From: Streptomyces sp. NBC_00224
GTDB lineage: Bacteria; Actinomycetota; Actinomycetes; Streptomycetales; Streptomycetaceae
NCBI RefSeq assembly: GCF_041435195.1
Contig: NZ_CP108106.1
Location: forward strand, 7,391,001 to 7,455,000
Length of the DNA stretch: 64,000 nucleotides
Reading direction: 5' to 3'
Shown: one piece after another, positions 1 through 64,000 of the stretch
How the letters are laid out: every line of letters starts with the position of its first letter
Numbering within the stretch: position 1 is the first letter of the stretch
Translations under genes and position numbers: made by a program
The notes under the pieces: generated by a model
Seen by the model: the letters and a program-made list of their open reading frames with translations, nothing else
Databases searched by the model: none
Told to the model about the DNA's origin: nothing

Positions 1-1425
1 CCGCGCAACATCCTCGCGGCCGCCGTCGAGGGCTCCCAGGTCGACTTCGAGACCGCGCTGACCATCGAGGCCCGCTACTTCACCGAGCTGGTCACCGGCC
101 AGACCGCGAAGAACATGATCCAGGCGTTCTTCTTCGACCTCCAGGCCGTCAACTCCGGCGCCAACCGGCCCAAGGGCATCGAGCCGCGCCCGGTCCGCAA
201 GGTCGCCGTCCTCGGCGCCGGCATGATGGGCGCGGGCATCGCGTACTCGTGCGCCCGGGCCGGCATCGAGGTCGTCCTCAAGGACGTCTCGCTGGAGGCC
301 GCGCAGAAGGGCAAGGCGTACTCGGAGAAGCTCCTCGCCAAGGCGCTCTCCCGGGGCCGCACCACCGAGGCCAAGCGCGACGAGCTGCTCGCCCGGATCA
401 TCCCCACCGCCACCCCGCAGGACCTGGCGGGCTGCGACGCGGTGATCGAGGCGGTCTTCGAGAGCACCGAGCTCAAGCACAAGGTGTTCCAGGAGATCCA
501 GGACATCGTCGAGCCCGACGCGCTGCTCTGCTCCAACACCTCGACCCTGCCGATCACCGGCCTGGCCGAGGGCGTCTCACGCCAGGCCGACTTCATCGGG
601 CTGCACTTCTTCTCGCCCGTCGACAAGATGCCGCTCGTCGAGATCATCAAGGGCGAGCGCACCGGCGAGGAGGCGCTGGCCCGCGCCTTCGACCTGGTCC
701 GCCAGATCAGGAAGACCCCGATCGTGGTGAACGACTCGCGCGGCTTCTTCACCTCGCGGGTCATCGGCCAGTTCATCAACGAGGGCGTCGCGATGCTCGG
801 CGAGGGTGTCGAGCCCGCGTCGATCGAACAGGCGGCGGGCCAGGCGGGCTACCCCGCCAAGGTGCTCTCGCTGATGGACGAGCTGACCCTCACCCTGCCC
901 CGCAAGATCCGCGACGAGACGCGGCGGGCGGTCGAGGAGGCCGGCGGCGTCTGGCCCGGCCACCCGGCGGACGCGGTCATCGACCGCATGGTCGACGAGT
1001 TCGGCCGTACCGGCCGCAGCGGTGGCGGGGGCTTCTACGAGTACGACGGCGACGGCAAGCGCGTCCGGCTCTGGCCGGGGCTGCGCGAGCACTTCGGCAA
1101 GCCGGGCGCGGAGGTCCCGTTCGAGGACATGAAGGAGCGGATGCTCTTCGCGGAGTCGCTCGACACCGTCCGCCTCTTCGAGGAGGGCGTGCTCACCTCG
1201 GTCGCCGACGCCAACATCGGCTCCATCATGGGCATCGGCTTCCCGGCCTGGACGGGCGGCGTGATCCAGTACATCAACGGCTACGAGGGCGCCGAGGGGC
1301 GCGTCGGCCCGGCCGGATTCGTGGCCCGCGCCCGCGAGCTGGCCGAGCGCTACGGCGACCGGTTCCTGCCGCCCGCGCTGCTCGTGGAGAAGGCGGAGAA
1401 GGGCGAGAAGTTCGCCGACGCGTAA
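1..1425 (+). CDS. fadB: 3-hydroxyacyl-CoA dehydrogenase part of a FadB-like beta-oxidation protein (5' truncated)
   Basis: The reading frame is open from base 1, so the start and probably an N-terminal enoyl-CoA hydratase domain lie outside the window. Visible is the NAD-binding Rossmann motif VAVLGAGMMGAGIA near base 205, then the 3HCDH signature region (LHFFSPVDKMPLVEII, about 601-650; NDSRGFFTSRV, about 731-765) and two C-terminal 3HCDH helical domains ending at KFADA. The family oxidises L-3-hydroxyacyl-CoA to 3-ketoacyl-CoA in fatty acid degradation. In full-length FadB the hydratase domain precedes this part; that half is inferred from family architecture and is not seen. A strong hairpin follows the stop. 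Confidence 0.9.
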   Translation, partial: PRNILAAAVEGSQVDFETALTIEARYFTELVTGQTAKNMIQAFFFDLQAVNSGANRPKGIEPRPVRKVAVLGAGMMGAGIAYSCARAGIEVVLKDVSLEAAQKGKAYSEKLLAKALSRGRTTEAKRDELLARIIPTATPQDLAGCDAVIEAVFESTELKHKVFQEIQDIVEPDALLCSNTSTLPITGLAEGVSRQADFIGLHFFSPVDKMPLVEIIKGERTGEEALARAFDLVRQIRKTPIVVNDSRGFFTSRVIGQFINEGVAMLGEGVEPASIEQAAGQAGYPAKVLSLMDELTLTLPRKIRDETRRAVEEAGGVWPGHPADAVIDRMVDEFGRTGRSGGGGFYEYDGDGKRVRLWPGLREHFGKPGAEVPFEDMKERMLFAESLDTVRLFEEGVLTSVADANIGSIMGIGFPAWTGGVIQYINGYEGAEGRVGPAGFVARARELAERYGDRFLPPALLVEKAEKGEKFADA

Positions 1426-1434
1426 GCGAGGGGC

Positions 1435-1465
1435 GAGGGGCCGGGGACGACGTCCCCGGCCCCTC
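1435..1465. terminator. Bidirectional hairpin terminator
   Basis: A perfect 15-bp inverted repeat (arms 1435-1449 and 1451-1465, each GC-rich) lies exactly between the convergent fadB and merR stops and overlaps the merR stop codon. It lacks a T-run, as is usual in Streptomyces. Confidence 0.85.
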
Positions 1466-2219
1466 AGTCTCCTCGTTCCGGCTCTTCCGCTTCCGCGCGG
1501 AACGCCGCCCGCAGCTCCTCCTTGAGCGACCGCTGGAACGCCGTGACCAGCGCCTGCACCACCATGGGCTGCATATGGGCCGACAGCGACCGCATCGCCG
1601 CCACATGGTCGGGGTCCGACTCCCGCTCCCGGTACGGGTTCCACACCTCGTCCCGGAACAGCCGCGTCAGCTCGTGCGCGGCCGAGCGGGTGTGTTCGAG
1701 CAGTACGGTCCGCGCCGCCAGGATCGTCTCGTGGGCGATCGGCACGTCAAGCAGCTGCACCCCGAGCGCGAGCAGGCCCGGGTCGACCAGGAACGCGTCG
1801 GTCGTCCCCTCGGTCCGCTCAAGGACGCTCATCGCGGCCAGCCGGTCGACGTCCGTGTCGGACAGTGCCCGCCCGGCCCGCCGCTCCAGCTCGGCCCGGG
1901 TCGCCTCCTCGGCCGCGTCCGGGGCCCAGGAGGCGACCACGGCGCGGTGGATGGCCAGGTCGTGCGCGCTGAGATCGGGCGGCAGCTGCTCCAGATAGCG
2001 TTCGATCGCGGCCAGCGTCATCCCGTGGTGCTGCAACTCCTCGATCAGCGCGAGCCGGGACAGGTGCGCCGGGCCGTAGTGGCCGACGCGGCGCGGCCCG
2101 ATCGCGGGGGGCGGCAGCAGGCCGCGCGTGCTGTAGAAACGGATGGTGCGCACGGTGACCCCGGCCCGCGCGGCCAGTTCGTCGACCGTCAGGGTCGGCT
2201 CCTCGGTCTCCGTCGCCAT
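1464..2219 (-). CDS. MerR-family transcriptional regulator
   Basis: This is a 251-aa protein. Its N-terminus (about residues 8-75) has the MerR winged-HTH pattern: LTVDELAARAGVTVRTIRFY followed by STRGLLPPP and a GHYGPAHLSRL segment. The long C-terminal part (about 90-250) is helical and ends acidic; it presumably senses a ligand, but I see no cysteine cluster of the metal-sensing type. The ATG at 2219 is preceded by GAGGC. It converges with fadB and ends inside the shared terminator. An inverted repeat just upstream (2258-2285) is a plausible self-operator. The regulated function is unknown; the neighbouring phosphodiesterase on the same strand is a candidate only by position. Confidence 0.88.
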   Translation of the reverse strand: MATETEEPTLTVDELAARAGVTVRTIRFYSTRGLLPPPAIGPRRVGHYGPAHLSRLALIEELQHHGMTLAAIERYLEQLPPDLSAHDLAIHRAVVASWAPDAAEEATRAELERRAGRALSDTDVDRLAAMSVLERTEGTTDAFLVDPGLLALGVQLLDVPIAHETILAARTVLLEHTRSAAHELTRLFRDEVWNPYRERESDPDHVAAMRSLSAHMQPMVVQALVTAFQRSLKEELRAAFRAEAEEPERGD

Positions 2220-2257
2220 GGCGGTGCCTCGTTTCCCCGGGTGCGCGGACTGCGATG

Positions 2258-2285
2258 CAACAGTATTGCTGTCTCACCACTGTTG
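2258..2285 (-). promoter_or_regulatory. Inverted repeat, putative MerR operator/promoter
   Basis: CAACAGT (2258-2264) and ACTGTTG (2279-2285) are perfect inverted arms, and a nested ACAG-N5-CTGT lies at 2261-2273. It sits 39 bp upstream of the merR-family start in an otherwise GC-rich gap. MerR proteins normally bind dyads inside their own promoter; the assignment is by position. Confidence 0.5.
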
Positions 2286-2318
2286 TCACCCACCCGGGGA
2301 ACGGACTGCCCGGCCGGC

Positions 2319-3308
2319 TCAGCCGCCCGCGACCAGCGGGTAGTGGTCGGAGAGGTTGGTGTACGTGTAGCTCTTGCCCCAACTGCTCACCGTCCAGGGC
2401 GCCGACTGCTCCTTGACGACGTTGTTGTTCCAGCCGGAGGGACGCGCGTGCCCCTGGTAGTGCAGCACGTAGTCGAGGTCCTCGCGCGCCTCACCGGGGT
2501 AGCGGTAGGCGGCGATCGAGTTGTCGACGGTGTCGAACGAGTACGTGTGGCCGGTGCGCGAGTCCGCCCCGACCAGGCCGCCGTCGGCGAGCATCGAGGC
2601 GTACTCGGAGCTGTGCGAGTCGACGTTGAGGTCACCGGCGAGCATGACCTCCTCGTTCGCCGGGATGTTCTTGGCGTCGAGGAACGACTTGACCGCCTTG
2701 AGCTGGAGCGAGCGGTCCTTGGCGGCCTCGCCCGCCCCGCACCCGGAGTCGGTGGACTGGAGGTGGGTGCCGACGACGTGCACCTTGGTGCCGTTGACAT
2801 TGAGCACGACGTACGCGATGCCCTTGTTGGACCACCAGTCGGCGCCGCAGGCGTCCTTGAAGATCACCTGCTCCTTGCGCAGGATCGGCCACTTGCTGAG
2901 CACGGCGACGCCGCCGTCCTCGGGGGTGGTCGAGGAGTACGAGCCGCTCGTCGCGTCCCAGCCGTCCTTGCTCCGGCCGACGACCGGCGTCTGGTACGGG
3001 TACTGGGAGGCGGCGTTCCGCTTCAGCGCGTCCGACGTGGAGTTGTCGAATGCCTCCTGGAGGACGACGACGTCGTTGCCCTGGAAGAAGGACGCGGCGG
3101 GTATCGCCTGGGCGCGGTGCTCCTGGCCCCAGTTCGGGTACAGATCGGTGCTCATCATGAACGTGTTGTAGGTCAGCACCTTCAGCCGGGGCGCGTCCGC
3201 CGGGGCGATGGCGGCCGAGGCCGACGGGGTGGCGGCGGCCAGCGTGGCGGCGGCGAGCGCGGTGGCGAGGGCCGCGCCGGGGACACGGCGAAGCGCGGAG
3301 TGCGGCAC
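2319..3308 (-). CDS. Secreted sphingomyelin phosphodiesterase-like hydrolase (endonuclease/exonuclease/phosphatase fold)
   Basis: I place the start at GTG 3308 (GGGAG 5 nt upstream; product begins PHSALRRVPG), giving 329 aa with a short basic n-region, an Ala-rich hydrophobic core and an ASA signal-peptidase site. An in-frame ATG at 3365 lacks a Shine-Dalgarno sequence. The mature protein shows the DNase I-like/neutral sphingomyelinase motif set: LTYNTF early, VVLQEAFD (metal-binding Glu), GTHLQS, LAGDLNVD (Asn/Asp pair) and the C-terminal catalytic SDHYPL. Bacterial relatives hydrolyse sphingomyelin to ceramide and phosphocholine, but substrate cannot be read from sequence and other phosphodiesters are possible. 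Confidence 0.85.
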   Translation of the reverse strand: MPHSALRRVPGAALATALAAATLAAATPSASAAIAPADAPRLKVLTYNTFMMSTDLYPNWGQEHRAQAIPAASFFQGNDVVVLQEAFDNSTSDALKRNAASQYPYQTPVVGRSKDGWDATSGSYSSTTPEDGGVAVLSKWPILRKEQVIFKDACGADWWSNKGIAYVVLNVNGTKVHVVGTHLQSTDSGCGAGEAAKDRSLQLKAVKSFLDAKNIPANEEVMLAGDLNVDSHSSEYASMLADGGLVGADSRTGHTYSFDTVDNSIAAYRYPGEAREDLDYVLHYQGHARPSGWNNNVVKEQSAPWTVSSWGKSYTYTNLSDHYPLVAGG

Positions 3309-3548
3309 TGGAACTCCCGTGAGCGAAGTGGGGGGTTGGACTGGCGGGCACATCAAATCAGCCACAGTTACTTCGGGGTAACCGTCTGGTGGCCCATTTC
3401 TTGCCGGGGTCCTACGAGCAGGCGATCTTGCGCGGAGACGTTAGGTACGAGAGGGCATCCAAGGGACGCCGGACGACAGAAGTGAGCTGTCGGGCAAGGG
3501 ATGACAGAGGGGGAATTGTGTCATCTGTCATCTGGTAAGTCTGGATAC

Positions 3549-4405
3549 ATGATCGAAGGCCGTACGCCGTCCGACCCCGTCCCGCCCCCGCCCGGCGGTG
3601 TCCTGTGGAGCCTCGCCGGCGACGTGCGGATGCTGCTCACGCTGCCCGCCGCACTCACCCTCCAGGTCGCGCACCCGGCCGTCGGCGCCGGGGTCGACGA
3701 GCACTCCGTGTTCCGGACCGACCCCTGGGGGCGCGGCGAGCGCTCCCTGCGCTCCCTCCAGCTCTGGGTGTACGGCGGCGAGGCGGCCGTCGAGGAGGGG
3801 CGGCGGCTGCGCCGGCTGCACCGGACCATCCAGGGCACCGACACCCGGGGCCGCCGCTACCACGCGCTGACCCCGGCCAACTACGCCTGGGTGCACGCCA
3901 CCGGCTACCCCGTCTTCGCCCACTCCCAGAAGTATCTGAACCGCCCCCTCACCGAGGCCCAGGAGCGGCAGATGTACGCGGAGTGGCTCCAGGTGGGACG
4001 CATCCTGGGCATCCACGACCGGGACATGCCGCAACCATCGAGGAGTTCTGGCCGTACTACCGCAAGATGCTGGGCGACGAGATCGCCTCGAACGCGGTCG
4101 TCGAGGAGCTGATATCCGTCGACGCGAAGGTGCCGGCCCCCGACCGGGGCCCGCTGCCCGTCCGGCTGCTGCTCCGGCTGTTCTGGCCGCTGCTCCTGCC
4201 ACCCATGGCCCGCTTCCGGCGGTTCGTGACCGTCGGGTTCCTGCCGCCGGACGCGCGCGAGGCGCTGGGCCTGGAGTGGACCGACGCGCAGGAGCGGAAG
4301 CTGCGCCGGTTCGGCCGCGTGGTGCGGGCCGTCGTGCCCGTACTGCCCGAGCGGCTGCGCTACCTCCCGCTCGCCCGGGAGGCGAGGGCGCGGTTCAGGC
4401 GCTGA
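3549..4405 (+). pseudogene. DUF2236 / MpaB-like oxygenase family gene with an internal frameshift
   Basis: Two adjacent frames together make one DUF2236 protein. The first (from ATG 3549 MIEGRTPSD to about 4027) carries the family's N-terminal region, with the conserved QVAHPAVGAGVDEHS, ANYAWVHATG and AEWLQVGRILGI segments. The second, shifted by one base, continues with ATIEEFWPYYRKML and the C-terminal helices to 4405. The break lies at about 4028-4036 in ATGCCGCAACCATCGAGG; one missing base after CCG would restore DMP-ATIEEF. The first frame alone would end at 4112 with a nonsense tail. It is either a real disabling deletion or a base-calling error. The ATG at 3549 has only a weak ribosome site; an in-frame ATG exists at 3501. 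MpaB-type proteins are haem oxygenases; the role here is unknown. Confidence 0.82.
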
Positions 4406-4461
4406 CCCAAGCTCCCGGCCCCCGTCTGCTCCCAGTCCCCGTCTGCTCCTGGCCCCGTCCC

Positions 4462-5496
4462 TCAGGCGGACGCCCGACGCACCAGCGCCGTCTCCGTGAT
4501 CACCGACGTCGGGGTGTTCGCCGGGCCCTCGGTCAGGCCCCGCAGCAGCAGCCGGGCCATCAGCCGGCCCATGCCCTCGATGTCCTGGCGGACCGTGGTC
4601 AGCGGAGGGTCGGCCGTCTCGGCGACCCCGCGCATGTCGTCGAAGCCGACCAGGGCCACGTCCTCGGGCACCCGGCGCCCGAGCTCGCGCAGCACCCGCA
4701 GGGCGCCGGTCGCCATCAGGTCGTTCGCGGCGAACACCGCGTCCAGGTCCGGGCGTCGCTCCAGCAGCCGGGCCATCGCGCGGGCCCCGCTCTCCTCGGT
4801 GAAGGCGCCGTCCTCGATCAGCTCCGGATCGGCGTCGGGCAGGACGTCGTGGAACCCGTCGAGCCGGTCCGTCGCGGAGGTCTGGTCGCGCGGGCCCGCG
4901 ATGTGGGCGATACGGGTGCGGCCGAGGAACAGCAGATGGCGTACGGCCTCCCGGGCGCCGCCCCGGTTGTCGGCGTCCACGTACGGGACGGGCCGGTCGC
5001 CCGGTGCCGTCGGCCAGCTCGGGCGGCCCCCGTACACCGTCGGCATCCCCGTCCTGCGGGCGATCGCAGGCAGCGGGTCGTCGGTGTGCAGCGAGAAGGC
5101 GAGCGCGCCGTCGACGTGGCCGCCCGCGAGATAGCGCGCGATCCGGTCGTAATCGCCCGGCCCCTCCACCAGGAGCAGCACCAACTGCGTGTCCCGCGCG
5201 GTGAGTTCCTTGCTGATGCCCCGGATCTGCTGCGAGAAGAACGGATCGGAGAAGATCCTGATCTCCGGCTCGGCGATGATCACGGCCACGGCGCCGGTGC
5301 GGCGGGTGACCAGGGTCCGGGCCGCGTGGTTGGGGACGTAACCCAGCTCCTCGACCGCCTGGCGCACCTTGTCGACGAGCGGCGGCCGCACCCCCGCGCC
5401 GCCGTTGACGACCCGGGAGGCCGTGGCCCGCGAGACGCCGGCGCGCGCGGCGACGGCTTCCAGGGTGGGGCGGGACCCGGGGTGCGGCTCGGTCAA
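4462..5496 (-). CDS. LacI-family transcriptional regulator
   Basis: This is a 344-aa protein read from TTG 5496, which has GAGGAG 8 nt upstream; longer in-frame starts would add a low-complexity Arg-rich leader. The N-terminus has the LacI HTH and hinge (TLEAVAARAGVSRATASRVV, then NGGAGVRPP and DKVRQAVEELGYVPNHAARTL). A periplasmic-binding-protein-like effector domain follows (FSDPFFSQQIRGI, GFHDVLPDADPEL, VFAANDLMATGALRVL, VGFDD, TTVRQDIEGMGR). It is expected to repress sugar-utilisation genes. The nearest gene in the same direction is the M1 peptidase, with no obvious catabolic neighbour, so the target is unknown. Confidence 0.93.
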   Translation of the reverse strand: MTEPHPGSRPTLEAVAARAGVSRATASRVVNGGAGVRPPLVDKVRQAVEELGYVPNHAARTLVTRRTGAVAVIIAEPEIRIFSDPFFSQQIRGISKELTARDTQLVLLLVEGPGDYDRIARYLAGGHVDGALAFSLHTDDPLPAIARRTGMPTVYGGRPSWPTAPGDRPVPYVDADNRGGAREAVRHLLFLGRTRIAHIAGPRDQTSATDRLDGFHDVLPDADPELIEDGAFTEESGARAMARLLERRPDLDAVFAANDLMATGALRVLRELGRRVPEDVALVGFDDMRGVAETADPPLTTVRQDIEGMGRLMARLLLRGLTEGPANTPTSVITETALVRRASA

Positions 5497-5551
5497 CGGG
5501 GGTGCTCCTCGTACGCGGCGGCGGTGTGCCACGCACAGCGTACGAGGTAAG

Positions 5552-5618
5552 CCCCGCGCCCCCGAAGGGGCGCGGGGAACTGCGCGACCAGCCACAGGCC
5601 GCCCGCAGTCGAATCACC
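5552..5618. repeat. Dispersed intergenic hairpin repeat, copy 1
   Basis: An 11-bp GC hairpin (5552-5562 / 5567-5577, loop CGAA) is followed by a conserved tail, GCGCGACCAGCCACAG then CGCAGTCGAATCACC. A second copy lies at 55185-55252; 45 of 52 bases match from the right arm onward. It sits just past the 3' end of the M1 peptidase gene and probably doubles as a terminator. Confidence 0.85.
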
Positions 5619-5636
5619 ACACCTCCAGCGGAGCGC

Positions 5637-7136
5637 TCAGCGGTGGTCGTGGATCTCGTTGGTCGCCGCGATCTTCTTCCAGGACTTCGGCTGCGCCGTC
5701 GGCGCGGCGGCCGAACCGGCCACCAGCTTCGCCTTCTTGGCGGCCGGGGCGGCCGGCTTGACGGGCTGGTACAGCCAGGTGTCGAAGAGCCCGGCGAGCG
5801 GCTTGCCGGAGACCTTCTCGGCGTACTGCACGAAGTCGCCCACCTTGGCGTTGCCGTACTGGTGGGCCGTCGGCCAGCCCTTCAGGAGCGCGAAGAACGT
5901 CGTGTCGCCGACCGCGTTGCGCAGCGCCTGGAGGGCGAGCGCGCCCCGGTCGTAGACGGCGAGGTCGAACTGGTTCTCCGCGCCCGGGTCGCCCGGCTTC
6001 ACCTTCCAGAACGCGTCGTCGGCCGGGTGCTGCGCGTACACGTAGTCCGCGAGCTCCTGCGCGGTGCCCTCGCCCTCCTTCTCCGACCAGAGCCACTGGG
6101 CGTAGCGGGCGAAGCCCTCGTTGTTCCAGATGTCCTTCCAGCCGTCCACCGAGACGCTGTCGCCGTACCACTGGTGGGCCAGCTCGTGGACGACCACCGA
6201 GACGTTGGCGCCGTTCGCGAACTGCTTGGGGCTGTAGTACGGCCGCGTCTGGGTCTCCAGGGCGAAGCCGGAGGTCACGTTCGGCACATAGCCGCCGACC
6301 GAGTTGAACGGGTACGGGCCGAACACGTCACTCAGCCACTCGGTGACTTCCTTGGTGCGCTCGATGCTCGCGCGCGCGGCGCCGTCGTTGTCGCCGAGGT
6401 CCTTGCTGTACGCGTTGATGACCGGCAGCCCGTTGGCCGTGGTGTCCGTGGTGATGTCGAACTTGCCGATCGCGAGCGTCGTCAGATAGGAGGCCTGCGG
6501 CTTGTTGGAGCGCCAGTTGTAACGGGTCCACCCGAGCTTGGAACTCTGCGACTGGAGCGTGCCGTTGCTGATCGCCTGGGTGCCGTCCGGCACCAGCACC
6601 GACACGTCGTACGTGGCCTTGTCCAGCGGGTGGTCGTTGGACGGGAACCACCACACGGCCGAGTCGGGCTCCTGCGCCGCCACTCCGCCGTCCGGGGTGC
6701 GGTGCCAGGCCGTGTACCCGTCGACGCTCAGCTCGGACGGCTTGCCCGCGTACTTCACCACCACCGAGACCGACTTGCCCTTGGCCAGCGGCGCGGCCGG
6801 GGTGATCTCCAGCTCCTGGGTGCCGGACTTGGTGTACTTCGCCTTGGTGCCGTTGACCCTGACCTCGCTCACCGCGAGCCCGAAGTCGAGGTTGAAGCGG
6901 GAGAGGTTCTGCGTGGTGGTGGCCAGGATCGTCGCCGTGCCCTCCAGGAGGTCGGTGGCGGGCTGGTACTTCAGTCTCAGGTCGTAGTGGGAAACGTCGT
7001 AACCGCCGTTGCCGCTGCTCGGGTAGTAGGGGTCGCCGATACCCGGGGCGCCCGGTGTGAAGTCCGTCGCGGATGCCGGGATCGCCAGCAGCAGGGACGC
7101 GGCGAGCACGCTCGGGGCGAGGATTTTGCGGTGCAC
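5637..7136 (-). CDS. Secreted M1-family zinc metallopeptidase (aminopeptidase N-like)
   Basis: The 499-aa protein starts at GTG 7136, with TTGGAGC upstream, and has an N-terminal signal peptide (MHRKILAPSVLAASLLLAIP, cleavage near ASA). An M1 N-terminal beta domain follows, then the zinc site VVHELAHQWYGD (HEXXH, near residue 318) with the distal Glu in NEGFARYAQWLW. SGFALETQT occupies the place of the exopeptidase GAMEN motif. The protein is shorter than typical 850-aa aminopeptidase N and ends soon after the catalytic domain with a Lys/Ala-rich tail, the usual size for Streptomyces secreted M1 enzymes. It is probably nutritional. Monocistronic; a hairpin repeat lies beyond the stop. Confidence 0.92.
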   Translation of the reverse strand: MHRKILAPSVLAASLLLAIPASATDFTPGAPGIGDPYYPSSGNGGYDVSHYDLRLKYQPATDLLEGTATILATTTQNLSRFNLDFGLAVSEVRVNGTKAKYTKSGTQELEITPAAPLAKGKSVSVVVKYAGKPSELSVDGYTAWHRTPDGGVAAQEPDSAVWWFPSNDHPLDKATYDVSVLVPDGTQAISNGTLQSQSSKLGWTRYNWRSNKPQASYLTTLAIGKFDITTDTTANGLPVINAYSKDLGDNDGAARASIERTKEVTEWLSDVFGPYPFNSVGGYVPNVTSGFALETQTRPYYSPKQFANGANVSVVVHELAHQWYGDSVSVDGWKDIWNNEGFARYAQWLWSEKEGEGTAQELADYVYAQHPADDAFWKVKPGDPGAENQFDLAVYDRGALALQALRNAVGDTTFFALLKGWPTAHQYGNAKVGDFVQYAEKVSGKPLAGLFDTWLYQPVKPAAPAAKKAKLVAGSAAAPTAQPKSWKKIAATNEIHDHR

Positions 7137-7326
7137 GAGTGCTCCAAGTCGTCGGGGTGAACGATCTCTTCGGACCCTATTCAGCGCCCGCCCGGTAGGT
7201 CATGTCCATGGCCCCTGCTGTCACACGATCGCCATTGCGCCGACATGTTCTCCTGCGCGCCCTGGATCACTTTTGTACCGTGCCTGCCCCCTTTTGCACG
7301 GGAGTTGACGGGAGTACCGTCCGCCC

Positions 7327-9321
7327 ATGCCGATTCCTGCGCGGTCCAGCCGCACAAGGTTCAGATCGCTCCGGTCGCCCGGTTGGGCGCGCCTGCTCGT
7401 AGTGGCGGCCGCGGCCGCCCTGACGGCCCTGTTCCTCTCCCCGGCGGGCGCCCAGGCGGCCCGCGCCAAGGAGAGCACGCCCGTCTACTCGTACGAGAAC
7501 GCGATACGCGAATCCGTCTGGGTCGACACCCGGCTCGACGAGGACGGCGACGGCAGGAGCGACCGGGTCGCCGTCGACATAATCCGCCCCCGCGAGCCCG
7601 CGAGCCAGGGCCGCAAGGTTCCGGTCATCATGGACGCCTCGCCGTACTACTCCTGCTGCGGGCGGGGCAACGAGCACCAGCTCAAGACGTACGACGCGCA
7701 GGGCCACGTCGTCCAGATGCCGCTCTTCTACGACAACTACTTCGTGCCGCGCGGCTACGCCTTCGTCGGCGTCGACCTGGCCGGAACCAATCGCTCGGAC
7801 GGCTGTGTCGACATCGGCGGCCGCTCCGACATCCAGTCCGCCAAGGCGGTCGTCGACTGGCTGAACGGCCGCGCCCGCGGCTACACCACACGGACCGGCA
7901 GCCAGCGGGCGAGCGCCGGCTGGACCAACGGCCGCACCGGAATGATCGGTAAGAGCTGGGACGGCACCATAGCCAACGGCGTGGCCGCCACCGGCGTCGA
8001 AGGCCTGAAGACGATCGTGCCGATCAGCGCCATATCCTCCTGGTACGACTACTACTTCGCCAAGGGCGCCCCGCTCTACGACTCCGGCCCCGACTGGCTC
8101 TCCAACGCTGTGGAGAGCCCCCAGGCGCAGGCCCACTGCGGTGCCGTACAGCAGAAACTGGTCGAAGGGGCTCCGCGCACCGGCGACTGGACACCCCTGT
8201 GGAGCGGGCGCGACTACGTGGCCGACGCGGGCGATGTCAAGGCGAGCGTGTTCGTGGTGCACGGCATGCAGGACCTGAACGTCCGGACCAAGAACTTCGG
8301 CCAGTGGTGGGACGCGCTGGCGGCACACGGCGTGGAGCGCAAGATCTGGCTCTCCCAGACCGGGCACGTCGACCCCTTCGACTACCGCCGCGCCGACTGG
8401 GTCCCCACCCTCCACAAGTGGTTCGACCACTACCTCCTCGGCTACGACAACGGCATCGAGCGCGCGCCGATGGCCGACATCGAGCGCCACCCCGACCAGT
8501 GGTCCACCGACCGCACCTGGCCCCCGGCCGGCACCCGTGACGCCGTGCTGCGCCCGGTCACCGGCTCCGCGCCCGGCGTCGGCGGCCTCGCCCTGGACCC
8601 GGCGCCCGCCGGCGCGACCGAGACGTTCACCGACAACCCGCAGCTGGACGAGGCGGGCTGGTCCGCCGCCGTGGACCGGTCCACCCCGGAGAAGGCCGCC
8701 TTCGTGACCAAGCCGCTCGGCGCGGACCTGCGGCTGTCCGGCTCCTCGAAGGTGACCGTCACCGCGACCCCGACCACCACCAGCGCCCACCTCTCGGCGG
8801 TCCTGGTCGACCTGGGCCCCGACACCATCCGCAACTACGGCGGCGCCGGCGAGGGCATCCTCACCGGCACCACCAGCACCTGCTGGGGCGCGAGCACGGC
8901 CGGGGACAGCGCCTGCTTCAAGGTGACGTCGGCCGACACCAAGGCCGTCGACCACACCGTGTTCAGCCGCGGCTGGGCCGACCTCGGCAACTACGCGGGC
9001 GGCACCGGGCAGCCGCTCACCCCGGGCAAGCCGTACACGATCACCCTCGACCTGCACGCCACCGACCACGTCGTCCCGGCCGGGCACCGCCTCGCGCTGA
9101 TCGTCGCGGGCACCGACAAGGACCTCATCGACCCGCCCGCGAGCCGCCCCACCGTCACCCTCGACCTTGCCCGCACCTCGGCGAAGCTGCCGCTCCTCGG
9201 CGGTACGGGGGCGTTCCGGCGGGCCGCGTCGAGCACCCCGCAGCACCTCGCGCCGCAGGTCCCGCACCCGGCCGGGGTCGAGGTCCCGCACCTGCTCCGC
9301 CCGGTCCCGGAGGCGCGATGA
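7327..9321 (+). CDS. Secreted Xaa-Pro dipeptidyl-peptidase (S15 family)
   Basis: The 664-aa protein has a basic N-terminus and a hydrophobic stretch ([15 protein letters not shown]) ending in AQA-A, a clear signal peptide. The alpha/beta-hydrolase catalytic set is visible: nucleophile in GKSWDGT (about residue 218), Asp in [12 protein letters not shown] and His in [11 protein letters not shown]-terminal jelly-roll domain, typical of X-Pro dipeptidyl peptidases and cocaine esterases, runs from about residue 420. These enzymes release X-Pro dipeptides from peptide N-termini. It overlaps the downstream carboxypeptidase by 4 bp (ATGA), so the two are translated together, giving complementary attack at both peptide ends. 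Confidence 0.92.
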
Positions 9322-10592
9322 GAGCCCGCACACTGCTCCTCGGCGTCACCGGCGCCGCGCTCGCCGTGCCCCTGGTGACGGTCCCGGCGCGCGCGACCGC
9401 GAGCCCGCCCCGTACCGGCTTCGAGGTGAGCGCCGGGGCGCGCTGGACCGGCGAGCGCGAGGAGCAGGACTTCCTCGCGGCCCTCGCCCAGGGCAGCGCA
9501 CAAGCCTCGGTCCTGCGCATCGGCACCACCACGCAGGGCCGCCCGCTCCAGCTCGTCCGCGTCGGCAGCGGGCACACCGCCAACCGGGTCCTGCTGGTGT
9601 GCAGCCAGCACGGCGACGAGCCGGCCGGACGCGAGGCCTGTCTGGCCACCGTCCGCGACCTCGCGTACGCGAAGGACCGGGCGACCCGGCAACTCCTCGC
9701 GCACACCACGCTCTACGTCGTGCCGACCGCCAACCCGGACGGCCGGGCCGCCGACACCCGCGTCAACGCCGACGGCGTCGACATCAACCGCGACCACATC
9801 GCCCTCAAGACACAGGAGGCGCGGGCCGTCGCCGCCGTGCTGCGCGACGAACAGCCCGACGTCGTCTACGACCTGCACGAGTACAGCGCCACGCCCAAGT
9901 ACTACGACAAGGACCTGTTCGACCTGTGGCCGCGCAACCTCAACACCGCCCCGGCGGTGCACGAGGAGGCCCGGACGCTGTCGAGCGCGTACGTACGGGA
10001 GGCCGCCCGGGCCGACGGCTTCTCCACCGGCACCTACGGCATCTGGACCGACCCCGTCACCGGCGACCCGGTCAAACAGGTCGCGGGCGACGGCCAGGAG
10101 CGGATCCTGCGCAACACGGCGGGCGTCAAGCACGCCGTCGGCCTGCTCATCGAGAGCCGCGTCGACCCTGCGAGCGACGCAGAGAAGGCCGACCCGGCCC
10201 TCAACAACCGGCGCCGGGTGGTCTCCCAGCTGAGCGGGCTGCGCGGACTGCTGAGCTTCACCGCGGAGCGCAGGGGCAGCATCGAGGCGGCGACCACGGC
10301 CGCCCGGCTGGCCGGATACCGCGACCGGGGGCCGGTCTACGTCGGGGGCGCGGACAACGAGCCCGCCACCCCCGCGCAGACCCTCGCCGAGCCCCCGTGC
10401 GGCTACCGCCTCACCGCCGCCCAGTACGCCGAGGTGAAGGACCGCCTCGCCCTGCACGGCATCAGGGCGAGGCGGTCCGGCGACGGCGCGTTCGTCCCGC
10501 TTCGCCAGCCGCTGCGGGCGCTCGTGCCCCTGCTGCTCGACGCCCGTGCGCAGTACGGGCTGACGGCGGCCGAACCCGTACAGCGCTGCTGA
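9318..10592 (+). CDS. Secreted M14-family zinc carboxypeptidase
   Basis: The 424-aa protein begins at the ATGA overlap with the upstream peptidase. A signal peptide is visible ([20 protein letters not shown], cleavage near ARA-T). M14 zinc ligands appear as the HxxE of [11 protein letters not shown] (about residue 96) and the later His in [22 protein letters not shown] provides substrate-binding residues, and the general-base Glu is plausibly in LLIESRVD. It removes C-terminal residues or processes wall peptides. The coupled X-Pro peptidase suggests extracellular peptide degradation. It converges with the D-amino-acid-oxidase-like gene with only 10 bp between the stops. Confidence 0.9.
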
Positions 10593-10602
10593 GACGGGTT
10601 TC

Positions 10603-11535
10603 TCACCGGAGGGGAGTGCGGGAGGCGGCCAGCGCGGCCGCCTCCCGCGCACACCCCCAGGCGACGGTGATCCCGGCGCCGCCGTGCCCGTAGTTGTGCA
10701 CCAACAGGCCGCCGGACGCGGTGGTTTCCGCCTCGATCCGCACCCCCGCGTCCCGCACCGGCCGCAACCCCACCCGGTGGGCGAGCACCCGCGCCCCGGC
10801 GATCTCGGGACGCACCAGCGCGCACCGCGCCACGATCTCCTCGGCGACGCGCGGGTCCGGGGCGAGGTCCCAGTCGTCGTCCTGCGCGGTGCCGCCGAGC
10901 AGCAGCCCGTAGGGCTGGGGGAAGAAGTAGGTCGTGTCGCTGGAGGCGTGGTCGACGGAGGTGTACCACTCGGTCACCCCGGGGTTCTCGACCACCACCA
11001 ACTGGCCGCGCACCGGCCGCATCCCGGGGTCGGGCACCAGCGTACGGGCGCCCAGGCCCGTGCAGTTGACCACGACCGGCGCGTCCGGCAACCCGTCGAG
11101 CGCGCGCCTCTCGATCGTCCCGCCCGCCGCCTCCAGACGCCCTCGCAGCCAGGCCAGGTGCACCGGCATGTCGATCAGCGGTATCCGGGCGTGCACCCCC
11201 TGCGCCGACTGGCGCAGCCCGTCCACCTCGGCTGCCCACGGCCCCAGTTCGGAGAGCCGGATGCCCGCCTGCAGCCCCTCGACGAGCCGCACCCCGGTCC
11301 GCCCGGGATCGGCGGCCAGCTCCTCGTACACCCGCAGGGAGGCGAGCGCCCACTCGCCGACGCGTCCGGCGGGCTCGATGCGGTACGGCCACCACAGCGC
11401 CCCCGCCACCGCCGACGTCGTCTCCCCGACCGGATCCCGGCTCCACACCCGCACGTCGCGGCCCGACTCGGCGAGGACCACCGCCGTGGTCAGACCGATG
11501 ACTCCGCCACCCAGCACGATCATCTGTTCGCTCAT
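10603..11535 (-). CDS. FAD-dependent oxidoreductase, D-amino-acid oxidase type
   Basis: The 310-aa protein opens with the FAD-binding motif MIVLGGGVIGLTTAVVLAES. It has the DAO-family middle segments (GALWWPYRIEP, VVNCTGLGARTLVPDPGM, RPVRGQLVVVENPG, YFFPQPYGLLLGGTAQ) and the C-terminal FAD region GLRPVRDAGVRIE then HNYGHGGAGITVAWG. This matches D-amino-acid oxidases, which deaminate neutral D-amino acids to 2-oxo acids, ammonia and peroxide. A start at 11535 leaves a 65-bp divergent gap to the next gene if that starts at 11601. Wall-peptide D-Ala is a plausible substrate (inference). Confidence 0.9.
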   Translation of the reverse strand: MSEQMIVLGGGVIGLTTAVVLAESGRDVRVWSRDPVGETTSAVAGALWWPYRIEPAGRVGEWALASLRVYEELAADPGRTGVRLVEGLQAGIRLSELGPWAAEVDGLRQSAQGVHARIPLIDMPVHLAWLRGRLEAAGGTIERRALDGLPDAPVVVNCTGLGARTLVPDPGMRPVRGQLVVVENPGVTEWYTSVDHASSDTTYFFPQPYGLLLGGTAQDDDWDLAPDPRVAEEIVARCALVRPEIAGARVLAHRVGLRPVRDAGVRIEAETTASGGLLVHNYGHGGAGITVAWGCAREAAALAASRTPLR

Positions 11536-11600
11536 GGCGGGACGGTAGCGGAATGGGTGATGTCGTGCTCGGATCAGCCGCAGATGGGAATACTCAGGAC

Positions 11601-12617
11601 ATGTCAGCCGCGTACGCGACCTTCGGACTCGCCCCCGCGATGCGGGCAGGCGATGTCGCGGGGGCCGGTTCTCCCCAGCTGCACCGCGACTTCATGGACT
11701 TCGTCGTCGACGGCCGGCCGCTGCTGCTCCAACTCGCCGACCTGGACGCCGTCTCCCCGCTCGCGGCGGACGTGCCGCCCGCCATCCTCGGCGCCCAGGT
11801 GCGCAGCCTGCTCCTGGAGACCGAACCGCCGCTGGCCGGCGGGCGGTACGTGGTCTACGCCTGTCCGGAGTGCGAGGACCTGGAGTGCGGCGCGGTCACC
11901 GCCGTCATCGAGCGCTCCGGCGACGACATCATCTGGCGCGACTTCGCCTGGCAGACCGGGCCCGTGCCCGATCTGCCACTCAACGGCTACCAGGGGATAG
12001 GGCCGTTCCGCTTCCGCGCCGAGGAGTACCGAGCCGCCCTGGAGCGGCTGCTCTGCGACGAGCCGCCCCGGCGCCGGGTCCTGCTGGTAGGAGCCCGCGC
12101 GGCCGTCCTCGGCAAGCTCGCGGCGGCCCTGCGCTCGATCGGCATCGGCGTGGACATCGCCCACGACGTGACCGACGCGATCCCGGAGGAGCTCGCCACC
12201 TACGGGGCGGTCGCCTTCGGCCGCGCGGTCCCGGAGGCCGAACGCGCGGCGGTGCGCGCCGCGTTCGGGCGCGCCCACGCGCACCCCGTGTACGTGACGG
12301 GCCTGGCCCCCGTCACCCCGCTCCTGGTGGCCCAGCTGGAACAGGCCCTGGACCGCACCCCGCCGGGCCAGCGCCGCCTCACCTACCTCTCTGCCTCCCC
12401 GGACGAGGCCCGGCTCGCGGTCGGCGCGACCTGCCGTGTCCGGCTCACCGCGTACCGCGTGGACCGGCTGCACCGCGTCCACACCCAGGAAGTCCTGGAC
12501 GCGGTCCTCGACCCCGGCCCGCACCGCATCCCGCTGGACGAGCGCGCCCTGCGCGGAGAGTCCTTCCTGGTGGCCCGCACCACGGGCGGGGTGATCACGG
12601 CGGCGGTGGTGCGCTGA
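11601..12617 (+). CDS. Unrecognised conserved-looking protein with a CPECEDLECG motif
   Basis: I do not recognise a family with certainty. The protein is 338 aa from ATG 11601 (MSAAYATFGL), or 354 aa from ATG 11553. The N-terminal half (about residues 1-165) holds YACPECEDLECGAVTAVIE, a compact Cys-rich motif, and IIWRDFAWQTG. The second half (about 175-245) starts RRVLLVGARAAVLGKLAAAL and looks Rossmann-like, but lacks a full GxGxxG. The C-terminus is a beta-rich stretch ending VARTTGGVITAAVV. There is no signal peptide or membrane segment. It is divergent from the D-amino-acid oxidase and 109 bp before the ABC-F gene. Third-position GC bias supports a real gene. Confidence 0.75.
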   Translation: MSAAYATFGLAPAMRAGDVAGAGSPQLHRDFMDFVVDGRPLLLQLADLDAVSPLAADVPPAILGAQVRSLLLETEPPLAGGRYVVYACPECEDLECGAVTAVIERSGDDIIWRDFAWQTGPVPDLPLNGYQGIGPFRFRAEEYRAALERLLCDEPPRRRVLLVGARAAVLGKLAAALRSIGIGVDIAHDVTDAIPEELATYGAVAFGRAVPEAERAAVRAAFGRAHAHPVYVTGLAPVTPLLVAQLEQALDRTPPGQRRLTYLSASPDEARLAVGATCRVRLTAYRVDRLHRVHTQEVLDAVLDPGPHRIPLDERALRGESFLVARTTGGVITAAVVR

Positions 12618-12710
12618 AACGGTCCGCCGGCCCGGAGCGCGGAACCGGCCCGCCGAGCGGGAGGGCCCGGCCCCGGCCGATACCCGTCGGTCGGTGCCGG
12701 CACACCCCAG

Positions 12711-12729
12711 TAAGATCTATGTCCTCATG
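12711..12729 (+). promoter_or_regulatory. Likely -10 element for a leaderless abc-f transcript
   Basis: TAAGAT (12711-12716) matches the actinobacterial TANNNT -10 pattern and sits 10 bp before ATG 12727. No Shine-Dalgarno sequence is present. Transcription starting at or next to the ATG would give a leaderless mRNA. I see no good -35. Confidence 0.4.
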
Positions 12730-14364
12730 ACTGCCACTCTCGTCGCCAAGGACCTCGCCGCCGGCCACGGCGACCGCACGCTCTTCGCCGGGCTCGACCT
12801 CGTCGTCGCCCCCGGTGACGTCATCGGCCTCGTCGGGGCGAACGGAGCGGGGAAGTCCTCCCTGCTCAGGCTGCTCGCCGGACTCGACACACCGGAGGAG
12901 GGCGAGCTGCGCCTCTCCCCGCCGGGCGCCACCGTGGGACACCTGCCGCAGGAGCCGGACCGGCGCCCCGGCGAGACCGTCCGCGCCTTCCTCGCCCGCC
13001 GCACCGGTGTGGCCGCCGCCCAGGAGGCCATGGACGCGGCCACCCAGGCCCTGGTCGACGGAGCACCCGGCAGCGACGACGCGTACGCGGAGAGCCTGGA
13101 GCGCTGGCTCGACCTCGGCGGCGCCGACCTGGACGAGCGCGCCGAGGAGGTGGCGGCCACCCTCGGCCTCACCATCGGCCTCGACCAGCCGATGACGGCC
13201 CTCTCCGGCGGCCAGGCCGCCCGCGCGGGCCTGGCCTCGCTGCTCCTCTCGCGGTACGACGTGTTCCTGCTCGACGAGCCCACCAACGACCTCGACCTGG
13301 ACGGTCTGGAGCGCCTGGAGTCCTTCGTCAAGGGCCTGCGCGCGGGCACGGTCGTGATCAGCCACGACCGCGAGTTCCTCACCCGTACGGTCACCAAGGT
13401 GCTCGAACTCGACCTCGCCCAGCAGCAGATCACGCTCTACGGCGGCGGCTACGAGGCGTATCTGGAGGAGCGCGAGACCGCCCGCAGGCACGCCCGCGAG
13501 GACTACGACGAGTACGCGGACAAGCGCTCGGCCCTGGAGGGCCGGGCCCAGATGCAGCGCGGCTGGATGGACAAGGGCGTCAAGAACGCCCGCCGCAAGG
13601 CCGGCGACAACGACAAGATCGGCCGGAAGTTCCGCAGCGACTCCAGCGAGAAGCAGGCCGCCAAGGCCCGCCAGACCCAGCGCATGATCGAGCGCCTGGA
13701 CGTCGTCGAGGAGCCCCGCAAGGAGTGGGAGCTCCGCATGGAGATCGCGTCCGCGCCCCGCTCGGGCGCGGTCGTCGCCACCCTCAGCCAGGCCGAGATC
13801 CGACGCGGCGACTACACCTTCGGCCCCGCGTCCCTCCAGATCGACTGGGCCGACCGCGTGGCGATCACCGGCGCCAACGGCGCGGGCAAGTCCACCCTGC
13901 TCGCCGCCCTGCTCGGCCGTCTCCCGCTCGACGCGGGGCGGGCGACGCTCGGCTCCGGCGTCGTCGTCGGCGAGGTCGACCAGGCCCGGGGGCTCTTCGT
14001 CGGCGAGGAGTCCCTGCTCGACGCGTTCTGCGCGGCCGTCCCCGACACCGAGCCGGCCGAGGTGCGCACACTCCTCGCCAAGTTCGGCCTGCGGGCCGAC
14101 CACGTGCTGCGGACCGCCGCCTCGCTCTCGCCCGGCGAGCGCACCCGGGCGGCGCTCGCGCTGCTCCAGGGCCGGGGCGTCAATCTGCTCGTCCTCGACG
14201 AGCCGACCAACCACCTCGACCTCCCGGCGATCGAGCAGCTGGAGTCCGCGCTCGACTCGTACACCGGCACCCTGCTCCTGGTCACCCACGACCGCCGGAT
14301 GCTGGACGCGGTGCACACCACCCGGCGCATCGAGGTCGCCGACGGCAAGGTCACCGAGGCGTGA
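12727..14364 (+). CDS. ABC-F family ATP-binding protein (ribosome-associated)
   Basis: The 545-aa protein is read from ATG 12727 (MTATLVAKDLAAGHGDRTLF). Two ABC modules in tandem lack any membrane domain. The first has Walker A GANGAGKSS, signature LSGGQAARAGLA and Walker B LLDEPTNDLDL; the second has GANGAGKST, LSPGERTRAALALL and VLDEPTNHLDL. A charged inter-domain linker (about residues 235-330, rich in Arg/Lys/Glu) is the P-site tRNA interaction motif of ABC-F proteins. The family acts on translating ribosomes, some members protecting against antibiotics (Vga/Lsa/Msr types) and others acting as Uup/EttA-like factors. Which applies here is not decidable. Often annotated as a drug-resistance protein in Streptomyces. 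Confidence 0.93.
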   Translation: MTATLVAKDLAAGHGDRTLFAGLDLVVAPGDVIGLVGANGAGKSSLLRLLAGLDTPEEGELRLSPPGATVGHLPQEPDRRPGETVRAFLARRTGVAAAQEAMDAATQALVDGAPGSDDAYAESLERWLDLGGADLDERAEEVAATLGLTIGLDQPMTALSGGQAARAGLASLLLSRYDVFLLDEPTNDLDLDGLERLESFVKGLRAGTVVISHDREFLTRTVTKVLELDLAQQQITLYGGGYEAYLEERETARRHAREDYDEYADKRSALEGRAQMQRGWMDKGVKNARRKAGDNDKIGRKFRSDSSEKQAAKARQTQRMIERLDVVEEPRKEWELRMEIASAPRSGAVVATLSQAEIRRGDYTFGPASLQIDWADRVAITGANGAGKSTLLAALLGRLPLDAGRATLGSGVVVGEVDQARGLFVGEESLLDAFCAAVPDTEPAEVRTLLAKFGLRADHVLRTAASLSPGERTRAALALLQGRGVNLLVLDEPTNHLDLPAIEQLESALDSYTGTLLLVTHDRRMLDAVHTTRRIEVADGKVTEA

Positions 14365-14443
14365 CCTGACCGGGCGGTGACGCGAGCCCTGGAACGCGCC
14401 CGCGTTACGTGAGCGGCGGCCGGTCCGCGCGTACGGTGAGCGC

Positions 14444-15577
14444 GTGGACCGCGAGCGCGACCGACTGCAGGCCGTTCTGGAGGCGCTGCCCCGGGCGGCG
14501 ATCGTGCAAGGCGGCGACGAGCACGTGGTCGCCGTCAACGGCCGCTTCGTGGAGATGTTCGGCCTGGCCGGACGGGTCTCCTACGAGCCCGGCGCGCCGC
14601 TCGGACCGGTGGTCGAGGCGGTCTGCGACACCTTCGCGGACCGTCCCGCCTGGGTCGTCGAGAGCACCCATACGATCGCCGCCCGCCGCATCCACCGCGC
14701 CGCCGAGATCGACCTCACCGACGGCCGGGTCATCCGCCGCGACGTCGAGCCGCTCCACGACTCCGACGGGCGGCCCTTCGGGTCGCTGTGGACCGCCGAG
14801 GACATCACCGAGGACAAACGCCGCGAGCACGCGCTGCGGCGCGACAACGCGGCGCTTACGGAGCTGGCCCGCCAGCGCAACGAGTTCCTCGCCTCCGCGT
14901 CGCACAATCTGCGCACCCCGCTGACCTCCATCATCAGCTTCTGCGACCTGCTCGCGGACCCGGCCTCCGGCCCCCTGGACGCGGACCGGCTGGCGTTCCT
15001 CGACGCGATCCGCCGCAACGCGCTGCGGATGGCGACCGTGATCACCACGCTGCTGGACACCACCCGGATGCGCGAGCCCCGACTGCGCCTGGAATTCGGC
15101 GAGGTGGACATCGCGCGGATGCTGGAGCACGCCGTACACGACCGCATGTCGACGCTCACGGAAGCGGGCCTGTTCACCGTCCTGGACTGCGCGCCGGGCC
15201 CACCGCTGTACGGCGACGAGCACCGCCTGGAACACGTCCTGGCGAACCTCTTGGAGAACGCGGCCAAGTTCACCCCGCCGGGCGGAGTGGTGGGGATCGA
15301 GGCAGCACCCGAGGACGACACCTGGCGCATCGCGGTCTCGGACACCGGAATCGGGGTGCCGGAGCCCTACCGGGAGGAGGTCTTCTCCGGCTTCGTACGG
15401 GCCCCCAACGCCGAGAGCGGCGGCTTCCCCGGCACCGGTCTCGGCCTCACCTTCAGCCGGGACATCGTGCGCCGCCACGGCGGCGAGCTCTCCGTCTCGG
15501 ACGCGCCCGGCGGGGGAGCGGTCTTCACCCTGCGCCTGCCGGTCGCCGGGCCCGCGCGCGGCGGGGAGGAGCCGTGA
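14444..15577 (+). CDS. PAS-domain sensor histidine kinase
   Basis: The 377-aa soluble kinase starts at GTG 14444; no ribosome site is visible, but TACGGT at 14432-14437 could be a -10 for a leaderless message. A PAS/PAC sensor occupies about residues 5-120 (LEALPRAAIVQGGDEHVVAV to SLWTAEDITEDKRR). HisKA follows, with H-box SASHNLRTPLTSII (His near residue 153). HATPase_c has N-box LLENAAKF, G1 DTGIGV and G2 GTGLGL. There are no membrane segments, so it senses an intracellular cue. The stop overlaps the response-regulator start (GTGA), coupling the pair. Confidence 0.94.
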   Translation: MDRERDRLQAVLEALPRAAIVQGGDEHVVAVNGRFVEMFGLAGRVSYEPGAPLGPVVEAVCDTFADRPAWVVESTHTIAARRIHRAAEIDLTDGRVIRRDVEPLHDSDGRPFGSLWTAEDITEDKRREHALRRDNAALTELARQRNEFLASASHNLRTPLTSIISFCDLLADPASGPLDADRLAFLDAIRRNALRMATVITTLLDTTRMREPRLRLEFGEVDIARMLEHAVHDRMSTLTEAGLFTVLDCAPGPPLYGDEHRLEHVLANLLENAAKFTPPGGVVGIEAAPEDDTWRIAVSDTGIGVPEPYREEVFSGFVRAPNAESGGFPGTGLGLTFSRDIVRRHGGELSVSDAPGGGAVFTLRLPVAGPARGGEEP

Positions 15578-16266
15578 CGCGGATCCTGGTCGTCGAGGAC
15601 GACCCGGACGTGGCGACGGCGCTGCGGGTGCTGCTCACCCGGGCCGGGTACGAGGTGGTGGCCGCCGCCGACGGCCGCGACGGCCTGCGCCGCCTCTTCG
15701 CCGACGGCCCCGACCTGATGCTGCTCGACATCGGCCTGCCCGGCCTCGACGGCTGGCAGGTCCTGGAACGCACCCGGGACATGACCGACCTGCCCGTACT
15801 GCTCCTCACCGCACGCGGCGCCGAGAGCGACCGGGTGCGGGGCCTGCGGGCCGGGGCCGACGACTACCTGCCGAAGCCGTTCGGCAACGACGAACTGCTG
15901 GCCAGGGTCGAGGCCCTGCTGCGCCGAGCCGCACCCGCGCGCTGGGCGGGAGCCGCCCAGGACGACGCCCTGCGCCTGGTCCCGGAACGCCGCTCGGCCC
16001 TCTGGCACGGCGAGGAGGTCCGCCTCAGCGACATCGAGTACCGGCTGCTCCAGCTCCTGGTCCGCAACCGAGGCCGAGTGGTCACCACGGACCAGCTCCT
16101 GGACCAGGTCTGGGACGACCCCCAGGGCATCGGCCGCGACCGGGTGAAGTTCGCGGTACTGCGCCTGCGCCGCAAGCTCCAGCAGGCGGCCGGCGAGCTG
16201 GAGCGGGATCCGATCGAGGCGGTGCGGGGGATGGGGTATCGGTATCGGGGGGACGCGGGGCGCTGA
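15574..16266 (+). CDS. OmpR/PhoB-type response regulator
   Basis: The 230-aa protein starts at GTG 15574, overlapping the kinase stop by 4 bp, with GGGGAGGAG upstream. The receiver domain has acidic residues VVEDDPD, phospho-acceptor Asp in LMLLDIGLPG (about residue 52), Thr in LLLTARG and Lys in LPKPFGN. The C-terminal winged helix (about 135-228) contains LSDIEYRLLQLLVRN, TTDQLLDQVW and DRVKFAVLRLRRKL, ending VRGMGYRY. It is the cognate transcription factor of the coupled PAS kinase. Target genes are unknown; the surface-sugar genes 190 bp downstream are candidates by position only. Confidence 0.95.
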   Translation: MTRILVVEDDPDVATALRVLLTRAGYEVVAAADGRDGLRRLFADGPDLMLLDIGLPGLDGWQVLERTRDMTDLPVLLLTARGAESDRVRGLRAGADDYLPKPFGNDELLARVEALLRRAAPARWAGAAQDDALRLVPERRSALWHGEEVRLSDIEYRLLQLLVRNRGRVVTTDQLLDQVWDDPQGIGRDRVKFAVLRLRRKLQQAAGELERDPIEAVRGMGYRYRGDAGR

Positions 16267-16458
16267 GGTCCGGGCGCCCCTCAGGGGGGCCACTGGCGGC
16301 CCGCAGACGAACGGGGGGGCCAAAAGGCCCGCCCGCCCCGGGCCGAACGTCCCGCATCCCCACACCGCAACCGTCCCGCAACCAACCCCCACCGCCAGGC
16401 ACAACGCTCGGCGGACACGCTCGTGGACGACCCCCGCCCGGCCGTCCCAGGAGCCCCC

Positions 16459-17601
16459 GTGCCCACCCTCCCGCCCCGCAGCATCGCCATCGTCCTCGGC
16501 ACCCGCCCCGAGCTGGTCAAGCTCACCGAGCTCATCCGGCTGCTCGGGCCCGCCGCGCACGTCGTGCACACGGGGCAGCACTACGACGAGGAGCTCTCCG
16601 GCCGCTTCCTGACCGACCTCGCCATCCCCGAGCCCACCTACCTCACCGGCATCGGCGGCCACCCCCGCGCCGTCCAGATCTCGGCGGCCCTGGCCCAGCT
16701 CGACGCGCTGTTCCTGGCGGAGCCGCCGCTCGCCGTGGTCGTCCAGGGGGACACCAACGCCGCGCTCGCCGGTGCCCTCGCCGCCAACGCCCGGTCGGTC
16801 CCGCTCGTCCACGTCGAGGCCGGGCTGCGCAGCCACGACCGGAACATGCCCGAGGAGCACAACCGGGTCCTGATCGACCGGCTCGCCGACGTGCTGTGCG
16901 CGGCCACCCCGGAGAACCGCGACAACCTGCTGGCCGAGGGCGTCGGCCCGGAGCTCGTGGAGGTCACGGGCAACACCGTGGTCGAGGCGGTCCACAGCCG
17001 GCTCCCGGACGCCGACGAGCGCTCCGCGCACCTGGCGGAACTGGGTCTCACCCCGGACGGCTACGTCCTGGCCACGGTCCACCGCCCCGAGAACACCGAC
17101 GACCCGGCGGCCCTGCGCGCGATCCTCACGGAGCTTGCCGCGCTCGCGGCCGACGTGCCGGTGGTCCTGCCGCTGCACCCGCGTACCCGGGCCCGCGTCG
17201 AAGCGGCGGGGCTCGCCGCGCTGCTCGGCCCGCTGCGGGTGACCCGGCCGCTCGGCTACCGCGACTTCCTCGCCCTCGCCCGGCACGCGGCGCTGCTCGT
17301 CTCCGACTCCGGGGGCGTCCAAGAGGAGGTCACCGTGCTCGGCCGCCCGCTGGTGGTCGTCCGTAACTCCACCGAGCGGCCGGAGGCGATGGCGGACTTC
17401 GCGACGCTGGTGGCGCCGGGTCCCGAGCTCGGGCGTGCCGCGCGCGAAGGGCTGGCCCTCGGCCCCGAGGGCCGTGCCCGCCTCGCGTCGCTGCCGAGCC
17501 CGTTCGGGGACGGGTGCGCCTCGCGCCGGATCGTGGGGCTGCTGACGGAGCTGGTCGCCACGGCCACCACCGGGACCGCGCCGTACGCGGCGGCGGCGTA
17601 A
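16459..17601 (+). CDS. wecB: UDP-N-acetylglucosamine 2-epimerase (non-hydrolysing)
   Basis: The 380-aa protein starts at GTG 16459, with AGGAG 5 nt upstream; an in-frame GTG at 16423 is less well placed. Family motifs: VLGTRPELVKLTELI at the N-terminus, HTGQHYDEELSG, QGDTNAALAGALAA, HVEAGLRSHDRNMPEEHNR, ATVHRPENTDD, LPLHPRTRARVE and SDSGGVQEEV with the following GRPLVVVRNSTERPEA. These are the UDP-binding and catalytic residues of WecB/MnaA, which interconvert UDP-GlcNAc and UDP-ManNAc for surface polysaccharides or teichoic acid linkage units. The next gene, 117 bp on, is a membrane glycosyltransferase, consistent with polymer synthesis. Confidence 0.92.
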   Translation: MPTLPPRSIAIVLGTRPELVKLTELIRLLGPAAHVVHTGQHYDEELSGRFLTDLAIPEPTYLTGIGGHPRAVQISAALAQLDALFLAEPPLAVVVQGDTNAALAGALAANARSVPLVHVEAGLRSHDRNMPEEHNRVLIDRLADVLCAATPENRDNLLAEGVGPELVEVTGNTVVEAVHSRLPDADERSAHLAELGLTPDGYVLATVHRPENTDDPAALRAILTELAALAADVPVVLPLHPRTRARVEAAGLAALLGPLRVTRPLGYRDFLALARHAALLVSDSGGVQEEVTVLGRPLVVVRNSTERPEAMADFATLVAPGPELGRAAREGLALGPEGRARLASLPSPFGDGCASRRIVGLLTELVATATTGTAPYAAAA

Positions 17602-17718
17602 ACGCTCCGCAGAAGCGCGGTCAGTCGACTGCGGGCCGCCATCGGCCGTCAGTGCGGTCCCCCGCGCCCCCCACGGGCCTCCGAGGCCACCCCACACCAC
17701 ACCCACCGAAAGCCCCCC

Positions 17719-19047
17719 ATGTTCGACAGCCTCCTGATCTTCCTCTTCCCCTTCGCCCTGCTCACCTGCTTCCTGCTGTACTGGGCCGGGGCCCGGCACG
17801 CCTACCTCAACCGGCCGCGTACCGAGCCCGGTGACGCCGCCGCCCTCGACTGGCACTTCTTCGTGCCGTGCCGGGACGAGGAGGCCGTCGTCGGGGCCAC
17901 CGTCAGTCAGCTGCGTGCCGACTTCCCGGCCGCGCACGTGTGGGTCGTCGACGACGACAGCGACGACCGGACCGGGCTGATCGTCGCCGCCCTCGCGGAG
18001 GACGACCGCCGTGTCCATCTCGTACGCCGGGTACGCCCCGAGGCCCGCACCGGCAAGGGCGACGCGCTGAACGCCGCGTACGACCAGCTCGGTGAGTTCC
18101 TGCCGGAGGGCGCCGACCGCGACCGGGTCGTGGTGTGCGTCGTGGACGCCGACGGGCGGCTCGACCCGCACGCCCTCGAACTGGTCTCGGGCCCGGCCGC
18201 GTTCGGGGACCCGGAGGTCGGCGGGGTGCAGGTCAGTGTGCGGATGCGCAATGTGGACGACCCGCGTCCGCTGCCGGAGCGCGGCCGGGTCGCCAACGCG
18301 TTCGCGCGGCTCCTCGTCCGCGTCCAGGACATGGAGTTCGCCGTCTCCAACGCCGGGATGCAGCTGCTGCGCGGCCGTACCGGCTCGGTCGGCCTCGGCG
18401 GCAACGGCCAGTTCACCCGGCTCTCCGCGCTCGACCGGATAGCCGACGCCGAGCGCCGCCCGTGGCAGCGCGGCGCGCTCCTGGAGGACTACGAGCTGGG
18501 CCTGCACATGATTCTCGCGGGCTTCCGGATCACGCACATAGCCGACACCTGGGTCTCCCAGGAGGGTCTGCCGCACGCCCGCCGGCTGCTCACCCAGCGC
18601 ACCCGCTGGGCGCAGGGCAATCTCCAGTGCGTGCGCTACGCCCCGCGCATCGTCTCGTCCCGCCACTACAGCGGCCGGGGCGTCCTTGAGGCGCTGTACA
18701 CGTTCTGCCAGCCGGTCGCGCATCTGCTGACGCTCGCGCTGGGAGCGGCGATGCTGGTCCTGGGCGGCGTCGGCTCGCTCGTCCTGTGGCCGCTCACCCT
18801 GGTGCTCGCGGCCCTGGCCATCGGCCCGTTCGTCCTGTGGGGCCCGGTCTACCGCCGCGACCACGCCCCGGACGCGTCCCGTCTGACGGCGGTGCTGTGG
18901 GGCGTGGCGCTGTGGCTGTACGCGTACCACCTCTTCGTGGTCTCGGCCCGCGCCTTCGTCCGCATGGCGCGTGGCCGCAACGGCTGGGCCAAAACCCGCC
19001 GCAACGCGGAACCGGTCACGACGGGCCCGGTGGCCCTGGAGGGCTAG
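17719..19047 (+). CDS. Membrane-bound processive-type GT2 glycosyltransferase
   Basis: The 442-aa protein has an N-terminal membrane helix (LLIFLFPFALLTCFLLYWAG). A GT-A domain follows with VPCRDEE, WVVDDDSDDRT, the DXD-like VVDADGR, the acceptor-site LLEDYELGLHM and QRTRWAQGN, which fits the QXXRW motif of processive synthases (hyaluronan, cellulose, poly-GlcNAc). Two or three C-terminal helices run from about residue 325 to 410, which could form the export channel. With the UDP-ManNAc-forming epimerase upstream, synthesis of a HexNAc exopolymer is a reasonable inference. A single-sugar transferase cannot be excluded. Confidence 0.88.
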   Translation: MFDSLLIFLFPFALLTCFLLYWAGARHAYLNRPRTEPGDAAALDWHFFVPCRDEEAVVGATVSQLRADFPAAHVWVVDDDSDDRTGLIVAALAEDDRRVHLVRRVRPEARTGKGDALNAAYDQLGEFLPEGADRDRVVVCVVDADGRLDPHALELVSGPAAFGDPEVGGVQVSVRMRNVDDPRPLPERGRVANAFARLLVRVQDMEFAVSNAGMQLLRGRTGSVGLGGNGQFTRLSALDRIADAERRPWQRGALLEDYELGLHMILAGFRITHIADTWVSQEGLPHARRLLTQRTRWAQGNLQCVRYAPRIVSSRHYSGRGVLEALYTFCQPVAHLLTLALGAAMLVLGGVGSLVLWPLTLVLAALAIGPFVLWGPVYRRDHAPDASRLTAVLWGVALWLYAYHLFVVSARAFVRMARGRNGWAKTRRNAEPVTTGPVALEG

Positions 19048-19158
19048 CGGCCCAGGAGTCTCCCCGCCGCCGCTGTGGGCAGTCGTGCCGCTAGGGGCGG
19101 CACGGGTGGGCACAGCGGCACCCCGACCCCGGGCACCGCTTCACCCCGCCCGCACCCC

Positions 19159-21516
19159 TCAGCGGCGACCCTTCGGGTCCAGCAACCCGGCCTTGCGAAG
19201 GGCATCCGCCATGGCCCCGTTCGTCGGGGGCGGCGACTGACGGCCACCGCGGTCCCGGTCGCCGCCACCCCGCTGCTGCTGGCGCTGCTGCGGGGGCCGC
19301 CCACCCCTCTCCTCCCGCTTCTGCCCGCCGCCCGAGGCGTCGTCATCCAGCCGCAGCGTCAGCGAAATCCGCTTGCGCGGCACATCCACCTCCAGGACCT
19401 TCACCTTGACGATGTCGCCCGGCTTGACCACCTCGCGCGGGTCCTTCACGAACGTCTTGGACAGCGCCGACACATGCGCGAGCCCGTCCTGGTGCACCCC
19501 GATGTCGATGAACGCGCCGAACGCCGCCACGTTCGTCACCACGCCCTCAAGCACCATCCCCGGCTCCAGGTCGCCGATTTTCTCGACGCCCTCCTTGAAG
19601 GTCGCCGTCTTGAAGGCGGGCCGCGGGTCGCGCCCGGGCTTCTCCAGCTCGCGCAGGATGTCCGTGACGGTCGGCAGACCGAACGTCTCGTCCACGAACG
19701 TGTCGGGCCGCAGCGACCGCAGCACCGCCGTGTTGCCGATGAGCGCCGCCACCTCGCTCCCCGTCGACTTCACCATCCGGCGCACCACCGGGTACGCCTC
19801 GGGGTGCACGCTGGACGAGTCCAGCGGGTCGTCGCCGCCGCGGATCCGCAGGAAGCCCGCGCACTGCTCGTACGCCTTCGGGCCCAGGCGCGCCACGTCC
19901 TTGAGCGCCCTGCGGGAGCGGAACGGGCCGTTGGCGTCGCGGTGCGCCACGATGTTCTCGGCGAGCCCGGCGCCGATGCCCGAGACGCGCGAGAGCAGCG
20001 GCGCGGACGCCGTGTTGACGTCCACGCCCACCCCGTTCACACAGTCCTCGACGACCGTGTCGAGCGAGCGCGAGAGCTTCACCTCGGAGAGGTCGTGCTG
20101 GTACTGGCCGACGCCGATCGACTTGGGGTCGATCTTCACCAGCTCGGCGAGCGGGTCCTGCAGGCGCCGGGCGATGGAGACCGCGCCGCGCAGCGACACG
20201 TCCATGTCCGGCAGCTCCTGCGAGGCGAACGCCGACGCCGAGTACACCGAAGCGCCCGCCTCCGACACCATCACCTTGGTGAGTTTCAACTCGGGGTGCT
20301 TGGTGATCAGTTCACCGGCGAGCTTGTCGGTCTCGCGGGACGCCGTGCCGTTGCCGATGGCGATCAGGTCGACCGAGTGCTCCTTGGCGAGCCGCGCCAG
20401 CTTGGCGAGCGCCTCGTCCCACTTGTTGGCCGGGACGTGCGGGTAGATCACGTCCGTCGCCACGACCTTGCCCGTCGCGTCCACGACGGCCACCTTCACG
20501 CCCGTACGGAACCCGGGGTCGAGCCCCAGCGTCGCGCGCGTCCCGGCCGGGGCGGCGAGCAGCAGGTCGCGCAGGTTCGACGCGAAGACCCGCACCGCCT
20601 CGTCCTCGGCGGCCGTGCGCAGCCGCAGCCGCAGGTCGATGCCGAGGTGGACCAGGATCCGGGTGCGCCACGCCCAGCGGACGGTGTCCGCCAGCCACTT
20701 GTCGCCCGGCCGGCCGCGGTCCGCGATGCCGAAGCGGCGCGCCACCATGTTCTCGTACGCGGAGGGGCCGGGGACTTCCGACGGTTCCTCGGGCTCCAGG
20801 ACGAGGTCGAGGACGTCCTCCTTCTCGCCGCGCAGCATCGCCAGGACCCGGTGCGAGGGCAGCGCGGTGAACGGCTCGGTGAAGTCGAAGTAGTCGGCGA
20901 ACTTGGCGCCCGCCTCCTCCTTGCCCGCGCGGACCTTCGCCGCGAGGCGGCCCTTCGTCCACATCCGCTCGCGCACCTCGCCGATCAGGTCGGCGTCCTC
21001 CGAGAACTGCTCGGTGAGGATGGAGCGGGCGCCCTCCAGGGCCGCCGCCGGGTCCGCGACGCCCTTGTCCGCGTCGACGAACGCGGCCGCGGCGGTGAGC
21101 GGCTCCACCGACGGGTCGGTGAGCAGGCCCTGCGCCAGCGGTTCGAGGCCCGCCTCGCGCGCGATCTGCGCCTTGGTGCGCCGCTTGGGCTTGAAGGGCA
21201 GATAGATGTCCTCAAGGCGCGCCTTGGTGTCGGCGCCGCGGATCTGCCGCTCCAGCTCCTCGGTCAGCTTGCCCTGCTCGCGTACGGAGTCGAGGACCGC
21301 CGTGCGGCGGTCCTCCAGCTCGCGCAGATACCGCAGCCGCTCCTCCAGGGTGCGCAGCTGGGCGTCGTCGAGCATCTCGGTCGCTTCCTTGCGGTAGCGC
21401 GCGATGAACGGCACGGTCGACCCGCCGTCGAGCAGCTCGACGGCGGCCTTCACCTGCCGCTCCCGTACGCCGAGTTCTTCGGCGATCCTGCCTTCGATGG
21501 ACGTCGTCACGATCAC
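19159..21516 (-). CDS. tex: Tex-family RNA-binding transcription accessory protein
   Basis: The 785-aa protein, from GTG 21516 (GAAGG 6 nt upstream; GTG 21510 is an alternative), has the full Tex layout: helical N-terminal domain with KAAVELLDGGSTVPFIARYR, a YqgF-like RNase H fold (LGLDPGFRTGVKVAVVD, VIYPHVPANKWDEAL), tandem helix-hairpin-helix (SAPLLSRVSGIGAGLAENIV) and a C-terminal S1 domain (LEGVVTNVAAFGAFIDIGVH). A basic, Arg/Gln/Gly-rich tail ends the protein. Tex binds nucleic acid and influences transcription and termination; the exact role in Streptomyces is not settled. Monocistronic. Confidence 0.96.
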   Translation of the reverse strand: MIVTTSIEGRIAEELGVRERQVKAAVELLDGGSTVPFIARYRKEATEMLDDAQLRTLEERLRYLRELEDRRTAVLDSVREQGKLTEELERQIRGADTKARLEDIYLPFKPKRRTKAQIAREAGLEPLAQGLLTDPSVEPLTAAAAFVDADKGVADPAAALEGARSILTEQFSEDADLIGEVRERMWTKGRLAAKVRAGKEEAGAKFADYFDFTEPFTALPSHRVLAMLRGEKEDVLDLVLEPEEPSEVPGPSAYENMVARRFGIADRGRPGDKWLADTVRWAWRTRILVHLGIDLRLRLRTAAEDEAVRVFASNLRDLLLAAPAGTRATLGLDPGFRTGVKVAVVDATGKVVATDVIYPHVPANKWDEALAKLARLAKEHSVDLIAIGNGTASRETDKLAGELITKHPELKLTKVMVSEAGASVYSASAFASQELPDMDVSLRGAVSIARRLQDPLAELVKIDPKSIGVGQYQHDLSEVKLSRSLDTVVEDCVNGVGVDVNTASAPLLSRVSGIGAGLAENIVAHRDANGPFRSRRALKDVARLGPKAYEQCAGFLRIRGGDDPLDSSSVHPEAYPVVRRMVKSTGSEVAALIGNTAVLRSLRPDTFVDETFGLPTVTDILRELEKPGRDPRPAFKTATFKEGVEKIGDLEPGMVLEGVVTNVAAFGAFIDIGVHQDGLAHVSALSKTFVKDPREVVKPGDIVKVKVLEVDVPRKRISLTLRLDDDASGGGQKREERGGRPPQQRQQQRGGGDRDRGGRQSPPPTNGAMADALRKAGLLDPKGRR

Positions 21517-21576
21517 GTACCGCCTTCTCGCAGAGCTTGAGGCGCCATTGTGGCAGGCGGCACCGACAACCGGCGG

Positions 21577-22440
21577 TCAGCCCTTGCCGGAGAGGTCGGC
21601 CGGGAACGCGCCCGCCGCCACCGCCGCCAGCAGGAATCCCCGGGCCAGTTCGGTCAGCCGGTCCACGCCTTCCGCGCCGAGCAGTTCGTACGGGGCGAGG
21701 TCGAGCCGGTCGGTGCGGTCCTCGACCTCGGCGCGCAGCGCGGTGCCCGCCTCGGTCAACTCGCCCTCGGCGTCCAGGATCCCGCGCTCGCGCAGCCGTA
21801 CGGCGGCCGCGTCCCAGTCCGCGCGCCGCCAGCCGCGCGTGCCCAGGATCCAGCGCGGCGCCATGCCCTTGCCGGTGGCGGTGTGGCTGACCAGCGCCTC
21901 CAGCGGGTCGAGCCCGGCGTCGAGCAGCGCCGCGAGATGGCCGTCGCCGCGGTGCTCGCGCAGCAGCGTCGCCGCGTGCCAGTACGCCAGGTGCGGCTCC
22001 TCGGGCACCGGCAGGTCGGCGTGGGCGGCGTACAGCGGCCGGGCGTAGCGGGTGCAGCCCTCGGCGGCCCGCAGCGCGAGGCGCGCGGCCTCGGCCATCT
22101 CCGGCGAGGCCACCGCCTCGTCGCCGAGCAGGCGCCGCAGGGTGCTGTCGACGGCGCGCAGCCGGGCGGCGAGGACCGTCTCGGGGGAGGCGATGTCCCA
22201 GACGGCGGGCACGTGCAGGGCGACCAGCTCGTGGTTGAAGTTGTAGAAGGTGGCGGTGACCGTGCCGGGGCCCACCGCGCCCAGTGCGGCGGCGCGTCCG
22301 GCGAAGTAGGCGGCGCGCGGGTCCTCGATGCCGATCTCCGCGAGCTCCTTGGCGAAGTCGGGGGAGAAGTAGACGGTCGAGTGCAGCGGGTTGACGGAGT
22401 TGTGGCAGCGGCGGCCGGCGCGCGGCGGGAGAGACGTCAT
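21577..22440 (-). CDS. SCO6745-like family protein (helical, possible C-terminal winged helix)
   Basis: The 287-aa soluble protein is read from ATG 22440. Segments I associate with the Streptomyces SCO6745 family are visible: NPLHSTVYFSPDFAKELAEI, YFAGRAAALGAVGPGTVTAT, FYNFNHELVALHVPAVWD and RWILGTRGWRRADWD. The C-terminal third (LRERGILDAEGELTEAGTAL, LEDRTD-like segment) resembles a MarR/winged-helix reader. The family is annotated from memory; its biochemical role is unknown to me. It is transcribed toward tex, with 60 bp between them, and diverges from the GlxA-type regulator. Confidence 0.68.
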   Translation of the reverse strand: MTSLPPRAGRRCHNSVNPLHSTVYFSPDFAKELAEIGIEDPRAAYFAGRAAALGAVGPGTVTATFYNFNHELVALHVPAVWDIASPETVLAARLRAVDSTLRRLLGDEAVASPEMAEAARLALRAAEGCTRYARPLYAAHADLPVPEEPHLAYWHAATLLREHRGDGHLAALLDAGLDPLEALVSHTATGKGMAPRWILGTRGWRRADWDAAAVRLRERGILDAEGELTEAGTALRAEVEDRTDRLDLAPYELLGAEGVDRLTELARGFLLAAVAAGAFPADLSGKG

Positions 22441-22562
22441 ACCCGCAGGTTACCGACTGGTCGGTACGCCGTGAAGCCCCGGGGCGGGACGGGCGCCCCG
22501 TGGCAGGAAAGGTGGGGTACTCGTCATTGCAGACACCACTGGCACCCCGAAGAATCGTGGGC

Positions 22563-23525
22563 ATGGCACAGAGATCCGTACTCATCGTCCTCTTCGAGGA
22601 CGTCCAGAGCCTGGACGTCACCGGCCCCATGGAGGTCTTCACCGGGGCCGGCCACTTCGCCGAGGCCGTCGGCGACGAGTACCTCGTCCGCACCGCCACG
22701 CTGGACGGCGGCCCGGTCCGCAGCTCCAGCCGCCTCACCCTCGTCCCCGACTTCGCCCTGGCCGAGGCGCCCGAGCCGCACACCCTCCTGGTGCCGGGCG
22801 GCCGCGGCACCCGCGCCCCGGACCCGGCCCTGATCGCCTGGCTGCGCGAGCACGGACCCCGGGCCGAGCGGCTGGTCTCCGTCTGCACCGGGGCCGAGCT
22901 CCTCGCGGCGGCGGGGCTGCTCGACGGGCGCCGCGCGACCACCCACTGGGCGTACTGCGAGTCGCTCGCGCGCCGGCACCCGAAGGTCACCGTCGAGCCC
23001 GACCCCATCTACGTACGCGACGGGAACGTGGCCACCTCGGCGGGGGTGACGGCCGGGATCGACCTCTCCCTCGCGCTCGTCGAGGAGGACCTGGGGCGCG
23101 AGGCCGCGCTCACCGTGGCCCGGCACCTGGTGGTGTTCCTGCGCCGCCCCGGCAACCAGGCCCAGTTCAGCGCCCAGCTCTCCGCCCAGACCGCCCGGCG
23201 CGAGCCGCTGCGTGAGGTGCAGCACTGGATCACCGAGCACCCGGGCGAGGACCTCTCGGTGGAGGCGCTGGCCGCCCGTGCCCGGCTCTCGCCGCGCCAC
23301 TTCGCCCGCGCCTTCCACGCCGAGACCGGCTCGACGCCCGGCCGCTATGTCGAGCGCGTCCGCGTCGAACACGCCCGGCGCCTGCTCGAAGACACCGCCG
23401 ACGGAGTCGAGGAGATCTCCCGCGCCTGCGGCTACGGCACCCCCGAAGCCATGCGCCGCGCCTTCCTCAAGTCCCTCGGAACCGCCCCCGCCGAGTACCG
23501 GCGCCGGTTCCACCCCGCCAACTGA
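22563..23525 (+). CDS. GlxA-family transcriptional regulator (DJ-1/PfpI + AraC)
   Basis: The 320-aa protein is read from ATG 22563 (MAQRSVLIVLFEDVQSLDV). The N-terminal DJ-1/PfpI-like domain (about residues 5-180) contains VPGGRGTRAPDP and the elbow VCTGAELLAAAGLLDGRRAT, with the Cys conserved, followed by TSAGVTAGIDLSLALVEEDL. The C-terminal AraC HTH pair (about 220-318) has LSVEALAARARLSPRHFARA, GRYVERVRVEHARRLLE and ISRACGYGTPEAMRRAF. Such regulators sense small metabolites through the degenerate amidotransferase fold. The gene directly downstream encodes a stand-alone DJ-1 protein, its probable target or partner. Confidence 0.93.
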   Translation: MAQRSVLIVLFEDVQSLDVTGPMEVFTGAGHFAEAVGDEYLVRTATLDGGPVRSSSRLTLVPDFALAEAPEPHTLLVPGGRGTRAPDPALIAWLREHGPRAERLVSVCTGAELLAAAGLLDGRRATTHWAYCESLARRHPKVTVEPDPIYVRDGNVATSAGVTAGIDLSLALVEEDLGREAALTVARHLVVFLRRPGNQAQFSAQLSAQTARREPLREVQHWITEHPGEDLSVEALAARARLSPRHFARAFHAETGSTPGRYVERVRVEHARRLLEDTADGVEEISRACGYGTPEAMRRAFLKSLGTAPAEYRRRFHPAN

Positions 23526-23557
23526 CCCACCGCCCGAACCGCCCCGAGAGGAACCCG

Positions 23558-24193
23558 ATGCAGATCGCCATCCTGCTCTACGACCGCTTCACCGCCCTGG
23601 ACGCCATCGGCCCGTACGAGATGCTCTGCCGCCTGCCCGACGCCGAGACGGTCTTCGTCGCCGAGCAGGCCGGTCCGGTGATCAACGACAGGGGCAGCCT
23701 GCGCATCGTCGCCGAGAAGACCCTCGACGAGGTGCGCACCCCGGACGTCGTGGTCGTCCCGGGCGGCCCCGGCACCCGGGAGATCCTCGGCAACGAGGCC
23801 CTGACCGGTTGGCTGCGCGCGGTCGACGCCGGCACCACCTGGACGACGTCGGTGTGCACCGGCTCGCTGCTGCTCGCGGCGGCCGGGCTGCTGAAGGGCC
23901 GGCGCGCCACCACGCACTGGCTCGCCTACGACGCCCTGGCCGCGCTCGGTGCCGAGCCGACCGGCGAGCGGGTGGTGACCGACGGCAAGTACCTCACCGC
24001 CGCCGGGGTCTCCTCCGGCATCGACATGGGGCTCACCCTGGTCGGCCGCCTCGCCGGCGACGAGTTCGCGCAGGCCGTGCAGCTGCTGACCGAGTACGAC
24101 CCGCAGCCGCCCTACGACGCGGGCTCGCCCGACAAGGCCCCGGCGGAGCTGGTGGCCAGGCTGCGCTCGGGGGGCCACGCCGTCGTGGAGTGA
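23558..24193 (+). CDS. DJ-1/PfpI family protein (isonitrile hydratase-like)
   Basis: The 211-aa single-domain protein lies 32 bp after the GlxA-type regulator, with AGAGGAA before ATG 23558. The fold is marked by AILLYDRFTALDAIGPYEML at the N-terminus, VVVPGGPGTREI, the nucleophile elbow TSVCTGSLLLAAAGLLKGR with Cys, HWLAYDALAALGAEPTGER and TAAGVSSGIDMGLTLVGR. This subgroup includes isonitrile hydratase (InhA), which converts isonitriles to N-formamides, but other DJ-1 chemistries (glyoxalase, deglycase) fit as well. Pairing with a DJ-1/AraC regulator suggests a detoxification module. Confidence 0.85.
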   Translation: MQIAILLYDRFTALDAIGPYEMLCRLPDAETVFVAEQAGPVINDRGSLRIVAEKTLDEVRTPDVVVVPGGPGTREILGNEALTGWLRAVDAGTTWTTSVCTGSLLLAAAGLLKGRRATTHWLAYDALAALGAEPTGERVVTDGKYLTAAGVSSGIDMGLTLVGRLAGDEFAQAVQLLTEYDPQPPYDAGSPDKAPAELVARLRSGGHAVVE

Positions 24194-24200
24194 GCCCGGT

Positions 24201-24956
24201 TCAGTCCGAAGCGGTCCAGCCGAAGCGCGGGGCCCTGCGCTCCAGGAACGCGGCGACGCCCTCGGCGGTGTCGTCGCTGCCGCGCGCCTGCTCCGTCCAG
24301 TAGGCGTCCCGGTCGGTGCGCCCGTTCGCGAACTCCTTGGCCGCCGCCTGGGTCAGCTGTGAGCGGGCGGCCAGGACGCGGGTGAACTCGGCCACCCGCT
24401 TGTCCAGTTCACCGGCCGGCAGCACCTCGTCCACCAGGCCGGTCCGCAGCGCCCGCGCCGAGTCGATCAACTCGGCCGAGAACAGCAGGTACTTGGCGGT
24501 CGAGGGACCCACCAGGGCGGCCAGGCGCCGGGTCGAGGACGAGGCGTAGACGATGCCGAGCCTGGCGGGCGTGATCCCGAACGAGGCGCCCTCCTCCGCG
24601 AAGCGCAGATCACAGGCGGCCGCGAGCTGACAGCCGCCGCCCACGCAGTAGCCGCGCACGGCGGCCAGCGTCGGCTTGGGGAAGGCGGCGAGCGCCTCCT
24701 CGGCCCCCACCGCGAGCGACCGCGGGTCCTCGCCCGGCCCGGGCGCGCGCAGCGAGGAGATGTCCGCGCCCGCGCAGAACGTCGGCCCGGCACCGGTCAG
24801 CACCAGGGCCCGTACGTCCCGGTCGGCGGCCAGCTCGTCGAGCAGCGGCGGCAGCGCCCGCCACATCCCGGCCGTCATCGCGTTGCGCTTGGCGGGGTTG
24901 CTGATGACGACGGTGGCCACCCCGTCCGCCACGGTGTGCTCCAGCTGCGGCTCCAT
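24201..24956 (-). CDS. Enoyl-CoA hydratase/isomerase family protein
   Basis: The 251-aa protein is read from ATG 24956 (MEPQLEHTVADGVATVVISN). Crotonase-fold signatures: NPAKRNAMTAGMWRALPPLL, the oxyanion-hole segment FCAGADISSL and AVRGYCVGGGCQLAAACDL with the second oxyanion Gly. Where hydratases have the second catalytic Glu the sequence reads PARLGIVYASSSTRRLAALV. It probably acts in fatty acid or amino acid degradation, but isomerase or hydrolase activities occur in the same family. It converges with the DJ-1 gene (7 bp apart) and diverges from the HdeD-like gene. Confidence 0.88.
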   Translation of the reverse strand: MEPQLEHTVADGVATVVISNPAKRNAMTAGMWRALPPLLDELAADRDVRALVLTGAGPTFCAGADISSLRAPGPGEDPRSLAVGAEEALAAFPKPTLAAVRGYCVGGGCQLAAACDLRFAEEGASFGITPARLGIVYASSSTRRLAALVGPSTAKYLLFSAELIDSARALRTGLVDEVLPAGELDKRVAEFTRVLAARSQLTQAAAKEFANGRTDRDAYWTEQARGSDDTAEGVAAFLERRAPRFGWTASD

Positions 24957-25031
24957 GCGCCGGATGCTATCCGGGCGGGCCGCTCCTATGATCAAGAGGG
25001 GGCCGACCGGCGATGCCACGAGGAGACGCTG

Positions 25032-25700
25032 ATGGCCGCACCCGCAACCGCCCGCGACAGCAGGAAGCTCCGCCGCAGTTTCGGACGACTGACCGTCCTC
25101 GGCGCGATCCTCGCGCTCGCGGGCCTGGTCGGTCTCGTCTACACGGGCGTGGCGACCCTCACCTCGATGCTCCTGTTCGGCTGGCTGCTGCTCGTGGGCG
25201 GCGTGGTCGGCCTGATGCACGCGATCCAGTCGCGCGGCGGGAACTTCTTCTGGCTCGGCGTGGTGGTCGCGGCCCTGAACATCGCGGCCGGTGTGGTGGT
25301 CATCCGCCGCCCCGAGGGCTCGGCCGAGGCGCTGACCATGTTCGCCGCGCTGCTCTTCCTCACCGGCGGGGTGTTCCGGCTCGCGGGCAGCGTGGTGGTG
25401 CGCGGGCCGCAGATGGGCTGGACGCTGCTGCAGGGCGCCTTCGGCGTGCTGCTCGGGGTGCTGGTGCTGGCGAGCTGGCCGAGCAGCAGCCGCTATGTGA
25501 TCGGCTGCTTCTTCTCGCTCGGCCTGCTCTTCGACGGCCTGGGCCTGATCGCGCTCGGCGTCGGCGGTCGGCGGATCGTGGGCCTGGTGACGGACGCGCG
25601 GGTGGACACCGACCTCGGAGAGTCCGAATCCGTATCGCAGACACCCCCGCAAGCCGTGGCAAAGCCGTCAGGCAGTGATCAGGGGCGCTTTGGGAGGTGA
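25032..25700 (+). CDS. HdeD/DUF308-family integral membrane protein
   Basis: The 222-aa protein starts at ATG 25032, preceded by GAGGAG 6 nt upstream. About six hydrophobic helices fill residues 25-195 in the paired pattern of DUF308 (LGAILALAGLVGLVYTG, LLFGWLLLVGGVVGLMH, WLGVVVAALNIAAGVVVI and so on). The N-terminus is charged and the C-terminal tail is polar (VDTDLGESESVSQT), both probably cytoplasmic. HdeD in enterobacteria is linked to acid resistance; a function for actinobacterial members is not established. Its start is 75 bp from the divergent enoyl-CoA hydratase start. Confidence 0.85.
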   Translation: MAAPATARDSRKLRRSFGRLTVLGAILALAGLVGLVYTGVATLTSMLLFGWLLLVGGVVGLMHAIQSRGGNFFWLGVVVAALNIAAGVVVIRRPEGSAEALTMFAALLFLTGGVFRLAGSVVVRGPQMGWTLLQGAFGVLLGVLVLASWPSSSRYVIGCFFSLGLLFDGLGLIALGVGGRRIVGLVTDARVDTDLGESESVSQTPPQAVAKPSGSDQGRFGR

Positions 25701-25833
25701 CATCGGCGGGCGATTGCGATCAGAAAGCGTCGATACGCGCTGACTTCTGTTCAGTCGCCCGGTCCGGACCATCCCACTCCCAGACACTCGTTACCAAGAG
25801 CCTGACAGCCGAGTGCGAGGGTGGTGCCGGAAT

Positions 25834-26334
25834 ATGGAGATCCGCGGGAGCGTGCCACCCGACGCCGCGCCGGCCAGGCCGCTCCCGTACGAGGGGGTCT
25901 GGCGCTTCACGGCCCCCGCCATCGACGCCTCGGTCCCACAGGCCCGGCACGCCGTACGCGACCTGCTCCGCCGGCAGGGCGTGCCCATCCACGACGACCT
26001 CGTCCAGGGCCTGCTCCTGATCGTCTCCGAACTGGTCACCAACGCGGTCAAGCACGCGGCCCTGCTCTCCCCGCAGGTGGCCGTGGAGGTCGCCATCGGC
26101 GCCGAGTGGATCCGGGTCTCGGTGGAGGACAACCACCCCTACCGCCCCAAGGCGCTGGAGACCGACTACGGGCAGACGGGCGGGCGCGGCCTGCTGCTGG
26201 TGCGCGAGATCACCTGCGAGGCGGGCGGGGCCTGCGACGTCGAGCAGACCGCGAGCGGCGGCAAGATCATCTGGGTGGCCCTGCCGCTGGCCCCGGTCTC
26301 CGGCGCGGTCACCAGCCCGCGGCAGGCCCTGTGA
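25834..26334 (+). CDS. RsbW-like anti-sigma/regulatory ATPase (HATPase_c_2)
   Basis: The 166-aa protein is read from ATG 25834 (GAGGGTGG about 9 nt upstream). It is a single GHKL ATP-binding domain: N-box SELVTNAVKHA (about residue 70), a degenerate G1 region SVEDNHPYRPKALE, and G2 TGGRGLLLVREIT, ending GGKIIWVALPL. Streptomyces genomes carry dozens of such stand-alone kinases, relatives of RsbW/SpoIIAB, which bind sigma factors or phosphorylate anti-anti-sigma factors. No sigma or STAS partner is adjacent. Its last 26 bp overlap the 3' end of idi on the opposite strand. Confidence 0.88.
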   Translation: MEIRGSVPPDAAPARPLPYEGVWRFTAPAIDASVPQARHAVRDLLRRQGVPIHDDLVQGLLLIVSELVTNAVKHAALLSPQVAVEVAIGAEWIRVSVEDNHPYRPKALETDYGQTGGRGLLLVREITCEAGGACDVEQTASGGKIIWVALPLAPVSGAVTSPRQAL

Positions 26335-26902
26335 GCTCCCTGACCGCGGGCCGGGCCGCGTCCAGGACCGTCATGAACCACGCGGAGAAGGGCGCCCGCT
26401 CGTGCAGCGCGGCCAGCTCCTGCGGGGAGACGAAGGCGGTCTCGTAGACCTCCTCCGGGTCCGGCAGCACGGGCGACTGCACCAGGCCGACGAAGAGGTG
26501 GTTGTACTCCTGCTCCACCAGGCCCGAGTCCGGGTCCGGGTGGTTGTAGCGGACCGTGCCCGCCTCGGCGAGCAGCGAGGGCGAGACGCCCAGCTCCTCG
26601 TAGGTACGCCGGGCGGCCGCCGCGAAGGGGGACTCGCCGGGGTAGGGGTGTCCGCAGCAGGTGTTCGACCAGACGCCGGGGGAGTGGTACTTGCCGAGCG
26701 CGCGGCGCTGGAGCAGCAGCTTGCCCGCCGGGTCGAAGAGGAAGACGGAGAACGCCCGGTGCAGCTTGCCGGGGGCCTGGTGGGCGGAGAGCTTCTCCGC
26801 GGTGCCGATGGTGTTGCCGCTCTCGTCGACCAGTTCGAGCATGATCTCTTCGGCGGTCCCGTTCGACGAGCTGTTCGCCGTAGTGGCTGGTGTGGTCGGC
26901 AT
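26309..26902 (-). CDS. idi: Isopentenyl-diphosphate delta-isomerase, type I
   Basis: The 197-aa protein is read from ATG 26902, with GAAGG 6 nt upstream; the ATG at 26908 abuts that site. The Nudix-fold IDI signatures are complete: LHRAFSVFLFDPAGKLLLQR, the catalytic-Cys segment WSNTCCGHPYPGES, RRTYEELGV and the metal/catalytic Glu in VEQEYNHLFVG. It interconverts IPP and DMAPP, balancing the substrates of prenyl synthases. The hopanoid operon with dxs and ispG starts 9 kb downstream on the other strand, so this gene plausibly supplies it. It converges with and overlaps the RsbW-like gene. Confidence 0.97.
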   Translation of the reverse strand: MPTTPATTANSSSNGTAEEIMLELVDESGNTIGTAEKLSAHQAPGKLHRAFSVFLFDPAGKLLLQRRALGKYHSPGVWSNTCCGHPYPGESPFAAAARRTYEELGVSPSLLAEAGTVRYNHPDPDSGLVEQEYNHLFVGLVQSPVLPDPEEVYETAFVSPQELAALHERAPFSAWFMTVLDAARPAVRELTGPAAGW

Positions 26903-27092
26903 AACCATCCTTCGCTTCGGTCCTCAGCTGCCAAGTCTGCCGTACAAAAGCGGCGTGTCCGCACTTCGACGGGCGGCGCATGTCCGTAATGCGTCGGGTG
27001 CGCGACACCACCGAAGAAGGGATCGTGCCCAGCCGCACCGGAGCGGAATCATCGAACGTGCGAGCGAGCCGGGGTGTCCGGCCCGGTGCCGG

Positions 27093-28034
27093 TCAGTGGC
27101 AGAGCCCGGCCTCGTGGGCCGCGTGGCCGCTCGGCTCCAGCTGGAAGGTGCAGTGCTCCACATCGAAGTGATCACCCAGGCAGCCCTGCAGATCGTGCAG
27201 CAGCTTCTCGTGGCCCACCGAGTCCAGGGCCTCCTGGCTGACCACCACATGGGCCGAGAGCACCGGCATCCCGGAGGTGATCGTCCAGGCGTGCAGGTCA
27301 TGGACGTCCTCGACGCCCGGCAGGGCCACGATGTGCGCCCGCACCTCGCCCATGTCGACGCCCTTGGGCGCGGCCTCCAGGAGCACGTTCAGCGTCTCCC
27401 GCAGCAGCTTCACCGTACGAGGGACGATCATGAGGCCGATCACCAGCGAGGCGATCGGGTCGGCGGGCTGCCAGCCGGTCGTCATGATGATCACGGCCGA
27501 GAGCAGTACGGCCACGGAGCCGAGCGCGTCCGCGAGCACCTCCAGAAAAGCGCCGCGCACATTGAGGCTCTCCTGCTGGCCGCCGACCAGGAGTGAGAGC
27601 GAGACCATGTTGGCGACCAGACCGATCAGGCCGAAAATGATCGTCGTCGGCCCCGAGGTGTCGGCCGGTTCGACGAACCGCTGGACCGCCTCGTACAGCA
27701 CGTATCCACCGACACCGAGCAGCAGCAGACAGTTGGCGAGCGCGGCCAGGATCTCGGCGCGGGCGTAGCCGAACGTCCGGTTGTGGCCGGCCGGGCGGTT
27801 GGCGAAGTGGATGGCGAGCAGCGCCATCGCGAGCCCGAGGGCGTCCGTCGCCATGTGCGCCGCGTCCGCGACCAGCGCCAGCGAGTCCGCGAGCAGCCCG
27901 CCGACGATCTCGACCACCATCACGCCCAGCGTGATGCCCAGGGCCACCCGCAGCCGCCCCCTGTACGCCGCGGCGGCCGTCCCGGTGGGCGCCGGTCCGC
28001 CGTGTGCGTGCCCGTGGTCGTGCCCAGCCCCCAT
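27093..28034 (-). CDS. Cation diffusion facilitator metal exporter
   Basis: The 313-aa protein is read from ATG 28034, with GAGGTGG upstream. A His-rich N-terminus (MGAGHDHGHAHGG) precedes six transmembrane helices: TM2 has SLALVADAAHMATDALGL (the HxxxD metal site), and TM5 has AFLEVLADALGS, where many zinc exporters have HxxxD; here it is ExxxD. A cytoplasmic domain (about residues 210-310) with DVHDLHAWTITSGMPVLSAH ends the protein. CDF proteins exchange Zn2+, Cd2+, Co2+ or Mn2+ for protons. The His-rich tail favours zinc, while the Glu substitution leaves specificity open. A 442-bp gap separates it from the divergent polymer locus. Confidence 0.93.
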   Translation of the reverse strand: MGAGHDHGHAHGGPAPTGTAAAAYRGRLRVALGITLGVMVVEIVGGLLADSLALVADAAHMATDALGLAMALLAIHFANRPAGHNRTFGYARAEILAALANCLLLLGVGGYVLYEAVQRFVEPADTSGPTTIIFGLIGLVANMVSLSLLVGGQQESLNVRGAFLEVLADALGSVAVLLSAVIIMTTGWQPADPIASLVIGLMIVPRTVKLLRETLNVLLEAAPKGVDMGEVRAHIVALPGVEDVHDLHAWTITSGMPVLSAHVVVSQEALDSVGHEKLLHDLQGCLGDHFDVEHCTFQLEPSGHAAHEAGLCH

Positions 28035-28476
28035 GGAAGGCCACCTCTCAGACTGTCGGCAAGGTTGTGCGATCTGCGTACGAGGGGTCAGTGAACTACG
28101 GGCGGGGGGTATGGAGCAACACGGCACTGAACACCGTTGTCATGTGCTCTGACCTGCGGAAACGCTCTCCTCGCGATGTTTGTTCGCCGTTCGCACGAGC
28201 GTCGCAGGTCAGAGCGGTGCGCGGCCGTCCGGTACGGCTCGGAGCCCAGGGGCCGACGGACGGGGGGCGGTTTGTGGGGCGCGCCCTTGATCGACGATGA
28301 TGATCCACGCGGCGGTCCCCCGCCGTAGGGCCCGATCGGGGCGTAAACAGGCGATGAACTCCCGGTTCCACGCATCCGATAGCCTCCCGATAGCCTCTGC
28401 CGACGTGCCGCCCGCCGTTTGTTTCCGGGCCGGGCCGTCGGCCATCAGCCATGCCAGCTCCAAGGAGTGAGTTCGT
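28035..28476. promoter_or_regulatory. 442-bp divergent intergenic region with a 13-bp inverted repeat
   Basis: This region lies between the CDF exporter and the CDP-alcohol phosphotransferase and must hold both promoters. It contains perfect inverted arms GCTCTGACCTGCG (28146-28158) and its complement (28203-28215), 44 bp apart. That could be a paired binding site or a long-loop hairpin. I found no credible gene in it. A ribosome site AAGGAG at 28462-28467 serves the next gene. Confidence 0.6.
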
Positions 28477-30312
28477 CTGTCGACCGCCATCCTGACCGGG
28501 CTCCCGGTCCCCGGGTCGCAGCTCGGGCCCGAGCTTCGCTCGCTGGGCTTCGACGTGCGGTCCGCCCAGCGGCCCGAGGACCTGCCCGGCCTGCTCGCCG
28601 AGGTCCCGCCCGGTGAGCGGGTCGCCCTGGTCGACCCGTCCTTCGTGGGCCACACGCACGCCCTGCGCCTCGCCCTGACCGACCCCCGGTTCCCGGCGGC
28701 GGCGGTCACCGGAGCCATGACGGTCCAGGCGGAGGCCCGCCCCGCGCTCGTGCGCGCGCTCGCGGACCTCGCCGGGCCGCCCGCGCCGCCCGCCGCGGGC
28801 GCCTCGGTCGCCGTGAACGCCCCGTCCACCGGGACCGGCGTCCTCACCGACCGCGTCGCCTCCGCCCTGGCGGACGGGGGCGTCGCCGTGCACCGCCCCG
28901 ATCTCGGCTCGCTGGTGGCCACCGTGCCCGCCGGACCCGAGGCCGCCTTCGCCGCCCGCCGGGCCGTCGACGCCGTGGACGACGAGGCCGTGCGGCTGCG
29001 TACGGCGGTGAAGTCCCGCGACGGGTTCTTCACCACCTTCTGCATCAGCCCGTACTCGCGCTACATCGCCCGCTGGTGCGCGCGCCGGGGCCTCACCCCC
29101 AACCAGGTCACCACCGCCTCGCTGCTCACCGCGCTGATCGCGGCCGGCTGCGCGGCGACCGGTACCCGGGTCGGCTTCGTCGCGGCCGGCGCGCTGCTGC
29201 TCTTCTCCTTCGTCCTGGACTGCACCGACGGGCAGCTCGCCCGCTACTCGCTCCAGTACTCCACGCTCGGCGCCTGGCTGGACGCGACCTTCGACCGGGC
29301 CAAGGAGTACGCGTACTACGCGGGCCTGGCGCTCGGCGCGGCCCGCGGCGGCGGCAGTGATGACGTATGGGCGCTCGCGCTCGGCGCGATGGTCCTCCAG
29401 ACCTGCCGCCACGTCGTGGACTTCTCGTTCAACGAGTCCAACCACGACGCCAGCGCCAACACCAGCCCCACCGCCGCCCTCTCCGACAAGCTCGACTCGG
29501 TCGGCTGGACGGTCTGGGTGCGCCGGATGATCGTGCTGCCGATCGGCGAGCGGTGGGCGATGATCGCGGTCCTCACCGCCGTCACCACGCCCCGTACCGT
29601 CTTCTACGTACTGCTCATCGGGTGCGCGTTCGCGGCCTGCTACACCACGGCCGGGCGCGTGCTGCGCTCGCTGACCCGCCGGGCGACCCGTACCGACCGG
29701 GCCGCCCAGGCCCTCGCGGAGCTCGCGGACAGCGGGCCGGTCGCCGAGCTGGTCGCCGCGAAGGGCCCGCGGATCGCGGGTGCCCCGGTGATCGCCGCCG
29801 TCGGGGCGGTCGCCCTCGTCGCCGCCGCGCTCACCCAGCCGTTCGGCAGCCGCCAGATGATCGTCGCGGCCGTGTTCTACGCGATCACGTCCGGCCTCGC
29901 CGTCTCCGCCCCCCTCAAGGGCGCCCTCGACTGGCTGGTGCCGCCCTTCTTCCGGGCCGCCGAGTACGGCACGGTCCTGGCCCTCGCCGCCCGCTCCGAG
30001 GTGGACGGGGCCCTGCCCGCGGCCTTCGGACTGGTGGCGGCGGTCGCCTACCATCACTACGACACGGTCTACCGCATCAAGGGCGGCTCCGGCGCGCCGC
30101 CGCGCTGGCTGGTGCGCCTGAGCGGCGGCCACGAGGGGCGGACGCTGGTGGTCGCGGTGCTCGCCGCGGCCCTCGCCACCCGCGGCACGGACTTCACCCT
30201 GGCGCTCACCGCCCTCGCGGTAGGCATCGCGCTCCTGGTGGTCGTGGAGTCCATCCGCTTCTGGGTGTCCTCCGGAGCACCCGCAGTACATGACGAAGGA
30301 GAACCCGCATGA
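28477..30312 (+). CDS. CDP-alcohol phosphatidyltransferase fused to an N-terminal Rossmann-like and C-terminal membrane domain
   Basis: The frame opens after a TGA at 28468. The best-placed start is CTG 28477, 9 nt after AAGGAG, giving 611 aa beginning STAILTGLPVPGS; the first GTG (28555) would remove 26 residues that look native. Residues 1-190 form a soluble alpha/beta domain. A CDP-alcohol phosphotransferase domain follows, with the full motif DCTDGQLARYSLQYSTLG then AWLDATFD (about 247-270), all Asp present. The rest (about 290-605) is a further polytopic membrane region. The enzyme should displace CMP from a CDP-alcohol onto an acceptor alcohol or phosphate. Its stop overlaps the cytidylyltransferase start by 4 bp. 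Confidence 0.88.
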   Translation: MSTAILTGLPVPGSQLGPELRSLGFDVRSAQRPEDLPGLLAEVPPGERVALVDPSFVGHTHALRLALTDPRFPAAAVTGAMTVQAEARPALVRALADLAGPPAPPAAGASVAVNAPSTGTGVLTDRVASALADGGVAVHRPDLGSLVATVPAGPEAAFAARRAVDAVDDEAVRLRTAVKSRDGFFTTFCISPYSRYIARWCARRGLTPNQVTTASLLTALIAAGCAATGTRVGFVAAGALLLFSFVLDCTDGQLARYSLQYSTLGAWLDATFDRAKEYAYYAGLALGAARGGGSDDVWALALGAMVLQTCRHVVDFSFNESNHDASANTSPTAALSDKLDSVGWTVWVRRMIVLPIGERWAMIAVLTAVTTPRTVFYVLLIGCAFAACYTTAGRVLRSLTRRATRTDRAAQALAELADSGPVAELVAAKGPRIAGAPVIAAVGAVALVAAALTQPFGSRQMIVAAVFYAITSGLAVSAPLKGALDWLVPPFFRAAEYGTVLALAARSEVDGALPAAFGLVAAVAYHHYDTVYRIKGGSGAPPRWLVRLSGGHEGRTLVVAVLAAALATRGTDFTLALTALAVGIALLVVVESIRFWVSSGAPAVHDEGEPA

Positions 30313-31046
30313 TCGGCCTCGTACTCGCAGCCGGTGCCGGACGGCGTCTGCGCCCCTACACCGACACGCTCCCGAAGGCCCTCGTGCCCGTCGACGGTGA
30401 CACCACCATCCTCGACATCACCCTCGGCAACTTCGCCGAGATCGGTCTCACCGAGGTCGCGATCATCGTCGGCTACAAGAAGGAGGCCGTCTACGAGCGC
30501 AAGGCCGCGCTTGAGGCGAAGTACGGCCTCAAGCTGACCCTGATCGACAACGACAAGGCCGAGGAGTGGAACAACGCCTACTCCCTGTGGTGCGGCCGTG
30601 ACTCGATCAAGCACGACGTGATCCTCGCCAACGGCGACACCGTGCACCCGGTCTCCGTCGAGAAGACGCTGCTCGCCGCCCGCGGCGACGGCAAGAAGAT
30701 CATCCTCGCCCTCGACACGGTGAAGAACCTCGCCGACGAGGAGATGAAGGTCATCGTCGACCGCGAGAAGGGCGTCCAGAGGATCACCAAGCTGATGGAC
30801 CCGGCGACGGCCACCGGCGAGTACATCGGCGTCACCCTCATCGAGGGCTCCGCGGCCGACGAGCTCGCCGACGCGCTGAAGACCACCTTCGAGCGCGACC
30901 CCGACCTCTACTACGAGGACGGCTACCAGGAGCTCGTCCACCGCGGCTTCAAGATCGATGTCGTGCCGATCGGCGAGGTCTCGTGGGTCGAGATCGACAA
31001 CCACGACGACCTCGCGAAGGGCCGTGAGATCGCGTGCCAGTACTGA
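30309..31046 (+). CDS. Nucleotidyltransferase, CTP:alcohol-phosphate cytidylyltransferase type (LicC/IPCT-like)
   Basis: The 245-aa protein starts at the ATGA overlap with the upstream gene and has GAAGGAG upstream. GT-A-like NTP transferase motifs: LVLAAGAGRRLRPYTDTLPK with the nucleotide-binding Gly loop and Lys, TILDITLGNF, VAIIVGYKKE, NDKAEEWNNAYSLW, ILANGDTVHP (metal Asp) and WVEIDNHDDLAKG (second metal Asp). These are shared by phosphocholine and inositol-1-phosphate cytidylyltransferases. Because the next gene looks like a glycerol-1-phosphate dehydrogenase and the flanking genes use CDP-alcohols, the likely reaction is CTP plus G1P (or a related phosphate) to a CDP-alcohol. The substrate is inferred. 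Confidence 0.85.
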   Translation: MIGLVLAAGAGRRLRPYTDTLPKALVPVDGDTTILDITLGNFAEIGLTEVAIIVGYKKEAVYERKAALEAKYGLKLTLIDNDKAEEWNNAYSLWCGRDSIKHDVILANGDTVHPVSVEKTLLAARGDGKKIILALDTVKNLADEEMKVIVDREKGVQRITKLMDPATATGEYIGVTLIEGSAADELADALKTTFERDPDLYYEDGYQELVHRGFKIDVVPIGEVSWVEIDNHDDLAKGREIACQY

Positions 31047-32095
31047 CCCGGCTCATTCCGTCGCCGGTCGTCGTCGACATCAGCCGGGGCGCCCTGGACG
31101 ACCTGGCGGGCCTCCTGGCCGACCAGCGGATCTCGGCCTCCGGCAAGCTGGCGATCGCGGTCAGCGGCGGCTCGGGCCAGGCGCTGAGCGAGAAGCTGGC
31201 GCCGGTGCTGCCGGGCGCCGACTGGTACCCGGTCGCGGACGGCACCATCGACTCGGCCGTGCAGCTCGGCGACGACATCAAGGGCAAGCGGTACGACGCG
31301 GTCGTCGGCCTCGGCGGCGGCAAGATCATCGACGTGGCGAAGTACGCCGCGGCGCGGGTCGGGCTGCCCATGGTCGCGGTCGCCACCAACCTCTCGCACG
31401 ACGGCATCTGCTCGCCGGTCTCGATCCTGGACAACGACAACGGCCGCGGCTCCTACGGCGTGCCCACGCCCATCGCCATGGTCATCGACCTCGACGTCAT
31501 CCGCGAGGCACCGGTCCGGTTCGTCCGCTCGGGCATCGGCGACGCGATCTCCAACATCTCCGCGATCGCGGACTGGGAGCTCTCGCACGAGGTCAACGGC
31601 GAGCCGGTGGACGGCCTGGCCGCCGCCATGGCCCGCACCGCGGGCCAGTCGGTGCTGCGCCACCCCGGCGGCGTCGGCGACGACGAGTTCCTCACCGTCC
31701 TGTCCGAGGCGCTGGTGCTCTCCGGCATCGCCATGTCGATCAGCGGGGACACCCGCCCCTCGTCCGGCGCCTGCCACGAGATCAGCCACGCCTTCGACCT
31801 GCTCTACCCCAAGCGCTCCGCGCTCCACGGCGAGCAGGTCGGCCTCGGCGCCGCCTTCGCGATGCACCTGCGCGGCGCCGCCGAGCAGTCCGGTCTCTTC
31901 ACGGAGGTACTGCGGCGGCACGGCCTGCCGGTGCTGCCGCAGGAAATCGGCTTCTCCGCCGACGAGTTCGTCCGGGCGGTGGCCTACGCGCCGCAGACCC
32001 GGCCGGGCCGTTTCACGATCCTGGAACACCTCAACCTGTCCACAGCCCAGATCAAGGACGCTTACGCCGACTATGCAAAAGCCATCGGTAGCTGA
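31034..32095 (+). CDS. sn-Glycerol-1-phosphate dehydrogenase-like protein (EgsA/AraM family)
   Basis: The 353-aa protein starts at GTG 31034, inside the last 13 bp of the cytidylyltransferase gene. It has the iron/zinc alcohol dehydrogenase fold: NAD(P)-binding VVGLGGGKIIDVAKYAA, then the family's metal ligands in NLSHDGICSPVSI (Asp), GACHEISHAFD (His) and LHGEQVGLG (His). The SHDG and HGEQVG pairs mark glycerol-1-phosphate dehydrogenase rather than ordinary glycerol dehydrogenase. The family reduces dihydroxyacetone phosphate to sn-glycerol-1-phosphate, the archaeal lipid stereoisomer; in Bacillus, AraM does this. No PcrB-type prenyltransferase is in the window, so an archaeal-type ether lipid is not indicated. 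The product is probably activated by the coupled cytidylyltransferase. Confidence 0.87.
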   Translation: MPVLTRLIPSPVVVDISRGALDDLAGLLADQRISASGKLAIAVSGGSGQALSEKLAPVLPGADWYPVADGTIDSAVQLGDDIKGKRYDAVVGLGGGKIIDVAKYAAARVGLPMVAVATNLSHDGICSPVSILDNDNGRGSYGVPTPIAMVIDLDVIREAPVRFVRSGIGDAISNISAIADWELSHEVNGEPVDGLAAAMARTAGQSVLRHPGGVGDDEFLTVLSEALVLSGIAMSISGDTRPSSGACHEISHAFDLLYPKRSALHGEQVGLGAAFAMHLRGAAEQSGLFTEVLRRHGLPVLPQEIGFSADEFVRAVAYAPQTRPGRFTILEHLNLSTAQIKDAYADYAKAIGS

Positions 32096-32852
32096 ACTCC
32101 GCCCGGTCGTGCACCCTCCGGGCGTCAAGGACCGGCGGAGCGGCGAGCACTGGGGCGGCCGGCTCTACATGCGCGAGATCTCCCTGCGCGTCGACCGGCA
32201 CCTGGTGAACACGCGGGTCACGCCCAACCAGCTGACCTACGTGATGACCGTCGCCGCCGCCTTCGCGGCCCCGGCCCTGCTGGTGCCGGGGATCTGGGGC
32301 GCCGTGCTCGGCGTGGTGATGGCGCAGGTCTATCTGCTCCTGGACTGCGTCGACGGCGAGGTCGCCCGCTGGAAGAAGCAGTACTCGATGGTCGGCGTCT
32401 ACGTGGACCGGGTCGCCGCCTATGTGCTCGACGCCGCCGTGCTCGTCGGCTTCGGGCTGCGCGCCGCCGACATCTGGGGCACCGGCCGCATCGACTGGCT
32501 GTGGGCCTTCCTCGGCACCCTCGCCGCCCTCGGCGCCGTGCTGATCAAGTCCGAGACCGACCTCGTCGGCGTCGCCCGCCACCAGCAGGGCATGCCGCCG
32601 GTCAAGGAGACGGCGTCCGAGCCGCGTTCGTCCGGCGTGGCACTGGCCCGCCGGGCCGCCGGCGCGCTCAAGTTCCACCGGCTGGTCATGGGCATCGAGG
32701 CGACCCTGCTGATCCTGGTCCTGGCGATCGTGGATCACGTGCGGGGCGACCTGTTCTTCTCCCGGCTCGGCGTCGCCGTCCTCGCGGGCATCGCGCTCCT
32801 GCAGTCGGTGCTGCACCTGGTGTCCATCCTCGCCTCCAGCAGGCTCAAATGA
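32073..32852 (+). CDS. Second CDP-alcohol phosphatidyltransferase, last motif Asp replaced by Ala
   Basis: The 259-aa membrane protein starts at ATG 32073, 23 bp before the dehydrogenase stop. After an N-terminal amphipathic stretch (WGGRLYMREISLRVDRHLVN, TPNQLTY) come about six helices. The signature reads LDCVDGEVARWKKQYSMVG then VYVDRVAAY: the first three Asp are present, but the fourth, the proposed general base of the D1xxD2GxxAR-x8-GxxxD3xxxD4 motif, is Ala (codon GCC near 32418). The protein is otherwise intact and co-transcribed, so this may be a subfamily with another base or a different acceptor. Its stop overlaps the glycosyltransferase start (ATGA). Confidence 0.87.
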   Translation: MQKPSVAELRPVVHPPGVKDRRSGEHWGGRLYMREISLRVDRHLVNTRVTPNQLTYVMTVAAAFAAPALLVPGIWGAVLGVVMAQVYLLLDCVDGEVARWKKQYSMVGVYVDRVAAYVLDAAVLVGFGLRAADIWGTGRIDWLWAFLGTLAALGAVLIKSETDLVGVARHQQGMPPVKETASEPRSSGVALARRAAGALKFHRLVMGIEATLLILVLAIVDHVRGDLFFSRLGVAVLAGIALLQSVLHLVSILASSRLK

Positions 32853-33733
32853 GTGCCCCGCTGAAGGTCGGCGCGGTCGTCATCACCATGGGCAACCGCC
32901 CCGAGGAGCTGCGCGCGCTGCTCGACTCGGTCGCCAAGCAGGACGGCGACCCGGTCGAGGTCGTCGTGGTCGGCAACGGCGCCCCGGTCCCGGACGTCCC
33001 GGCGGGCGTGCGGACCGTGGAGCTGCCCGAGAACCTGGGCATCCCCGGCGGGCGCAACGTCGGCATCGAGGCGTTCGGCCCGTCCGGCGCCGAGGTCGAC
33101 ATCCTGCTCTTCCTCGACGACGACGGGCTGCTGCCGAACACCGACACGGCCGAACTGTGCCGCCAGGCGTTCGCCGCAGACCCGAAGCTCGGCATCGTCA
33201 GCTTCCGCATCGCGGACCCGGAGACCGGGGTCACCCAGCGCCGCCACGTCCCGCGGCTGCGCGCCTCCGACCCGATGCGCTCCTCGCGCGTGACGACCTT
33301 CCTGGGCGGCGCCAACGCCGTACGGACGAAGGTCCTCGCGGAGGTCGGCGGGCTGCCCGACGAGTTCTTCTACGCCCATGAGGAGACCGATCTGGCCTGG
33401 CGGGCGCTGGACGCCGGCTGGATGATCGACTACCGCGCGGACATGGTCCTGTTCCACCCCACGACGGCGCCGTCCCGGCACGCGGTCTACCACCGGATGG
33501 TGGCCCGCAACCGGGTCTGGCTGGCCCGGCGCAATCTGCCGGCCCTGCTGGTCCCCGTCTATCTGGGGGTCTGGATGCTGCTCACGCTCGCCAGGAAGCC
33601 CTCCGGGCCCGCCCTCAAGGCGTGGTTCGGCGGCTTCAAGGAGGGCTGGACCACTCCGTGCGGACCGCGCCGCCCCATGAAGTGGCGTACGGTCTGGCGG
33701 CTGACCCGGCTGGGCCGTCCGCCCGTCATCTGA
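32849..33733 (+). CDS. GT2-family glycosyltransferase
   Basis: The 294-aa protein starts at ATG 32849 in an ATGA overlap. GT-A features: VGAVVITMGNRPEELRALLD, VVVVGNGAPVPD, LPENLGIPGGRNVGIEA, the DXD-type LLFLDDDGLLP, FLGGANAVRTKVL and EETDLAWRALDAGW for base/acceptor. A short C-terminal hydrophobic stretch (LLVPVYLGVWMLLTLAR) suggests membrane association. It resembles rhamnosyl- and galactofuranosyl-type transferases of actinobacterial cell-surface glycans. In this locus it probably glycosylates the CDP-alcohol-derived product before export. The sugar donor is unknown. Confidence 0.88.
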   Translation: MSAPLKVGAVVITMGNRPEELRALLDSVAKQDGDPVEVVVVGNGAPVPDVPAGVRTVELPENLGIPGGRNVGIEAFGPSGAEVDILLFLDDDGLLPNTDTAELCRQAFAADPKLGIVSFRIADPETGVTQRRHVPRLRASDPMRSSRVTTFLGGANAVRTKVLAEVGGLPDEFFYAHEETDLAWRALDAGWMIDYRADMVLFHPTTAPSRHAVYHRMVARNRVWLARRNLPALLVPVYLGVWMLLTLARKPSGPALKAWFGGFKEGWTTPCGPRRPMKWRTVWRLTRLGRPPVI

Positions 33734-33833
33734 CACTCTCGGGTCTGAGCACAGCGGGTGTGGGCCGTCAGGCCCTGGGCACTTCGGGTCATGGTCATCG
33801 GGCGTACTTCTTTGAAAGCGAAAGTTTCCACTT

Positions 33834-34715
33834 GTGAGTGACACAACTCTGTCCCCGGCGGACCTCGCCGCCAAGCACGGCCTGGCGGTGAGCGGCGCCC
33901 GGCCGGGGCTGTTCGAGTACTGCCGCCAGCTCTGGGGGCGGCGCCACTTCATCCTGTCGTTCTCGCAGGCGAAGCTGACCGCCCAGTACAGCCAGGCGAA
34001 GCTCGGCCAGATCTGGCAGGTGGCCACCCCGCTCCTCAACGCGCTGGTCTACTACTTCATCTTCGGCGTGCTGATGGACGCCAAGCGGGGCATCCCGTCG
34101 GACGTGTACATCCCGTTCCTGGTGACGGGCGTGTTCGTGTTCACCTTCACCCAGAACTCGGTGAACGCGGGCGTCCGGGCGATCTCCGGCAACCTCGGCC
34201 TGGTGCGCGCGCTGCACTTCCCGCGCGCCTCGCTGCCCATCTCCTTCGCGCTCCAGCAGCTCCAGCAGCTGCTGTTCTCGATGATCGTCCTGGTCCTCGT
34301 GGTGGTCGTGTCGGGCACCATGCCGATGGCGTCGTGGCTGCTGATGGTGCCGGTCCTGGCGCTCCAGTTCGTCTTCAACACCGGACTGGCGATGATCATG
34401 GCCCGGCTCGGCAGCAAGACCCCGGACCTGGCCCAGCTGATGCCGTTCATCCTGCGCACCTGGATGTACGCGTCGGGTGTCATGTTCAGCATCAAGGTGG
34501 TCCTCCAGGGCAAGCCGCACTGGCTCGCCCAGGTCCTCCAGGTGAACCCCGCCGCGGTCTACATGGACCTGGCCCGGTTCGCCATGATCGACGGATACGG
34601 TGCCCACAACCTGCCGCCGCACGTCTGGCTGCTGGCGGTCGGCTGGGCCCTCGTCGTGGGCGCGGCGGGCTTCGTGTACTTCTGGAAGGCAGAGGAGCAG
34701 TACGGCCGTGGCTGA
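33834..34715 (+). CDS. ABC-2 type polysaccharide/teichoic acid exporter permease
   Basis: The 293-aa protein starts at GTG 33834. A charged N-terminus with the interface segment FSQAKLTAQYSQAKLGQIWQ precedes six helices (LNALVYYFIFGVLMD, FTFTQNSVNAGVRAISGN with the amphipathic coupling region ALHFPRASLPISFALQQ, LLFSMIVLVLVVVVSG and others). The pattern matches TagG/Wzm/RfbA permeases, which flip lipid-linked polymers across the membrane. A 100-bp gap from the glycosyltransferase leaves room for a second promoter, but the direction and the 8-bp overlap with the ATPase argue for one export unit serving the upstream enzymes. Confidence 0.92.
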   Translation: MSDTTLSPADLAAKHGLAVSGARPGLFEYCRQLWGRRHFILSFSQAKLTAQYSQAKLGQIWQVATPLLNALVYYFIFGVLMDAKRGIPSDVYIPFLVTGVFVFTFTQNSVNAGVRAISGNLGLVRALHFPRASLPISFALQQLQQLLFSMIVLVLVVVVSGTMPMASWLLMVPVLALQFVFNTGLAMIMARLGSKTPDLAQLMPFILRTWMYASGVMFSIKVVLQGKPHWLAQVLQVNPAAVYMDLARFAMIDGYGAHNLPPHVWLLAVGWALVVGAAGFVYFWKAEEQYGRG

Positions 34716-35511
34716 GGACAACAACCGGCTCGCCGACGCGAGCGGCGAGCGCATCCCCACCGTCATCGCCGACGACGTACACATCGTGTACACGGTCAAC
34801 GGCGCGGGCGGCGGCCGGGGCAGCGCCACCGCCGCGCTGAGCCGGATAGTGAAGGGGGACAAGGGCGAGTCCCGCGGCATGCGCAAGGTGCACGCCGTAC
34901 GGGGCGTCTCCTTCACCGCGTACCGCGGCGAGGCGATCGGCCTGATCGGCACCAACGGCTCGGGCAAGTCGACCCTGCTGCGGGCGATCGCCGGGCTGCT
35001 GCCGCCGGCCAAGGGCCGGGTGTACACCAACGGCCAGCCGTCGCTGCTCGGTGTCAACGCCGCGCTGATGAACGAGCTGACCGGCGAGCGCAACGTGGTC
35101 CTGGGCGGCCTGGCCATGGGCATGTCGCGCGAGGAGATCAAGGAGCGGTACGAGGAGATCGTCGACTTCTCCGGCATCAATGAGAAGGGCGACTTCATCA
35201 CCCTGCCGATGCGGACGTACTCCTCGGGCATGGCGGCCCGGCTGCGGTTCTCCATCGCCGCCGCCAAGGACCACGACGTCCTGATGATCGACGAGGCGCT
35301 CGCCACCGGTGACCGCAAGTTCCAGATCCGCTCCGAGGAGCGCATCCGCGAGCTGCGCAAGCACGCGGGCACGGTCTTCCTGGTCAGCCACAGCATCGGC
35401 TCCATCAGGGACACCTGCAACCGGGTGCTCTGGCTGGAGCGGGGCGAGCTCCTGATGGACGGCCCCACCGACGAGGTCGTCAAGGCGTACCAGAAGGAGA
35501 CCGGCCGCTGA
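34708..35511 (+). CDS. ABC exporter ATPase (TagH/Wzt type)
   Basis: The 267-aa protein starts at GTG 34708 (AGAGGAG upstream), overlapping the permease by 8 bp. Walker A is LIGTNGSGKSTLLRAI; the signature is the TagH/Wzt variant YSSGMAARLRFSIA; Walker B is VLMIDEALATGDRKF; the H-loop is LVSHSIGSI. The long N-terminal insertion before KVHAVRGVSF (about residues 20-60) is typical of polysaccharide and teichoic acid exporters. There is no C-terminal carbohydrate-binding extension, so it exports without the Wzt-type cap-reading domain. It is the last gene of the unit; a strong terminator follows 25 bp later. Confidence 0.94.
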   Translation: MAEDNNRLADASGERIPTVIADDVHIVYTVNGAGGGRGSATAALSRIVKGDKGESRGMRKVHAVRGVSFTAYRGEAIGLIGTNGSGKSTLLRAIAGLLPPAKGRVYTNGQPSLLGVNAALMNELTGERNVVLGGLAMGMSREEIKERYEEIVDFSGINEKGDFITLPMRTYSSGMAARLRFSIAAAKDHDVLMIDEALATGDRKFQIRSEERIRELRKHAGTVFLVSHSIGSIRDTCNRVLWLERGELLMDGPTDEVVKAYQKETGR

Positions 35512-35536
35512 CGGTCGGTCACCGTTCGAATGATCC

Positions 35537-35574
35537 CGAAGGCCCCCGCCGATCAACCCCGGCGGGGGCCTTCG
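35537..35574 (+). terminator. Strong hairpin terminator of the surface-polymer locus
   Basis: A perfect 14-bp stem, CGAAGGCCCCCGCC / GGCGGGGGCCTTCG (35537-35550 and 35561-35574), with a 10-nt loop. It is located 25 bp after the ABC ATPase stop and separates this locus from the hopanoid operon. Confidence 0.93.
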
Positions 35575-35860
35575 CGTCCTTGGGGGCGGCCCGCAGGACG
35601 GCCCGGAATGTCAAGGCTCCGTCAAGTCGCCTGCGCCGGGGGAAGGTTGGCGCGGATTGAAGTGTTCTTGTAATGCGCGCAACACCCCGACGTGTTGTCA
35701 GGCGTTGTACAACGTAAGCTGTACCGGTGTTGATCGTGACGGACGGGCGGTACCGCCCCGGGCAGCCCGCGCGGGAGCCGTCCTCCACTCGGGAGGCTCG
35801 GCGGCGTGTCCGAAATGGGATGTTTTGGGTCGGCGGTGTAGAACGGGAGATGTGACGGCA
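35575..35860 (+). promoter_or_regulatory. Presumed hopanoid operon promoter region with a 12-bp palindrome
   Basis: Between the terminator and hpnC there is no convincing protein gene other than a short upstream ORF. CGTTGTACAACG (35703-35714) is a perfect 12-bp palindrome in an AT-richer patch, with TTGTCA at 35695 and TAAGCT at 35715 nearby; the 14-bp spacing between those two is too short for a standard promoter. The palindrome is a good operator candidate for control of the hopanoid genes. The promoter itself is not assigned. Confidence 0.5.
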
Positions 35861-35926
35861 ATGGGTACGGGAAATCTCCAGCTACGAGAGACCTCCGCCG
35901 TTCCCGTACCGGGCGGCCCCCGGTGA
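35861..35926 (+). CDS. Possible 21-aa upstream ORF coupled to hpnC
   Basis: ATG 35861 opens MGTGNLQLRETSAVPVPGGP and ends at TGA 35924-35926, which overlaps the GTG start of hpnC (GTGA). GGGAG lies about 11 nt upstream. The GTGA junction is the same coupling device used at the next junctions of this operon. It could be a leader that sets hpnC translation, or a chance ORF; the peptide itself is not recognised. Confidence 0.35.
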   Translation: MGTGNLQLRETSAVPVPGGPR

Positions 35927-36834
35927 CAGGTGTCCGGGACGTGCGCACCGAATCCCCCTCGCGCACCACGCTGGGCAAGGCCACGGAGGAGAACTTCCCG
36001 GTGGCCCCCTTCTTTCTGCCGCGCGCCTGGCGCGACGACCTGATGGCGGTGTACGGCTACGCGCGCCTGGTGGACGACATCGGCGACGGCGACCTCGCGC
36101 CCGGCGGCGCCGACGCCCGGTACCTGGGCGTGGCCCCCGCCGACGCGGACGACCGGCTCGTGATGCTCGACGCCTTCGAGGCCGATCTGCGCCGCGTCTT
36201 CGACTCCACCCCGCACCACCCGCTGCTCAAAGCCCTGCAGCCCACCGTCCGCCGCCGCTCGCTCACCCCCGGTCCTTTCCTCGGCCTGCTCGCGGCGAAC
36301 CGGCAGGACCAGCAGGTCAGGCGGTACGAGACCTACGAGGACCTGGTCGCGTACTGCGAGCTGTCGGCCAACCCCGTGGGCCGCCTGGTGCTGGCGATCA
36401 CCGGCACCGAGAGCCCCGAGCGCGTCCGCCGCTCGGACGCCGTCTGTACGGCGCTCCAGATCGTCGAACACCTCCAGGACGTCACCGAGGACCTCGGCCG
36501 GGACCGCATCTACCTGCCCGCCGAGGACATGAAGCGGTTCCATGTCACCGAGGCCGATCTGGCCGCGCCGCGCGGGGGCGCGTCGGTGCGCGCCCTGGTC
36601 GCGTTCGAGGCGGAACGCGCCGCACAGCTGCTGAATGAAGGCACCTCCCTGGTGGGTAGCGTCCACGGCAGACTCAGGCTGCTGCTGGCCGGATTCGTGG
36701 CCGGGGGGCGCGCCGCGATCGATGCGGTGGCGGCCGCCGGCCACGACGTACTCCCTGGACCTCCCAAGCCCACCAAGTCCAGTCTGCTGCGCGAAGTGGG
36801 AGCCGTGTTGCGTAGAGCGCGTAGAGAGGGGTGA
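35923..36834 (+). CDS. hpnC: Squalene synthase HpnC (hydroxysqualene synthase)
   Basis: The 303-aa protein is read from GTG 35923; GTG 35941 is an in-frame alternative. The trans-prenyl synthase fold has two Asp-rich motifs: YARLVDDIGDG (about residue 45) and VEHLQDVTEDLGRDRIYLP (about 185). EENFPVAPFFLPR near the N-terminus is typical of HpnC. In the HpnCDE pathway HpnD condenses two FPP to presqualene diphosphate, HpnC converts this to hydroxysqualene and HpnE reduces it to squalene. It is the first gene of the hopanoid operon and overlaps hpnD by GTGA. Confidence 0.94.
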   Translation: MTGVRDVRTESPSRTTLGKATEENFPVAPFFLPRAWRDDLMAVYGYARLVDDIGDGDLAPGGADARYLGVAPADADDRLVMLDAFEADLRRVFDSTPHHPLLKALQPTVRRRSLTPGPFLGLLAANRQDQQVRRYETYEDLVAYCELSANPVGRLVLAITGTESPERVRRSDAVCTALQIVEHLQDVTEDLGRDRIYLPAEDMKRFHVTEADLAAPRGGASVRALVAFEAERAAQLLNEGTSLVGSVHGRLRLLLAGFVAGGRAAIDAVAAAGHDVLPGPPKPTKSSLLREVGAVLRRARREG

Positions 36835-37781
36835 GCCGGACCGTGGATCCACACGCACACGTGTCCGCGCCGGTACAGGCCGCGTACAGCTACTGCGAGG
36901 CGGTGACCGGACAGCAGGCGCGCAATTTCGCGTACGGCATCAGGCTGCTGCCGACCGACAAGCGCCAGGCGATGTCCGCGCTCTACGCGTTCTCGCGGCG
37001 CGTCGACGACATCGGCGACGGCACCCTGCCCCCCGAGGCCAAGAAGCAGCGCCTGGAGGACACCCGCGCGCTGCTCGGCCGGGTCGCCGAGGGCGCGGTC
37101 GAGGAGGACGACACCGACCCGGTGGCCGTGGCGCTCGCGGACGCGGCGCGCCGCTTCCCGATCCCGCTGGACGGGCTCGACGAGCTCATCGACGGCGTCC
37201 TGATGGACGTGCACGGCGAGACCTATGAGACCTGGGACGACCTGAAGGTCTACTGCCGGTGTGTCGCGGGTGCCATCGGACGGCTCTCCCTGGGCGTGTT
37301 CGGTACACAACCGGGCGCACCGGGCGCCGAGCGCGCTGCCGAGTACGCCGACACGCTGGGTCTCGCGCTGCAACTCACCAACATCCTCAGGGACGTTCGC
37401 GAGGACGCGGGCAACGGGCGCACCTATCTGCCCGCCGATGACCTGGCGAAGTTCGGGTGCGCCGCGGGCTTCCACACCCCGGTGCCGCCCGCCGGCTCCG
37501 ACTTCGCGGGCCTGGTCCACTTCGAAGTGCGCCGCGCCCGGGCCCTGTTCGCCGAGGGCTACCGGCTGCTGCCCATGCTCGACCGGCGCAGCGGCGCCTG
37601 TGTCGCCGCGATGGCCGGAATCTACCGCCGCCTGCTCGACCGCATCGAGCGCGACCCGGAGGCCGTGCTGCGCGGCCGGGTCTCGCTGCCCGGCCGGGAG
37701 AAGGCGTACGTGGCGGTACGCGGACTGTCCGGGCTGGACACCCGTACCGTCTCCCGGCAGACCGCCAGGAGGCGCGCCTGA
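36831..37781 (+). CDS. hpnD: Presqualene diphosphate synthase HpnD
   Basis: The 316-aa protein starts at GTG 36831, coupled to hpnC; GTG 36843 is an alternative. Signature segments: YSYCEAVTGQQARNFAYGIR, the first Asp-rich motif YAFSRRVDDIGDG, DVHGETYETWDDLKVYC, YCRCVAGAIGRLSLGVFG and the second motif NILRDVREDAGNGRTYLP. These bind the diphosphates of two farnesyl diphosphate molecules through Mg2+. It makes the cyclopropyl intermediate used by HpnC. Its stop overlaps the start of a 46-aa ORF (TGATG), which leads into hpnE. Confidence 0.95.
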   Translation: MSRTVDPHAHVSAPVQAAYSYCEAVTGQQARNFAYGIRLLPTDKRQAMSALYAFSRRVDDIGDGTLPPEAKKQRLEDTRALLGRVAEGAVEEDDTDPVAVALADAARRFPIPLDGLDELIDGVLMDVHGETYETWDDLKVYCRCVAGAIGRLSLGVFGTQPGAPGAERAAEYADTLGLALQLTNILRDVREDAGNGRTYLPADDLAKFGCAAGFHTPVPPAGSDFAGLVHFEVRRARALFAEGYRLLPMLDRRSGACVAAMAGIYRRLLDRIERDPEAVLRGRVSLPGREKAYVAVRGLSGLDTRTVSRQTARRRA

Positions 37782-37921
37782 TGGCCCATGGGCACCTGGA
37801 CGTGCGGCCGAGGAGCATTACGCGCAGAGGGTGTGCAACCCTCGCTCCGGCCGGGGCGTCCCTGACTGCGACGGCCGGGCGTGCGCGCGACACCGGCACG
37901 GCCGGAGGGGAGGGCGCATGA
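37781..37921 (+). CDS. 46-aa ORF between hpnD and hpnE (possible DUF6380-like)
   Basis: ATG 37781 overlaps the hpnD stop (TGATG) and TGA 37919-37921 overlaps the hpnE start (ATGA), so the small frame fills the whole gap and would pass ribosomes from hpnD to hpnE. The peptide begins MAHGHLDVRPRSITRR and contains GASLTATAGRA. From memory, similar short Streptomyces proteins are grouped as DUF6380; that match needs a search. No signal peptide or membrane helix is visible and its function is unknown. It may be a real peptide or only a coupling device. Confidence 0.55.
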   Translation: MAHGHLDVRPRSITRRGCATLAPAGASLTATAGRARDTGTAGGEGA

Positions 37922-39315
37922 CAACCCCGCAGCCCGAACGCGCGGTGGTCGTCGGCGGAGGCCTGGCCGGAATCACCGCCGCGCTCGAACTGGCCGACGC
38001 CGGCCTCGGCGTGACCCTGATCGAGGGCCGCCCGCGCCTGGGCGGCCTCGCCTTCTCCTTCCGGCGCGGCGAACTCACCGTCGACAACGGCCAGCACGTC
38101 TACCTGCGCTGCTGCACGGCCTACAGCTGGTTCCTCGACCGCGTCGGCGGTACGCACCTGGCGCCCCTCCAGAGCCGCCTCGACGTGCCCGTCCTGGACG
38201 TCGCCCACCCCGGCGGACCCCGCCTCGGCCGGCTGCGACGCTCGGCCCTGCCCGTCCCGCTGCACCTGGCCAGGAGCCTCGCCACCTATCCGCACCTCTC
38301 GCTCGCCGAGCGGGCCTCCGTCGGGCGCGCCGCACTCGCGCTCAAGCGCCTCGACCCGGCCGACCCGGCGCTCGACGGGGTGGACTTCGCGACCTGGCTC
38401 GGCCGCCACGGCCAGTCCGCCCGGACCATCGAGGCCCTGTGGGACCTGGTCGGCGTGGCGACCCTGAACGCCACCGCGCCGCACGCCTCCCTGGGGCTCG
38501 CCGCGATGGTCTTCAAGACCGGCCTGCTCTCCGAGCCCGGCGCGGCCGACATCGGCTGGGCCCACGTACCGCTGGGCGAGCTGCACGACACGCTGGCCCG
38601 CAAGGCGCTCGCCTCGGCCGGGGTCCGCGTCGAGACCCGTACCAAGGCCGAATCCGTCTCCCGTACCGAGAGCGGCGGCTGGCGGGTCGAGGTGAGCGGC
38701 GAGACCCTGGACGCCGAGGCGGTCGTGCTGGCCGTTCCGCAGCGCGAGGCGCACGACCTGCTGCCCCAGGGCGCGCTCGACGACCCGGGCAAGCTGCTCG
38801 ACATCGGCACCGCGCCGATCCTCAACCTCCATGTCGTCTACGACCGCAAGGTGCTGCGGCAGCCGTTCTTCGCCGCCCTCGGCTCGCCCGTGCAGTGGGT
38901 CTTCGACCGCACCGAGTCCTCCGGGCTCGCGGGCACTCCCGACGGCCGGGGCTGCCAGTACCTGGCCGTGTCCCAGTCGGCCGCCGAGGACGAGATCGAC
39001 GAGCCGGTGGCCGCGCTGCGCGCGCGCTATCTGCCCGAGCTCGAACGGCTGCTGCCCGCCGCACGCGGCGCGGGCGTACGGGACTTCTTCGTGACCCGGG
39101 AGCGTACGGCGACGTTCGCGCCCACCCCCGGCGTCGGCAGGCTGCGGCCGGGCGCGCACACCAATGCGCCCGGCCTGTACCTGGCGGGCGCGTGGACCGC
39201 CACCGGCTGGCCCGCGACCATGGAGAGCGCCGTACGCAGCGGATTCAGCGCCGCGGGCGCGGCTCTCGCCGTACTCGGCCGCTCCCACGCCCACCCGCTT
39301 CAGGAGGCGGCATGA
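37918..39315 (+). CDS. hpnE: Hydroxysqualene dehydroxylase HpnE (FAD-dependent)
   Basis: The 465-aa protein is read from ATG 37918, with GGAGGGGAGG upstream. The N-terminal FAD-binding motif VVVGGGLAGITAALELADAG is followed by GRPRLGGLAFSF and DNGQHVYLRCC, the pattern of phytoene-desaturase-like flavoproteins. The C-terminal FAD contact is LYLAGAWTATGWPATMESAV. Homologues were first annotated as phytoene dehydrogenases; within an hpnCDE cluster the role is reduction of hydroxysqualene to squalene. It is coupled on both sides by ATGA overlaps. Confidence 0.93.
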   Translation: MTTPQPERAVVVGGGLAGITAALELADAGLGVTLIEGRPRLGGLAFSFRRGELTVDNGQHVYLRCCTAYSWFLDRVGGTHLAPLQSRLDVPVLDVAHPGGPRLGRLRRSALPVPLHLARSLATYPHLSLAERASVGRAALALKRLDPADPALDGVDFATWLGRHGQSARTIEALWDLVGVATLNATAPHASLGLAAMVFKTGLLSEPGAADIGWAHVPLGELHDTLARKALASAGVRVETRTKAESVSRTESGGWRVEVSGETLDAEAVVLAVPQREAHDLLPQGALDDPGKLLDIGTAPILNLHVVYDRKVLRQPFFAALGSPVQWVFDRTESSGLAGTPDGRGCQYLAVSQSAAEDEIDEPVAALRARYLPELERLLPAARGAGVRDFFVTRERTATFAPTPGVGRLRPGAHTNAPGLYLAGAWTATGWPATMESAVRSGFSAAGAALAVLGRSHAHPLQEAA

Positions 39316-40415
39316 CTGTTAGCACCACTGGAACAAGAGGAGAGACCGTGCCGACTGTGCCTTCGGCGAACTCGGCTGTCGACACCGTGGACGTCGCCGC
39401 CCTTCTGGAGCGCGGGCGGACGCTGTCCACACCGGTGCTGCGCACGGCCGTGGACCGGCTCGCGGCTCCCATGGACACCGTCGCCGCCTACCACTTCGGG
39501 TGGATCGACGCCCAGGGCAACCCGGCGGACGGCGACGGCGGCAAGGCCGTGCGGCCCGCGCTCGCGCTCCTCTCCGCCGAGGCGGCCGGGGCCCTGCCCG
39601 AGGTCGGCGTGCCCGGCGCGGTCGCGGTCGAGCTCGTCCACAACTTCTCGCTGCTCCACGACGACCTGATGGACGGCGACGAGCAGCGCCGCCACCGCGA
39701 CACGGTGTGGAAGGTGCACGGCCCGGCGCAGGCGATCCTCGTCGGCGACGCGCTCTTCGCGCTGGCCAACGAGGTCCTCCTGGAGCTGGGCACGGTCGAG
39801 GCGGGGCGCGCCACGCGCCGGCTGACCACCGCGACCCGCAAGCTCATCGACGGCCAGGCCCAGGACATCTCCTACGAGCACCGCGAGCGGGTCACCGTCG
39901 AGGAGTGCCTGGAGATGGAGGGCAACAAGACGGGCGCGCTGCTCGCCTGCGCCTGCTCCATCGGCGCGGTGCTCGGCGGCGCGGACGACAAGACGGCCGA
40001 CACCCTTGAGGCGTACGGCTACCACCTCGGCCTCGCCTTCCAGGCCGTCGACGACCTGCTCGGCATCTGGGGCGACCCGGAGGCCACCGGCAAGCAGACC
40101 TGGAGCGACCTGCGCCAGCGCAAGAAGTCCCTGCCGGTGGTGGCCGCGCTCGCGGCCGGCGGCCCGGCCTCGGAGCGCCTGGGCGAGCTGCTCGCCGCCG
40201 ACGCCAAGAGCAACGACTTCGACACCTTCTCCGAGGAGGAGTTCGCCACCCGGGCGGCGCTCATCGAGGAGGCCGGCGGCCGGGAGTGGACCTCGCAGGA
40301 GGCCCGTAGACAGCACGCCGTGGCGATCGAGGCGCTGAGTGCCGTGGACATGCCCGAGCGGGTGCGGGCGCAGCTGACCGCGTTGGCCGACTTCGTGGTC
40401 GTACGGAAGAGATGA
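39312..40415 (+). CDS. Polyprenyl diphosphate synthase of the hopanoid operon
   Basis: The 367-aa protein starts at ATG 39312 (CAGGAGG upstream, ATGA overlap with hpnE). An in-frame GTG at 39348 has its own AGAGGAG and would give 355 aa. Trans-prenyltransferase motifs: DGGKAVRPALALLSAEA, first Asp-rich motif LLHDDLMDGDEQRRHRD (DDxxD, no insertion), GDALFALANEVLLEL, EGNKTGALLACACS and second motif AFQAVDDLLGIWGDPEATGK. It elongates IPP onto an allylic primer. A Phe five residues before the first Asp suggests a short C15-C20 product; farnesyl diphosphate would feed HpnD directly, but chain length is inferred. Confidence 0.92.
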   Translation: MTVSTTGTRGETVPTVPSANSAVDTVDVAALLERGRTLSTPVLRTAVDRLAAPMDTVAAYHFGWIDAQGNPADGDGGKAVRPALALLSAEAAGALPEVGVPGAVAVELVHNFSLLHDDLMDGDEQRRHRDTVWKVHGPAQAILVGDALFALANEVLLELGTVEAGRATRRLTTATRKLIDGQAQDISYEHRERVTVEECLEMEGNKTGALLACACSIGAVLGGADDKTADTLEAYGYHLGLAFQAVDDLLGIWGDPEATGKQTWSDLRQRKKSLPVVAALAAGGPASERLGELLAADAKSNDFDTFSEEEFATRAALIEEAGGREWTSQEARRQHAVAIEALSAVDMPERVRAQLTALADFVVVRKR

Positions 40416-40526
40416 TCACCATTCGCATATGACGCGACGTCGCCGGAGCGGGCCCGCCAGGGGGCCGCGTCCGACGGAGACCCCAGCACAGCAGAAGAAC
40501 CACTGCACTTGCATTAAGGGGAAGCC

Positions 40527-42521
40527 ATGACAGCGACGACCGACGGAAGCGCCGGGGCCACGCGGCCCCCGGCCGCCGCGGCCAGCGAAGCGACCGCACC
40601 ACCACCCGGCGCCGACGAGGTGCTCGACACCGCCCGGCGGGCCGCGGACCGCGCGGTCGAGCATCTGCTGGGCAGGCAGGACGCCCTCGGCTGGTGGAAG
40701 GGCGACCTGGAGACCAACGTCACCATGGACGCCGAGGACCTGCTGCTCCGTCAGTTCCTCGGGATCCAGGACGAGAAGACCGTCCAGGCGGCCGCGCTCT
40801 TCATCCGGGGCGAGCAGCGCGACGACGGCACCTGGGCCACGTTCTACGGCGGCCCGTCCGAGCTCTCCGCCACCGTCGAGGCGTACGTGGCGCTGCGGCT
40901 CGCCGGGGACCGGCCGGACGACCCGCACATGGCGCGGGCCTCGGCGTGGGTCAGGAGCCAGGGCGGCATCGCCGCCTGCCGGGTCTTCACCCGGATCTGG
41001 CTGGCCCTGTTCGGCTGGTGGAAGTGGGACGACCTGCCGGAGCTGCCGCCGGAGCTGCTCTTCCTGCCCAAGTGGTTCCCGCTCAACATCTACGACTTCG
41101 GCTGCTGGGCCCGGCAGACGATCGTGCCGCTCACCGTGGTCTCCGCCAAGCGGCCGGTGCGGCCCGCGCCCTTCGCGCTCGACGAGCTGCACACCGACGC
41201 GCGCGACCCCAACCCCGCCAAGCCGCTCGCTCCCGCCGCGAGCTGGGACGGCGCCTTCCAGCGGCTCGACAGGGCGCTGCACGTCTACCACCGCCTCGCC
41301 CCGCGCAGACTGCGCCGCGCCGCGATGAACACCGCCGCCCGCTGGATCGTCGAGCGCCAGGAGAACGACGGCTGCTGGGGCGGGATCCAGCCGCCCGCCG
41401 TCTACTCGGTGATCGCCCTGCACCTGCTCGGCTACGACCTCCAGCACCCGGTGATGCGGGCCGGGCTCGAATCCCTCGACCGGTTCGCGGTGTGGCGCGA
41501 GGACGGCGCCCGGATGATCGAGGCCTGCCAGTCCCCGGTGTGGGACACCTGCCTCGCCACCATCGCGCTCGCCGACGCCGGGCTGCCCGCCGACCACCCG
41601 GCCCTGGTCAAGGCCGTCGACTGGATGCTCGGCGAGGAGATCGTCCGGCCTGGCGACTGGGCGGTGAAGAAGCCCCAACTCCCGCCGGGAGGCTGGGCGT
41701 TCGAGTTCCACAACGACAACTACCCGGACATCGACGACACCGCCGAGGTGATCCTCGCGCTGCGCCGGGTGCGCCACCCCGACCCCGAGCGGGTCGAAGG
41801 GGCGATCCGCCGGGCCGCGCACTGGACGCTCGGCATGCAGTCGAGGAACGGGGCGTGGGCCGCCTTCGACGCCGACAACACCAGCCCGTTCCCCAACCGG
41901 CTGCCGTTCTGCGACTTCGGCGAGGTCATCGACCCGCCGTCGGCCGACGTGACCGCGCACGTGGTGGAGATGCTGGCGGTCGAGGGCCGGGCCCATGAGC
42001 CGCGCGTCCGGCGGGGCATCGAGTGGCTCCTCGCCGAACAGGAGGCGAGCGGCGCCTGGTTCGGGCGCTGGGGCGTCAACTACGTCTACGGCACCGGCTC
42101 GGTGGTGCCGGCGCTGACTGCGGCCGGCATGCCCGCCTCGCACCCCGCGATCCGCCGGGCCGTCACCTGGCTGGAGTCGGTGCAGAACGAGGACGGCGGC
42201 TGGGGCGAGGACCTGCGCTCCTACCGCGAGGAGCAGTGGATCGGGCACGGCGCCTCGACCGCCTCCCAGACCGCCTGGGCGCTGCTCGCGCTGCTGGCGG
42301 CGGGGGAGCGGGAGGGCAAGGCGGTCGAGCGTGGCGTCGCCTGGCTCGCCGCGACCCAGCTGGCGGACGGCTCCTGGGACGAGCCGTTCTTCACCGGCAC
42401 CGGGTTCCCCTGGGACTTCTCGATCAACTACCACCTCTACCGCCAGGTGTTCCCGCTCACCGCGCTCGGCCGCTATGTCCATGGAGAACCGTTCTCCCCC
42501 AACGGCCACAAGGGGAAGTGA
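40527..42521 (+). CDS. shc: Squalene-hopene cyclase
   Basis: The 664-aa protein starts at ATG 40527 (GGGGAAG upstream). The catalytic DXDD motif is in NYPDIDDTAEV (about residue 400), the proton donor for squalene cyclisation. QW-type repeats are scattered through it (DGTWATFYGG, QENDGCWGGIQP, SRNGAWAAFD, QEASGAWFGRWG, NEDGGWGED, LADGSWDEP). Length and order match bacterial SHC, a monotopic membrane enzyme converting squalene to hopene and hopanol. It is central to the operon, lies 111 bp after the prenyl synthase, and its TGA overlaps the ATG of the next gene (TGATG). Confidence 0.97.
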   Translation: MTATTDGSAGATRPPAAAASEATAPPPGADEVLDTARRAADRAVEHLLGRQDALGWWKGDLETNVTMDAEDLLLRQFLGIQDEKTVQAAALFIRGEQRDDGTWATFYGGPSELSATVEAYVALRLAGDRPDDPHMARASAWVRSQGGIAACRVFTRIWLALFGWWKWDDLPELPPELLFLPKWFPLNIYDFGCWARQTIVPLTVVSAKRPVRPAPFALDELHTDARDPNPAKPLAPAASWDGAFQRLDRALHVYHRLAPRRLRRAAMNTAARWIVERQENDGCWGGIQPPAVYSVIALHLLGYDLQHPVMRAGLESLDRFAVWREDGARMIEACQSPVWDTCLATIALADAGLPADHPALVKAVDWMLGEEIVRPGDWAVKKPQLPPGGWAFEFHNDNYPDIDDTAEVILALRRVRHPDPERVEGAIRRAAHWTLGMQSRNGAWAAFDADNTSPFPNRLPFCDFGEVIDPPSADVTAHVVEMLAVEGRAHEPRVRRGIEWLLAEQEASGAWFGRWGVNYVYGTGSVVPALTAAGMPASHPAIRRAVTWLESVQNEDGGWGEDLRSYREEQWIGHGASTASQTAWALLALLAAGEREGKAVERGVAWLAATQLADGSWDEPFFTGTGFPWDFSINYHLYRQVFPLTALGRYVHGEPFSPNGHKGK

Positions 42522-43174
42522 TGGACGTGAGCCCCGCCCTGCCGGAGCCCGTACCGCTGCTGGTCGCCTGCGCCCTCACCATCGAGGAGCTGGCGCTGCG
42601 CAGCGGCGGCCGGGGCCGCACCCCCGGCCAGGTGGTGACCGTGCTGCGCAGCGGCATGGGACCCAGGGCCGCCGAGCGGGCCGTGCTGCGGGGCCTGGGC
42701 ACATCGGCGAACCGCGAGGCGGCCGTGATCGCCTCCGGTTTCTGCGCCGGCCTGGCCCCCGGGATGCACCCCGGGGACCTGGTCGTCGCCTCGGAGACCC
42801 GCGACCCGCGCGGCACCACTGCCTGCGTGGGTACGGAGGTGCTGGCCAAGGCGCTGAGCGTGGCGCTGCCCGGCCGCACCGTGCACACCGGTCCGCTCAC
42901 CGGCTCCGACCACGTGGTGCGTGGTCACGAACGGGCCGAGCTGCGCGCGACCGGGGCGATCGCCGTGGACATGGAGTCCGCGGCGACGCTGTGGAGCGCC
43001 GTCGGGGCCGGAGAGCGTCCGGTTGCGGCCGTACGGGTGGTCGTGGACGCTCCAGAACATGAACTCGTCCGGATTGGCACGGTACGCGGTGGAATATCGG
43101 CTTTCCGCGTTCTTCGTGCCGTCCTTCCCGCTTTCTTTGAATGGCACCGTTCTTTGCCGCTCCCCAGGAGGTGA
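42521..43174 (+). CDS. hpnG: HpnG-like nucleosidase (adenosylhopane phosphorylase)
   Basis: The 217-aa protein starts at ATG 42521, overlapping the shc stop by one base. It has the nucleoside phosphorylase/MTAN fold: LLVACALTIEELALRSG, RSGMGPRAAERAV, AAVIASGFCAGLAPGMHPGD for the phosphate/base region, GSDHVVRGHERAEL and AIAVDMESAATLWSAV, where the Met-Glu-Ser contacts ribose. In hopanoid clusters this enzyme removes adenine from adenosylhopane to give ribosylhopane (phosphate). The neighbouring hpnH makes its substrate, which supports the call. Confidence 0.9.
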   Translation: MDVSPALPEPVPLLVACALTIEELALRSGGRGRTPGQVVTVLRSGMGPRAAERAVLRGLGTSANREAAVIASGFCAGLAPGMHPGDLVVASETRDPRGTTACVGTEVLAKALSVALPGRTVHTGPLTGSDHVVRGHERAELRATGAIAVDMESAATLWSAVGAGERPVAAVRVVVDAPEHELVRIGTVRGGISAFRVLRAVLPAFFEWHRSLPLPRR

Positions 43175-43179
43175 GCCAG

Positions 43180-44202
43180 ATGGCCATGCCGCTTCGCCAG
43201 TCCATCAGGGTCGGGACCTATCTTTTTGAACAGAAGCTCCGCAAGCGTGAGAAGTTCCCGCTGATCGTCGAGCTGGAGCCGCTCTTCGCCTGCAATCTGA
43301 AGTGCGAGGGCTGTGGGAAGATCCAGCATCCGGCCGGGATCCTGAAGCAGCGCATGCCGGTGGCGCAAGCCGTCGGCGCCGTCCTGGAGTCGGGCGCCCC
43401 GATGGTCTCCATCGCGGGCGGCGAGCCCCTGATGCACCCTCAGATCGATGAGATCGTGCGCCAGTTGGTGGCGAAGAAGAAGTACGTCTTCCTCTGCACC
43501 AACGCCCTGCTGCTGCGCAAGAAGCTGGAGAAGTTCACCCCGTCCCCGTACTTCGCGTTCGCCGTGCACATCGACGGGCTGCGCGAGCGGCACGACGAGT
43601 CGGTGGCGAAGGAGGGCGTGTTCGACGAGGCGGTGGCGGCGATCAAGGAGGCCAAGCGCCACGGCTTCCGGGTCACCACCAACTCCACCTTCTTCAACAC
43701 CGACACCCCGCAGACGATCATCGAGGTGCTCAACTTCCTCAACGACGACCTCCAGGTCGACGAGATGATGATCTCGCCCGCGTACGCCTACGAGAAGGCG
43801 CCCGACCAGGAGCACTTCCTGGGAGTCGAGCAGACCCGCGAGCTCTTCAAGAAGGCGTTCTCCGGGGGCAACCGGCGCCGCTGGCGGCTCAACCACTCCC
43901 CGCTCTTCCTGGACTTCCTGGAGGGCAAGGCGGACTTCCCCTGCACGGCCTGGGCGATCCCCAACTACTCGCTCTTCGGCTGGCAGCGGCCCTGCTATCT
44001 GATGAGCGACGGGTACGTACCGACGTACCGGCAGCTCGTGGAGGAGACCGACTGGGACAAGTACGGCCGGGGCAAGGACGACCGGTGCGCCAACTGCATG
44101 GCGCACTGCGGCTACGAGCCCACCGCCGTCCTCGCGACCATGGGGTCGCTCAAGGAGTCGCTGCGCGCGGTCCGCGAGACCGTGCAGGGAAACCGCGGGT
44201 GA
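43180..44202 (+). CDS. hpnH: Adenosyl-hopene transferase HpnH (radical SAM)
   Basis: The 340-aa protein is read from ATG 43180, preceded by the near-perfect Shine-Dalgarno AGGAGGTGA. The radical-SAM [4Fe-4S] motif is in [17 protein letters not shown] (CxxxCxxC, about residue 45). [11 protein letters not shown] provides SAM contacts, and a C-terminal Cys set ([16 protein letters not shown]) is typical of HpnH. The enzyme adds the 5'-deoxyadenosyl group to diploptene, giving adenosylhopane, the first C35 hopanoid. Expression is coupled with hpnG upstream and ispG downstream (4-bp gap). Confidence 0.96.
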
Positions 44203-44206
44203 CGTG

Positions 44207-45376
44207 ATGAGGACCGGAGAGCCCGTCTCCCTGGGTCTCCCCGCGCTGCCGACCCGACCGCTGGCGATGCGCCGCCCCTCGCGGCGCATCCAGGTCGGGT
44301 CGGTGGCGGTCGGCGGGGATGCTCCTGTGTCGGTGCAGTCGATGACGACGACGCGGACGTCGGACATCGGGGCGACGTTGCAGCAGATCGCGGAGCTGAC
44401 GGCGTCGGGCTGTCAGATCGTGCGGGTGGCCTGCCCCACGCAGGATGATGCGGATGCGTTGGCGGTGATCGCGAAGAAGTCGCAGATCCCGGTGATCGCG
44501 GATATTCATTTCCAGCCGAAGTATGTGTTCGCGGCGATTGACGCGGGGTGTGCGGCGGTGCGGGTGAATCCGGGCAACATCAAGCAGTTCGATGACAAGG
44601 TGAAGGAGATCGCGCGGGCGGCGAAGGACGCGGGGACGCCGATTCGTATCGGGGTGAACGCGGGGTCGCTGGATGCGCGTCTGCTGAAGAAGTACGGCAA
44701 GGCGACGCCGGAGGCGTTGGTGGAGTCGGCGCTGTGGGAGGCGTCGCTCTTCGAGGAGCATGATTTCCGGGAGATCAAGATCTCGGTGAAGCACAACGAT
44801 CCGGTGGTGATGGTCGAGGCCTACCGTCAGCTGGCGGCGCAGTGCGACTACCCGCTGCATCTGGGTGTGACGGAGGCGGGTCCGGCGTTCCAGGGGACGA
44901 TCAAGTCTGCGGTGGCGTTCGGTGCGCTGTTGAGTCAGGGGATCGGGGACACGATCCGGGTTTCGCTGTCGGCGCCGCCGGCGGAGGAGATCAAGGTGGG
45001 GATGCAGATTCTGGAGTCGTTGAATCTGCGTCAGCGTCGTCTGGAGATTGTGTCGTGTCCGTCGTGTGGTCGGGCGCAGGTGGATGTGTACAAGTTGGCG
45101 GAGGAGGTCACGGCGGGTCTGGAGGGTATGGAGGTGCCTTTGCGGGTCGCGGTGATGGGGTGTGTGGTGAACGGGCCGGGTGAGGCGCGTGAGGCGGATC
45201 TGGGTGTGGCCTCGGGTAATGGCAAGGGGCAGATCTTCGTGAAGGGTGAGGTGATCAAGACGGTTCCCGAGTCGAAGATCGTCGAGACGCTGATCGAAGA
45301 GGCGATGAAGATCGCCCAGGAGATGGAGGGGGAGGGCGTCGCCTCCGGCGTCCCGAGCGTCACCGCGCGGGGCTGA
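44207..45376 (+). CDS. ispG: 4-hydroxy-3-methylbut-2-en-1-yl diphosphate synthase
   Basis: The 389-aa protein is read from ATG 44207; GTG 44204 directly precedes it. IspG motifs: [76 protein letters not shown] and the [4Fe-4S] cysteines in [18 protein letters not shown] and [17 protein letters not shown]. It converts MEcPP to HMBPP in the MEP pathway. From about 44310 to 45260 codon choice shifts to G/T-ending codons (GCG, GGG, GTG, GAT, CGT) unlike the C-ending neighbours. Streptomycetes commonly have a second ispG elsewhere, so this copy is a dedicated supply for the hopanoid operon. Confidence 0.97.
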
Positions 45377-45420
45377 CCGGCACCACCGAGAGCTGAACGG
45401 GATCCGAAGGGGGCTCCAGC

Positions 45421-47328
45421 GTGACGATCTTGGAGAATGTTCGGGGGCCGCACGACCTGAAGGCGCTTGACGGCGCCCAACTCGCCGCGCTGTCCCAGGA
45501 GATCAGGGATTTCCTGATCCACGCGGTGGCGCGGACCGGGGGCCATCTGGGGCCCAATCTGGGGGTGGTGGAGCTCTCCATCGCCCTCCACCGGACCTTC
45601 GAATCGCCGGTCGACCGCATCCTGTGGGACACCGGGCACCAGAGTTACGTACACAAACTGCTCACCGGGCGCCAGGACTTCTCGAAGCTGCGCTCCAAGG
45701 GCGGGCTCTCCGGCTACCCCTCGCGCGCCGAGTCCGAGCACGACGTCATCGAGAACTCGCACGCCTCGACCGTGCTCGGCTGGGCCGACGGGCTCGCCAA
45801 GGCCAACAGCATCCTGAAGAAGGACGCCCATGTCGTCGCGGTCATCGGCGACGGCGCGCTCACCGGCGGCATGGCCTGGGAGGCCCTCAACAACATCGCG
45901 GCCGCCCGGGACCGGCCGCTGATCATCGTCGTCAACGACAACGAGCGCTCCTACGGCCCGACCATCGGCGGCCTCGCCAACCATCTCGCCACCCTGCGCA
46001 CCACCGACGGGTACGAGCGGTTCCTGGCCTGGGGCAAGCAGGTGCTCCAGCAGACACCGGTGGTGGGGCGGCCGCTCTACGAGTCGCTGCACGGCGCCAA
46101 GAAGGGGTTCAAGGACGCGTTCGCGCCGCAGGGCATGTTCGAGGACCTGGGGCTGAAGTACCTGGGGCCCATCGACGGGCACGACATCGAGGCCGTCGAG
46201 TCGGCGCTGCGGCGCGCCAAGCGGTTCCACGGCCCCGTCCTCGTGCACTGCCTCACCGAGAAGGGGCGCGGCTACCAGCCGGCCCTGGACGACGAGGCCG
46301 ACCGCTTCCATGCCGTGGCCGCGATGGACCCGCTGACCTGCGAGCCGCTGACGCCGTCCAACGGCCCCTCCTGGACCTCGGTGTTCGGCAAGGAGCTGGC
46401 CGCGCTCGGCGAGGAGCGGCCCGACCTCGTGGCGATCACCGCCGCGATGCTCCACCCCACCGGGCTCACCGAGTTCGCCGCGCGCTTCCCGGACCGGGTC
46501 TGGGACGTGGGAATCGCCGAGCAGCACGCGGCCGTCTCGGCGGCCGGGCTCGCCACCGGCGGCCTGCACCCCGTCGTCGCCGTCTACGCCACCTTCCTCA
46601 ACCGCGCCTTCGACCAGGTCCTGATGGACGTCGCCCTGCACAAGTGCGGGGTGACGTTCGTCCTGGACCGGGCCGGGGTCACCGGGGTCGACGGCGCCTC
46701 GCACAACGGCATGTGGGACCTCTCCGTCCTCCAGGTCGTGCCCGGGCTGCGGATCGCCGCCCCGCGCGACGCGGCTCAGCTGCGGGACCAGCTGCGCGAG
46801 GCGGTCGAGGTCGACGACGCCCCGACGGTGCTCCGCTTCCCCAAGGAGGCGGTCGGCCCGGACCTCCCCGCGCTGGACCGCGTCGGCTCCATGGACGTGC
46901 TGCGCCGCGACGAGGACGCCGAGGTGCTGCTCGTGGCGGTCGGCGTCCTCGCGCCTGTCTGCCTCCAGGCCGCCGACCTGCTCGCCGGGCGCGGCATCCG
47001 GTGCACGGTGGTGGACCCCCGGTGGGTCAAGCCCGTCGACGAGCAGCTGGCGCCGCTGGCCGAGCGGCACGCGCTGGTCGCGGTCGTGGAGGACAACATC
47101 CGTACCGGCGGCGTCGGCTGGGCCGTCGGGCAGGCGCTGCGGGACGCCGGGGTGGACACCCCGCTGCGCGGCTTCGGCATCCCCGAGCAGTTCCTCGCGC
47201 ACGCCAAGCGCGCCGAGGTTCTCGCCGACATCGGGCTCACCCCGGTGGAGATCGCGGGACGGATCAGCGGCGCCCTTGCGGCGCGCCAGGACGCCGCCGC
47301 GGCGGCCGAGAAGGAGAACGACGGATGA
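45421..47328 (+). CDS. dxs: 1-Deoxy-D-xylulose-5-phosphate synthase
   Basis: The 635-aa protein starts at GTG 45421 (AAGGGGG upstream). The three-domain transketolase layout is complete: N-terminal thiamine-diphosphate domain with [35 protein letters not shown] and [16 protein letters not shown]; pyrimidine domain with [11 protein letters not shown] and [18 protein letters not shown]-terminal [18 protein letters not shown]. It condenses pyruvate and glyceraldehyde-3-phosphate, the first and rate-setting MEP step. Placed after ispG in the hopanoid operon, it should raise precursor flow when hopanoids are made. It is coupled to the next gene by ATGA. Confidence 0.97.
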
Positions 47329-48722
47329 CCGACGGCGGGCCCAAGGGCTTCGACCTGGCCCGGCTCCTCGCCGAGCGCGGGGCCGAGCGCTACGAGCTGC
47401 ACACCAAGTACCTCAACCACCAGCTGCCGCGCATGCTGCACACCATCGGCTTCGACAAGGTCTACGAGCGGGCCGAGGGCGCGTACTTCTGGGACGCGGA
47501 GGGCCAGGACTACCTGGACATGCTCGCCGGGTTCGGGGTGATGGGCCTGGGCCGCCACCACCCCGTCGTGCGCAAGGCGCTCCACGACGTGCTGGACGCC
47601 TCGCTCGCGGACCTCACCCGCTTCGACTGCCAGCCGCTGCCCGGCCTGCTCGCCGAGAAGCTGCTCGCCCACAGCCCGCACCTGGACCGGGTGTTCTTCG
47701 GCAACAGCGGTACGGAAGCGGTGGAGACCGCCCTGAAGTTCGCCCGGTACGCCACCGGCCGGCCCAGGGTCCTGTACTGCTCCCACGCCTTCCACGGGCT
47801 GACCACCGGCTCGCTCTCGGTCAACGGCGAGTCGGGCTTCCGCGACGGCTTCGCCCCGCTGCTCCCCGACACGGCGGTCCCGCTCGGCGATCTCGCCGCC
47901 CTGGAGCGGGAGTTGAAGCGCGGCGACGTGGCCGCGCTGATCGTCGAGCCGATCCAGGGCAAGGGCGTCCACGAGGCGCCCCCCGGCTATCTGCTCGCCG
48001 CGCAGGAACTGCTCCACAGGCACAAGGCGCTGCTGATCGCGGACGAGGTGCAGACCGGGCTCGGCAGGACCGGCGACTTCTACGCGTACCAGCATGACAA
48101 GGGGGTCGAGCCGGACCTGGTCTGTGTCGCCAAGGCGCTCTCCGGCGGCTATGTGCCGGTCGGCGCGACCCTCGGCAAGGAGTGGATCTTCAAGAAGGTC
48201 TACTCGTCGATGGACCGGGTCCTGGTCCACTCCGCCAGCTTCGGCTCCAACGCCCAGGCGATGGCGGCGGGGCTCGCGGTGCTCGCGGTGATGGAGGACG
48301 AGGACGTCGTCGCCAACGCGCGCGTCACCGGCGAGCTCCTGAGGTCCCGGCTCGCCGCGCTGGTCGACCGCTACGAGCTGCTGCACGACGTGCGCGGGCG
48401 CGGGCTGATGATCGGCATCGAGTTCGGCAGGCCCTCCTCGATGCGGCTGCGCGGACGCTGGACCATGCTCCAGACCGCCCGCAAGGGCCTGTTCGCGCAG
48501 ATGGTCGTGGTGCCGCTGCTCCAGAAGCACCGGATCCTCACCCAGGTCTCCGGGGACCATCTGGAGGTGATCAAGCTGATCCCGCCGCTGACGATCGGCG
48601 AGCGCGAGGTGGACCGGTTCGTGGAGGCGTTCACCGCCGTCATGGACGACGCGCACGGCGGGGGAAGCCTGATGTGGGACTTCGGCCGAACCCTGGTCAA
48701 GCAGGCGGTCGCCAACCGGTAG
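47325..48722 (+). CDS. hpnO: PLP-dependent class III aminotransferase of hopanoid side-chain synthesis (HpnO-like)
   Basis: The 465-aa protein starts at ATG 47325 in an ATGA overlap with dxs. Fold-type I, class III motifs: [60 protein letters not shown] and the PLP lysine in [14 protein letters not shown] (about residue 268). By operon context it is expected to convert the ribosylhopane-derived aldehyde to aminobacteriohopanetriol, the amino hopanoid reported from streptomycetes. The function is assigned by family plus context, not by a diagnostic residue. It is the last gene before the dyad at 48729. Confidence 0.88.
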
Positions 48723-48728
48723 GCGTTT

Positions 48729-48763
48729 TTGCCTCTGGGGCAAAAGATTTGCCCCAGAGGCAA
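48729..48763. promoter_or_regulatory. Duplicated TTGCC-N5-GGCAA operator within a 16-bp hairpin
   Basis: The arms 48729-48744 and 48748-48763 are perfectly complementary with a 3-nt loop. Each arm is itself an imperfect palindrome: TTGCC-TCTGG-GGCAA (48729-48743) and TTGCC-CCAGA-GGCAA (48749-48763), with centres 20 bp apart, two DNA turns. It lies between the aminotransferase stop and the start of the XRE-cupin gene, so it can act as terminator for the first and operator for the second. Confidence 0.8.
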
Positions 48764-48784
48764 CCCGCTGACTGAATGGGGTGC

Positions 48785-49393
48785 ATGAGCACTCCCGCCG
48801 AAGGCGCCGGGGAGCCGTCCGGTGCCGCGCTCCCCGATGTCGCCCCGCGCCTGCGCGACCTGCGGCGCCGCCGCGGCCTCACCCTGGAGGCCGCCGCCCC
48901 GCGGGCCGGTCTCTCACCGGCGCACCTGTCCCGGCTTGAGACGGGCGCTCGCCAGCCCTCGCTGCCGATGCTGCTCGCGCTCGCCCGTACCTACGGTACG
49001 ACGGTTTCCGAGCTGCTCGGCGAGATGCCGGCCGAGCGCGAACCCGTCATCCGGGGCGGCCGCGCCGAGCCCGCCGAGGCCGACGGCTGGACCTACCACC
49101 GGGCGGGCCACCCGGGCCGGGCCATGCAGGCCCTGCGGGTGGAGGTCCCGTACGGCACCCAGCGCGAGCTCGTCCGCGTCCACCCCGGCGAGGAGTGGCT
49201 CCACGTCCTGTCCGGGCGGCTGCGGCTCACCCTCGGCGACGCCACGCACGAACTCGACCCCGGCGACAGCGCGCACTTCGACTCGCTCACCCCGCACCGG
49301 ATCTCCGCCGTCTCGCACGGCGGGGCCGCGTTCCTGTTCGTCCACACCCTGCTCCAGAGCCCCGATCCGCATCCGCACCACCCGCACGGCTGA
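48785..49393 (+). CDS. XRE-cupin transcriptional regulator
   Basis: The 202-aa protein is read from ATG 48785; ATG 48776, in frame, is equally possible and neither has a strong ribosome site. An N-terminal HTH (about residues 25-80) contains RLRDLRRRRGLTLEAAA, AGLSPAHLSRLETGARQPS and LLALARTYGTTVSELL. A C-terminal cupin_2 barrel (about 115-190) has VHPGEEWLHVLSGRLRLTLG, LDPGDSAHFDSLTPHRI and a His-rich end. Such proteins sense small metabolites or metals. Its gene starts 13-22 bp after the TTGCC/GGCAA dyad, which it probably binds, and it may link the hopanoid operon or its own 47-aa neighbour to a signal. Confidence 0.92.
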   Translation: MSTPAEGAGEPSGAALPDVAPRLRDLRRRRGLTLEAAAPRAGLSPAHLSRLETGARQPSLPMLLALARTYGTTVSELLGEMPAEREPVIRGGRAEPAEADGWTYHRAGHPGRAMQALRVEVPYGTQRELVRVHPGEEWLHVLSGRLRLTLGDATHELDPGDSAHFDSLTPHRISAVSHGGAAFLFVHTLLQSPDPHPHHPHG

Positions 49394-49403
49394 GAGGTAC
49401 GCC

Positions 49404-49547
49404 ATGTCGCAGAACCAGGGACGGTCCGACGCGAGCACCCAGGAGACGAAGTTCCCCCGGGGGCTCGTGGTCCGGCTCTTCGCCTACCTGATCGCGGGCC
49501 ACATCTTCGCGGCCTTCCTCTACCTCCTGTTCACGGTCGGCAAATGA
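49404..49547 (+). CDS. Small single-pass membrane protein (DUF6126-like)
   Basis: This is a 47-aa protein starting at ATG 49404, 10 bp after the XRE-cupin stop, with GAGAGG upstream. Residues 1-18 are polar (MSQNQGRSDASTQETKFPRG) and residues 19-44 form one hydrophobic helix (VRLFAYLIAGHIFAAFLYLL) with an embedded His. From memory it fits the Streptomyces DUF6126 group, which often follows an XRE-cupin gene. Function is unknown. Its size and the tight spacing suggest it is co-expressed with the regulator. Confidence 0.8.
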   Translation: MSQNQGRSDASTQETKFPRGLVVRLFAYLIAGHIFAAFLYLLFTVGK

Positions 49548-49571
49548 TCGGCAGATGACCCGCCGGGCGGC

Positions 49572-50387
49572 TTACGCCGCGTCCTCGACCAGCCGCTCCC
49601 GCAGCCGCTCGCGGGTCTTGGCCGTGAGGCCCAGGCCCTCGGTCAGATAGCGGTCGGTGCTGCCCCAGGTCTCCTCGATGGTGTCGAAGGCCGCGTGCAG
49701 ATAGCCGGCGCGGGCGTCGAAGAGGGGGTTGAGCAGCTCCACGATCTCCGCGCTCATCCCGGCCGCGGAGGTGTCGCTGCGGTGCATCTTGTAGCGGCGG
49801 TGCGGGTCGTTGGACTTGAGGTAGTCCGCCTCGATGGCCTCCCGCTCGACGCCCACCGCGAGCAGCGACACCGCGATCGAGAGCCCGGCGCGGTCCTTGC
49901 CCGCCGCACAGTGCATCAGCGCCGGGACGCTGTCCTCGGCGAGCGCGTGCAGCACCCGGCTGTGCTCGGCGGTGCGCTCGCGGATGATCGTCCGGTACGA
50001 CCGGGACATCCGGTCGGCGCCCCGGCCCTCGGAGAGGACCGACCGCAGCTGGTTGATGTCGCCGTCGCGGACCATCTTCCAGAACTCGGCCCCGTCGGCG
50101 GGGTCCGTCAGCGGTATGTTCACATTGCGCACCCCCGGCAGGTCCACGTCCGGGCCCTCAAGACGCTGGTCCGCCGCGTTGCGGAAGTCGAAGATGGTGT
50201 GCAGCCCGAGGGTGGCGAGGAAGGCCGCGTCCTGCTCGGTCGCGTGTGCCAGGTGGCCGCTGCGGAAGAGCCGTCCGTGCCGCAGCCGGCGGCCGTCCAC
50301 GGTCGGCAGTCCGCCCACATCACGGAAGTTGCGCACCCCGGAGAGCTCGGGTTCGGTCGAAGGGACCTGCGGAGTCTGCTGCGTCAC
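49572..50387 (-). CDS. Tyrosine-protein phosphatase (PtpB/MptpB-like)
   Basis: The 271-aa protein is read from GTG 50387, with CAGGAG 6 nt upstream; the frame continues upstream without a better start. Features: VRNFRDVGGLPTVDGRRLRH at the N-terminus, RSGHLAHATEQD, IFDFRNAADQRLEGPDVD, and the P-loop MHCAAGKDRAGLSIA (HCX5R, Cys near residue 163). The AGKDRAG variant and layout match the MptpB family, which hydrolyses phosphotyrosine and in some cases phosphoserine or phosphoinositides. It has no signal peptide. It diverges from the alpha-galactosidase gene. Confidence 0.9.
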   Translation of the reverse strand: MTQQTPQVPSTEPELSGVRNFRDVGGLPTVDGRRLRHGRLFRSGHLAHATEQDAAFLATLGLHTIFDFRNAADQRLEGPDVDLPGVRNVNIPLTDPADGAEFWKMVRDGDINQLRSVLSEGRGADRMSRSYRTIIRERTAEHSRVLHALAEDSVPALMHCAAGKDRAGLSIAVSLLAVGVEREAIEADYLKSNDPHRRYKMHRSDTSAAGMSAEIVELLNPLFDARAGYLHAAFDTIEETWGSTDRYLTEGLGLTAKTRERLRERLVEDAA

Positions 50388-50583
50388 GTTGGCTCCTGAT
50401 GTGGTTCGAAAAAAGATCACGCCGCCTCGATCCGACGATACGACATGGGTTCCCGGGGCAATCATCTCGACGGCCCGACCGGAAGGCGACCCCCTCGCAC
50501 CCGTTGCCCTCGCGGGTACGGCACCCCGATCCTGTTCCTGGTGTTCGTGCCTGTGCGTACCTGTGCGGAACTGGGGAGTCGGG

Positions 50584-52698
50584 ATGATCGAGACTGCGGA
50601 CGACGGACGGGTGTGGCTGCTGACCGGTCGCACCAGCGGCTATGCGCTGCACCTCACGGACCACGGGGAACTCCTGCACCTGCACTGGGGCCCGCGCCTG
50701 GCCCTCGCCGACGCCGAGGCACTGGCCGCCCAGCCCCTGCCGCCCCACTGGCCCTTCGAGTCACCACTGGATGGCCAGGAGGAGTACGTGGTGGAGGGCG
50801 GGCCCCGTTTCGCGCGCCCCGCGCTCTCCGTACGGACCTCTCAGGTGCGCGGCACCGAGTGGACCTTCGCGGGCGCCGCGGTCGACGGCGACGAACTGCG
50901 GCTGCGCTTCACCGACGCCGTGCACCACCTGGGGCTCACCCTGCACTACCGGACGCGCGACGACACCGACGTCGTCGAGCGCTGGGCGACCGTCGCCCAC
51001 GAGGGCACGGCCGGGGACCCGGACCTGGAGCTGCTGCGGGCCGACGCCGCCGTGTGGACGCTGCCGCTGCGCGACGGCTGGCGGCTCAGCCAGCTGCACG
51101 GCCGCTGGGCCGCCGAGTCCCGGCTCGTACGGGCCGACCTCACCCCGGGCGACAAGGTGCTCGGCAGCCGCCGCGGCCACACCGGCCACCAGCACCTGCC
51201 CTGGGTCGCCCTGGACGCCGAGGGCGCCGCCACCGAGGAGAGCGGCGAGGTGTACGGGTGCGCGCTCGGCTGGTCCGGGTCCTGGCGCATCGCCGTCCAG
51301 CACCTGCCGGACGGCCGGGTGCAGATCAGCGGCGGCGCCGGGTACGACGACTCCGGGCTGCTGTCGCTCGCGCCCGGCGACTCGTACACCACACCGGTCT
51401 TCGCCGGGTTGTGGAGCCCGGACGGCTTCGGCGGGGCCAGCCGGGAGTGGCACGCCTGGCAGCTGGCCCGGGTGATCCCGGATGCCGAGCGGGTGCGGCC
51501 GGTGCTCTTCAACTCCTGGGAGGCCACCGGGTTCGACATCTCCGAGCCTCAGCAGCGGGCGCTGGCGCACCGGGCGGCCGCGATGGGCGTCGAGCTGTTC
51601 GTGATCGACGACGGCTGGTTCGGGGAGCGCACCCACGACGCGGCCGGGCTCGGCGACTGGACGCCCAACCCCGAGCGCTTCCCCGGCGGCCTCAAGCCGC
51701 TCGCGGACGAAGTGCACGTGCTGGGCATGCGGTTCGGGATCTGGGTCGAGCCGGAGATGGTCAACGCCGACAGTGCGCTGTACCGGGCGCACCCGGAGTG
51801 GGTGCAGCACCAGAGCGGACGCCGGCGCACCGAGTTCCGCAATCAGCTCGTGCTCAACCTGGCCCGCCCGGACGTCCAGGAGTACCTCTGGGAGCAGCTG
51901 GACGGGCTTCTTTCGAGTGCGCCCGTCGACTATGTGAAGTGGGACTTCAACCGCTGCTTCACCGATGCGGGCTGGCCCGGGGAGGAGTATCCGCAGAGGC
52001 TCTGGACCGAGCATGTCCGGGCGCTGTACGGCCTGTTGGACCGGCTGCGGGCCGCACACCCCTCGGTCGACTTCGAGTCCTGTTCGGGCGGCGGCGGCCG
52101 GATCGACCTCGGCATCCTCTCCCGTACGGACCAGGTGTGGACCTCCGACAACACCGACCCGCTGGACCGGCTCGCCATCCAGGACGGCTTCAGCCAGCTG
52201 CACCCGGCCCGGGTGATGGCCGCCTGGGTCACCGACAGCCCCAACACCCTGCTCAACGGCCGCCGCAGCAGCCTGCGCTTCCGCTTCGTGAGCGCGATGG
52301 CCGGGGTGCTCGGCGTCGGCGGCGACCTCAGCCGGTGGAGCGAGGCCGAACTGGCCGAGGCGCGCGGGTGGGTGGAGCTCTACAAGGCGATCCGGCCGGT
52401 GGTGCAGCTCGGGGCCCAGTACCGGCTGCGGCCACCGAGGGGCGGGCTCAGCGCCGTCCAGTACGTGCGCGGCGACGACACCGTGGTCCTCGCGTACCTC
52501 CAGGCCCAGCGCTACGGCGAGTGCCCCCCGGCCGTGCGGCTGCGCGGCCTGGACCCGGCGGCGGCCTATCGGTGCCTGGACACCGGGGCCGTACACAGGG
52601 GAGCGGTATTGCTGCATCGGGGCCTGGACACCGGACTGCGGGGCGATCTTGATGCGACGGTGTTCCGATTCCGGCGGCTGAGCGCGCGTCCGGCATAA
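50584..52698 (+). CDS. Alpha-galactosidase, GH36 family
   Basis: The 704-aa protein is read from ATG 50584 (GGGGAG upstream); upstream in-frame sequence lies antisense to the phosphatase gene. The order is N-terminal beta-supersandwich, TIM barrel with VLFNSWEATGFDISEP, FVIDDGWFGERTHD, the nucleophile in DYVKWDFNRCF (about residue 455), CSGGGGRIDLGIL and the acid/base Asp in VWTSDNTDPLDRLA, then a C-terminal beta domain. GH36 enzymes remove terminal alpha-1,6-galactose from melibiose, raffinose and galactomannans. There is no signal peptide, so it acts on imported sugars. No transporter is adjacent. Confidence 0.95.
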   Translation: MIETADDGRVWLLTGRTSGYALHLTDHGELLHLHWGPRLALADAEALAAQPLPPHWPFESPLDGQEEYVVEGGPRFARPALSVRTSQVRGTEWTFAGAAVDGDELRLRFTDAVHHLGLTLHYRTRDDTDVVERWATVAHEGTAGDPDLELLRADAAVWTLPLRDGWRLSQLHGRWAAESRLVRADLTPGDKVLGSRRGHTGHQHLPWVALDAEGAATEESGEVYGCALGWSGSWRIAVQHLPDGRVQISGGAGYDDSGLLSLAPGDSYTTPVFAGLWSPDGFGGASREWHAWQLARVIPDAERVRPVLFNSWEATGFDISEPQQRALAHRAAAMGVELFVIDDGWFGERTHDAAGLGDWTPNPERFPGGLKPLADEVHVLGMRFGIWVEPEMVNADSALYRAHPEWVQHQSGRRRTEFRNQLVLNLARPDVQEYLWEQLDGLLSSAPVDYVKWDFNRCFTDAGWPGEEYPQRLWTEHVRALYGLLDRLRAAHPSVDFESCSGGGGRIDLGILSRTDQVWTSDNTDPLDRLAIQDGFSQLHPARVMAAWVTDSPNTLLNGRRSSLRFRFVSAMAGVLGVGGDLSRWSEAELAEARGWVELYKAIRPVVQLGAQYRLRPPRGGLSAVQYVRGDDTVVLAYLQAQRYGECPPAVRLRGLDPAAAYRCLDTGAVHRGAVLLHRGLDTGLRGDLDATVFRFRRLSARPA

Positions 52699-53065
52699 GG
52701 AATTCGCGTTCTTGGCGCGGTAAAGATCTTCATCGGGATGTAATGGCTAAAACTGGACAGAGTGGGGCGATCGGTGGCGGGAAGGGGTGAATGGGTTAGG
52801 ACTTTCACCCTGATTGGGCGATTTGATGCACCCTGTCCATCTCCCCGGCAGGAAGGGGAGGTTGCCCGTGAGCAGCGTCATATCCGTGACGTTCCGTGGT
52901 GGCGGCCCCGAATGAATTCCCCCGTCCGGCGGGGCCTGTTGGGAATTCCGGTCGACGCAGGGTGACCGCAATTCCCGGAGGAATTCCCGGCCGGGAATGC
53001 CGAAGGCGAATGGGCACTTGTCGTGGCCCGCCGGGCTCGCTTACGGTCACCGCAATCCGGGTGGA
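52699..53065 (+). promoter_or_regulatory. Intergenic leader with nested inverted repeats and clustered GGAATTCC-type sites
   Basis: This region lies between the alpha-galactosidase and the c-di-AMP riboswitch; I see no gene. GGACAGAGTG (52755-52764) pairs with CACCCTGTCC (52829-52838, one mismatch), and GGGTGAA / TTCACCC (52785-52791, 52804-52810) is nested inside. From 52914 to 53000 there are several AATTCC cores (52914, 52942, 52970, 52980) in an AT-richer patch, and one more at 53143 inside the riboswitch. The promoter of the LysM-M23 gene should lie here. Confidence 0.5.
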
Positions 53066-53240
53066 CCGCCGAATCCTGCCACCGCTCGGAATCCGCACCC
53101 ATCCACGCGTGGCAGGAGCGGGGGACCCAGGTAAGCGCCGTCCGGAATTCCGGCACGGCTCGGGGTGAAGCCGGAACACCGCACGCGGTGCCCCGGCCGG
53201 GCAGCTCCAGCCCGAACCCGACAGCTCACCTCGCAGGCGC
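53066..53240 (+). ncRNA. c-di-AMP riboswitch (ydaO/yuaA type)
   Basis: Conserved blocks of the ydaO RNA as it occurs in Streptomyces are present in order: CCGCCGAATCCTGCC (53068-53080), GTGGCAGGAGCGGGGGACCC (53109-53128), CGGGGTGAAGCCGGA (about 53160-53174) and CCCGAACCCGACAGCTCACC (about 53211-53230). The 3' end is 16 nt before the coding start region of a wall hydrolase, the typical target: c-di-AMP binding shuts off expression of wall-lytic enzymes. Exact ends are approximate. The class and regulatory direction come from family knowledge. Confidence 0.93.
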
Positions 53241-53256
53241 CGGAGAGGAATCCGCC

Positions 53257-54195
53257 ATGCCCGCGAAGGGTAAGCACCGCCGTCCCAAGTCCAGCCCGAT
53301 ATCCCGGGGCATGGTCGCCGCCGGTACGGGCGGCGCCGCGCTCGCCATCCCGCTGCTGGGCGCCACCGGCGCGCACGCCGCGGCGCAGACCGCCGCCCCC
53401 GCCACCGCGCCTCAGCAGGCCGTCCGCGCCGCCGGGGCCTTCGCCGCCGCTCCGCAGACCGCGCCCACCACGTACAAGGTCAAGAGCGGCGACTGCCTGT
53501 CGCGGATCGCCGAGGACCACCGGCTCGGCGGCTGGCAGCGGCTCTACAAGGACAACCGCGAGGTCGTCGGCTCCGACCCGGCGCTGATCCGCCCGGGCAT
53601 GAAGCTCACCCTCGGGGCGAAGGCCCCGGGCGGCGGCGCGCCGCACGGCTCCGCCAAGGCGAGCGGTTCGCACGACTCCGGTACGAAGAAGTCGGCCCCC
53701 CGCACGTCGAAGTCCTCCCCGGCCGCCTCCGCCCCCAAGGCCGCCGCCGACACCTCCTCGTCCGCCACCGCGAACCAGGGCTCCGCCTCCGGCTTCCGCG
53801 CGCCGCTCGACAGCGTGAGCATCGGCACCCCGTACCGCATGGCCGGATCCATGTGGTCCAGCGGCTACCACACGGGCGTCGACTTCGCGGCCGAGACCGG
53901 CACCACGGTGAAGGCCGTCGGCGCGGGCACGGTCGTCTCGGCCGGCTGGGGCGGCGCGTACGGCAACCAGGTCGTCATCCAGCACGCCGACGGCATGTAC
54001 TCCCAGTACGCCCACCTCTCGCAGTTCTCCGTCTCGGCCGGGCAGACCGTGACCGAGGGCCAGCAGCTCGGGCTCTCCGGCGCCACCGGCAACGTCACTG
54101 GCCCGCACCTGCACTTCGAGATCCGCACCACGCCCGACTACGGCTCGGACGTCGACCCGATCGCCTACCTCCGCCAGCAGGGCGCGAGCCTCTGA
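53257..54195 (+). CDS. Secreted LysM + M23 peptidoglycan endopeptidase
   Basis: The 312-aa protein starts at ATG 53257 (AGAGGA upstream). A basic N-terminus and Ala/Gly-rich core ending near AHA-A form a signal peptide. A LysM domain (about residues 70-115: YKVKSGDCLSRIAEDHRLG, PALIRPGMKLTL) is joined by a Ser/Lys/Ala-rich linker to a peptidase M23 domain with zinc ligands in HTGVDFAAETG and HLHFE (GNVTGPHLHFEI). It should cleave peptidoglycan stem or cross-link peptides during growth or germination. The riboswitch upstream puts it under c-di-AMP control. Confidence 0.95.
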   Translation: MPAKGKHRRPKSSPISRGMVAAGTGGAALAIPLLGATGAHAAAQTAAPATAPQQAVRAAGAFAAAPQTAPTTYKVKSGDCLSRIAEDHRLGGWQRLYKDNREVVGSDPALIRPGMKLTLGAKAPGGGAPHGSAKASGSHDSGTKKSAPRTSKSSPAASAPKAAADTSSSATANQGSASGFRAPLDSVSIGTPYRMAGSMWSSGYHTGVDFAAETGTTVKAVGAGTVVSAGWGGAYGNQVVIQHADGMYSQYAHLSQFSVSAGQTVTEGQQLGLSGATGNVTGPHLHFEIRTTPDYGSDVDPIAYLRQQGASL

Positions 54196-54226
54196 CGCCC
54201 TTGCCCCGCCCGGCAATTGGCGCGTA

Positions 54227-54241
54227 TTCCCGCTGCGGGAA
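54227..54241. terminator. Short hairpin after the M23 gene
   Basis: TTCCCGC-T-GCGGGAA is a perfect 7-bp inverted repeat 31 bp after the LysM-M23 stop. It is a weak candidate terminator; the stem is short. Confidence 0.4.
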
Positions 54242-54325
54242 ACTGACCGGGTGGCCTATATCACCCACCGTCAACCCCTCCTTACGGTCGCGTAGGTCAC
54301 ACCCATAAGGGAAAGATATGGTCTC

Positions 54326-55117
54326 GTGGCAGACGATTCGAGATCATTCAGCAGCGGTACGTTCGGGTCGTACACGGCGATCGGCGACAGCTTCACGGAA
54401 GGTGTCGGCGACCCCGGCCCGGACGGGGCGTTCGTCGGTTGGGCGGACAGGTTCGCCGTGCTACTGGCAGACGAGCGACCGGAGGGGGCCTTTCGCTATG
54501 CCAATCTCGCGGTCCGCGGCAGGCTCCTCGACCAGATCGTCGAGGAGCAGGTGCCGCGGGCCAAGGAGCTCGCACCCGACCTGGTGAGCTTCTGCGCGGG
54601 GGGCAACGACATCATCCGGCCGGGCAGCGACCCGGACGACGTGGCCGAGCGCTTCGAGCGCGCCGTGGCCGACCTGAAGAGCGCGATCCCCACGGTCATG
54701 GTGACCACCGGGTTCGACACGCGCGGGGTGCCGGTCTTCAAGCATCTGCGTGGCAAGGTCGCCACGTACACCGCGCATGTGCGCTCCATCGCGGACCGCT
54801 ACGGGTGCCCGGTGCTCGACCTGTGGTCCCTCAAGTCCGTTCAGGACAGGCGGGCGTGGGACGGCGACCGGCTGCACCTGTCGCCGGAGGGGCACACCCG
54901 GGTCGCGCTGCGCGCCGCCCAGGTGCTCGGACTGGAGATCCCGGCCGACCCGGACCAGCCGTGGCCCCCGCTGCCGCCGCGCAACACCCTGGACGTGCGG
55001 CGCGACGACATCCACTGGGCGCGCGAGCACCTGGTGCCGTGGATCGGACGACGGCTGCGCGGCGAGAGCTCGGGCGACCACGTGGAGCCCAAGCGCCCGG
55101 ATCTGCTGCCTCTCTGA
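54326..55117 (+). CDS. SGNH/GDSL-family hydrolase
   Basis: The 263-aa protein is read from GTG 54326 (AAGGGAAAG about 12 nt upstream). SGNH blocks: block I YTAIGDSFTEGVGD with the nucleophile Ser (about residue 22), block II Gly in NLAVRGRLLDQI, block III FCAGGNDIIRPG with Asn, block V DGDRLHLSPEGH with the catalytic Asp/His. There is no signal peptide. The fold covers esterases, lipases and acyl-thioesterases; substrate is unknown. This C-terminal form (ending HVEPKRPDLLPL) is common in Streptomyces. It follows the M23 gene but with its own upstream region. Confidence 0.92.
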   Translation: MADDSRSFSSGTFGSYTAIGDSFTEGVGDPGPDGAFVGWADRFAVLLADERPEGAFRYANLAVRGRLLDQIVEEQVPRAKELAPDLVSFCAGGNDIIRPGSDPDDVAERFERAVADLKSAIPTVMVTTGFDTRGVPVFKHLRGKVATYTAHVRSIADRYGCPVLDLWSLKSVQDRRAWDGDRLHLSPEGHTRVALRAAQVLGLEIPADPDQPWPPLPPRNTLDVRRDDIHWAREHLVPWIGRRLRGESSGDHVEPKRPDLLPL

Positions 55118-55136
55118 CGCATCATCAGGGCCGTAT

Positions 55137-55176
55137 CGGAGCAGCTTTCCTCGGTACGGAGCAGCTTTCCTCAGTG
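55137..55176 (+). repeat. 20-bp tandem duplication
   Basis: CGGAGCAGCTTTCCTCGGTA (55137-55156) is repeated directly as CGGAGCAGCTTTCCTCAGTG (55157-55176), 18 of 20 identical. It lies between the GDSL hydrolase stop and the second copy of the dispersed hairpin repeat. Confidence 0.9.
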
Positions 55177-55184
55177 CGGTGCGG

Positions 55185-55252
55185 CACCGCGCCCCTGTCA
55201 GGGGCGCGGAGAACCGCGCGACCAGCCACAGACGAACCGCAGCCGAATCACC
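55185..55252. repeat. Dispersed intergenic hairpin repeat, copy 2
   Basis: Hairpin CCGCGCCCCTG / CAGGGGCGCGG centred near 55198, followed by GCGCGACCAGCCACAG and CGCAGCCGAATCACC, matches the copy at 5552-5618. It ends on the stop of the minus-strand epimerase gene and lies between convergent genes, where it can terminate both. Confidence 0.85.
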
Positions 55253-56243
55253 GCGGCGCCAGCAGCCTCCGCTCCGTCTCCGGGTCGAGTCCGACCCGGG
55301 GGCGGTCCGGCCGCTGCGGAGCCTCGCCGCCGATCGACTCGATCCAGGCCCAGGTGTCGGCGACCGTCTCCTCGACGGGGCGGCAGCGCAGCCCCGACAG
55401 CACGGCCTTCCACACGTTCGAGCCGTGCATCGTGCCGTGATCCTCGCCCGGCGGGATCCACACCGGCAGATGGCTCCACGGCTCGACCCCGGCGGCCAGG
55501 ATCGGCTCCGGGTCCGTCCAGCGCAGCTCCGCGCCGCCGCCGGTGACCCGCGCGCACGCCTCAAGCAGCTCGCCCATGGTGGTGTGGTCGGGCGGGGAGA
55601 CCAGGTTGTACGGGCCGCAGAGCCCGAAGTCGGCCGCGCTCACGATCCACTCCGCCAGGTCCCGGGCGTCGATGAACTGGACCGGCAGATCGTGCGGCCC
55701 CGGCGCGAGCACCTCGCCGCCGCGCGCCATGCGCCCCAGCCACCACGGCAGCCGCCCGATGTTCTCCCACGGGCCGAGGATCAGTCCCGCGCGCACCAGG
55801 AGCGAGCGCTCCGGGCCGAACTCCTGGACGGCGGCCAGCTCGCCGCCGCGCTTGGCCTGCGGATAGTCCACCTCGCCCTCGGCGTCGGGCGATCCGTCGA
55901 CCAGTGGCGCACTCTCGTCGGCCCCGGCCGGGGTCGGGTACGCGTACACCGACCGGCTCGACACATAGACGTACCGGGCGGCGCGCCCCTGCGCGAGCAG
56001 CCGTGCCGCGTCCCGTACCACCGAGGGCGCCCCCGACCAGGTGTCCACGACCACGTCCCACTGCCCGTCGGTGAGCGCCGCCAGACCGCCCTCGGCCGTC
56101 CGGTCGCCGAGCAGGGTGCGCACGCCCTCGGGCGGCTCGTGGCGGCCCCGGTGGAAGACCGTCACCTCGTGCCCCCGCGCCAGCGCGGCTTCGGCCACGG
56201 CGCGGCCGACGAATTCCGTACCACCCAGTATCAGTAGCTTCAT
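55248..56243 (-). CDS. NAD-dependent epimerase/dehydratase (extended SDR)
   Basis: The 331-aa protein is read from ATG 56243. The nucleotide motif is MKLLILGGTEFVGRAVAEAA, with Arg/His after the second strand (VTVFHRGRHE); active-site regions are VYVSSRSVYA and DYPQAKRGGEL, where the usual YxxxK is Y-P-Q-A-K. DLPVQFIDARDLAEWIV and YNLVSPPDHTTMGELLE are the C-terminal substrate segments. It resembles isoflavone reductase/CSP41-type sugar epimerase relatives in which function is often uncertain. There is no sugar-pathway neighbour. It lies in the same direction as the polysaccharide deacetylase, 90 bp upstream. Confidence 0.9.
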   Translation of the reverse strand: MKLLILGGTEFVGRAVAEAALARGHEVTVFHRGRHEPPEGVRTLLGDRTAEGGLAALTDGQWDVVVDTWSGAPSVVRDAARLLAQGRAARYVYVSSRSVYAYPTPAGADESAPLVDGSPDAEGEVDYPQAKRGGELAAVQEFGPERSLLVRAGLILGPWENIGRLPWWLGRMARGGEVLAPGPHDLPVQFIDARDLAEWIVSAADFGLCGPYNLVSPPDHTTMGELLEACARVTGGGAELRWTDPEPILAAGVEPWSHLPVWIPPGEDHGTMHGSNVWKAVLSGLRCRPVEETVADTWAWIESIGGEAPQRPDRPRVGLDPETERRLLAPR

Positions 56244-56335
56244 GGCCGCAACTCTGCCTGCCGGAACGGGTCCTGAGAACCGTTGCATGCTGAGGGCGAA
56301 ATCCCGGCCGCGTCCGCGCGCGGCCCCGGGGAGCG

Positions 56336-57133
56336 TCAGGGGCGGTAGAGCTGGCCGGGCTTCGGGGCGGCGGGGGCGAGCAGCTGGGGCACGGTCACGA
56401 AGGTGAAGCCGCGCGCCTTGAGGGCGTCGATGATCCCGGGCACGGCGGGCACGGTCCCGTCGTAGATGTCGTGCAGCAGGATGATGCCGTCGCGGTCGGC
56501 CTGGTCGAGGATGCGCTCGGTGATCAGGGCCGAGTCGTTGGTGGAGTAGTCCTTGGCGGTCGCGCTCCACAGGATCTGCGAGAGCCCCAGCTCCTTGCTG
56601 ACCTTGGTGACTTCCTTGTTGGTACGGCCCTGCGGCGGTCGCATCAGGACCGGCTTGCGGCCGGTCAGCTTGGCCACCGCCTCCTGGGTGCGGTTGAGCT
56701 CGGCGCGTATCTCGGCGGGCTTCAGGTTGTCCAGGCGCTCGTGGGACCAGGTGTGGTTGGCGACCTCGTGCCCCTCGGCGGCGATGCGGCGCACGGTGTC
56801 GGGGTACTTCTCGACGTGGTTCTTGCCGAGCAGGAAGAAGGTGGCGTGCACCTTCTTCTCCTTGAGCGTGTCGAGCAGTTGGGGCGTCTTCTTGCCCGGC
56901 CCGGCGTCGAAGGTCAGGGCTATGCACTTGGCCTTGCGGCAGTCCACCCCGGCGGCGCTGCCCGCGTCGGCGCCCGCCGCGGCCTTGCTGTCGAGTGCGT
57001 CGTTGCGGGCGGAGCGGGGCGAGACGGCGCCGTCGGAGCAGCCGGTGAGCGTCAGGCCCAGCGAGGCCACCGCGACCAGCGCGGCGGCCGCCCGCCCCCG
57101 GGCACGACGCACTTCGGAATTGCTGCTGCGCAT
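56336..57133 (-). CDS. Lipoprotein polysaccharide deacetylase (NodB/CE4)
   Basis: The 265-aa protein is read from ATG 57133 (GGGGAG 8 nt upstream). The signal peptide ends in a lipobox LGLTLTGC, so the mature protein is lipid-anchored outside the membrane. The NodB domain is complete: motif 1 ALTFDAGPG, motif 2 HEVANHTWSHERLD (HxxxH), motif 3 MRPPQGRTN, motif 4 WSATAKDY and motif 5 IILLHDIYD. CE4 enzymes deacetylate peptidoglycan GlcNAc/MurNAc or chitin-like polymers, giving lysozyme resistance. A TATAGT -10-like box and a GTGTATACAC palindrome lie just upstream. Confidence 0.94.
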   Translation of the reverse strand: MRSSNSEVRRARGRAAAALVAVASLGLTLTGCSDGAVSPRSARNDALDSKAAAGADAGSAAGVDCRKAKCIALTFDAGPGKKTPQLLDTLKEKKVHATFFLLGKNHVEKYPDTVRRIAAEGHEVANHTWSHERLDNLKPAEIRAELNRTQEAVAKLTGRKPVLMRPPQGRTNKEVTKVSKELGLSQILWSATAKDYSTNDSALITERILDQADRDGIILLHDIYDGTVPAVPGIIDALKARGFTFVTVPQLLAPAAPKPGQLYRP

Positions 57134-57173
57134 GACGCGGCTCCCCTTCGGCCTGGACCAGAACATGACGGGG

Positions 57174-57195
57174 ACTATACGCGAGGTGTATACAC
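57174..57195 (-). promoter_or_regulatory. Palindrome and -10-like box upstream of the deacetylase
   Basis: GTGTATACAC (57186-57195) is a perfect 10-bp palindrome. On the minus strand it is followed by TATAGT (57174-57179), about 40 bp before the deacetylase start. The position suits a repressor site upstream of the -10. Confidence 0.45.
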
Positions 57196-57251
57196 GGCAT
57201 GCATAGTGGGGTGGCCCCGAGCCCGTAAGGGCCCGGCGGGCGGGCGATCGG

Positions 57252-58253
57252 CTACTTGCGGCGGGGCCCGGCCGGGCCGGAGTCCCTGCGCCGGGAGGAG
57301 CCCGGCTTACGGGACGGGCCGCCCTTACGGCCGGAGGCGGCCGGGGCGGCGTTCTTGTGCCCGGACGGCGTGGCCGGGGCGGTGGCGTTCTTGTTCCAGT
57401 GCGACGGGCGCTCCAGGCCGGTCGGGAGGTGGGTGGCGGCGTCGCCGTGCGCCGCGTTGACCTGCGTCTGGGTGAGGAAGAGGCAGTCGGTGAGGTCGGC
57501 GCCCGCGAGGTTCGTGTCCCGGAAGTCCGCGCCGATGACATCGGCGAGCCGCAGGTCCGCGCCGCTCAGGTCGGCGGCGATGAGGTACGCGCCGCGCAGA
57601 TCGGCCCCGCGCAGATCGGCGCCCTTGAGCCGGGCCCCGAACAGGTCGGCGCCTCTGCGGTCCTTCTTCTTGCCCCGGACCTCGGCACGCACCAGCTCGC
57701 TGGTGCGCAGCAGCAGGACGTTCACCTCGGCGCGGTGCGCGGCCACGTCCAGGCCGAGCAGCGTGTCCACGTCGCTGAGCGTCAGGCGCTCGATCTTCTC
57801 CAGCTCGGCCCGCACCTGGCGGTGGACCGGCCGGGCGGCGGGGCGGGCCAGCGCCTCGGAGAGGTACCAGAGCAGCTCGTGGAACTGCCGCATCACCGGA
57901 AGCGCCGCGAACATCTGCCGCGACCCGTCCGGGGACTCCCGCCAGTTCCGGCCGACAAAGGTGACCTGCGAGATCTTCTGGCCCGCACCGAAGCAGTCGT
58001 ACACCGTGCACCCCTGGAAACCCTTGGGACGCAGCTTGTCGTGGATGCCGCAGCGGAAATCCTGCTGAAGGTTGGAGCAGGGGTCCCCGACGGCCTTGTC
58101 GACGGCGAAGTCCGTGGACCGCGAGAACGCCAGCGCGACACAGCACAGGCCGAAGCAGTTCGCGCAGTCGGCGCGCAGCTCGGAGCGGTTGTCCGCCGGT
58201 CCGGGCGCCGCGGCGGCCTGCTCACGTACGCGGTTCTCGGATGTCTCGGACAA
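57252..58253 (-). CDS. Pentapeptide-repeat protein with an N-terminal Cys-rich domain
   Basis: The 333-aa protein is read from TTG 58253 (AGGAGAG about 10 nt upstream); longer in-frame starts add an Arg/Pro-rich leader. Residues 25-100 hold a cysteine cluster, DCANCFGLCCVALAF followed by CSNLQQDFRCGIHD and FQGCTVYDCFG, which looks like a metal or Fe-S binding module of the YkgJ type. A helical middle (about 105-190) leads to pentapeptide repeats (A[DN]LxG) at about 205-265: RRGADLFGARLKGADLRGAD and on to TNLAGADLTDC. A basic, Lys/Arg/Ser-rich tail follows. Pentapeptide helices can mimic DNA or scaffold proteins; the combined function is unknown. Confidence 0.85.
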   Translation of the reverse strand: MSETSENRVREQAAAAPGPADNRSELRADCANCFGLCCVALAFSRSTDFAVDKAVGDPCSNLQQDFRCGIHDKLRPKGFQGCTVYDCFGAGQKISQVTFVGRNWRESPDGSRQMFAALPVMRQFHELLWYLSEALARPAARPVHRQVRAELEKIERLTLSDVDTLLGLDVAAHRAEVNVLLLRTSELVRAEVRGKKKDRRGADLFGARLKGADLRGADLRGAYLIAADLSGADLRLADVIGADFRDTNLAGADLTDCLFLTQTQVNAAHGDAATHLPTGLERPSHWNKNATAPATPSGHKNAAPAASGRKGGPSRKPGSSRRRDSGPAGPRRK

Positions 58254-58380
58254 AGCGGGCGCTCTCCTGCGGTCTCGATCGGCCCGGGGGCCGCGGCGGG
58301 GTGTGCCACAGGCCCGGCGCGGGCATGCGGGAAGGTCGAGCCTATCGCCCGGGCCGGAGCGCCCAGGGGCGGTGACGGGG

Positions 58381-58560
58381 CTACGCGGCCTCGCCGAGAT
58401 CGGCGGTCGTGGCCGCCGCCCACAGCGTGAGCAGCCGCTCGTACTCCTCCGAGGGCCAGCCGCCGTCCGGGTCCGCGCTGTCGACGAGCTCGCGAATCGC
58501 CTCATTGGCGGCTTCGGCGTCCGGCAGTACGGAACCAGGGAGGTGGGCGGTAGTGGACAT
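58381..58560 (-). CDS. Small acidic protein, 59 aa
   Basis: From ATG 58560 the frame reads MSTTAHLPGSVLPDAEAANE, then AIRELVDSADPDGGWPSEEY, and ends TTADLGEAA before TAG at 58381. The codons follow the Streptomyces third-position bias and the product is a plausible helical acidic protein (two Trp-anchored helices). I recall similar short hypothetical proteins in other Streptomyces but have no function for it. No membrane segment, Cys or signal peptide is present. It lies between the pentapeptide protein and the PPOX gene, transcribed toward the former. Confidence 0.75.
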   Translation of the reverse strand: MSTTAHLPGSVLPDAEAANEAIRELVDSADPDGGWPSEEYERLLTLWAAATTADLGEAA

Positions 58561-58707
58561 GCGTCCAGCCTAAGCGCACGGTCCGACAATCGGCCCGAAT
58601 AGTCACTGCCAGGTCCATCACACGGTCATCGGCCATCCCCCACATCACCTTCACCACGCGCGCGCGTGCGCGGGAATCGGCGGTGGGTGTGCGCTGTTCC
58701 AATGGCC

Positions 58708-59148
58708 ATGACGGCATTCGACGCACACGAGGAAGCACTGCTCAAGCTGGTCGCGGCGGAGAAGGGCGGTGTCCTCGCCACCCTCAAGCGTGACGGGCGC
58801 CCCCAGCTCTCCAACGTGAACCACGCGTACTACGCGGAGGAGGGCGTGATCAAGGTCTCCCTCACCGACGACCGCGCCAAGACGAAGAACCTCCGCCGCG
58901 ACCCGCGCGCCAGCTACCACGTCACCAGCGACGACCGCTGGGCCTGGACCGTGGCCGAGGGCGTCGCGGACCTCTCCCCGGTGGCCGCCGACCCGCACGA
59001 CGCGACCGTCGAGGAGCTCGTTCAGCTGTACCGGGACGTCCAGGGCGAGCACCCGGACTGGGAGGACTACCGGCGGGCCATGGTCCGCGACCGGCGCGTG
59101 GTGCTCCGGCTGCGGGTGGAGCGCGCCTACGGGCAGCCGCGCGCCTGA
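58708..59148 (+). CDS. PPOX-class (split-barrel flavin/F420-dependent) oxidoreductase
   Basis: The 146-aa protein is read from ATG 58708; ATG 58702, two codons upstream, is an alternative. Family features: HEEALLKLVAAEKGGVLATL, KRDGRPQLSNVNHAYY, VSLTDDRAKTKNLRRDPRAS and WTVAEGVADLSP, with a C-terminal acidic helix. This is the pyridoxamine-5'-phosphate-oxidase-like fold of actinobacterial F420-dependent reductases and biliverdin reductases. The RAKTKNLRRDP segment typically binds the cofactor phosphate. Substrate is unknown. Confidence 0.88.
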   Translation: MTAFDAHEEALLKLVAAEKGGVLATLKRDGRPQLSNVNHAYYAEEGVIKVSLTDDRAKTKNLRRDPRASYHVTSDDRWAWTVAEGVADLSPVAADPHDATVEELVQLYRDVQGEHPDWEDYRRAMVRDRRVVLRLRVERAYGQPRA

Positions 59149-59245
59149 GCCGTCCCCGGCGGGTCGCTGCCGCGTAACGGCGCGGTTCCCGCGTTGTCGT
59201 ACCCGCCGCACATAATGGAACGACCCCCGAGCCCCAGGAGGTGCC

Positions 59246-60439
59246 GTGACCGGCGCTGGTTCTCTGCTCCCACTCCGCTCCCGGCTGCGCGAGCTGCGCC
59301 CCGCCGCGTTCGGGGCCGACCCGGCGGGGGAGCGCCTGGAGCGGATCCGCCGCTCGCCCAACTTCGCGGACGGGGTCTTCCAGAACCCGGAGGGCGCGCG
59401 GACGCGGCCGTCCGGCTCGATGGTGGAGTTCGCCAAGATCTACTTCGAGAAGGAGCAGCGGGCCCTGCGCGCCCCGGTGGGCAACATCCCGGTGCACGCG
59501 ACGACGCTCGCCGACCTCGCCAAGCCGCCCGCCACCGGCCTGCGGCTCACCTGGATGGGGCACTCCAGCGTCCTCGCCGAGATCGACGGCCGCCGGGTGC
59601 TCTTCGACCCGGTGTGGGGCGAGCGCTGTTCCCCCTTCGCCTTCGCCGGGCCCAAGCGCCTGCACCCGGTGCCCGTCCCGCTGGCCTCGCTGGGCCCCGT
59701 GGACGTCGTGGTCATCTCGCACGACCACTACGACCATCTGGACCTGCCCACCATCCGCGCCCTGGCGGGTACGGGGACGGTGTTCGCGGTCCCGCTCGGC
59801 GTGGGCGCCCACCTGGAGTACTGGGGCGTCCCGGCCGACCGCATCCACGAGCTCGACTGGGACGAGTCGACGAAGGTCAACGGGCTCACCCTCACCGCCA
59901 CCCCCGCGCGCCACTTCTGCGGCCGCGGCCTGCGCAACCAGCAGCACACGCTGTGGGCGTCCTGGGCCGTCGCCGGTCCCGAGCACCGGATCTACCACAG
60001 CGGTGACACCGGCTACTTCGACGGCTTCAAGGACATCGGCGCCGAGCACGGCCCGTTCGACGCCACGATGATCCAGATCGGCGCGTACAGCGAATTCTGG
60101 CCGGACATCCATATGACTCCGGCCGAAGGCATGCGAGCCCACCTCGACCTCCAGGGCGGCCGGCCGCACGGCGTGATGCTCCCGATCCACTGGGGCACCT
60201 TCAACCTCGCCCCGCACCCGTGGGCCGAGCCGGGCGAGGGGACGATGGCCGCCGCGGCGGCGTCGGGCACCGGGATCGCGCTCCCCATCCCGGGTGAACC
60301 CTTCGAACCCACCTCGGAAAACGTGCCGTCCGCGCCCTGGTGGCGCCCGGTCGCGCCGACCCCCGCGGGCGGCTGGCCGGTGCACACCCGCAGGCCCGCC
60401 AAGGCGGGAGAACAGGAGACGGCACCGGTCGTCTCCTAG
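59246..60439 (+). CDS. Metallo-beta-lactamase-fold hydrolase (NAPE-PLD/UlaG-like)
   Basis: The 397-aa protein starts at GTG 59246, preceded by CCAGGAGGTG, a near-ideal Shine-Dalgarno. Two-metal site: LTWMGHSSVLAEIDG, VISHDHYDHLD (HxHxDH core), ARHFCGRGL, YHSGDTGYFDGF and the final His in LPIHWGTFNLAPHP. The layout is that of N-acyl-phosphatidylethanolamine phospholipase D-like and L-ascorbate-6-phosphate lactonase-like enzymes. An N-terminal 85-aa extension (AKIYFEKEQRALR) is common in this group. No membrane segment is present; the substrate could be a phospholipid or another ester. Confidence 0.92.
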   Translation: MTGAGSLLPLRSRLRELRPAAFGADPAGERLERIRRSPNFADGVFQNPEGARTRPSGSMVEFAKIYFEKEQRALRAPVGNIPVHATTLADLAKPPATGLRLTWMGHSSVLAEIDGRRVLFDPVWGERCSPFAFAGPKRLHPVPVPLASLGPVDVVVISHDHYDHLDLPTIRALAGTGTVFAVPLGVGAHLEYWGVPADRIHELDWDESTKVNGLTLTATPARHFCGRGLRNQQHTLWASWAVAGPEHRIYHSGDTGYFDGFKDIGAEHGPFDATMIQIGAYSEFWPDIHMTPAEGMRAHLDLQGGRPHGVMLPIHWGTFNLAPHPWAEPGEGTMAAAAASGTGIALPIPGEPFEPTSENVPSAPWWRPVAPTPAGGWPVHTRRPAKAGEQETAPVVS

Positions 60440-60635
60440 GAGATGTCCTGGCATTTCGCGCTGCCGTACGAGGCGTCATACCAGAGCGGGACGCGGTAGG
60501 GGGAACTTTTCCAACTGCGCACCGAGGGTGAGGGGTTGACCACTACTGTGAGTGGCCGACGATCAACGCGGGCCCGCATCGGTTGAGTTGGGCCCGGGAT
60601 CACGATCTCTGGGACCCCACGTACCGAGGACGCAG

Positions 60636-62555
60636 ATGTCTCATCTTCGCGCACCCGCCGCGCGGTCCGACCGCCGTGAGGGCGGGCGGCACGGACGTAC
60701 GGCACACCGGCCGCAGCCCCCGGCCGCACCCGCGGGCGCCCCGGCTCCGGCAGGACGACCGCCGAGCGGGCAGCGGCCGTCCACCGAGGGCCGCATACGA
60801 CCCCAGCTGCTGCGCACCGCGGTGCTGCCCGCCGTGGCCGCCGTGCTGTGCGGCGCGGCCGCCGTCGTCTTCACCCTCCACTCCACCCACGCCCACCCCT
60901 CGAAGATGCTCTGGGCGGCGCTCGGCGGCATGGCGGTCCTCGCCGCCGCGTCCGTGGCGGCCGCCGCGGTGGGCGCCGACCGGGCCGCCAAGACCGTGCT
61001 CGGCCGCGCCAACGGGCTGCGCCGGGGCAGCGCCCGCTCGGCCTCCGACCTGCGCACGGTGGTCGACGGACTGCGCCGCGGCGAAGGCCCGCCCGCCCGT
61101 CGCGGGCCCGCTCAACTCCCGCCGGGTGCCGATGAGTTCGAGCTCCTGGCGCACGAGCTGACCCGGTCCCACGAGGCGGCCGTGGCCGCCGTGGTGCAGG
61201 CCTCGCAGCTCTCCAGCAGCGTCGGCAACGAGCAGAAGGTCGAAGTCTTCGTCAATCTGGCCCGCCGGCTGCAGTCCCTCGTCCACCGCGAGATCCAGCT
61301 CCTGGACGAGCTGGAGAACGAGGTCGAGGACCCCGAGCTGCTCAAGGGCCTGTTCCACGTCGACCACCTCGCCACCCGCATCCGCCGGCACGCGGAGAAC
61401 CTCGCCGTCCTCGGCGGCGCCATCTCCCGCCGCCAGTGGTCCCACCCGGTGACCATGACCGAGGTGCTGCGCTCCTCGATCGCCGAGGTCGAGCAGTACC
61501 CCCGGGTCAAGCTGGTACCGCCGATCGACGGCACGCTGCGCGGCCACGCGGTCGCCGACGTCATCCACCTGCTCGCCGAACTCGTCGAGAACGCCACGCT
61601 GTTCTCCGCCCCGCACACCCAGGTGCTGCTGCGCGCCCAGCTGGTGACCGCCGGGCTCGCCGTCGAGGTCGAGGACCGCGGTCTGGGCATGCCCGTCACC
61701 GAGCAGAACAAGATGAACGCGCTGCTCTCCGACCCCGATCAGGTGAATGTCGCCCACCTCCTCCAGGACGGGCGGATCGGCCTCTTCGTGGTCTCCGCGC
61801 TGGCCCGCAGACATGGCATCGCGGTCCGGCTCCAGACCAACATCTACGGCGGTGTCCAGGCCGTACTGGTGCTGCCGCAGGGCCTGTTGGGCGCCGACTC
61901 CGAGAGCCTCAAGGACGGGCAGACGGCCGAACGGCAGCCCCTCCCGGAGCCCGCCAGGACCCCGCTCCCGGCCCACCCCCAGCCCCCCGCCGGCGCCCCG
62001 CAGACACCCGCGCCCGCCCCCGCCCCCGTCCCGGCCCCGCCCGCGCCGATGCCGCCGCCCGCGCACCGCACCCCGGCGCACCGCACGCCCGCGCACGGCA
62101 CCGCGCTGCCGCCCCTGCCCCGCCAGCCCCAGCACGGCGAGACCGTGTCCACGCACGGCACGACGCCGCTGCCGGTGCGCGCCGCCCACGAGGAGCGGCC
62201 CAACCCGGCCGCCGCCCTCCCCGGCACCCACCGGGCGCAAGGGGAGGCAGCGGTGCCCCCGATACCCGTGGCGAACGGTACGGTGCGCGGCGCGGGGCGG
62301 CCCGATCTGCCCCGGCGCCGCAGCCAGGAGCATCTCGTCCCGCAGCTGCGGGACGCTCCGGCCGCGCGCAAGGAGGACGAACACGCCCTGCACGACCCGG
62401 GGTTGATGGCGGCGTTCCAGCGGGGCATCGGTCTCGCCGAGTCACAGCCGGCCCCGCACGACAGTCCCGCCGTACCGCAGCCGCACCCGCCCCACCCCGC
62501 ACAGCCTTTACATCACCCCCAGGCAGAAACTGACGCCGACCACTCCAAGGAGTAG
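60636..62555 (+). CDS. cvnA: Conservon sensor-kinase-like protein CvnA
   Basis: The 639-aa protein is read from ATG 60636 (CGAGG about 7 nt upstream); an in-frame GTG upstream (60552) is possible. A basic, Pro-rich N-terminus precedes two membrane helices (LLRTAVLPAVAAVLCGAAAV and MLWAALGGMAVLAAASVAAA). The cytoplasmic part has a helical dimerisation region (QKVEVFVNLARRLQSLVHRE, FHVDHLATRIRRHAENLAVL) and an HATPase domain (HLLAELVENATLFSAPHTQV, VEDRGLGM, GRIGLFVVSALARRHGI). The H-box His is a variant typical of CvnA. The C-terminus (about 440-639) is a long Pro/Ala-rich tail. It heads a cvnABCD membrane signalling complex. Confidence 0.94.
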   Translation: MSHLRAPAARSDRREGGRHGRTAHRPQPPAAPAGAPAPAGRPPSGQRPSTEGRIRPQLLRTAVLPAVAAVLCGAAAVVFTLHSTHAHPSKMLWAALGGMAVLAAASVAAAAVGADRAAKTVLGRANGLRRGSARSASDLRTVVDGLRRGEGPPARRGPAQLPPGADEFELLAHELTRSHEAAVAAVVQASQLSSSVGNEQKVEVFVNLARRLQSLVHREIQLLDELENEVEDPELLKGLFHVDHLATRIRRHAENLAVLGGAISRRQWSHPVTMTEVLRSSIAEVEQYPRVKLVPPIDGTLRGHAVADVIHLLAELVENATLFSAPHTQVLLRAQLVTAGLAVEVEDRGLGMPVTEQNKMNALLSDPDQVNVAHLLQDGRIGLFVVSALARRHGIAVRLQTNIYGGVQAVLVLPQGLLGADSESLKDGQTAERQPLPEPARTPLPAHPQPPAGAPQTPAPAPAPVPAPPAPMPPPAHRTPAHRTPAHGTALPPLPRQPQHGETVSTHGTTPLPVRAAHEERPNPAAALPGTHRAQGEAAVPPIPVANGTVRGAGRPDLPRRRSQEHLVPQLRDAPAARKEDEHALHDPGLMAAFQRGIGLAESQPAPHDSPAVPQPHPPHPAQPLHHPQAETDADHSKE

Positions 62556-62562
62556 ATGCACC

Positions 62563-62997
62563 ATGGCGAGCGATGCGCCGACCGGACACGTCTCGGACCT
62601 CGACTGGCTGCTCAGCGGACTGGTCCAGCGGGTGCCCTACACACGCAACGCGGTCCTGCTCTCCTCCGACGGGCTGGTGAAGTCCGTTCACGGTCTGGAC
62701 GTCGACAGCGCCGACCACATGGCGGCCCTGGCCTCCGGGCTCTACTCGCTGGGCCGCAGCGCGGGTGCGCGCTTCGGCGACGGCGGCGAGGTCCGCCAGG
62801 TGGTGGTGGAGCTCGACTCCACGCTGCTGTTCGTCTCCACGGCCGGCTCGGGCACCTGTCTCGCCGTGCTCGCCGGACGCGAGGCGGACGCGGCGGTGCT
62901 CGGGTACGAGATGGCGATGCTGGTGAAGAGCGTACGGCCCTACCTCGTGACGCCGGCCCGGCAAGGCGCCGGTACACCGAGCGGCACGAGGCACTGA
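62563..62997 (+). CDS. cvnB: Roadblock/LC7 protein CvnB
   Basis: The 144-aa protein starts at ATG 62563, 7 bp after cvnA (CAAGGAG upstream). The roadblock/LC7 fold is shown by LDWLLSGLVQRVPYTRNAVL, SSDGLVKSVHGLD and VVVELDSTLLFVSTAGSGTC, followed by LAVLAGREADAAVLGYEMAM. In conservons CvnB binds CvnA and may act as the GTPase-regulating (GAP-like) partner of CvnD, by analogy with MglB/MglA. It lies in the same operon as cvnC and cvnD. Confidence 0.95.
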   Translation: MASDAPTGHVSDLDWLLSGLVQRVPYTRNAVLLSSDGLVKSVHGLDVDSADHMAALASGLYSLGRSAGARFGDGGEVRQVVVELDSTLLFVSTAGSGTCLAVLAGREADAAVLGYEMAMLVKSVRPYLVTPARQGAGTPSGTRH

Positions 62998-62999
62998 GC

Positions 63000-63371
63000 G
63001 TGCCGGCCCCGCAGGACGGCCCATGGCTCGACGACGCGGCCGGGCGGCTGATCCGTCCGTACACCGTGAGCAACGGCCGCACCCGACCGACCGCCACGCT
63101 GGACCTGCTCTCCCAGGTGATGGCGACCGGGCAGCCGCCCCAGACGCACCTCGGGCCCGAGCACTCCCAGGCGCTCGGGCTCTGCGAGGGGCCGACCTCG
63201 GTGGCGGAGATCGCGGCCCATCTGCGGCTGCCCGCCGTCGTCACCAAGGTGCTGCTGTCCGACCTGGTGGACTGCGGGGCGGTGACGGCCCGCGCGCCCC
63301 GCTTCCACCACACCCCCACCGACCGTTCTCTGCTGGAGGCAGTGCTCGATGGCCTACGACGAAGGCTCTGA
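63000..63371 (+). CDS. cvnC: DUF742 protein CvnC
   Basis: The 123-aa protein starts at GTG 63000, two bases after the cvnB stop. Typical DUF742 features: WLDDAAGRLIRPYTVSNGRT at the N-terminus and a winged-helix-like C-terminal half, LCEGPTSVAEIAAHLRLPAV, VTKVLLSDLVDCGAVTARAP. The role is unresolved; in conservons it interacts with the CvnA/B/D complex. Its last 23 bp overlap cvnD. Confidence 0.94.
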   Translation: MPAPQDGPWLDDAAGRLIRPYTVSNGRTRPTATLDLLSQVMATGQPPQTHLGPEHSQALGLCEGPTSVAEIAAHLRLPAVVTKVLLSDLVDCGAVTARAPRFHHTPTDRSLLEAVLDGLRRRL

Positions 63372-63963
63372 CGTCAGCCCAGCCGTGGATCTCTTCCCCA
63401 CCGCGCTGAAGATCCTCGTCGCCGGCGGCTTCGGGGTCGGCAAGACGACCTTCGTGGGCGCGGTCAGCGAGATCGAACCGCTCTCCACCGAGGAGCTGCT
63501 CACCACGGTCAGCGTGGCGCACGACAGCCTCGAAGGGGTGGAGTCCAAGACCACCACGACGGTCGCCATGGACTTCGGGCGCATCACGCTCGACGACCGG
63601 CACGTCCTGTACCTGTTCGGCACGCCCGGACAGGAGCGTTTCTGGTTCATGTGGGACGAGCTCTCCGAGGGCGCGCTCGGCGCGGTGATCCTCGCGGACA
63701 CCCGGCGCCTGGAGGACTGCTTCTCCGCCGTGGACTTCTTCGAGCGGCGCGGGATCGGCTTCCTCGTCGCGGTCAACGAGTTCGACGGGGCCTACCGCTA
63801 CACCCCGGACGAGGTCAGGTCCGCCATAGACCTCAAGCCGGAGGTCCCCGTCGTGCTCTGCGACGCCCGCATCGGCAGCTCCGGGATCGGGACCCTGGTC
63901 ACCCTGGTCCAGCACCTGCTGTCCACCTTCCCGGCCGCCACCAGCCATGGAGCGCACACATGA
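63349..63963 (+). CDS. cvnD: Ras-like small GTPase CvnD
   Basis: The 204-aa protein starts at ATG 63349, inside cvnC. G1 is VAGGFGVGKTTFVGAV; the switch-I Thr is in SKTTTTVAMDFGRI; G3 is FGTPGQERFWFMW, with Thr-Pro-Gly-Gln where Ras has DxxG; a G4 candidate is VAVNEFDG. The missing G3 Asp and the NEFD in place of NKxD match this MglA/Cvn subgroup. It is the switch of the conservon complex, with CvnB as likely GAP partner. It is followed by an ATGA-coupled gene running off the window. Confidence 0.95.
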   Translation: MAYDEGSDVSPAVDLFPTALKILVAGGFGVGKTTFVGAVSEIEPLSTEELLTTVSVAHDSLEGVESKTTTTVAMDFGRITLDDRHVLYLFGTPGQERFWFMWDELSEGALGAVILADTRRLEDCFSAVDFFERRGIGFLVAVNEFDGAYRYTPDEVRSAIDLKPEVPVVLCDARIGSSGIGTLVTLVQHLLSTFPAATSHGAHT

Positions 63964-64000
63964 CGTACGACCCGACCGGCCATCTGCTGCTCACCCCCGT
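63960..64000 (+). CDS. Start of a further conservon gene (3' truncated)
   Basis: ATG 63960 overlaps the cvnD stop (ATGA) and reads MTYDPTGHLLLTP before the window ends. A gene coupled to cvnD in this way is often a cvnE cytochrome P450 or another conservon member. Thirteen complete codons are too few to identify it. Confidence 0.55.
   Translation, partial: MTYDPTGHLLLTP

Follow-up and report, generated by a model that had tools for sequence, protein, structure and literature searches.

In Bacillus subtilis, cytidylyl-activated glycerol is made by TagD as CDP-sn-3-glycerol and handed to TagF, a glycerophosphotransferase of family PF04464, and a TagGH-like ABC pair serves export. Archaeal glycerophosphoinositol and di-inositol-phosphate synthesis (IPCT-DIPPS, AF2299) combines an alcohol phosphate cytidylyltransferase with a CDP-alcohol phosphotransferase; an A. 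fulgidus activity prefers Gro1P, according to the part of PMC8262930 available to us, which in 2021 judged that bacteria probably lack CDP-sn-1-glycerol. CTP-dependent activation of an alcohol phosphate is found as well with LicC, which uses choline phosphate, and in the eukaryotic CPT1/CEPT1 Kennedy pathway, and a bacterial sn-glycerol-1-phosphate (G1P) dehydrogenase belongs to the Bacillales AraM/PcrB ether-lipid route.

A locus of Streptomyces sp. NBC_00224, located in a window of 64,000 nucleotides (the whole stretch of DNA analysed here), shares elements with each of these systems. Activated glycerol, PF04464 enzymes and a TagGH-like exporter recall B. subtilis, but instead of TagD the genome codes for a protein like G1P dehydrogenase and for a nucleotidyltransferase like LicC, which are predicted to give the opposite enantiomer, with the handedness typical of archaea. 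Compared with the archaeal system, the operon adds the G1P dehydrogenase (G1PDH), a separate nucleotidyltransferase, a DUF5941 extension, a GT2 and the exporter. With LicC and CPT1/CEPT1 the locus has in common the CTP-dependent activation and what, judged from its predicted fold, is a head-group transferase with an extended membrane part, whereas the substrate predicted here is G1P.

Based on sequence and modelled folds, we consider it probable that the nucleotidyltransferase (NTP) and the dehydrogenase (GDH) form a CDP-sn-1-glycerol module, which substitutes for TagD and feeds both TagF encoded elsewhere and the local CDP-alcohol phosphotransferase CAP1, GT2 and exporter. GDH would convert dihydroxyacetone phosphate into G1P, and NTP would turn G1P and CTP into CDP-sn-1-glycerol, making the pair a non-homologous stand-in for TagD, which produces the other enantiomer. 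TagF-type polymerases coded elsewhere would consume the activated glycerol for teichoic acid chains, while CAP1 would use it locally to charge a lipid or glycolipid of the membrane with glycerol-1-phosphate; the product would then be modified by GT2 and a second transferase, CAP2, and exported by Wzm/Wzt. The observed basis is gene content, coupling, co-occurrence, phylogeny and the predicted folds, from which we infer the substrates, the direction of flow, the product and its stereochemistry.

Gene order and coupling

According to the open reading frames of the window, seven genes on the forward strand fill positions 28477–35511 in the order CAP1, NTP, GDH, CAP2, GT2, Wzm and Wzt, and each product lies above the Pfam cut-off for its families. 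The first five are chained by overlaps: ATGA at 30309–30312 (CAP1/NTP), 13 bp at 31034–31046 (NTP/GDH), 23 bp at 32073–32095 (GDH/CAP2) and again ATGA at 32849–32852 (CAP2/GT2). After a gap of 100 bp the permease gene starts at 33834 and overlaps the ATPase gene by 8 bp (34708–34715). An earlier sequence-only reading had described just such a chain of five overlapping genes followed by an exporter pair, and all of these frames and overlaps are indeed present. The strong terminator that it had placed behind the last gene holds only as far as the hairpin is concerned: a 15-bp hairpin occupies 35537–35574 on the forward strand, and the region 35525–35600 folds at −51.2 kcal/mol (z −4.9), but the T tract is absent and the hairpin does not appear in the results of a T-tract terminator scan. 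A consensus scan gave no sigma-70-like promoters.

The same gene order recurs in 17 of the 20 Streptomyces loci compared, showing that the arrangement goes beyond chance; the other three are second copies that hold the pair, or the dehydrogenase alone. The cluster, earlier taken for novel, has already been published by synteny: the part of a 2026 Streptomyces pan-proteome paper available to us lists crtB, tagH, tagG and araM together with CDP-alcohol phosphotransferase, GT2 and nucleotidyltransferase clusters (PMC13118837). This block is apparently identical to our locus, but that part of the paper lists it without a biochemical route, a pair logic, a TagF/TagD test or a stereochemical prediction. 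The CDP-sn-1-glycerol route itself apparently has not been published within the literature searched; among titles and abstract openings of open-licence PMC articles we found no paper proposing CDP-1-glycerol in actinomycetes.

On its 3' side the locus is adjoined by hopanoid genes, all above cut-off (HpnC 325 bits, HpnD 320.4 bits, squalene-hopene cyclase 800.2 bits), and a role in hopanoid-related lipid conjugation was considered. Indeed, hpnC follows in 17/17 full Streptomyces copies, and among 80 named loci it does so in all 15 that come from Streptomyces, Kitasatospora or Wenjunlia. However, no hpnC was detected within about 10 kb in any of 20 non-Streptomyces loci or of the remaining 65 named loci. 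The adjacency that had been noted is therefore true of the window but is elsewhere restricted to Streptomyces, Kitasatospora and Wenjunlia; synteny rejects a hopanoid role as the general function, and we regard it as very unlikely.

The NTP–GDH pair

The core of the locus is the two-gene pair of NTP and GDH, which the earlier account did not contain. The two genes co-occur with hardly an exception (69 of 70 versus 1 of 62 genomes, with both exceptions at contig ends), and the exact 13-bp overlap is kept in 37 of 40 complete pairs. GDH is present in 100 of the 394 sampled genomes of the class, about a quarter. The thresholds were set after the tables had been seen (GDH 1e-90, TagF 1e-60, TagD 100 bits), absences from genomes rest on tallies and full lists of matches, and the survey genomes and the 80 named loci overlap, so that their counts are not independent.

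GDH (31034–32095, forward strand; PF13685/PF00465) is predicted from its sequence, phylogeny and fold to be an sn-glycerol-1-phosphate dehydrogenase. The motifs SHDG, GACHEISH and HGEQVG, pointed out earlier, are all present in the protein. Its best NCBIfam model is the G1PDH equivalog NF002022 (239.7 bits), although the 413-bit cut-off is not reached. A first protein search gave at least 120 matches, and since the named ones were all Streptomyces, the archaeal rows were taken from a second search. In the midpoint-rooted tree GDH groups with G1P dehydrogenases, apart from GldA and DHQS, with moderate support: the node joining GDH and 3CE9-type proteins has support 97/94, and the node uniting archaeal G1PDH with these actinomycete and 3CE9-type proteins has 83/76. 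A placement outside the G1PDH clade, named beforehand as the result that would speak against the assignment, was thus not observed, one node being moderate. We take the metal ligands of the G1PDH family to be Asp, His and His; in the alignment D170 is kept in 19 of 20 actinomycete rows, and H248 and H265 are kept. Additionally, 20 of 40 conserved columns carry the archaeal G1PDH residue and not the commonest one of glycerol dehydrogenase (GldA). Tree and residues together disfavour a glycerol dehydrogenase or a DHQ-synthase-like enzyme, and the unusual glycerol stereochemistry proposed earlier gains support from sequence, phylogeny and predicted fold.

Homologues on plasmids of Nitratidesulfovibrio, Priestia and Cytobacillus sit in other neighbourhoods and give no clue to the substrate. 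A scan of viral_contigs for virus-borne copies returned two pattern matches, neither of them a relative, and the part of PMC9385802 available to us holds nothing on a dehydrogenase of the GDH type.

NTP (30309–31046, forward strand; PF00483/PF12804) is a predicted CTP:glycerol-1-phosphate cytidylyltransferase. The top Foldseek matches of its model are PntC, LicC and IPCT, all cytidylyltransferases, and its sequence matches LicC at 2.6e-13. Sequence and model thus agree with the CTP-type alcohol-phosphate cytidylyltransferase of the LicC/IPCT/PntC type that had been suggested. UDP-glucose pyrophosphorylases, however, come close behind these enzymes or level with them, and in a VIA ranking they share the place of IPCT and precede LicC (rank 12), so that the fold is no proof of CTP use; among the 25 NCBIfam families listed, NTP reaches no cut-off. 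TagD has a fold different from that of NTP.

A G1P dehydrogenase could also serve to make archaeal-type ether lipids, a role put forward for Streptomyces with G1PDH, GGGPS and DGGGPS orthologues; the genus is among the bacteria with species holding all three genes, according to the part of PMC6431249 available to us. Here, however, GDH is coupled to a nucleotidyltransferase and not to a prenyltransferase. The absence of PcrB, asserted earlier for this DNA, extends to the whole genome, and PcrB/GGGPS is above cut-off in 0 of 78 further genomes with the pair (18 belonging to Streptomyces), with one weak match of 19 bits in genome G335. We therefore reject this role, which appears extremely improbable. 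In contrast to GDH, the AraM of Priestia lies on a long branch outside the group of archaeal and actinomycete/3CE9-type proteins.

Teichoic acid as the likely destination

Strong TagF-type glycerophosphotransferases were detected in 91 of the 100 GDH genomes compared with 50 of the 294 others, and TagF genes flank 22 of the 80 named loci. In the genome of our strain TagF lies about 3.5 Mb from the locus, and TIGR01518 (TagD) has no match there at E ≤ 0.001. A TagD-like enzyme is found in 0/100 GDH genomes; this exclusion is strong by genome but not significant by genus (1/34 versus 9/103), and we do not use it as proof. Because the pair tracks TagF and did not occur alongside TagD in the genomes surveyed, teichoic acid is the likely destination of its product, a point absent from the sequence-only reading. 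Neither GDH nor TagD is present in 32 of 141 strong-TagF genomes (in one, G097, NTP lies at the edge of a contig), showing that other precursor routes exist.

Wall polymers with other polyols exist in actinomycetes. The pair might accordingly make another CDP-polyol (e.g., CDP-arabinitol, CDP-erythritol or CDP-ribitol) for polyol teichoic acids, GDH having drifted from dihydroxyacetone phosphate to another ketose phosphate. The missed G1PDH equivalog cut-off fits this idea, as does the match of TarL-type ribitol polymerases to the TagF proteins of our genome. This match is weaker, all three scored proteins rating TarF above TarL, and the 20 columns that side with archaeal G1PDH against glycerol dehydrogenase also count against another polyol, which we judge unlikely.

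The CDP-sn-1-glycerol reading has its own difficulty in the known polymers. For S. coelicolor, the part of PMC7831098 available to us mentions a polydiglycosylphosphate, a minor wall polymer, and no glycerol-phosphate wall polymer, which counts against it. The lipoteichoic acid of this species is reported as polyglycerolphosphate (PMC3196553), and that of S. hygroscopicus, as far as the source seen extends, as 1-P-Gro-3-P units without chiral analysis. A bolder form, which we hold to be possible rather than probable, is that pair-bearing actinomycetes build both wall and lipoteichoic acids from CDP-sn-1-glycerol, as the mirror image of Bacillus, with CAP1 as a CPT1-like glycolipid primer.

If true, the pair in 100 of 394 class genomes would be a bacterial source of CDP-sn-1-glycerol, and inverted teichoic acid stereochemistry would be predicted in a major antibiotic-producing group. 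How actinomycetes lacking LtaS make lipoteichoic acid has been posed as an open question (PMC3196553); a testable answer would be at hand, and priming by CAP1 would explain why their lipoteichoic acid resembles wall teichoic acid. Moreover, the bacterial branch of G1P dehydrogenases would gain a purpose beyond archaeal-type lipids, and many of its members would leave the supposed archaeal-type lipid gene list, which touches the lipid-divide debate (PMC6431249, seen in part).

Transferases and exporter

CAP1 (28477–30312, forward strand) consists of a nucleotidyltransferase-like N-domain, a CDP-alcohol phosphotransferase and DUF5941 (PF01066 and PF19365). Position 28477 offers no ATG, GTG or TTG, and the probable start is the CTG there, behind AAGGAG (28462–28467); of 17 Streptomyces loci compared, 11 have CTG at the start and 6 have TTG. 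CAP1 of the window and that of each of the 17 full Streptomyces copies carry the whole motif DxxDGxxAR-x8-GxxxDxxxD, while some loci have no motif-bearing CAP1. The CAP1 model resembles AF2299 (range 1–399) as well as eukaryotic choline phosphotransferases over a longer membrane part (71–605), which suggests that glycerol-1-phosphate is passed to a lipid or glycolipid of the membrane. CAP1 also resembles IPCT-DIPPS.

CAP2 (32073–32852, forward strand; PF01066) belongs to the same family, but its fourth motif Asp is replaced by Ala in the window and by Ala or His in 32/32 copies elsewhere, and it is perhaps non-catalytic. Of the two phosphodiester-forming steps proposed earlier, phosphodiester formation as such stands and the second step is weakened by this loss. 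GT2 (32849–33733, forward strand; PF00535) is a glycosyltransferase present in the identical 69 of 80 named loci as CAP2.

The likeness of CAP1 to AF2299 and IPCT-DIPPS, the company of CAP2 and GT2 with the pair in these 69 loci and four pair genomes without a TagF match (one a Streptomyces) would also suit a locus that makes only a small soluble or lipid-linked glycerophospho-compound, like archaeal glycerophosphoinositol, the TagF association being indirect. Yet tblastn recognises no CAP1 and no CAP2 in 11 of the 80 loci, TagF genes flank 22, and the exporter is similar to long-polymer exporters, so that a small product is quite unlikely.

The exporter consists of a Wzm/TagG-like permease (33834–34715, forward strand; PF01061) and a Wzt/TagH-like ATPase (34708–35511, forward strand; PF00005). 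With their overlap and Pfam matches, the two genes support the TagGH-like ABC exporter proposed earlier, its function being predicted. The best NCBIfam model is TagH for the ATPase (180.7 bits, under the 320-bit cut-off) and Wzm for the permease (54.2 bits, likewise below cut-off). Both proteins have counterparts in the TagF region of the same genome, to which the permease is 66% and the ATPase 73% identical.

Results and Discussion

Seven genes were read from the sequence on the + strand at 28477–35511 of the window: CAP1 (a CDP-alcohol phosphotransferase with DUF5941), NTP (a predicted CTP:glycerol-1-phosphate cytidylyltransferase), GDH (a predicted glycerol-1-phosphate (G1P) dehydrogenase), CAP2, GT2, Wzm and Wzt. 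By protein comparison, the nearest named relatives of the 9.18 Mb host genome belong to Streptomyces. All junction overlaps described in the sequence-only reading were found again, family scans confirmed each of its gene types, and hpnC, hpnD and shc do lie downstream, which bears out its placement next to the hopanoid operon. CAP1 has no ATG, GTG or TTG start at its conserved N terminus in the window; the segment 28462–28479 holds a CTG at 28477, preceded by a strong AAGGAG. This leader is conserved, and the 17 Streptomyces loci compared have either CTG (11) or TTG (6) at the codon's position. Judged from sequence, the CTG at 28477 appears to be the start of CAP1.

Upstream and divergent we found a zitB-like cation-efflux gene (27093–28031; 304.5 bits for the CDF superfamily, above cut-off, and 237.5 bits for the ZitB model, below that model's cut-off); it adjoins a locus encoding a metal-dependent dehydrogenase. 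Since the Zur-regulated zitB of S. coelicolor is SCO6751 in an excerpt of PMC5472717, we infer from this and the gene order that the locus corresponds to SCO6752–SCO6758. The cluster is already known by synteny (PMC13118837, excerpt).

The best solved relatives of GDH are 3CE9 and the G1P dehydrogenase (G1PDH) 4RGQ, which we take to be of the M. jannaschii type. In a midpoint-rooted tree of 45 rows, all 20 actinomycete proteins group with 3CE9, one Cytobacillus and one Nitratidesulfovibrio protein (support 97/94). With this root the group then joins the archaeal G1PDHs (83/76) and does not fall outside their clade; a position outside it would have counted against the sequence-only reading. Glycerol dehydrogenases form a separate group (100/100) and two DHQ-synthase-like proteins another, which OTH_L088 enters by a long-branch, possibly false join; Priestia AraM and OTH_L092 sit on long branches at an open fork. 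Conserved in ≥95% of actinomycete and ≥85% of archaeal rows are 40 columns; in 20 of these the commonest residue of four glycerol dehydrogenases differs or ties (column 103), and in 5 of the 20 at least one glycerol dehydrogenase row has the same residue. R241, H252, R323 and R326 may contact phosphate, and in the column of R241 the annotated Priestia AraM carries H.

GDH orthologues (E ≤ 1e-90) occur in 100 of 394 genomes of the class Actinomycetes, 40 of them Streptomyces, and no Streptomyces is among the misses listed. The last full-length orthologue stands at 1e-98 and the next proteins at 1e-22, two contig-end fragments in one genome excepted. The search for NTP covered 70 GDH genomes, made up of every one of the 60 non-Streptomyces and 10 of the 40 Streptomyces, and found it in 69; in the remaining one, G084, GDH begins at contig base 119. 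Among the 62 GDH-less genomes tested, those with TagD or strong TagF, it was found once (G097, 77% complete, NTP at a contig edge). The window's own genome has one GDH orthologue and one NTP. In the phylum sample NTP (E ≤ 1e-50) occurs in 13 of 296 genomes, three outside the class. The pair is complete in 40 of 42 loci read and overlaps by exactly 13 bp in 37 of these 40, the others having gaps of 9, 10 and 26 bp.

Strong TagF domains (PF04464 glycerophosphotransferases/polymerases, E ≤ 1e-60) were detected in 141 of the 394 class genomes: in 91 of 100 with GDH versus 50 of 294 without (Fisher p 1.2e-41), and by genus in 31 of 34 versus 22 of 103 (p 2.6e-13). TagF gave no match in four of the GDH genomes, and both GDH and TagD are missing from 32 of the genomes with strong TagF. 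Proteins like TagD, the CDP-sn-3-glycerol enzyme (TIGR01518 at ≥100 bits; curated cut-off passed in 4 genomes only), occur in 30 of the 394 genomes, none of which carries GDH as well (p 1.3e-4 by genome, 0.45 by genus); genus g39 contributed both pair and TagD genomes, and none has both. The window's own genome gave no TIGR01518 match. Its TagF region near 3.94–3.96 Mb contains GT2-TagF fusions and, judged by eye, rml-like genes; the Wzm and Wzt encoded there share 66% and 73% identity with those of the window. If this region makes glycerol teichoic acid, the window locus would be the sole CDP-glycerol source found in this genome.

In the proposed route, GDH would convert DHAP into G1P, from which NTP would form CDP-1-glycerol with CTP. 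This would be used by TagF polymerases and also by CAP1, on a lipid acceptor, with GT2/CAP2 modifying and Wzm/Wzt exporting the product. We consider this whole route, in the order given, somewhat probable. The wider reading, that pair-carrying actinomycetes build glycerol-phosphate wall and lipoteichoic acids from CDP-sn-1-glycerol while CAP1 primes a membrane glycolipid, is offered tentatively, as the less probable of the two. Confidence in both is lowered by the structure ranking of the NTP model, where UDP-glucose pyrophosphorylases tie with IPCT above LicC, and by the S. coelicolor wall, for which an excerpt of PMC7831098 names polydiglycosylphosphate and no glycerol-phosphate polymer; this speaks against glycerol wall polymers being universal across species. 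According to excerpts of PMC7086022, Gro1P occurs in Firmicute lipoteichoic acid, derived there from phosphatidylglycerol, and Bacillus wall teichoic acid is Gro3P. In S. hygroscopicus the lipoteichoic and wall teichoic acids are very alike in structure, and clear LtaS orthologues were missing from actinomycete genomes (PMC3196553, excerpt); a hypothetical single CDP-1-glycerol pool for both polymers would fit these observations. CDP-1-glycerol was called likely absent from bacteria (PMC8262930, excerpt), and we found no proposal of a GDH-NTP route to it in the open-licence papers searched.

The neighbourhood was compared in 20 Streptomyces loci of ~20 kb and 20 non-Streptomyces loci. All seven genes, then hpnC, are present in 17 of the former; the other three (L061, L067 and L070) are second NTP-GDH copies, L070 being GDH alone, between rne-like and rplU/obgE genes (judged by eye), with TagF-type genes near L061 and L070. 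The 20 non-Streptomyces loci have no hpnC. Searching genome contigs with NTP gave at least 586 relatives, and 80 named loci were retained among the matches listed. By tblastn with the window's proteins, where distant versions may escape and contig ends cut some loci, GDH occurs in 80/80 of these listed loci, CAP1 in 60, Wzt in 33, Wzm in 30, TagF in 22 and hpnC in 15 (Streptomyces 10/10, Kitasatospora 4/4, Wenjunlia 1/1, no others). CAP2 and GT2 share the same 69, even though CAP2 (32073–32852) and 32 relatives have Ala or His in place of the fourth Asp of the PF01066 motif. A 1.6 Mb actinomycete genome (L034, 93% complete) keeps the pair with its 13-bp overlap, no other cluster gene being recognised within ~10 kb. 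In four family f17 loci (L043 12210–13166; L040, L046, L047) CAP1 is motif-less or shrunk to a DUF5941-like protein and CAP2 is kept. Two genus g61 genomes encode another small CDP-alcohol phosphotransferase directly 3′ of GDH (L042 8853–9575; L049 10639–11358), the type of the L042 protein being supported also by Pfam.
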